A stretch of 23,070 nt of DNA from a virus. The position numbers and the translations under genes were made by a program. Location of the stretch: positions 1-23,070 of IMG/VR virus record IMGVR_UViG_3300043427_003626, one strand, 5' to 3'. Below the pieces are notes generated by a model, which saw only the letters and a program-made list of their open reading frames with translations, ran no database searches and was not told the DNA's origin. Each line of letters begins with the position of its first letter. Within the stretch, counting starts at the first letter, position 1. Positions 1 to 23,070 of this stretch are shown piece after piece.

Positions 1-2
1 GC

Positions 3-650
3 TATCCATTCCGAATGGCGCAGGCCACCCAGCAAAGCATTGGGACGTTCCTGTCGCTCATTTCCAATCTGCAGCAGATCCCGCATCCACAGGCGCCGGA
101 TCTGCCGATGTTGGCAGACCCCAGGCTTGATCTGACGCCATACATCTATCGAGCCCTTGATTTCCTTAAGCGAGAACTGACCTATGCAGGACAGTACAAC
201 GATGACAGCGGTACCGACGATCCCGGCATCCTCGGTCCCATCGAACGCGGTCGCGCCGAATATGGCTTCCCCGCAGGTCCAGCCGGTCCAACCTTCGTAC
301 CCGACGGCGGCACCGGCGTATTCTCCGGAAGCGCCGGTTTCGGCCCCGCAGGCCAACCCATGGCAGGCGGCGTACCAGGGGCTCCTCGCCAGTTTGAACG
401 CGACGCAGCCCTCCCCGGCCCCGGCGTACTCCTCGCCGATGATCCAACAGGTGGCCCCTTCCCCGGTGGCTTACCAGTCGGCGCCGGCCAGCTACCAGGC
501 GGCTCCGTCCGTTTCGGCGCCGCTGATCTCAGCATTCCCACAAACGCCGGCTTACTCCCCGGTCTCAGCACCGGCGTACAGCCAGCCGCAAACCCAGAGC
601 CAGAGCGTCGCCGACGAGTATCTGGCAAGCGTCAGCAACGAAAGTCTTGA
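3..650 (+). CDS. C-terminal part of an upstream gene, possibly the portal protein
   Basis: This reading frame is open from the left edge of the window to a stop at 648-650, so the true start lies outside. The first 60 or so residues look like ordinary protein, with a hydrophobic helix (GTFLSLISNL) followed by a charged helix (TPYIYRALDFLKRELTYAGQ). The other two forward frames both hit stops before position 185. The remaining 150 residues are Gly/Pro-rich and end in a strongly basic tail (ERRRRVSGKRQQRKS). That tail overlaps the next gene in another frame. Lying directly before a scaffold-like gene suggests a portal or other head-vertex protein, but no diagnostic motif is visible, so the product is inferred from position only. 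Confidence 0.55.
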   Translation, partial: YPFRMAQATQQSIGTFLSLISNLQQIPHPQAPDLPMLADPRLDLTPYIYRALDFLKRELTYAGQYNDDSGTDDPGILGPIERGRAEYGFPAGPAGPTFVPDGGTGVFSGSAGFGPAGQPMAGGVPGAPRQFERDAALPGPGVLLADDPTGGPFPGGLPVGAGQLPGGSVRFGAADLSIPTNAGLLPGLSTGVQPAANPEPERRRRVSGKRQQRKS

Positions 651-1164
651 GGTCCTGCAGCACTTCGGCGCCGAGGCCCCTGCACTGCTGAACCGCTATG
701 CCTGTGTGGTTGAGGATGCCCTGCTGACCCAGGCGCAGAACACCGCTCAGGCCCTGCAGGAACTGCAGGGTGTTCAGCAGCAACTGGTCAATGCCCATGA
801 CGTCATCCGCGCCGCTGCGGAAGACAACTCGGCCTACAACCTGCTGCTGACCGACCCCGACCTGCTGGCCAACTACGTTACCGACTTCTACGGTCCCCAG
901 GGGCCGTATCCGGTCGAGACCCCGCAGGATCGGCTGGCTGCTGAGGTGACCGCCAGCGAGCAGTTCTATGCCCCACAGGCGCCGAGCTACCAGCGACCTC
1001 AGCTCGAGATGCCCGACCCGAATGTCCAGGCCGGCGCCCCCGGTTCGGATTTCTGGTCGGTGTTCTCGCAGGTGAGCGAGCGCAATCCCGCCATGGCCTG
1101 GCAGATCCTGTCGCAGGCCACCCCGGACGCCCTGCGCAGCAAGGTGCTGGTTTCCGAGGTCTGA
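184..1164 (+). CDS. Scaffold-like Pro/Ala/Gln-rich head protein
   Basis: The 326-residue product has a low-complexity N-terminal half (about residues 8-140) rich in Pro, Ala, Ser, Gln and Tyr, with recurring AYS/PAYS words. A more ordinary, helix-prone, acidic half follows (about 143-326: YLASVSNESLEVLQHFGAEA, then ALQELQGVQQQLVNAHDVI) and ends in FWSVFSQVSERNPAMAWQIL. A disordered arm plus a helical body is typical of phage scaffolding or assembly proteins, and the gene sits in a head-gene setting. This is an inference; no family signature is recognised. The start is uncertain: ATG 184, 202 and 262 are all in frame, and only weak Shine-Dalgarno matches precede 184 and 202. A terminator follows the stop closely. 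Confidence 0.6.
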   Translation: MQDSTTMTAVPTIPASSVPSNAVAPNMASPQVQPVQPSYPTAAPAYSPEAPVSAPQANPWQAAYQGLLASLNATQPSPAPAYSSPMIQQVAPSPVAYQSAPASYQAAPSVSAPLISAFPQTPAYSPVSAPAYSQPQTQSQSVADEYLASVSNESLEVLQHFGAEAPALLNRYACVVEDALLTQAQNTAQALQELQGVQQQLVNAHDVIRAAAEDNSAYNLLLTDPDLLANYVTDFYGPQGPYPVETPQDRLAAEVTASEQFYAPQAPSYQRPQLEMPDPNVQAGAPGSDFWSVFSQVSERNPAMAWQILSQATPDALRSKVLVSEV

Positions 1165-1179
1165 TCCACTGACCATCAC

Positions 1180-1204
1180 AGCCCCGCCCAGTGCGGGGCT
1201 TTTC
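1180..1204 (+). terminator. Rho-independent terminator after the scaffold-like gene
   Basis: An 8-bp perfect stem (AGCCCCGC 1180-1187 with GCGGGGCT 1193-1200) has a 5-nt loop and is followed by TTT. It lies 15 nt after the stop of the scaffold-like gene and ends just before the next gene's ATG at 1207. It would limit transcription into the following genes. Confidence 0.8.
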
Positions 1205-1206
1205 CC

Positions 1207-1527
1207 ATGATTGCTCCTCCCAATACCGCCGTCCCCGTACGGCGCAACCCTGCCGCCGAGCTGGTCTTCTCCGCGCCCCCGGGTGCGCCTGATCGAATGC
1301 AACCGCAGGTTGCCCTGCAGCAGCAGGCCATTCGTGGTGATGTACAAGCCGAGATCAGCAGCACCCAGAGGCAAGCGCTCCTGGATGGCTATGTGAGCGA
1401 ACTACAGAAAGCCAGCGGAACAGAGGCCAAGCAGGCGTTGGCCAACAAAGTCAACGAATTCATGTCCACTCAGCGGATTGCTACTCCAGCTGATGCGATC
1501 ATGATGATGACCGGCATGCGCGGTTAG
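1207..1527 (+). CDS. Small helical protein of unknown function
   Basis: The 106-residue product has a Pro-rich N-terminal 30 residues, then a Gln/Glu/Lys-rich, probably helical body (VALQQQAIRGDVQAEISSTQ, LQKASGTEAKQALANKVNEF), and a Met-rich end (AIMMMTGMRG). I do not recognise the family. The ATG at 1207 abuts the terminator U-tract with no Shine-Dalgarno sequence other than the hairpin itself. The internal ATG at 1297 is a possible alternative start that would drop the Pro-rich arm. Location between the scaffold-like gene and the lysis gene suggests a minor virion or assembly protein. Confidence 0.6.
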   Translation: MIAPPNTAVPVRRNPAAELVFSAPPGAPDRMQPQVALQQQAIRGDVQAEISSTQRQALLDGYVSELQKASGTEAKQALANKVNEFMSTQRIATPADAIMMMTGMRG

Positions 1528-1556
1528 CTAACCTTTTAGGGACTGCGGGCATGTGA

Positions 1557-1871
1557 ATGCGGCTTGCTGGTAGCCCCGAGGTCTACGAGGTCCTCTCCAG
1601 GCGATTCGTCGATCGCGGCGTGCCTGGGGAGGCCTCTCGGCATCTTGCCGCTGAGGTCATGTCTGACGGCGATCAGGTCGACACCCGGTTGGACACATTC
1701 TTCCGGATGTACGAACTGCTGCAGTCCAAGGGATACAGCGAACCAGCAGCGCAGCATCTAGCGGTCGAAATGATGGAGGGTCGCGAACCGATGGCCCGGA
1801 TGACGAAACGCTTTGCGGCAATCAATGGACAGCAATTCCCTGACCCTGGCAGCGGCAGTCCAGTTAATTGA
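1557..1871 (+). CDS. Small hypothetical protein before the endolysin
   Basis: The 104-residue product consists of two similar helical segments: YEVLSRRFVDRGVPGEASRH followed by LAAEVM, and YELLQSKGYSEPAAQHLAVE followed by MMEG. The pattern suggests a degenerate internal duplication of about 50 residues built around (E)ASRHLAAEVM and PAAQHLAVEMM. The function is unknown. An in-frame TGA at 1554 lies directly before ATG 1557, which fixes the furthest possible start; no good Shine-Dalgarno sequence is visible. The 3' end overlaps the endolysin start by about 47 nt, so the two are probably translated together. There is no transmembrane segment, so it does not look like a holin. Confidence 0.6.
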   Translation: MRLAGSPEVYEVLSRRFVDRGVPGEASRHLAAEVMSDGDQVDTRLDTFFRMYELLQSKGYSEPAAQHLAVEMMEGREPMARMTKRFAAINGQQFPDPGSGSPVN

Positions 1872-3006
1872 GAGCTTTGAGGGCGTCGAGGAAGAGGCGT
1901 ATCTCGATCCAATCGGCATCCCGACAATTTGCGCTGGAATCACCGTCTATCCAGGCGGTCAGCCAGTCCGCATGGGGGATGTCTGTGATAGCAGGATCTG
2001 CAAGGCGCACCTCATGGAGCTCCTGAGGGAGACTTATGTGCCGGCATTGGAATCGATCCCGGGCTGGAGCCGCCTTGGGTACCGCCGCCAGGCAGTGTTG
2101 CTGAGCTTCGCGTGGAATCTCGGGCCAAGGTTCTATGGCTCAGAGGGATTCGAGACGATCACCAGTGTCCTCAGGGAAGGTGCCACACGACCCGAAGCGT
2201 ACGCGCAGATGCCTCAAGCGCTTAGCCTGTATGTCAACGCAGGTGGTGGCCCGCTTCCGGGGTTGATTGATCGCCGCAGGCGAGAAGGCGAAATCTGGGC
2301 CAAGGAGGACAATGGAATGACTGTATTCACAGCCACGCAAGGCACGGTGCTAAAGAAAGCGCCGATTGATTCGCAGTACCTGTCTGAAGCCGGCAAGCGG
2401 GCCTACGGCAAAGGCAACTCGATTGTCGTCACGCAGGTCGACGAGATCCCCGCAGACAGTCATGCCTGGTTCACGCTGAAGGATTCCGGAGAACGCTGGG
2501 CCGCATTCCTGCCTCACTGGAAAGCAGAGTCCGCAAAACCTGCACCGGAAGCACCGCAAACAGCACAAGTCAAGCGCGTCGATTGGAGCAATTTTGCTTG
2601 TCCAGTGGGGAAGTACATCACAGTGGGCGAGGTTCTGCAGTACGACTTGCGCAGAAAGCCGATCCCCGGCAGCGCCATCGAGCAGGCAATCCTTGCGCTC
2701 TGCAAGGAGTTCGACAGCATACGCGAGGCCTGGGATGGCCCGATCGGTGTCACCAGTGGCTATCGGCCGGAGCCAATCAATTCGCAAGTGGGCGGCGTGC
2801 CAAACAGCTACCACACGCGGGGCATGGCGCTGGACATCTATCCAGTCGGCGCCTCACTGCAGAAATTCTATGCCTGGCTGATCAAGCGCTGGAGCGGAGG
2901 ATTTGGTGACGGGCGTAACAGGGGCTTCATTCATATCGACACCAGAAACGGCGGGAGATTCAGTAGCACACCTGACGCGAAGCCCGCTGCTGCCTGGCTG
3001 TACTGA
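1825..3006 (+). CDS. Modular endolysin: GH24-type lysozyme, SH3-like linker, M15-type peptidase
   Basis: The 393-residue product carries two predicted wall-degrading activities. The N-terminal domain (about 1-165) has the T4/P21 lysozyme signature E-8aa-D-5aa-T, with E19 in SFEG, D28 in AYLDP and T34 in PTICAG; this family cuts the glycan strand. Residues about 170-245 resemble a small SH3-like binding domain (TATQGTVLKKAPIDS to WAAFLPHW). The C-terminal domain (about 255-393) has the zinc peptidase M15 pattern GVTSGYR, H330 and D337 in YHTRGMALD, and H370 in FIHID; such enzymes cut peptide cross-links. ATG 1825 is preferred; an in-frame TTG at 1813 would add four residues. There is no signal peptide, so release probably needs a holin, which is not seen nearby. 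Both catalytic sets look intact. Confidence 0.9.
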   Translation: MDSNSLTLAAAVQLIESFEGVEEEAYLDPIGIPTICAGITVYPGGQPVRMGDVCDSRICKAHLMELLRETYVPALESIPGWSRLGYRRQAVLLSFAWNLGPRFYGSEGFETITSVLREGATRPEAYAQMPQALSLYVNAGGGPLPGLIDRRRREGEIWAKEDNGMTVFTATQGTVLKKAPIDSQYLSEAGKRAYGKGNSIVVTQVDEIPADSHAWFTLKDSGERWAAFLPHWKAESAKPAPEAPQTAQVKRVDWSNFACPVGKYITVGEVLQYDLRRKPIPGSAIEQAILALCKEFDSIREAWDGPIGVTSGYRPEPINSQVGGVPNSYHTRGMALDIYPVGASLQKFYAWLIKRWSGGFGDGRNRGFIHIDTRNGGRFSSTPDAKPAAAWLY

Positions 3007-3016
3007 ATGCCCCTAC

Positions 3017-3022
3017 TAGAAT
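3017..3022 (+). promoter_or_regulatory. TAGAAT -10-like motif before the fibre gene at 3050
   Basis: The word CTAGAATCG lies in the 43-nt gap between the endolysin stop and the next ATG, 27 nt before that ATG. A Shine-Dalgarno sequence GGAGG follows at 3034-3038. No convincing -35 box is visible. It is one of several copies of this motif in intergenic gaps of the window. Confidence 0.45.
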
Positions 3023-3049
3023 CGAAGGCATCCGGAGGTTCTTGGCCGC

Positions 3050-5293
3050 ATGGCTGTTACCGATAAGCTGAAGCGTTGGGGAGATCGCAACAAGAGCTTC
3101 CTGGTTGGCCCGGTAACCCTGGTAGGGCCGATTACGGATGCGCGCAGGAAGGGCTTTGCAAGCGCGACCAGGATTGACGGAGCTGTTGACGTCTACGAGA
3201 TTACCGACGGCATTGGCGCGACAGAGGGTGCGTACACGATCACGATCCGGCCATATAGCGAGAGGGGCTTAACAGCAAAGCATCGCGCTGTAGGCAGGGT
3301 TGCCTTGGTGCGGCAGGTGAACGGAGTCGGAAATCCAGGTGCGCCTTCGACGGTGGTCGGAATCCGGTCACCGCGCGACTCGAGGTCAACGGTGACCCTG
3401 GGCCCGGCTTTCATCCTGAACCAGGACCGTGTGTTCGTGGTTATCGAACGGCAAGATACCTCGACACTCAGATATATCCTTGAGGTGGACAGGATTCCGA
3501 CGCTTTGGGGCCTGGCCGGCAGCAATCCCTCACTCGACCTGCGCTTTGCGGAGAACAAGAGCCTGACCGATGCCGTATCAGGCCAGAACCTGATCAGCTT
3601 CACCCGCCAAACCAGTGGCACCTATGTCGATAGCCAGGGAGTGATTCGCAATGCGGTGACAAATCTGCTGTTGAGGAGTGAGGAGTTTGGGACTACGTGG
3701 AGCGTTTCTGGTAACAACGCTAGTGTTATCGCTAATCAGGACATAGCTCCTAATGGCACTAATACCGCAGGCAAACTGGTAGAAGACACTTCAGCTTCAA
3801 CGTTTCACCGAATCCAACAAAGTGCATCACTCGCTAACGGGCCAGTCTCTTATAGCGTTTACCTGAAAGCTGCAGGTCGCAACTTTGCTATCCTGACTGT
3901 CTTCAACGCAACAGATGGTAGCTATTCCAATGTCAAGTTCAATCTCCAAGCGGGCACGGTAGATACGGTAATTACCGGATCCGGTATTGGTAGTATTACA
4001 TCCGTTGGTAATGGATGGTTCAGGTGCTCTGTCAGAGGTACGACGACAGTTAGTGCGTCAAACATTGCTTACATCTGGACTTCCAATGCTACAGGTGCCG
4101 GTTCAACTCACACCGGAGACGGCACCTCTGGCATCTACATCTGGGGCGCCCAACTAGAGCAATCCAGCACCGTAGGCGAATACATCCCCACCACCAGCAC
4201 GATCAACTCTGCCCCCCGCTTCGACCACAACCCGACCACGGGCGAAAGCCTGGGGTTGCTGGTGGAGGAGCAGAGGACGAATCTGCTGGTGCGGAGTGAG
4301 GAGTTTGATAATGCAAGCTGGGTTAAAACGCTTGCCACAGTTACGTCCGATGCGGGTATAGCGCCGAATGGCTCGACCGTTGCAGACAAGCTGGTTGGGA
4401 ACTCAACTGTTGACGCTCATTATATTCAACAGAACATCGCAGGAGCCACTAGTGGCACTCCTTACACTTCAAGCGTCTACGCCAAGGCGGCAGAGATTTC
4501 TAGAATTGAGATTCTTCACGTCATAGGAGCAACGCTTTACGCCCAGGGGTATGACTTGTCCAACGGAACGCTGATAACCAGGGTGGCCGGAGGCGCAACT
4601 GCCGCAACCGGGGGCTTCATTCAACCTGTTGGAAACGGATGGTATCGCTGTGGAATTACTCAAACATCAGACGGAACGTCGGGCGCCATGCGCGTTACGT
4701 TGCGCAGCGGCAGCACAGTAGGCTTTGACGCCACTTCCCAAGGAGTGCTGCTCTGGGGCGCCCAGCTAGAAGCCGGAGCCTTCCCCACCAGCTACATCCC
4801 CACAACGGGCACAGCGGCCACGCGATCAGCGGACGTGGCCAGCATTAGTGGTAGCAACTTCTCTAGTTGGTATCGGCAGGATGAGGGGACGGTGTTCTTG
4901 TCGGCCAGCGTCCCTCAGCCCTCAAATGGCAATAGGCGAGTTGCTTTTGCAACAGATGGCACATTCAACAACCGAGTTGGGATCCTGTTCAATTCATCAA
5001 ACAACCCGCAATTTTTGCTTTCAGCCGCTGGAGTAACTACTGCAGCAATCTCGTCAAGTCTTACCGCTACTGGATTCGTTCAGTCTGCCGCCGGATATGC
5101 CGTAGACAATTTTGCGTTTGCTGCTGGCGGTGTTCTTGCTGGCACGGATACATCAGGAGCTGTACCGAGCACCGTGGATCAACTAAGTATCGGGTCTTCC
5201 GATGGTGCGGATCGCATTCACGGCCACATCCGACGGATTGCTTTCTGGCCCTCTCGCCTCTCGGATTCCACCCTCCAAGCAATCACTCAGTAA
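3050..5293 (+). CDS. Large fibre/adhesin with two repeated carbohydrate-binding-like modules and a LamG-like end
   Basis: The 747-residue product is built of modules. Residues 1-150 form a domain shared with the gene at 5912 (VLVGP/FLVGP, GAVDVYEITDG, GRVALVRQ, IERQD). Residues about 165-205 are a linker seen in many phage fibre proteins (SFTRQTSGTYVDSQGV). Two copies of a roughly 205-residue beta-sandwich module follow (about 205-400 and 410-595). Each starts with LL(L/V)RSEEF and ends with WGAQLE followed by a short Thr/Pro-rich stretch, resembling CBM-like modules. The last 150 residues resemble a concanavalin A/LamG fold (HGHIRRIAFWPSRLSD). It is probably a host-binding or capsid-surface protein. 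GGAGG lies 11 nt before ATG 3050. Fold assignments are by resemblance. Confidence 0.75.
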   Translation: MAVTDKLKRWGDRNKSFLVGPVTLVGPITDARRKGFASATRIDGAVDVYEITDGIGATEGAYTITIRPYSERGLTAKHRAVGRVALVRQVNGVGNPGAPSTVVGIRSPRDSRSTVTLGPAFILNQDRVFVVIERQDTSTLRYILEVDRIPTLWGLAGSNPSLDLRFAENKSLTDAVSGQNLISFTRQTSGTYVDSQGVIRNAVTNLLLRSEEFGTTWSVSGNNASVIANQDIAPNGTNTAGKLVEDTSASTFHRIQQSASLANGPVSYSVYLKAAGRNFAILTVFNATDGSYSNVKFNLQAGTVDTVITGSGIGSITSVGNGWFRCSVRGTTTVSASNIAYIWTSNATGAGSTHTGDGTSGIYIWGAQLEQSSTVGEYIPTTSTINSAPRFDHNPTTGESLGLLVEEQRTNLLVRSEEFDNASWVKTLATVTSDAGIAPNGSTVADKLVGNSTVDAHYIQQNIAGATSGTPYTSSVYAKAAEISRIEILHVIGATLYAQGYDLSNGTLITRVAGGATAATGGFIQPVGNGWYRCGITQTSDGTSGAMRVTLRSGSTVGFDATSQGVLLWGAQLEAGAFPTSYIPTTGTAATRSADVASISGSNFSSWYRQDEGTVFLSASVPQPSNGNRRVAFATDGTFNNRVGILFNSSNNPQFLLSAAGVTTAAISSSLTATGFVQSAAGYAVDNFAFAAGGVLAGTDTSGAVPSTVDQLSIGSSDGADRIHGHIRRIAFWPSRLSDSTLQAITQ
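3662..4812 (+). repeat. Two tandem modules with near-identical edges in the fibre gene
   Basis: The left edges at 3662 and 4280 share about 28 nt beginning AATCTGCTG with few differences. The right edges at about 4140 and 4753 share CTGGGGCGCCCA and following text. The period is about 615 nt. The interiors are much more diverged, and the first copy is visibly richer in A and T than its surroundings. Confidence 0.75.
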
Positions 5294-5317
5294 CCCCCTT
5301 AGACCCTCCCTCTAACC

Positions 5318-5653
5318 ATGTACTGCTACTGCTTCCCCGACCGAGCCACCTTCCTTGACCTCGCCGCTGCTGAGGGCCTGGTCAGCGACGACGAAACGCT
5401 GATCACCAGCAGCCACACGCACTGCATCGACGAGATCGGCATCATCACCCAGGGCGGCCAGTGGGATCCCGAAACCGGCGAGGAGCTGGAGCCGCCGACT
5501 GTGCTGGAGGGGCATCACGTCAACACGCTCGGGCTGGCCCCTGAGGCGTGGGACGAATACCTCGTCGTGGTCAACACCCCCGCCCGCGTCTTCCTTGGTG
5601 GCGCCACCCAAGCACCGCCGACCGACGTCCTTGAGGAGATCGCCGCAGCATGA
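5318..5653 (+). CDS. Small acidic hypothetical protein
   Basis: The 111-residue product is acidic and compact (CFPDRATFLDLAAAEGLVSD, HTHCIDEIGIITQGGQWDPE, HHVNTLGLAPEAWDEYLVVV). It has three Cys in the first 40 residues and an HTH triplet, but no recognised catalytic motif. It resembles the small accessory proteins that often follow fibre genes, possibly fibre chaperones; this is inference from position. The ATG lies 24 nt after the preceding stop, with no clear Shine-Dalgarno sequence. It overlaps the next gene by ATGA, so the pair is probably translationally coupled. Confidence 0.65.
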   Translation: MYCYCFPDRATFLDLAAAEGLVSDDETLITSSHTHCIDEIGIITQGGQWDPETGEELEPPTVLEGHHVNTLGLAPEAWDEYLVVVNTPARVFLGGATQAPPTDVLEEIAAA

Positions 5654-5832
5654 ACCCCTACCTGAGGGCCGCACAGGCCATTCCCGCCATCAAGACCCAG
5701 GCCATCGCCAAGCTGGAAGAACGCCGGGTCGATACGGACGGCACCGTCTGGGTCCGCGCCCGCGACGAGGAGGGCCGCTTCATCGCCGACGACCCCGCCA
5801 CCCCCGAGGACGAGGCGTGGATAGAGGCCTAG
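5650..5832 (+). CDS. 60-residue hypothetical protein coupled to the preceding gene
   Basis: This short product has a helical start (NPYLRAAQAIPAIKTQAIAK) and an acidic end (ARDEEGRFIADDPATPEDEA). It begins at the ATGA that ends the previous gene, and TTGAGGAGAT upstream provides a Shine-Dalgarno sequence (GAGGAG). The family is not recognised with certainty. I believe similar short proteins accompany fibre genes in cyanophages, but I could not check this. It is probably expressed with its neighbour. Confidence 0.6.
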   Translation: MNPYLRAAQAIPAIKTQAIAKLEERRVDTDGTVWVRARDEEGRFIADDPATPEDEAWIEA

Positions 5833-5877
5833 TAGGCCTGAGGCGACTGCCAGGGAGGTGACTTCATCGCCGCGCGC

Positions 5878-5883
5878 TAGACT
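5878..5883 (+). promoter_or_regulatory. TAGACT, variant -10-like motif before the gene at 5912
   Basis: GCTAGACTG lies 28 nt before ATG 5912, almost the same distance as the TAGAAT copy before the paralogous gene at 3050. It differs from the common word at one position. No -35 box is recognised. Confidence 0.3.
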
Positions 5884-5911
5884 GGCCGCAGATTGATATT
5901 TAACCAGCACC

Positions 5912-6667
5912 ATGACTGTCATTGACAGGGTCAATCGCTGGGGCGCCTCGGGGAAAAGAGTGCTAGTTGGCCCCGGAGAGCTCTCGGGCCCCGCTAGTGA
6001 CGCGATCAAGGGACGCTTTGCAAGTATTACGCGGATTACCGGTGCTGTCGACTTTTACGAGATCACCGATGGATCTGGCGCCAATGAAGGCACGTACACG
6101 ATTTCGGTAAAGCCATACACAAAAGACGGCTTCCGCGCCAGTCTTGGAGGTGTGGGCCGAGTAGCGCTCGTTCGTCAAGCGGATGGCGTCAATACCCCTA
6201 CCGCGACCGCGACGCTGTTGAGCCTAAAGCGTCCACGCGACAAGCAGACCGCTGTTACCTTGGGGCCGGCATCCATCGCGACCACCGACCGGCTGTTTCT
6301 GATTATCGAGAGACAGGACGTATCAACCATCAAGTATCAGGTTGAACTCACTCGAGTTCTGGATGCAATCACAATCAGCACGCAGCCATCCGCTAGCAGC
6401 GTGACTGCGCCAGCCTCGGCGAGTTTCACCGTAGGTGCAACGACAAATGACGGCGGCACTCTGTCGTATCAGTGGCAGCTCAGCACCAACGGTGGCACGA
6501 GCTACTCCAACATCACCAATGGTGGTGTCTATAGCGGGGCGACAACCACGACGCTATCGATTTCCGATTCGACCGGACTCAATGGAAATCTTTATCGCGC
6601 CCGCGTGACCAGCACCGGCGGTTCTGTTGCCGTCAATTCCGATGGAGCGCTGCTGACCGTCGGCTGA
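5912..6667 (+). CDS. Virion adhesin with shared N-terminal domain and Ig-like C-terminal domain
   Basis: The 251-residue product has two parts. Residues 1-150 are a clear paralogue of the N-terminus of the gene at 3050 (RWG, LVGP, GAVDFYEITDGSGANEGTYTI, GRVALVRQ, TLGPA, IERQD). Residues about 155-251 form a bacterial Ig-like beta-sandwich (SYQWQLSTNGGTSYSNI, then LYRARVTSTGGSVAVNSDGA) without the disulfide Cys pair. Ig-like domains are common as surface decorations on phage capsids and fibres, binding carbohydrate weakly. The shared domain is probably the virion-anchoring part and the C-termini the exposed part; this is inference. No strong Shine-Dalgarno sequence lies directly before the ATG. 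Confidence 0.75.
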   Translation: MTVIDRVNRWGASGKRVLVGPGELSGPASDAIKGRFASITRITGAVDFYEITDGSGANEGTYTISVKPYTKDGFRASLGGVGRVALVRQADGVNTPTATATLLSLKRPRDKQTAVTLGPASIATTDRLFLIIERQDVSTIKYQVELTRVLDAITISTQPSASSVTAPASASFTVGATTNDGGTLSYQWQLSTNGGTSYSNITNGGVYSGATTTTLSISDSTGLNGNLYRARVTSTGGSVAVNSDGALLTVG

Positions 6668-6672
6668 TCGGC

Positions 6673-6736
6673 AAGTATTGCGCGTCAGGCGGAATCAGCC
6701 AATACCTGTGTTGTATTGGCTGATGTCCCAATACTT
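6673..6736. repeat. Nested inverted repeats between convergent genes
   Basis: The inner hairpin is a perfect 12-bp stem (ATCAGCCAATAC 6694-6705 with GTATTGGCTGAT 6713-6724) and a 7-nt loop. An outer pair, AAGTATTG 6673-6680 with CAATACTT 6729-6736, brackets it. It sits between a plus-strand stop at 6667 and a minus-strand stop at 6735. It probably acts as a bidirectional terminator or RNA-end stabiliser, although no U-tract follows on either strand. Confidence 0.65.
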
Positions 6737-6866
6737 AGCGGCCCTGTCCGCGTGATGGCTTGCGACCGTGATTAGGCTTGGAGCCGCGCCCCTGTCCCTG
6801 CCTGGTCTTCTTGCAGATAGGATCCCGGTGGACGCATCTGGTCGAATTAGTCTTCGGCTTGGCCAT
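6735..6866 (-). CDS. 43-residue strongly basic small protein
   Basis: This gene reads on the minus strand from ATG 6866-6864 to TAA 6737-6735. The product starts MAKPKTNSTRC, has two Cys (11 and 18) around HRDPI, and ends in a Gly/Arg/Lys/Gln repeat-like tail (RQGQGRGSKPNHGRKPSRGQ). Its start overlaps the previous gene's stop as TGATG, so it is the third member of a coupled minus-strand set. The composition suggests nucleic-acid binding or packing against DNA, but no family is recognised. The tight coupling and lack of internal stops support a real gene despite its size. Confidence 0.55.
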   Translation of the reverse strand: MAKPKTNSTRCVHRDPICKKTRQGQGRGSKPNHGRKPSRGQGR

Positions 6867-7288
6867 CAGATGACCCTGATCGCCATAGCGCCGACATTGA
6901 ACTGAACAGTGTCGCCCTGCTGGACACTGACAGGCGTTGTCAGTTCACCGCTAGCCAGGAAGTTACCTCCAGTGACGGCATCCCAGACGCCAAAATGCGT
7001 CAACGTCACCGTCGAGCCATTGGCTGCGTTCGTCGTGATCTGAACCACGTATGAATTCGTGATTTCACGGCCGCCGCCGGATGCGTTACCAACGGCGCTG
7101 AACGCGCTTGACGCCACCGTGGTGCGATTGGCCGTACCGGTCACGGAAGTCGTGGCATCGTCTACCGTGCCATTCACGCCTGGGTTGCCAGAGTGAATCG
7201 AGATGTGGACATTGCTGAGGGCCGCCGGGAAGGACACGCCCTTCACCCAAGTCAGGATCCTATCCGCCAGGTATTGAGAAAATGCCAT
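6866..7288 (-). CDS. Small virion/fibre-type beta protein
   Basis: The 140-residue product starts with a short helix (AFSQYLADRILTWVKG), then a beta-rich body (NVHISIHSGNPG, SYVVQITTNAANGSTVTLTH) and ends TTPVSVQQGDTVQFNVGAMA. The layout 'helix, ISIHSGNPG, THFGVWDA, GDTVQFNVG' resembles small tail-fibre or decoration proteins of cyanophages and other phages. The exact role is unknown. The start lies 6 nt after the upstream gene's stop, and the stop overlaps the next start, so the three minus-strand genes form one operon. Confidence 0.65.
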   Translation of the reverse strand: MAFSQYLADRILTWVKGVSFPAALSNVHISIHSGNPGVNGTVDDATTSVTGTANRTTVASSAFSAVGNASGGGREITNSYVVQITTNAANGSTVTLTHFGVWDAVTGGNFLASGELTTPVSVQQGDTVQFNVGAMAIRVI

Positions 7289-7294
7289 TGCTGT

Positions 7295-8095
7295 TTAGTA
7301 GCCGTAGCCGTACGGCTTCCTAGCTGTCATCGTAGCGATATTCACGTTGCGCCCCGTCGCTGTACCGCTGATTCGATAGTTTTGCTGGAGCCTGCCGTAC
7401 GGTTCCATGCGACCAATGGCCGCGCCTCTCATGATCGAAAGCGTCAAGGAAATAGGCATGGACCCTCCTGATTTCCCGCTTAGGTTCTTCACCTTGGCGG
7501 GCGCAAGGGGTGTCCCAATCGCGATGCAGGTCCCGGATGCGCTACCAGCGAGCTTGACCAATGCAACACGCGCTATGGGTTCGCCACGGAGCCGAACGAC
7601 GCCCTGGCATTCCAAGTAACGTTGCACCAGGGCATCCACGGAAAAAGGGGTTTCGCGCCACTGGTTCGTGCTGACCGTGAAATAGTAGGTACCCGGTGGC
7701 ATTCGATCCAGAACCCCACTGTTGGCGCTGTTATGAATGGGCGCCATGTACGCAAAACCGTTTTCACCGAGCGGCAACGGATTGTGATCTGCGTCCAAAA
7801 CGCCGACGCTGATGGTGCGGTCCGTGATTGGACGATCCATGCGCTTGACGATGCCGATCTTGGCGATAGCACTCGTCTCAATGCGAAAGAACAGGGTGGA
7901 GCGCCCTGTATGCCCACCCACGATCCCGGTTAGACGCGCACCGAAGTTATCAACGCGACCGAGCTCTCGGGATTTGCTGAGTGAGTTGTACTGCAGATAG
8001 GCTGGTCGGACAAAAGAAGGCGCCGTGTTATCGCTGCCTCCATATGTCCGCCGATACGCTTCCTGCTGGGAGGACTGATCCAGTAAAGACGCCAC
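7295..8095 (-). CDS. Hypothetical virion protein, first gene of the minus-strand operon
   Basis: The 266-residue product is mostly beta-strand and loop. It has a polar N-terminus (SLLDQSSQQEAYRRTYGG), a mid-section with GTYYFTVSTNQWRETPF typical of beta-sandwich proteins, and a basic Gly/Tyr end (ARKPYGYGY). No catalytic motif or family is recognised. Neighbouring fibre-like genes suggest a structural role. The start is taken as GTG at 8095, the furthest in-frame start before a short hairpin. No well-spaced Shine-Dalgarno sequence is seen, so the start is uncertain. Confidence 0.6.
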   Translation of the reverse strand: MASLLDQSSQQEAYRRTYGGSDNTAPSFVRPAYLQYNSLSKSRELGRVDNFGARLTGIVGGHTGRSTLFFRIETSAIAKIGIVKRMDRPITDRTISVGVLDADHNPLPLGENGFAYMAPIHNSANSGVLDRMPPGTYYFTVSTNQWRETPFSVDALVQRYLECQGVVRLRGEPIARVALVKLAGSASGTCIAIGTPLAPAKVKNLSGKSGGSMPISLTLSIMRGAAIGRMEPYGRLQQNYRISGTATGRNVNIATMTARKPYGYGY

Positions 8096-8117
8096 CTACT
8101 TTTAGCCAGTAGGCACC

Positions 8118-8124
8118 ATGCTAG
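8118..8124 (-). promoter_or_regulatory. CTAGCAT, possible -10 for the minus-strand operon
   Basis: On the minus strand CTAGCATG lies 22 nt before the GTG start at 8095. It resembles the (C/T)TAGAATC word found before plus-strand genes, at similar spacing. It has one mismatch and no -35 box, so this is tentative. Confidence 0.25.
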
Positions 8125-8219
8125 TTCGCTCTGCTAAACTCCCAGGCGCCGCCGCACGGGGATCAATCGCACGGCGGTCACTCACCAGCCAAGGGAAACG
8201 GCAAAAACCCAGGCTCCTG

Positions 8220-8254
8220 GAAAAAAGCCCCTGACGCCGTTCTTCTTCGGGGCT
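8220..8254 (-). terminator. Terminator of the intergenic endonuclease gene
   Basis: Reading the minus strand, AGCCCC (8254-8249), a 17-nt loop and GGGGCT (8231-8226) are followed by a run of T (8226-8221). It lies 8 nt beyond the stop of the endonuclease reading frame. It would stop that transcript before it enters the virion operon downstream. The rest of 8096-8262 holds a short hairpin (CCTACT/AGTAGG, 8095-8113) and a CGCACGG direct repeat. Confidence 0.65.
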
Positions 8255-8262
8255 GATTAAAT

Positions 8263-8844
8263 CTAGCGAACTCCACTGCGCAGGCCTCGACGCATCGAGA
8301 CATGAACGTGGGGGTAGACGCGCTTGGCAAAACGTTCGGACTCCTCGGGGCTCAGCTCGATAGCGAAGCCGCCCTTCGTGGTGATCTCTTCCGTAGCCCC
8401 AAAGCCATGACTGTCCAGGAGCAATGCGGCAGACGTGGTCAGCGGCTTTGAGCGGAAATTAGCAAAGGAGATCCGCGTCCCATCCGAACGCCCCCGATCG
8501 CACCAGAGAGTGCGGAGCCCGTGCTCGCCTGCAATGTCCATGGCGATACGGGTGACCTGTTTTTCATCGCGGGGATAAAGCAAGTCGTAAATATGCTGCA
8601 TCTCAGGACAATGCACCAACAAGCGGTGGTCGTCATAAAAGCCGCGTGTGGGGATCGTCAGGATTTCGCTCTCCAGCTGACCCGGGTATGACGCACGCAG
8701 TTGCCGCTGGATATGGCGCAAGTAGGTTAACTCGAGCTCAGAGCGCTGCAGCATCATCCAGGGGCGTCGCTTCCTGCCCAGGTGCTGAATCCTGCCGCTC
8801 CACATACAGTAGCTGAGTGCGGTGGCCACGAATTGAACTGACAT
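8263..8844 (-). CDS. Second domain of a LAGLIDADG-type homing endonuclease, separated by a frame change
   Basis: This frame encodes the second half of a two-domain homing endonuclease. A degenerate LAGLIDADG helix appears at ALSYCMWSGRIQHLG, then basic WMMLQRSELE. Later, IYDLLYPRDEKQVTRIAMDI matches IYNLLYPRGERRITSTVIDM in the first domain, showing the internal duplication. It overlaps the first-domain frame by 107 nt and is offset by one base. Frame B is open upstream to about 8890, so a one-base difference in 8845-8890 could join them. Either the gene is broken by mutation, needs a programmed shift or reinitiation at ATG 8844, or the sequence has an error. The acidic residue expected in the second motif is absent (WSG instead of ADG), which may affect cleavage. 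Confidence 0.6.
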   Translation of the reverse strand: MSVQFVATALSYCMWSGRIQHLGRKRRPWMMLQRSELELTYLRHIQRQLRASYPGQLESEILTIPTRGFYDDHRLLVHCPEMQHIYDLLYPRDEKQVTRIAMDIAGEHGLRTLWCDRGRSDGTRISFANFRSKPLTTSAALLLDSHGFGATEEITTKGGFAIELSPEESERFAKRVYPHVHVSMRRGLRSGVR

Positions 8845-9445
8845 CCCACTGGTTGCTGTTGAACAGGTGTTGGCGACTTCTCGGTGCGTAAGAGCTCAGG
8901 GCATCCTTGAGCTTGCGAGATTGCTCGGCGTCAAACCACAGCCGGGGCCTGACGCGCTCAAGATCGACCTGGGAAACGGCCCCCGTGAGCATCTCCAGCC
9001 ACTGCTGCACCAGGAGCGCTTCCTGCGTGCTGAGCCCAACGCGCGCCAGTTCGGTCGTGCCGCCGGCTTGCGGCCGAGCGCCTTCTGCCCAGAGCCACGC
9101 GGCTGCTTGCGCCCCGAGCATGTCGATCACCGTGCTGGTGATCCGGCGCTCGCCGCGAGGGTACAGCAAGTTGTAGATCGGGAACAGCTTGCTGGTGGAG
9201 ACGCGAAATCGCAGGACGGGAGTGGTCTTGCCATTCGAGCGCGGCGTCGTGTTGTAGGGAACAATCTGGGCCTTGGTGGGCAGAAAATGGCGGAAGTCGG
9301 CGACCTTATCCTCCAGGAATGCGGACTCCGACGGACCAGCGGTCAGGGTCAACTGCACATAACCCCCGCCAGGAGCGCGATATGGGGCAAGGCTGCCGTC
9401 CGCCAGCAGCAAACCCAGCAGGCCCCGGACGTCAGCAGCGTCCAA
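8738..9445 (-). CDS. First domain of a LAGLIDADG homing endonuclease beside the capsid gene
   Basis: The 235-residue frame opens with a LAGLIDADG motif at residues 8-19 (GLLGLLLADGSL), with likely metal-binding Asp16. DNA-binding beta strands follow, then the conserved block SKLFPIYNLLYPRGERRIT. LAGLIDADG enzymes cut long specific sites to spread their own gene. Start: TTG at 9445 with GGGAGA about 7 nt upstream on the minus strand. The last roughly 40 residues (after about NSNQWD) probably do not belong, because the second domain continues in the other frame. The gene is divergent from the capsid gene, whose start is 90 bp away. It is not inside a recognisable intron, so it behaves as a free-standing homing gene. 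Confidence 0.75.
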   Translation of the reverse strand: MDAADVRGLLGLLLADGSLAPYRAPGGGYVQLTLTAGPSESAFLEDKVADFRHFLPTKAQIVPYNTTPRSNGKTTPVLRFRVSTSKLFPIYNLLYPRGERRITSTVIDMLGAQAAAWLWAEGARPQAGGTTELARVGLSTQEALLVQQWLEMLTGAVSQVDLERVRPRLWFDAEQSRKLKDALSSYAPRSRQHLFNSNQWDVSSIRGHRTQLLYVERQDSAPGQEATPLDDAAAL

Positions 9446-9535
9446 AGTTTCTCCCTATAAAACACTACTATAGTAAGAGACAGGAGGCGCTTAGCGCGCT
9501 TTCTCGTACCTTGACAATTTGGAGCGTTTCATCCC
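9446..9535. promoter_or_regulatory. Divergent control region between endonuclease and capsid genes
   Basis: This 90-bp gap is AT-rich at its left side and contains TATAAA (9456-9461) and a perfect 10-bp palindrome, TACTATAGTA (9466-9475), either of which could serve as a -10 element. An AGGAGG at 9482-9487 has no start codon at a suitable distance. GGAG at 9521-9524 lies 11 nt before the capsid ATG at 9536 and is the likely ribosome site. The promoter assignment is inference. Confidence 0.4.
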
Positions 9536-10162
9536 ATGTGGATTGATAACGATTTTCCGAAGCTGCTTGGTGCTGAGCTTTATCGGCCACATCCTTCTTA
9601 CATCGTTGAGATGGCTGTGGAGCCGGTTGTTGTGCATGATTTTGCTAAGCAACCGGGACAGACTGTGCAACTTGATCGATACCGCTTCTGGGGTGCTCCT
9701 GGCACCAAAGATAGCCGTGAACGCACAGCTGATCAAACGCTCGGTACCGCATCTTCGCGTAGCATCGTGAAGGATAAGGTTCTGGTTTCTCTCAAAGAAT
9801 ATACCGGACCCGCAGATCCTACCGATGTTTCTGCACCTTCTACGTTCAAGATCGCAAGGGAGACCTTGCTTACCGCCCAGCGCATGTTGCTGGATACTGG
9901 TAATCTGAATGTCTTCCATCAATCGATCGGAAGCCTTACGCTTTTGGACGATTATCGCCGCTGGCGCGATCGCGTCTTCTGCGATGAATTGTTCAAAGCT
10001 GAAGGCAATGGAGCTGCAGATAGCACCAAAGGTGGCTACTACTATCCGCTGAAGAAAGCAAAGGCGTCTTCTGCGCCTTTCCTGACCTACGCGGCTGGTG
10101 AGTCGGCCAAATTCGATGTCAAGACCGACCTCCTCGAGGTGGTCAAAGACATGCGCAAGCGT
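9536..10162 (+). CDS. Major capsid protein, exon 1
   Basis: Exon 1 encodes the first 209 residues of a 380-residue major capsid protein. It begins MWIDNDFPKLLGAELYRPHP and includes VVVHDFAKQPGQTVQLDRYR, a strand pattern usual for HK97-fold capsid N-terminal arms and E-loops. The exon ends at CGT (10160-10162) on a codon boundary. The exon end AGCGU can pair with intron GCGCU (10172-10176), leaving a U-G wobble at the splice point, as required for group I splicing. Without splicing, translation would add six residues and stop at 10183, losing 45% of the protein. The family call rests on overall resemblance, three-exon continuity and location. Confidence 0.85.
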
Positions 10163-10514
10163 AAAGTAGTTGCGCTCGCCTAGGGCAATCTAGGCGCAAA
10201 CATCCGGTGAATTGCTGGAACCCCTTCTTCGCGTTCATCTCCCTACAACGTGGCCGGCGACGGCGAGCGTGAATGGTTGAAAAGAGGTGAATAGGGCGAT
10301 CAGCAGCCAAGCTGGTCAGGAATGACTAGAAGGTTCAACGACTAGGCCGTACCCTCCAGGCCGGAGGATGAGGGCCAATAGCGCCGGAGAGCTAACACCA
10401 ATGCTCTACGAAGATGGATTGGGTCAATAGAGGCCGCGGGACGCCCCATGCATTGGTGCTCTAGCTCAAGATATAGTCTACGCCCTGGGGATGAGAAACC
10501 CAGGGAGCTACGTG
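10163..10514 (+). ncRNA. Group I intron 1 in the capsid gene (352 nt, no ORF)
   Basis: The sequence shows a complete set of group I core words: P1 (exon AGCGU with GCGCU and a U-G at the junction), GGTGAATTGCTGGAA (10206-10220), GCAGCCAAGC (10303-10312), AAGGTTCAACGACTAGG (10330-10346) and AAGATATAGTC (10467-10477). GACTA and TAGTC pair to form P7. A 7-bp P9 hairpin (CCCTGGG 10483-10489, CCCAGGG 10499-10505) precedes the final G10514. GUU just before the guide can pair with exon-2 AAC as a short P10. The intron is a small ribozyme without an endonuclease gene. The splice sites rest on pairing and frame, so they could be off by a few bases. Confidence 0.88.
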
Positions 10515-10736
10515 AACGTCCCCACCTTCGCTGATGGGTACTACCGCTGCATTGCGGATCCCACCGCAATGATGCACCTGCGTCAGAACGACTCCTTCCG
10601 GGAGATCGCTCGTTACGCAGGTAATGGGATGGTCAACCCCATGCAACCGGAACTGGCCCCCAATGCCAGCTTCTTCCGTGGCATGGGCCCTGCTTACGGT
10701 CAGGCCGGCTTTGTTGCTGGTCAGCCCGTGATGCCT
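10515..10736 (+). CDS. Major capsid protein, exon 2
   Basis: Exon 2 supplies residues 210-283 (74 codons), from AAC at 10515 to CCT at 10736. It encodes NVPTFADGYYRCIADPTAMM, followed by a helix (HLRQNDSFREIARY) and ending in AGFVAGQPVMP. The YYRCIADP segment matches the central strand/helix motif of several phage capsid families. Joined to exon 1 it reads MRKR-NVPTFADG without a frame break. The exon ends in U, as group I splicing needs, and GCCU can pair with intron GGGC (10746-10749), giving U-G at the junction. Confidence 0.85.
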
Positions 10737-11842
10737 GAAACCATCGGGCCTGCATGATGCGAGTCATGCAGCAAACGGGGTGAATTGCGGGAATGCCTCC
10801 CTACTACGGCAAATCCGCAGCCAAGCCAGGCCACAACCTGGAAGGTTCAACGACTAGGTCCCGAGAGGAAACTCGGTAATGGACCCACGAGTGCCCCGCT
10901 ACTTAACCATTTCAATCCAAGTATCTGCTTCCAGCTTCTTCCGCGTGATGCATGGGGCCCCAGCTCCGTAGGTCCACTGCAGGATCTTGCGAGGCTTGCC
11001 GCCAAAGGTCATCGTGAAGAAGGTTTTGCCAGACGGCAAAACGCGACTGTGTATAACTGGCTCGACGGAAAAGCCTTCCGCCACCCAGCTCGACACAGTA
11101 AAGATAATCGCTTGAGAACAACTGCAGAGGTATAAAGACTTCTTTTTGGCGCTAATATGGCCATCGCCGTCAAGAAGACCTCTTAAGCAATGCCCCCGCA
11201 GTTCACGAGGAATCGTCGACGGCAGAAAATGCTGTTCAGTGTTCAAGGTGATCCCTTGGGACACGAGTGACTCAGTTAGCAAGCGACTATGAATCAGGAG
11301 GCGCCCCGATGGGCGTTTACCTTTTCTCGTCACCCTCTCGCAGGATCCCCTGTAATTAAGCAGTTTTGCCAATCCATTCAGGACATCGGCATCGGGAAAC
11401 TGCAGCTCAATTGAAGTAAACTTCGCATTGGGCTTCAAGGATGTGTGACCATCGGCAGCAAGCAGGCCCAGGTAATAGGCCTTGTCCGGGCTGTCGATGT
11501 TCTGGAAGCAGTCAACCCTTAGATCTCTGTGCCAGGGATGAGCTGTGCCCTGTCCTGGGTGGAGCAACTGGCCGCCCTGCAACGAGCGCCTACAACCGGT
11601 GCTCTTCGTGAATGACTGGATTCCGTGGCGTTTACGAAGCACAAAGAAACTAGACGTGGCAATACCAAGCAGCTTGGCTGCCTGGGTATCCGACCATTCG
11701 GATGCCAGTTTTCTGACGGTTTCTTCTGAGATCTCGAGTTTAACTCCCTGCATAGCAACGGTTAAGTAGATGAGATAGTCTGACCTCACGGGATGGCAAA
11801 CCGCGAGAACTGGGGGATAAACAACCCCAGGATAACATAGTG
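10737..11842 (+). ncRNA. Group I intron 2 in the capsid gene (1106 nt) carrying an antisense endonuclease gene
   Basis: The core words match those of intron 1: GGTGAATTGCGGGAA (10779-10793), GCAGCCAAGC (10817-10826), AAGGTTCAACGACTAGG (10842-10858), and GAGATAGTC (11772-11780), whose TAGTC pairs with GACTA for P7. A P9-type hairpin (CTGGGG/CCCCAG) lies just before the 3' end. The homing endonuclease gene occupies the space between P7 strands, in the P8/loop position, on the minus strand. The intron end is placed at G11842 because only AGC at 11843 keeps frame and follows a G. P10 is weak or absent, so the 3' splice site is less certain than in intron 1. Confidence 0.85.
10899..11753 (-). CDS. 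LAGLIDADG homing endonuclease in intron 2, antisense to the capsid gene
   Basis: The 284-residue product has an N-terminal helix-turn-helix-like segment (about 10-45: SEETVRKLASEWSDTQAAKL). Two LAGLIDADG helices follow, YYLGLLAADGHTS at about 93-105 and CLRGLLDGDGHIS at about 189-201, with Asp101 and Asp195/197 as likely metal ligands. Two motifs in one chain mean it acts as a monomer. The family spreads introns by cutting intronless alleles, so the expected target is the exon 2-exon 3 junction. ATG 11753 is preferred; GTG 11789 would extend coding into the P7 strand of the ribozyme. It is read from the strand opposite the host gene, so it needs its own promoter. Both motifs look intact. Confidence 0.88.
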   Translation of the reverse strand: MQGVKLEISEETVRKLASEWSDTQAAKLLGIATSSFFVLRKRHGIQSFTKSTGCRRSLQGGQLLHPGQGTAHPWHRDLRVDCFQNIDSPDKAYYLGLLAADGHTSLKPNAKFTSIELQFPDADVLNGLAKLLNYRGSCERVTRKGKRPSGRLLIHSRLLTESLVSQGITLNTEQHFLPSTIPRELRGHCLRGLLDGDGHISAKKKSLYLCSCSQAIIFTVSSWVAEGFSVEPVIHSRVLPSGKTFFTMTFGGKPRKILQWTYGAGAPCITRKKLEADTWIEMVK

Positions 11843-12136
11843 AGCGGCTTTCTCTTCGAAGGCGTGCGCTGGTTCGAAAGCACCAACATGCCCGAGAAGA
11901 GCCTGCAGGTGACCATCACCGATGCGTCGATCACCAGTGCGGTGACGGTTGCATCCCCGATGCTGTTCTTCGGCCCTCAGGCCGTGGGCGTGGGCATCGG
12001 CGGCAACAATGCGCAGATCCTGCTGAACAATAACGACGATTTCAGTCGTTTCATCATCATGATCTGGTCGCTCTTCGCAGGTTTCGAAATCCTGAACAAG
12101 GACTTCGTCACCGTGGCTTACTCCTTCGTCTACTGA
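11843..12136 (+). CDS. Major capsid protein, exon 3
   Basis: Exon 3 gives the last 97 residues, beginning SGFLFEGVRWFESTNMPEKS and ending NKDFVTVAYSFVY before TGA. It contains a long beta/hydrophobic stretch (VASPMLFFGPQAVGVGIGGN) and an amphipathic segment (FSRFIIMIWSLFAGFEILNK), consistent with the A-domain and C-terminal strand of an HK97-type capsid protein. There is no start codon with a ribosome site at the beginning of this frame, which supports its being an exon rather than a separate gene. The total spliced length of 380 codons is normal for a major capsid protein. It is followed 15 nt later by the next gene. Confidence 0.83.
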   Translation, partial: SGFLFEGVRWFESTNMPEKSLQVTITDASITSAVTVASPMLFFGPQAVGVGIGGNNAQILLNNNDDFSRFIIMIWSLFAGFEILNKDFVTVAYSFVY

Positions 12137-12151
12137 TAGGAGGTAAAACCC

Positions 12152-12802
12152 ATGGCGAAGAAAATCTATCCCGGTAACTACGTCAACCGCCTGAGCTCCT
12201 ATCAGGGCCAGCCGGTGGTTGCAGTCCCGGGTCGCGTTTACTACCACGTCACCGGTTACGCGCTGGTGCCCGACGACAATGTCGGTGCGACTTCGTTCGA
12301 CGTGATCATCCCGTCCCCCGATCGCCGGGCGGACGACAAGCCCCGGGCCAGTATCACTGGTCTGGTGGTCCCCGCTGGTGCCAGCATTTACCACCTCGGC
12401 CTGCGTGTGCCCGACATGCGCAAGGACCGTGGCGTCGGTACCGCGTTCTCGGGTCTCGTCGGCACCGATACCAACCGGCTCAAGCTGGCTGACGCCATCG
12501 GTAACGACGACACCATCACGACCTCGGCCGCTTCGACGACCTCGAGCGAGTTGGCGGTGGCCAGTACGACCGTAGCCCCGAAAGCCACTGTCAAGAGCCT
12601 GGTCACGCCTGCCATCCTGGCTGGAAACGAGACCCTCAAGGTCTACGTGACCAATAGCTCTGGCACTTCGGCTGGCTCGGCCATTTACTCCACCCAGAAA
12701 GGCGGCACGCCGCTGATCGTTGAGGTGGCGTATTTCCTGTCCGACGCCGTGGCTGACCTCGGTGACGTGACGATTCCGTTCATCACCGAAACGAGCGGCT
12801 GA
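12152..12802 (+). CDS. Capsid decoration-like or minor head protein
   Basis: The 216-residue product is beta-rich (PVVAVPGRVYYHVTGYALVP, ASITGLVVPAGASIYHLGLR). Its middle segment is Ser/Thr/Ala-rich (TTSAASTTSSELAVASTT), and it ends PLIVEVAYFLSDAVADLGD. It lies directly after the capsid gene with a very strong Shine-Dalgarno sequence, AGGAGGTAAAA, 5 nt before ATG. This implies high expression and fits an abundant capsid-associated protein. No family signature is recognised, so decoration protein is an inference from position, expression signal and fold pattern. A terminator follows. Confidence 0.7.
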   Translation: MAKKIYPGNYVNRLSSYQGQPVVAVPGRVYYHVTGYALVPDDNVGATSFDVIIPSPDRRADDKPRASITGLVVPAGASIYHLGLRVPDMRKDRGVGTAFSGLVGTDTNRLKLADAIGNDDTITTSAASTTSSELAVASTTVAPKATVKSLVTPAILAGNETLKVYVTNSSGTSAGSAIYSTQKGGTPLIVEVAYFLSDAVADLGDVTIPFITETSG

Positions 12803-12813
12803 CGCGCAGTCGT

Positions 12814-12819
12814 TAAACT
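12814..12819 (+). promoter_or_regulatory. TAAACT -10-like motif just before a terminator
   Basis: GTTAAACTT lies 30 nt before ATG 12850 and 1 nt before the terminator stem. It is a variant of the recurrent TAGAAT word (two changes). A start site 6-7 nt downstream would fall inside the left arm of the terminator, so RNAs begun here could not form the full hairpin. Confidence 0.3.
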
Positions 12820-12820
12820 T

Positions 12821-12849
12821 GGGGGCACCGGCATGGGGCCCCCTTTTTT
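12821..12849 (+). terminator. Rho-independent terminator ending exactly at the next start codon
   Basis: A GC stem (GGGGGC 12821-12826 with GCCCCC 12838-12843) and 11-nt loop are followed by TTTTTT (12844-12849). The next base begins ATG of the following gene. It would end the capsid/decoration transcript. Confidence 0.85.
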
Positions 12850-13281
12850 ATGGCGCTGTATCAGAACAAGCGGAATGGCCAGATCGTGGAGTTCATCAAC
12901 TACCACGACACTGATTGGGCCATGGTCAAGAACGCGACCGGCTCCATCCAGTACGTCGCCCTGGTGGACCTGATCTCCTATGAGCCCGGAAAGGGTCGGA
13001 CTGGCGAGACCCCTGCGCCGCAGCTGCCAAATGGCAGGGCCGACGAGGACACGATTCCTGAGTCGGTGATCCCTGTCGACACCCGGCTGAACATCAACGC
13101 CGCCAGCGCAGAAGCAATTGCCAAGACGGTCAAGGGCATCGGTTACGCCACTGCCAAAAAAATCGTGGAGCTTCGGATGAGCCTTTCCGGCGAGCGTTTC
13201 GCGAACCTCGACCAACTCCGTCGTATCGGCCGCGTGGACTGGGATCAGGTCATTGCTGACGACGTGATCTATGTCGGCTGA
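12850..13281 (+). CDS. Head-region protein with C-terminal helix-hairpin-helix domain
   Basis: The 143-residue product has an N-terminal small beta domain (about 1-45: MALYQNKRNGQIVEFINYHD, then WAMVKNATGSIQYVALVDLI) and a Pro-rich linker. A ComEA-like helix-hairpin-helix domain follows (about 76-137: LNINAASAEAIAKTVKGIGY, ATAKKIVELR, FANLDQLRRIGRVDWDQVI). Helix-hairpin-helix domains bind DNA backbone without sequence preference. In a head-gene setting this suggests contact with packaged DNA or a head-completion role, which is inference. The start codon abuts the terminator U-tract, and there is no Shine-Dalgarno sequence apart from the GGGG of the hairpin. Confidence 0.75.
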   Translation: MALYQNKRNGQIVEFINYHDTDWAMVKNATGSIQYVALVDLISYEPGKGRTGETPAPQLPNGRADEDTIPESVIPVDTRLNINAASAEAIAKTVKGIGYATAKKIVELRMSLSGERFANLDQLRRIGRVDWDQVIADDVIYVG

Positions 13282-13286
13282 ACGCT

Positions 13287-13292
13287 TAGAAT
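13287..13292 (+). promoter_or_regulatory. TAGAAT -10-like motif before the gene at 13314
   Basis: CTTAGAATC lies 6 nt after the stop of the helix-hairpin-helix gene and 21 nt before GTG 13314. The nine-base word is identical to the copy before the fibre gene at 17737. No consensus -35 box is visible. Confidence 0.45.
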
Positions 13293-13313
13293 CAAAAAAG
13301 GTCGCTGCTGCCG

Positions 13314-13799
13314 GTGGAGCTCGACAATTACAACAAGAGTCGCTGCCGCTGGCATCTTGGCGTGAACACAGGCGCCAATATCCCGGCGGGTGATGTCGCC
13401 CGTTTGGAAGAGGCGATGGCGCGGATCCCGGATTCCTATTTCTACGACCGCGTCACTGAGCACCTGGATCGCTGTGATAAGGCGTATGCCGTCTCACAGG
13501 TCTTCCGGGTCGCGGATCAACCGCAGCCCAGCCGGATTGAGCGGATCACCGGTGATACCGACCGCGCGATCTTTCAGTCCGATCCGCTTAAGGCGGCCAA
13601 GGACTACCGAGAGGTCTACCTGCGGGAGGTGGATCTACTCGCCGAAACGCTCTACGTCGCGAACTACCGCCGAGAGGAAGTTCGTCGTTACGCATACGAG
13701 CGTGCCGGCGCTGAGTTCATCATGGCCATCCCGGGGCCAGCAGACACAGCCGTGGGAACCCGCGTCCTGCAGGCGACAGGTTCCATGAATTGGAGGTAA
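13314..13799 (+). CDS. Connector-like hypothetical protein
   Basis: The 161-residue product is mostly helical and charged (ARLEEAMARIPDSYFYDRVT, EHLDRCDKAYAVSQVF, DPLKAAKDYREVYLREVDLL). The start is GTG 13314, the furthest suitable start after the TAGAAT motif; no clear Shine-Dalgarno sequence precedes it. The pattern and position after head genes would fit a head-tail connector or neck protein, but I do not recognise a family and this is only a suggestion. It ends 2 nt before the next gene, whose ribosome site lies inside this gene's last codons, so the two are coupled. Confidence 0.6.
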   Translation: MELDNYNKSRCRWHLGVNTGANIPAGDVARLEEAMARIPDSYFYDRVTEHLDRCDKAYAVSQVFRVADQPQPSRIERITGDTDRAIFQSDPLKAAKDYREVYLREVDLLAETLYVANYRREEVRRYAYERAGAEFIMAIPGPADTAVGTRVLQATGSMNWR

Positions 13800-13801
13800 G
13801 G

Positions 13802-15190
13802 ATGAGTTGGGTCAATGTGCCTGGTAAGGGACGGCGGTGGCGCAACGCGGACGGGTCATACAGCCTGGCATCTCCCAGCGGTCTAGCTCGAAGCCCTGTC
13901 TGGGGGCAGCTTGGCCAGGTCATTAGCGGAGCGAGCGCTCAGGGCTCCCGCTGGCTGCAGCAGCAGATGTCCCGTCCATTGCCGACATACGGTGACACGA
14001 CCCGACGATTTTTCGGTGTCGACCTCGGACAACAAGCCAGTCCCTATGACGCGTGGTTGAATGCGCCTGTTCGCAGCGGAGGTGGCCAGCGCCCTAGGCC
14101 TTCGACTGCTTCGACCCTGTCTCCCGCCCCTGGCGCGCCGGGCTCTGGCGGTCGCACGTACGTATCTCCTTTTGCCGGCAGCAGAGACGCAGCAATCAAT
14201 CGGGCACGCCAGATCTCCCCGACCGCGCCCATGGCGGTGGCTCAGCCCTCGGTTAATACGACTCCTCCTGGCCAGGGTGCACCTCCGGTGCTAACGACCT
14301 CCGCTGCTGACAACCGCCGCGCCGAGGTAAACCGGATGATCACCCAGGGCGGCGGGCGGCCCTTGCCTCCCCCGGTCGAGCTGAAACCCTATTGGGCACA
14401 GAACCCGGAGATCAAGCGCGCCGCCGAGGAAGGCCCCCGTGCTACCGATGTCGGCTACTCGGATCGCGCCGATATCCAGGAATGGATGAACGCCATGAAC
14501 AAGACCGAAAGCGGTCGTGCCATGGTGAATCGCTTCCTTGAGCAGCAGCGAAAGCGTGGCCTGATCCAGGAGGACACGACCGCCGGTTACAGCCCGATGT
14601 TCACGCAGCAGCAGCTGGCGGAAGTCGATGCCGCGCAGTCCGCTGCCTTCAGCCAGGGCCGCGACAGGATTCTCGGCATGCAGGGGCAACTGGCTGAGCC
14701 TCCGCAGATCAACGCTCAATACGGCCCCGGATTCGAGAAGGGCGACCCAGTGAACTGGGACGCTGCCATGAACGCAACGCTGCCGCTGCCTGGTGGCCCG
14801 AATGCGCAGCGCCGCGAAGAGCTGAACCGCGTCCTCGAGATGCCGGGCTCCATGGTTGAGGCGCCCCCGTCAGCAGACCCGCGCTGGGCTGCCGGCTACC
14901 AGCAGGGGCCGGAGGTGAACTGGAATGCTGCCGCGAACTCGACACTGAATGTGCCCGGGATGCCTGGCAATGTGAATCAGCCCATGACCACCGCTGCCGG
15001 CTATGGCGCCAATCCCGGCGTGGACTGGAACGCAGCCATGAATGCCGAGGTCGACACGCCTGCAGTGCGAGGCGACATGCTCACCATGGGCGAGCCTTAC
15101 AACGACCCCGACGAGCAGCGCCGCATGGCAGCCGGTTTCCTGGGTAATCAGGTTGCAGGCCTGAAACGCTTCTGGAGAGGTGCACAGTGA
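13802..15190 (+). CDS. Pro/Gln-rich structural protein with three WNAAMNA repeats
   Basis: The 462-residue product has a basic N-terminus (MSWVNVPGKGRRWRNADGSY) and a long Pro/Ser/Gly-rich region (about 90-180). A helical acidic part follows (about 180-300), then a C-terminal region with three copies of a G(Y/F)..G..(V)(N/D)W(N/D)AA(M/A)N(A/S) motif, ending GNQVAGLKRFWRGAQ. The composition suggests an extended, flexible virion component. The family is unknown. ATG 13802 is chosen because GGAGG (13792-13796) lies 5 nt upstream; an in-frame TTG at 13790 would remove that spacing. The stop overlaps the next start as TGATG. Confidence 0.68.
   Translation: MSWVNVPGKGRRWRNADGSYSLASPSGLARSPVWGQLGQVISGASAQGSRWLQQQMSRPLPTYGDTTRRFFGVDLGQQASPYDAWLNAPVRSGGGQRPRPSTASTLSPAPGAPGSGGRTYVSPFAGSRDAAINRARQISPTAPMAVAQPSVNTTPPGQGAPPVLTTSAADNRRAEVNRMITQGGGRPLPPPVELKPYWAQNPEIKRAAEEGPRATDVGYSDRADIQEWMNAMNKTESGRAMVNRFLEQQRKRGLIQEDTTAGYSPMFTQQQLAEVDAAQSAAFSQGRDRILGMQGQLAEPPQINAQYGPGFEKGDPVNWDAAMNATLPLPGGPNAQRREELNRVLEMPGSMVEAPPSADPRWAAGYQQGPEVNWNAAANSTLNVPGMPGNVNQPMTTAAGYGANPGVDWNAAMNAEVDTPAVRGDMLTMGEPYNDPDEQRRMAAGFLGNQVAGLKRFWRGAQ
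14720..15065 (+). repeat. Three degenerate WNAAMNA motif repeats (protein level)
   Basis: The peptides PVNWDAAMNATLPLPGG, EVNWNAAANSTLNVPGM and GVDWNAAMNAEVDTPAV are encoded near 14750, 14912 and 15019, each preceded by a Gly/Tyr/Phe turn (YGPGFEKG, WAAGYQQG, AAGYGANP). Spacing is uneven (about 54 and 36 residues), so they are motif repeats rather than an exact tandem array. Confidence 0.75.
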
Positions 15191-15720
15191 TGAAAAGGCC
15201 TCAGGTCACCGATGGCATGATCCTTGACGCCAAGCGGTACAAGGAGATCGGCGAGATGTTCGGTGGAAGTATTGGCCTCGTGCCAAACAATCCCGACGTA
15301 TTCACCTCCCAAGGGGGTGGCGTTACGCCGTATCCCGAGTACGCGTCTCCTTTCGGCAGAGTCAATGTTCTGACGACGGGACAGAAAACGAATGTGTACA
15401 AGGATGGGTTCCTGCCCAACCAAGACGTGGCGCCAATCGCCGGCCGGCTCACATCCGGTTTCGCCAGTGCAATGGCGCCGCAGGTCAGGGGTTCCGACGT
15501 TCCTGGCGCCACAGCAGACGCGGCGTTCCAGCCCGGCAGCCGACTGATGCCGGCGTCGGACCCGTTTGGGCGAATCGATGCAGCAATGCAGCAGAACGTG
15601 CCGCCGCCTCAGAACGTGCAGCCGATGGCCGTGTCGCCGGAAGCGCGTGGCATGTCGACATCCGTGGCCAGCCCCGGCGCTGGCCCGCAGCGCAATGTCC
15701 CACCTCCGCAGAAGGCTTAA
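15190..15720 (+). CDS. Hypothetical structural protein with NVPPPQ tail
   Basis: The 176-residue product has a folded-looking N-terminal 90 residues (RPQVTDGMILDAKRYKEIGE, then MFGGSIGLVPNNPDVF) and a disordered Pro/Ala/Gln-rich C-terminus with two NVPPPQ words (near residues 136 and 169). ATG 15190 forms a TGATG junction with the preceding stop, and GAGAGG lies about 9 nt upstream; GTG 15187 is an alternative. The family is unknown. Coupling to the previous Pro-rich gene suggests the two products act together in the virion. Confidence 0.6.
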   Translation: MKRPQVTDGMILDAKRYKEIGEMFGGSIGLVPNNPDVFTSQGGGVTPYPEYASPFGRVNVLTTGQKTNVYKDGFLPNQDVAPIAGRLTSGFASAMAPQVRGSDVPGATADAAFQPGSRLMPASDPFGRIDAAMQQNVPPPQNVQPMAVSPEARGMSTSVASPGAGPQRNVPPPQKA

Positions 15721-15730
15721 TCGTCGCGGT

Positions 15731-15736
15731 TAGGAT
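15731..15736 (+). promoter_or_regulatory. TAGGAT, variant -10-like motif before the gene at 15763
   Basis: GTTAGGATAG lies in the 42-nt gap, 26 nt before the TTG start at 15763, at the spacing seen for other copies. It differs from TAGAAT at one base. Confidence 0.35.
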
Positions 15737-15762
15737 AGTTCCACGCAATCGAGAGCAGGATC

Positions 15763-16302
15763 TTGGCTAGTAGCGCCACCAATAAGCAGCCGTTGCTGGT
15801 TGATCGGCCGCTGCATGAATTCCAGATCGTCGGTGGTGTCGCAGCTCTCAGTAGCGCCACCAATTACACGAGCATCATCCCCTCGGGCCTGTCTCTGCTG
15901 GTGGACTGCTTCGGGAACGAGGGCGCTGTCATTGACAGCCTGTCGATCCTGATCACGGAAGCCTCGACCACCCAGAGCTCGGTGCTGCTGTTCGTGAGCA
16001 GCGCCTCTAATTCCGGCAGTATCACGACGACAAACACGGCCTACATCTGCGGCGCGGCCATCCCCGGCGGCAACACCGCTGGTCAGCGCGTCAACATCTC
16101 CCTGCCGCCACTGTCAGTGCCCGTGCCGTCTCTAGCGAGCCCGGCTGCAACCATGGCGACCTATCCGTCCGAAACGGACAAGAAGAACACCGGCCTCTAC
16201 GTGCCGGCTGATCGCGCCCTCTACGTCGGCGTGACTGCTGCATTGAGCGCACCGAGCGCCGCAACCCGGGTGATTGTCGCCGCCCAGGGCGGATACTTCT
16301 GA
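15763..16302 (+). CDS. Small beta-rich virion protein
   Basis: The 179-residue product is rich in Ser, Thr, Ala and Val with alternating strands (VDRPLHEFQIVGGVAALSSA, VIDSLSILITEASTTQSSVL). It ends RVIVAAQGGYF, a pattern common to phage decoration or fibre-associated proteins. No family is recognised. The start is TTG 15763, supported by AGGA about 5 nt upstream (15757-15760) and the motif TAGGAT before it. Its TGA overlaps the next ATG (TGATG), so it is co-translated with the Cys-rich protein downstream. Confidence 0.6.
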   Translation: MASSATNKQPLLVDRPLHEFQIVGGVAALSSATNYTSIIPSGLSLLVDCFGNEGAVIDSLSILITEASTTQSSVLLFVSSASNSGSITTTNTAYICGAAIPGGNTAGQRVNISLPPLSVPVPSLASPAATMATYPSETDKKNTGLYVPADRALYVGVTAALSAPSAATRVIVAAQGGYF

Positions 16303-17705
16303 TGAAGCGCGGCCTGGGGAGCAGGCCTGACGCACCGGATCGGATGATTCCGATCTCGAGGCCCCTGCCCAAGCGCGCTGCTGGTGTCTACCCGCGTAAG
16401 GGGACCGGCGCTGGCGAGTACGGCAGCACGGCGTATCCAACTGTCATCGAGTCATACAACCGCGACAGCGACTACAAGCGTTGGCGCCTTGGACAGGAGT
16501 ATTACTTCGGGACGGGTCGGAGTTGGGCTGATTTCAGCATTCATACCCTGGCGCGGTTCGTCACGGGGGCAGTCGACGGCACATCCAAGGAGATTGTCTC
16601 GCTGTTCCCGAGCGCAACATCTCCGGAGCGGGCCTGGTATGCGGGCGTGCGGACGCGTGGATCGATCATCCTGCCGCAACCCTTGCGCGAGGAGGACATC
16701 ACGCTGAACACGTCGGATCCGGACGTGGCGAATCACACGCTGACCTGGCGCGTCAGCGGCATCCTCACGCCCGGGCAGGTTGCGGTCTTCGGGATTTTCG
16801 TGGGCGACCAGTTCGAGGACTCGGCCATCGGCCCCCAGTATCCGACTGATCTCGTGCAGCGCGATGTCGGCAGCGTCGCATTGACACTGGTTGCGGCCAA
16901 CCCCGGCACGATGACGCTGGTGTTCGATCTCTCGCGTCCCCATGGGCGCATCGAGCGCAACGGGCGCGTCTACTGGGACAAGCTGCCGTACAACCCGATG
17001 GAGCCAGTGACCTGGCGCCCAGGCCGGTACCTGTGCAGCAGCTTTAAGTTCTTCTGCTGCTGTCCAGATCACTTGGGCGGCGCAGTGGCCAACCTCGAGA
17101 TCCCCAGCGCCGGCCAAAGGCGCGATCTCTTCCCGATGCCAAGCGCCGCTCGCAGCGCCCAATCCCCATGGGAGCAGCAAGGCGCCGGCTACTACAGGCA
17201 ATGGCGAACGCTCCCAAGGCGGCGAGATCAACGACGTGATTGCAAGCACATCCACGCGCTGCGCTGGCGATGCGGTGTCCCCTGGCTGGAGCCCAGTGAC
17301 TACCCGACAGGGGATTCGCGCGACTTCCTGGAGTTCGCTGCACAGGCCGAGCGACGCCTGTACAGCGAGGAGATCATGGAATACTTCCGCCTGCGGCGCC
17401 TCAGCTGGGATCGGTACATCCTGACGGTGGCGGACACGGTGGGACTCATCCTGTTCCCCGATGGCGATCCACGCGACTCAATCCGGCCAGACCCAAGGCC
17501 AATGCTCTGGAATGATCGCGATCAGCCACTGGTCGAGTGGTGCCGACAGAACGACTGGTGGCTGGAGCGCGGCACGCAGACGCTCAGGGTCTTCAATCAG
17601 GGGATCAACGCTTTCGAGACGGCAGTGACGATTGCAGGCAATAGCTTTCCGGTCCTGCAAGTGGTTGACCCTGATGCTCCGGGCGCCCCGGTGATCATTC
17701 GTTGA
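16302..17705 (+). CDS. Structural protein with a Cys/His cluster
   Basis: The 467-residue product has a basic N-terminus (residues 1-40), a beta-rich middle with LTWRVSGILTPGQVAVFGIF and VGSVALTLVAANPGTMTLVF, and an unusual Cys/His patch. The patch comprises C245, C252-C253-C254, H257, then C314, H316, H318 and C324 (FFCCCPDH and CKHIHALRWRC). Trp and Tyr are frequent in the last third (WCRQNDWWLERG). The Cys/His set could bind zinc or another metal, or form disulfides, but no known domain is recognised. It starts at a TGATG overlap. The next gene is the S74 tail fibre, so a tail or baseplate role is plausible but unproven. Confidence 0.65.
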   Translation: MKRGLGSRPDAPDRMIPISRPLPKRAAGVYPRKGTGAGEYGSTAYPTVIESYNRDSDYKRWRLGQEYYFGTGRSWADFSIHTLARFVTGAVDGTSKEIVSLFPSATSPERAWYAGVRTRGSIILPQPLREEDITLNTSDPDVANHTLTWRVSGILTPGQVAVFGIFVGDQFEDSAIGPQYPTDLVQRDVGSVALTLVAANPGTMTLVFDLSRPHGRIERNGRVYWDKLPYNPMEPVTWRPGRYLCSSFKFFCCCPDHLGGAVANLEIPSAGQRRDLFPMPSAARSAQSPWEQQGAGYYRQWRTLPRRRDQRRDCKHIHALRWRCGVPWLEPSDYPTGDSRDFLEFAAQAERRLYSEEIMEYFRLRRLSWDRYILTVADTVGLILFPDGDPRDSIRPDPRPMLWNDRDQPLVEWCRQNDWWLERGTQTLRVFNQGINAFETAVTIAGNSFPVLQVVDPDAPGAPVIIR

Positions 17706-17710
17706 GATCT

Positions 17711-17716
17711 TAGAAT
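17711..17716 (+). promoter_or_regulatory. TAGAAT -10-like motif before the tail fibre gene
   Basis: CTTAGAATC lies 5 nt after the preceding stop and 20 nt before ATG 17737. A transcript beginning 6-7 nt downstream would have a leader of about 15 nt and only a poor GCGGCGGCG stretch before ATG. Confidence 0.45.
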
Positions 17717-17736
17717 CGCCATAAATAGCGGCGGCG

Positions 17737-20700
17737 ATGAGCAGCAATAAGGACCCTCGGAGGTTGCCGGTCTACGTCGATCGGATCAATAATCGGTTGC
17801 TTGCTGATCCGCAGAATGGCGGCCCGTGGTTCGTCGTCAGCGTCAGCGGTGGCGGATCTGTCCCTGCGGGATCCCTGACTGATCCCGGCATCCTGCAGCT
17901 GGAAGACAGCACCAACAGCACAAGCACGTCAAAGGCCGCGACCCCGAATTCAGTGCGGCAGGCCTTCTCATTGGCTGACACCGCAAACAGCGTAGCTCAG
18001 GGCGCTTCTGCCAATGCGACCACGGCGCTGAATAATTCGCAGGCGGCTGTTTCCACGGCCAACTCAGTCAGCGGAACTGCGAACACAGCGCTGTCAACGG
18101 CAAATGCAGCCGTAGCTACTGCCAACGCAGCGACCGCTACTGCCAATAGCGCCGCCAGTGCCGTCAGCGGCAAGCTCGACCTGACCGGCGGGACCATCAC
18201 CGGGGATGTAATCTTCAGCAATACAGGCAGAATTGGCTTTGAAGGGTCAACAGATGACGTCTTCGAGACGTATCTGGCCGTTGTCAATCCGACTGCTGAT
18301 CGCACGATCACACTGCCAAACGCAACAGGCACGGTTGCCTTACTGGAAACGGCCAATACGTGGTCAAGTGCGCAGGTCTTTCAAGGGACAATCAGCTTTC
18401 CAAGCGCCTCTTGCTCGAATCAGCTGTATATCGACCACAGCGGTTCAATTGCTTTTGAAGGCTCGTCCGCGGACGACTTTGAAACATTTCTGTATGCAAC
18501 GAATCCCACGGCGGATCGTTCGATCTATCTGCCAAATGCGTCGGGCACGATTGCGCTGTCGGAGGGACTGGCGACCGTTGCGACGACGGGCGCGTATGGC
18601 GACCTCTCTGGCAGGCCAACGCTAGGCACATCTGCGGCGCTGAACGTCGCCGCTGCCGGTAATGCCGCCGCAGGGGAAGTTGTCAAAGGGAACGACACCC
18701 GCTTGACAACCAACATTTCATACACGGCGAGCACGCGCGCCCTGGCCAGCAGCACGGGGACGGGCGCAACGTTGCCGCTCGTGGCCGATGCAGCAGCGGG
18801 ATTGGCGCCGGCCTCCGGGGGCGGAACGTCTAACTACTTGCGGGCGGACGGGAGCTGGGCAGTCCCTCCAGGTGCCGCCTTGACCGATGGCGACCGAGGG
18901 GATATCACGGTCAGCGGCGGCGGCACGACGTGGACCATTGATAACGGCGTAGTCAGCTATGCCAAGATGCAAGCTGTCTCCACAGGTAACCGCCTGCTGG
19001 GCAAGGCGGGCGCAACACCGGGACCAGTCGAAGAGATCGCTTGCAGTCAGGCGGGGCGCGACTTGATCGCCGCATCTGATCCCGCGTCTCAGCGAACGGT
19101 ATTAGGACTCGGCGCCCTGGCCCAGCAGGACACGCTGGGATCAATCAGTAGCACTGGCACGATTGGCGTGACGGCATCACGTCCGCTGATTACAACCACA
19201 GGCGGCGCCATTACGACTGGTACGTTCGGTAGCTCGGCAACCACTTTCTGCGAGGGGAATGACTCGCGCCTCAGTGATACCCGACTGACGCCAAACGCGC
19301 TGACCCTGGCGAGCAATGGAACCGGCTCGGCGCCAGGATCGACATTCAATGGCAGCGCCGCGAGAACGATCTCCTACAACAGCGTTGGTGCAGCGGCTGA
19401 AACGCACACGCATGGCAACATCTCCAGCGGTGGCGCCATCGGCGCAACCTCCGGGTTGCCAGTCATCACTGGAACGAACGGCATCCTGCAGACCGGTACG
19501 TTTGGCTCCACGATTGGCACGTTTTGCCAGGGAAATGACGCCAGGCTGAGTGATACGCGGAACACATCGAACGCACTGACGTTCGATGGCTCGGGTACCG
19601 GCGCTGCAGCGGGCAGCACCTTCAATGGCAGCGCGGCACGAACGATCTCGTTCAACACAATCGGCGCTGCCGCCTCTGGTCACACCCACGGGCAGATCAC
19701 CAATGCCGGCGCGATCGGGACAACCTCGGGACTGCCAATTATCACCGGCGCGGGCGGCGTACTGCAGGCAGGCTCGTTTGGAACTGGTGCAACTGATTTC
19801 TGCGCCGGCAATGATTCCCGCCTGAGCAATGCGAGGACGACAGTCAACGCTCTAACCTTCAGCAATACCGGCAGCGGCGACGCCTCCGGGACGACGTTCA
19901 ATGGATCGTCATCGAGGACGCTTTCGTATAACAGCATTGGCGCGGCGCCCCTCGCTTCGCCGTCCTTCACAGGGAATGTCGGCATCGGCGCCACGCTGGA
20001 AACCGGATCGCAGATCTCCACTGGATCGGCGCAGGTCCGCGTGGGCGGCCTGCGGACCGGAACCGGCGAGTCGTTGGTTGATTTCTACCATGCGGCGGGG
20101 CAGATCGGGGCGCGCATCGTCCGCTATGGCGGCACGGATAGCAATTTCGAGTTCCAGAACAACGGCACTGGCTCGGTGGCGTTCACACTGGCTGGCACGC
20201 CTCGCCTGGTGCTGGAGAGTGAGCGGCTAGGCTTCATGACCGGAGGCGGCACCTCCGCAGGCATCCGTGCCTACTGGGCAGGCCTGATCCGTGGCGCAGC
20301 GAGCTCGATCTATCACTACGTCGATGGCCAAGTTGAGAACACGGTGACCGGCCAGGCCAACGTGTTCCGGTCAGCAGTTACAACCGCAAACTCGGCTGGT
20401 GCGTTCACCCTGCCGACACTGCGCCATTTCGACGCGCTGGGATCCGTTGCCAGGGGTACCAATACGACGATCACCACGCAAGTCGGCTTCCGGGCAAGTG
20501 GTGACCTGACATCGGCGGGCACGAACTACGGCTTCTTGAGCAGTATCGGCAGTGGGACAGGTCGCTTCAACTTTTATGCCGATGGAGACGCGGCTAACTA
20601 TTTTGCGGGCACGATTGCATCCCTGGGCAGCTATACAGCGACGACTGCAGCCGCAGTCAACATGACCATCGACTCCGCCGGGGACATCCGGCGGAGCACA

Positions 20701-21141
20701 TCCAGCATCCGCTACAAAAAGGATGTTGAAGACCTGGGGTCGCAGTATGCCGACAACGTAGTCTTCGGGGCTCGACCGGTCTGGTATCGCAGCACTTGCG
20801 AGGCGGACAATCCCGCATGGGGCTTTTACGGCCTAATCGCGGAAGAATTGGCGGACATCGACCCACGCCTCGTTCACTGGGGACGCCCCAGCAAGCGAAT
20901 CCTGTTGCAGGAAAAGTCTGAGGCCATCCTCGATGACGATGGCAACGTGCTCGAGCCGGCATGCGAGGAGCAATGGGTTGACGCTGAAGACACCGATGCT
21001 CCGCTGCGGCCAGAGGGAGTTGCGTACGATCGCCTGACGGTCATGCTTATTGACGTTGTTCAGCGCCAGCAGGCGGCAATCGAAGCATTGCAGCTCTCGG
21101 TGCAAGCCATGGGAGCGGGAGTCTCGGGGGCGGGCAACTGA
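17737..21141 (+). CDS. Long tail fibre with HxH repeats and C-terminal S74 self-cleaving chaperone
   Basis: The 1134-residue product is a fibre. The N-terminus (MSSNKDPRRLPVYVDRINNR) and a collar-like segment (LTDPGILQLEDSTNSTSTSK) precede an Ala/Asn/Thr heptad-like stretch (about 85-150), likely a trimeric coiled coil. Two 72-residue repeats (FEGS.DD.FET, NPTADR) and then 92-residue repeats follow. The latter carry HTH motifs (H557/H559, H649/H651), like the HxH iron-binding sites in T4 gp37-type tips. The end (about 985-1134) is a peptidase S74 intramolecular chaperone: SSIRYKKDVEDL with the likely nucleophile Ser990 (or Ser989) and nearby Lys, then YGLIAEEL and LTVMLIDVVQRQQAAIEALQ. S74 domains fold the trimer and then cut themselves off. 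It is probably the host-recognition fibre. Confidence 0.88.
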   Translation: MSSNKDPRRLPVYVDRINNRLLADPQNGGPWFVVSVSGGGSVPAGSLTDPGILQLEDSTNSTSTSKAATPNSVRQAFSLADTANSVAQGASANATTALNNSQAAVSTANSVSGTANTALSTANAAVATANAATATANSAASAVSGKLDLTGGTITGDVIFSNTGRIGFEGSTDDVFETYLAVVNPTADRTITLPNATGTVALLETANTWSSAQVFQGTISFPSASCSNQLYIDHSGSIAFEGSSADDFETFLYATNPTADRSIYLPNASGTIALSEGLATVATTGAYGDLSGRPTLGTSAALNVAAAGNAAAGEVVKGNDTRLTTNISYTASTRALASSTGTGATLPLVADAAAGLAPASGGGTSNYLRADGSWAVPPGAALTDGDRGDITVSGGGTTWTIDNGVVSYAKMQAVSTGNRLLGKAGATPGPVEEIACSQAGRDLIAASDPASQRTVLGLGALAQQDTLGSISSTGTIGVTASRPLITTTGGAITTGTFGSSATTFCEGNDSRLSDTRLTPNALTLASNGTGSAPGSTFNGSAARTISYNSVGAAAETHTHGNISSGGAIGATSGLPVITGTNGILQTGTFGSTIGTFCQGNDARLSDTRNTSNALTFDGSGTGAAAGSTFNGSAARTISFNTIGAAASGHTHGQITNAGAIGTTSGLPIITGAGGVLQAGSFGTGATDFCAGNDSRLSNARTTVNALTFSNTGSGDASGTTFNGSSSRTLSYNSIGAAPLASPSFTGNVGIGATLETGSQISTGSAQVRVGGLRTGTGESLVDFYHAAGQIGARIVRYGGTDSNFEFQNNGTGSVAFTLAGTPRLVLESERLGFMTGGGTSAGIRAYWAGLIRGAASSIYHYVDGQVENTVTGQANVFRSAVTTANSAGAFTLPTLRHFDALGSVARGTNTTITTQVGFRASGDLTSAGTNYGFLSSIGSGTGRFNFYADGDAANYFAGTIASLGSYTATTAAAVNMTIDSAGDIRRSTSSIRYKKDVEDLGSQYADNVVFGARPVWYRSTCEADNPAWGFYGLIAEELADIDPRLVHWGRPSKRILLQEKSEAILDDDGNVLEPACEEQWVDAEDTDAPLRPEGVAYDRLTVMLIDVVQRQQAAIEALQLSVQAMGAGVSGAGN
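18241..18560 (+). repeat. Two 216-nt protein repeats in the tail fibre
   Basis: FEGSTDDVFETYL...NPTADRTITLPNATGT and FEGSSADDFETFL...NPTADRSIYLPNASGT start 216 nt apart (18241 and 18457), 72 residues in register. Confidence 0.8.
19255..19956 (+). repeat. Tandem 276-nt repeats in the tail fibre (about 2.5 units)
   Basis: The word GND(S/A)RLS(D/N) begins at 19255, 19531 and 19807, giving exactly 276 nt (92 residues) twice. Each unit continues NALT, STFNGSAARTIS, GAA and an HTHG triplet; the third stops after NSIGAAP. A related GNDTRL occurs at 18688. Confidence 0.85.
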
Positions 21142-21190
21142 ATACCAGCGCAAACGTTTGACACGTGCAACCTCGGAGGTGAGCCGAATC

Positions 21191-21232
21191 ATGCCGAGGC
21201 AGGCCGATAGAATGAAGCCACGAATCAGGTAG
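21191..21232 (+). CDS. Possible 13-codon leader peptide before the gene at 21239
   Basis: ATG 21191 is preceded at 8 nt by GGAGGTGA (21175-21182), the best ribosome site in this part of the window. The frame reads MPRQADRMKPRIR and stops at TAG 21230-21232, 6 nt before the next gene's ATG. A basic leader translated here could couple or regulate the next gene. It may equally be chance or a remnant. Confidence 0.3.
   Translation: MPRQADRMKPRIR
21208..21213 (+). promoter_or_regulatory. TAGAAT -10-like motif before the gene at 21239
   Basis: GATAGAATGA lies 25 nt before ATG 21239 and within the putative leader frame. A transcript starting from it would exclude the leader's ribosome site. Confidence 0.4.
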
Positions 21233-21238
21233 CAGTAC

Positions 21239-22105
21239 ATGCCTTCCATCACAATCGGCGGGCGCATCTACGAAGAAATCGCGGTCACGGCAACCGACGG
21301 AAAGCCGCTACCTGTCGACATTCAGGCAGCAACGCTGAACCTCTCGGGTGATATCACTGTCGGCAATGTCACCGTCGACAATGATTCGCTAAACCCCGTC
21401 CCCGTCAGCGATAACGGCTCCACACTGTCTGTGGACGACGGTGGCGGATCGATCACGGTCGATGGCCCGCTGACCGATACGCAGCTGCGCGCCTCTGCGG
21501 TCGAGGTGACGCAAGCGTCGCAGCCACTGCCGACTGGTGCCGCCACGTCTGCGCTGCAAACCACGGGCAACTCCTCGCTGTCGACCATTAACGGCAAGCT
21601 GCCAAGTCTCGTTGGCAGCAGAATTCCCGTTGACGGCAGTGGCGTTACGCAACCCGTGAGCGATGCGGGTGGCAGTTTAACCGTCGACGACGGGGGAGGT
21701 TCGATCACAGTTGATGGTCCGCTGACCGATGCCCAGCTCCGAGCAACACCTGTTGCCGTTGGCGACGGCGGTGGCTCGCTCACGGTTGATGGCTCGGTCT
21801 CGATCACCGGCGTCGCGTCGGTGACTGCCGCAGCGCGCACGCCGACGACGACATCTGTTGCCGGCGCCGCTAGCAGCGTGTTGATTCTGGCTTTGAATGC
21901 CAACCGCAAGGGGCTGTCGGTCAGCAACATCAGCACCAGCAAGCTCTATCTGTCATTCAGCAATCCCGCCACGGTTGGCAATTCGTTCATCGAAATGCAA
22001 CCGGGATCATTCCTTTTGTTTGATCAGCAGTTGATTGTTGCCAATGCGATCTACGGCATCTGGACGAACGCCAACGGGGCAGCGCAGGTCACCGAGTACG
22101 TCTGA
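21239..22105 (+). CDS. Beta-helical repeat protein, probable fibre component
   Basis: The 288-residue product starts MPSITIGGRIYEEIAVTATD and is full of short strands separated by Asp/Gly turns (NVTVDNDSLNPVPVSDNGST, LSVDDGGGSITVDG). This is a pattern of beta-solenoid or elongated fibre proteins. It contains two copies of a unit with DDGGGSITVDGPLTD.QLRA and ends in a more globular 90-residue domain (LNANRKGLSVSNISTSKLYL, SFIEMQPGSFLLFDQ) resembling a small beta-sandwich. AGGT lies 9 nt before ATG. The TGA overlaps the next ATG as TGATG. Following the S74 fibre, it may be an accessory or second fibre; the function is inferred. Confidence 0.68.
   Translation: MPSITIGGRIYEEIAVTATDGKPLPVDIQAATLNLSGDITVGNVTVDNDSLNPVPVSDNGSTLSVDDGGGSITVDGPLTDTQLRASAVEVTQASQPLPTGAATSALQTTGNSSLSTINGKLPSLVGSRIPVDGSGVTQPVSDAGGSLTVDDGGGSITVDGPLTDAQLRATPVAVGDGGGSLTVDGSVSITGVASVTAAARTPTTTSVAGAASSVLILALNANRKGLSVSNISTSKLYLSFSNPATVGNSFIEMQPGSFLLFDQQLIVANAIYGIWTNANGAAQVTEYV
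21434..21770 (+). repeat. 252-nt repeat in the gene at 21239
   Basis: DDGGGSITVDGPLTD(T/A)QLRA is encoded at 21434 and again at 21686, exactly 252 nt apart. A shorter related DGGGSLTVDG follows in the second unit. Confidence 0.8.
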
Positions 22106-23058
22106 TGGGCCAGTACATCCCGGCACCAATAGGTGAAGCGTCTCCCGGGGTGGCGCCCGGCGGCCTCAAGAATCAATACTTAAGAAAGGCTTCTGACCTT
22201 GATTACGATACAGACTGGGAAGATATTGTCTTCCCAGAAGGCGGAGGCGGAGGCGCGGGAACGGACCTGGGATATGTAGCGTCCACTCGACTTCTGACAA
22301 GCAGTACAGGGGCAGATGTAACGCTCCCACCAGCGGACGGAAGTAATGCCGGCCTGATGGCCGCAGTGGACAAGACCAAGCTCGACGGCATCGCGGCCGG
22401 CGCCGAGGTGAACGTCAATGCCGACTGGAATGCCTCCAGCGGCGACGCGCAGATCCTGAACAAGCCGACGCTCGGCACCGCTGCAGCGGCGAACACCGGA
22501 GACTTCGCAACAGCCGCCCAGGGCGCTAAGGCAGATACTGCCGTGCAGCCTGGAAGCCTTGCGACGGTGGCGACGAGTGGCAGCTACGCAGACCTGTCCA
22601 ACAGGCCGACAGTCCCAACACTCAGCGACGCCACACCTCAGGCGCCTGGTACGGCAGCTGCCGGCACGGCCAGCAGCGCTGCTCGGGGGGATCACGTCCA
22701 CCCGTTGCCGGCGACGGTCACGACATCGGCGGCCGGCCTCCAGCCTGCCAGCGGCTACGGGACGATCACCTACGCCGCGCAGGTCACGCTGGATTTCGCG
22801 GCCCGCGACAAGACGATGCACTCCATCTCGTTGACCGGTGCGCTGGAGCTGCTGACCAGCAACCTGGCCAATGGCCGGGAGGTGCGGCTGCGGCTGGTGT
22901 GTGATGCCACCCAGCGGACGCTGACGTTCCCGACTGACTGGCGGTTCGTCGGCACGAAGCCCGCAAACCTCGCTGCCTCCAAGGTGGCAGTCCTCAGCCT
23001 CGCCGCGTTTGGCACCACCAACGCCGACGTGGTGGCCGCTTACGCAGTGCAGTCATGA
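22105..23058 (+). CDS. Fibre or structural protein with HVH motif
   Basis: The 317-residue product starts MGQYIPAPIGEASPGVAPGG, then YLRKASDLDYDTDWEDIVFP and a Gly-rich hinge. The middle has fibre-shaft phrases common in phage tail fibres: TKLDGIAAGAEVNVNADWN, ILNKPTLGTAA, and YADLSNRPTV, the last also present as YGDLSGRPTL in the S74 fibre. An HVH triplet (H197, H199, in ARGDHVHPLP) may bind metal as in other HxH fibres. The C-terminus (about 220-317) is a compact beta domain (LRLVCDATQRTLTFPTDWRF) without an S74 chaperone. It is probably a short tail fibre or fibre-tip component. It starts and ends in stop/start overlaps. Confidence 0.72.
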   Translation: MGQYIPAPIGEASPGVAPGGLKNQYLRKASDLDYDTDWEDIVFPEGGGGGAGTDLGYVASTRLLTSSTGADVTLPPADGSNAGLMAAVDKTKLDGIAAGAEVNVNADWNASSGDAQILNKPTLGTAAAANTGDFATAAQGAKADTAVQPGSLATVATSGSYADLSNRPTVPTLSDATPQAPGTAAAGTASSAARGDHVHPLPATVTTSAAGLQPASGYGTITYAAQVTLDFAARDKTMHSISLTGALELLTSNLANGREVRLRLVCDATQRTLTFPTDWRFVGTKPANLAASKVAVLSLAAFGTTNADVVAAYAVQS

Positions 23059-23070
23059 TGATCCGAGTCA
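23055..23070 (+). CDS. Start of the next gene, cut by the window edge
   Basis: ATG 23055 overlaps the preceding TGA as ATGA and reads MMIRV to the edge. The overlap style used throughout the cluster supports a real gene start; ATG 23058 is an alternative. Nothing can be said of the product. Confidence 0.4.

Follow-up and report, generated by a model that had tools for sequence, protein, structure and literature searches.

The window, a virus record of 23,070 bases analysed at its full length, carries a major capsid gene in three exons separated by two group I introns, the second of which contains a LAGLIDADG endonuclease gene in antisense orientation (Table 1). Read directly from the sequence, the three exons join in frame to give 380 residues and a stop codon.

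Table 1. Features of the split capsid gene, in window positions
Feature	Positions	Strand	Basis
Exon 1 of the major capsid gene, residues 1–209	9536–10162	+	continuous with exon 2 in intron-free relatives; pN/pS 0.057 vs L002
Group I intron 1, 352 nt, no endonuclease gene, site 209/210, phase 0	10163–10514	+	RF00028, 70 bits; unique U/G junction
Intron 1 P1: exon AGCGU 10158–10162 / guide GCGCU 10172–10176	10158–10176	+	read from sequence
Intron 1 P7: GACTA 10340–10344 / TAGTC 10474–10478	10340–10478	+	conserved core in Rfam alignment
Intron 1 P9-type hairpin: CCCTGGG 10483–10489 / CCCAGGG 10499–10505	10483–10505	+	Rfam alignment; fold
Exon 2, residues 210–283	10515–10736	+	intron-free relatives; pN/pS 0.022 vs L002
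Group I intron 2, 1106 nt, site 283/284, phase 0	10737–11842	+	RF00028, 50.7 bits; same-site introns in other contigs; covariation
Intron 2 P7: GACTA 10852–10856 / TAGTC 11776–11780	10852–11780	+	five pairs kept in seven introns
Intron 2 P8: CTACTTAACC 10899–10908 / GGTTAAGTAG 11760–11769; loop holds the antisense gene	10899–11769	+	
LAGLIDADG homing-endonuclease gene, 284 aa, antisense to capsid	10899–11753	-	PF14528, phrog_4645; pN/pS 0.23 vs L084; fold matches
Exon 3, residues 284–380 and stop	11843–12136	+	intron-free relatives; pN/pS 0.144 vs L002

Comparison with intron-free relatives defines the joins. A search with exon 1 listed 80 IMG/VR viral contigs, and in 79 of these 80 both intron sites are unbroken as far as the contigs reach; the single exception, L080, has introns elsewhere in the capsid gene. 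The best intron-free relatives encode capsid proteins 95–96% identical to the joined product and run straight through both joins, and the capsid gene of Synechococcus phage S-EIV1 (KJ410740) is likewise continuous across them. A sequence-only reading of this DNA had assembled the same 380-residue protein from three separate frames; its exon coordinates prove exact, and the intact relatives that it named as a possible source of contradiction agree with its joins. When each junction is slid by up to 6 nt, the same protein is obtained at offsets −1 to +2 for intron 1 and −1 to 0 for intron 2, and only offset 0 combines an exon-final T with an intron-final G, in both introns. By sequence criteria, no junctions other than those proposed agree with the relatives and also obey the group I rule.

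The intron-free relative L002 matches the phrog_1357 major head protein in a profile search (E 2.6e-20, residues 34–377), and the S-EIV1 capsid protein matches the same family. S-EIV1 is also the only phage record recovered by exon 1, with 75% identity over that exon. On these matches, the joined protein is assigned as a PHROG 1357 major head protein of the S-EIV1 lineage. An AF2 model of the capsid protein, built with 25 close relatives as input, is poor (pLDDT 43), so the identification rests on the PHROG match; no solved structure related to the capsid by sequence was matched. In the S-EIV1 record (L081 8001–9152, corresponding to KJ410740.1 60859–62010), the annotation places a minus-strand CDS across the first half of the gene, and the capsid CDS covers the second half only; the full frame begins with GTG.

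Both inserts have the architecture of group I introns. In particular, cmscan with Rfam places RF00028 at 10151–10505 (70 bits, E 3.7e-16) and at 10727–11807 (50.7 bits, E 2.3e-10), each match exceeding the gathering score of 50, with no other Rfam match in the window. The sequence-only reading had called two group I introns in the capsid gene and had suggested a covariance-model search as a check, which supports the call for both inserts. The P3–P9 core, including the P7 guanosine-binding helix, is present in both introns, as judged by the Rfam alignment, the P7 coordinates, and the covariation at site 283, and the P7 words reported earlier are found in each. Of the P9 hairpins that had been reported in both introns, a P9-type hairpin is located in intron 1 (Table 1). 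Intron 1 has the textbook P1 described before, with U10162 paired to G10172 at the splice junction, and a short P10 of 3 bp formed by GUU (10169–10171) and AAC (10515–10517), all read from the sequence. In intron 2, P1 is GCCU/GGGC. The exon-final U paired to G in P1 and the intron-final G occur in this gene and are kept in relatives. In both introns, approximately 30 nt with a hairpin follow the 5′ strand of P7 and precede the 3′ strand of P3, in the place of the IA elements P7.1/P7.2, and by this architecture both are putatively IA-like.

Site-283 introns recur in independent contigs. An alignment of seven such introns, three of which had the endonuclease region excised at approximate P8 points, contains 72 consensus pairs, 40 of them with compensatory changes, and only 14 of 504 cells are unpaired; all five P7 pairs are invariant. 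The site-209 intron occurs in the window only, among the 181 loci of a spliced alignment described below, and so recurrence supports intron 2 and not intron 1 directly. A search for further site-209 introns by junction pattern matched 13 contigs, none with this capsid gene.

These data bear on the alternative of a broken capsid gene or a chimeric contig, whose pieces would survive as relics that are not spliced. Such a reading could point to the single metagenomic contig and to the confinement of the site-209 intron to it; it is contradicted by the complete group I cores and exact joins of both introns, by the recurrence of site-283 introns, and by exon pN/pS values of 0.02–0.14. Strong purifying selection on the exons argues that the gene is not broken, and we regard a broken gene or chimera as extremely improbable. 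Since unspliced exon 1 reads into a stop codon at 10181–10183 and the exons are under purifying selection, removal of both introns from the RNA is very probable.

The antisense gene within intron 2, on which the sequence-only reading was silent, matches PF14528 LAGLIDADG_3 and the phrog_4645 endonuclease in profile searches. The protein has two LAGLIDADG motifs, GLLAADGH and GLLDGDGH, with D101, D195, and D197 invariant, and its AF2 model (pLDDT 89) matches PI-SceI, I-Tsp061I, and I-DmoI in the PDB. Its closest relative, in L084, is 73% identical, starts at an ATG equivalent to 11753, and also lies antisense within a site-283 intron of a capsid gene. The pN/pS against this relative is 0.23, with synonymous sites saturated, which indicates selection on the minus-strand frame at the protein level. 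The endonuclease probably cuts intron-free capsid genes at 283/284. The nearest cultured relatives by tblastn are the phrog_4645-like endonucleases of recombinase introns in Staphylococcus Twort-like phages, at approximately 26–31% identity; PALS_1 differs in that its endonuclease gene lies in the sense direction, between recombinase parts. A search for sigma-70-like promoters found none for the antisense gene and none on either strand of window 9300–12200. The same interval contains seven terminator-like hairpins, compared with 2.7 expected.

Two more distant loci have a similar arrangement. L288 (2587–4784, minus strand) encodes a capsid relative of approximately 39% identity with an antisense endonuclease between exon parts at site 283. 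L302 (1474–4017, minus strand) has a capsid gene of the same PHROG with two group I intron matches, one of which spans an antisense phrog_4645 endonuclease; tblastn with the window capsid missed this gene.

To survey the capsid gene across relatives, split genes were found by a scan for the group I core motif and a scan for the gene downstream of the capsid, and introns were called with a purpose-written spliced protein-to-DNA alignment that gives a small bonus to T/G junctions. Introns are present in 61 of 181 loci, some of which belong to the same contig, giving 88 distinct introns. Insertion sites number 28 by codon and phase; because the neighbours 35.2, 36.0, and 36.1 may be alignment variants, we state the count as approximately 25. 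Rfam backs the introns in many split loci, and introns with long endonuclease genes often fall below its threshold. Introns after codon 4 were missed by the spliced alignment alone, since they leave too little upstream exon; lowering the penalty and using Rfam hits brought them back. L135 (an implausible split at residues 1–2) and L119 and L217 (uncertain introns) were left out of the counts. The joined capsid frame of L141 retains one internal stop, which may reflect sequencing error, a wrong join, or decay.

Many of these genes are split repeatedly: L109 has six introns; L247 and L136 have five each, the latter including its codon-4 intron; and L084, L095, and L241 have four each. The sample defined by the neighbouring gene comprises the best 80 of 92 contigs and therefore describes phages closely related to the window. 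Of its 54 distinct complete genes, 28 are split by one or more introns (one intron in 11 genes, two in eight, three in five, four in three, and five in one). Across all distinct complete genes, a biased mixture, the fraction is 38 of 120. On this sequence survey, the S-EIV1-like capsid gene appears as an unusual hotspot for mobile introns. A preference for specially conserved DNA is weakly supported, with a mean conservation of 0.79 at insertion sites vs 0.76 (random draws give p 0.018 and circular shifts p 0.066), and we do not adopt it.

The introns might instead be kept for regulation, for example to delay capsid synthesis or to produce a second capsid form by skipping of exon 2. Both flanking introns are in phase 0 and exon 2 is 222 nt long, so skipping would preserve the frame; Twort orf142 and the SIOphi polymerase gene provide known cases of exon skipping (PMC11878797). 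However, approximately half of the near relatives are intron-free and the sequence of exon 2 is highly conserved; we consider a regulatory role very unlikely.

The relationships among the introns point to movement between phages. In a tree built from 54 introns that lack endonuclease genes, to which window intron 2 contributed with its gene cut out, site labels change 27 times, close to the minimum of 24 and below shuffled labels (mean 42, lowest shuffle 38), whereas genome labels are at chance (46 vs 46.4). Accordingly, introns are related by descent to same-site introns of other phages and seldom to those that occupy different sites in their own genome; this grouping by site and not by genome is as would be expected of site-specific homing. 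The two window introns were also considered as copies of each other and this was rejected: intron 2 clusters with site-283 introns, and intron 1 is nearest to site-30 introns.

Clustering by site could also arise by descent, if the introns still splice but are ancient and immobile and have been inherited vertically. Some sites do track the capsid tree (site 232, with five genes and one change), and intron 1 has no endonuclease gene. Against this, occupancy on the capsid tree is patchy at site 283 (ten genes, eight changes), site 48 (eleven genes, seven changes), site 35 (seven genes, six changes), and site 139 (six genes, five changes), and the intron 2 endonuclease is under purifying selection. 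Purely vertical inheritance is, in our judgement, unlikely.

The best explanation, which we hold with high confidence, is that an S-EIV1-like capsid gene has been split by two independently acquired group I introns that are spliced out, that intron 2 is mobile, and that the capsid gene of this lineage is a hotspot for such introns. In the mechanism that we infer, the introns at codon boundaries 209/210 and 283/284 would leave the pre-mRNA, most likely by self-splicing, to yield the 380-residue capsid protein; the LAGLIDADG endonuclease would cut an empty 283/284 site, and repair would then copy intron 2 into it. Intron 1, which has no endonuclease gene, probably spreads through recombination or is assisted in trans.

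Endonuclease frames in the capsid introns fall into two families. Long antisense frames occur at sites 30, 139, 144, 283, and 290, and those tested match LAGLIDADG_3; long sense frames occur at sites 36, 48, 87, 88, and 107 and match LAGLIDADG_2. The site-290 intron of L186 contains an extra sense frame, shorter than the antisense gene that it overlaps, for which no relatives were found among these endonuclease frames. Upstream of the capsid gene and divergent from it, the window also contains two overlapping free-standing LAGLIDADG-type frames (8263–9445, minus strand). Homologues of this pair, at approximately 54–68% identity, are found at the corresponding position in many relatives, whether these have introns or not; S-EIV1 gave no match.

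The pair at 8263–9445 could mobilise introns that lack an ORF, such as intron 1, in trans, as in collaborative homing. It belongs to LAGLIDADG_2, the family of the sense intron endonucleases, and adjoins the capsid gene in most relatives, but it is also present in many intron-free phages, and we rate this role as conceivable and rather doubtful. Somewhat less doubtful, and still speculative, is a view of the capsid gene as an arena of phage–phage conflict, in which a separate intron line belongs to each of the approximately 25 sites and a separate endonuclease to several of them. An intron would then protect its carrier from the matching nuclease and arm it against co-infecting relatives that lack the intron, and the antisense placement of one family might decouple its expression from heavy late transcription of the capsid gene.

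Introns in capsid genes have precedents. Mycobacteriophage LittleE resembles the window in that its major capsid gene contains a probable group I intron whose bottom strand has a LAGLIDADG-like frame, and splicing of the LittleE capsid was demonstrated by RT-PCR and N-terminal sequencing; it differs in having one intron at one site, and a multi-site hotspot was not reported (PMC3706429). A passage of the same paper cites Tuc2009 as another phage capsid intron (PMC3706429). In Faustovirus E12 and Mimivirus the major capsid gene is also split several times, with some homing endonucleases and, in Faustovirus, five group I introns; however, these are giant viruses that infect amoebae, their capsid is unrelated, the nucleases are of the GIY-YIG type, and there is an admixture of spliceosome-like introns (PMC6247863, PMC2688009). 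Twort orf142 (tail tube), with three introns, is a multi-intron structural phage gene like that of the window, and Bastillevirinae have multi-intron polymerase and terminase genes; these involve other genes and mostly HNH nucleases, and capsid introns are absent from that survey (PMC11878797). S-EIV1 itself has the same capsid family and no introns. Nuclear rDNA provides further known cases of antisense endonuclease genes within group I introns (PMC9548176).

The sequence-only reading held that most phage introns sit in replication or nucleotide genes, in agreement with the nucleotide and DNA metabolism genes of the literature (PMC11878797), and that capsid introns are unusual. The latter is borne out in that most phage introns lie elsewhere, and needs qualifying in view of LittleE and Tuc2009 and of the frequency of introns in this capsid family. 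In the open-licence literature we found no report of S-EIV1-like capsid introns, or of a phage capsid gene with this many sites. Single capsid introns are already known, and any novelty would lie in the density of the hotspot, approximately 25 sites in one phage capsid gene; because the search covered open-licence papers only, the absence of an earlier report is weak evidence.

A 2025 survey asks why genes of nucleotide and DNA metabolism alone are colonised (PMC11878797); here the target is a structural gene, with approximately 25 sites and with introns in approximately half of the sampled near relatives. Occupied and empty sites provide a natural comparison that allows regulation to be tested against selfish homing, and the hotspot lets intron-based competition be tested, as shown for the PhiPA3 intron endonuclease (PMC11620839). 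For annotation, the consequence is that automatic pipelines will split or miss the capsid genes of S-EIV1-like phages. Elsewhere in the window, 3050–5293 and 5912–6667 share a similar N-terminal part (RWG...VGP...) and probably represent a duplicated tail or fibre gene.
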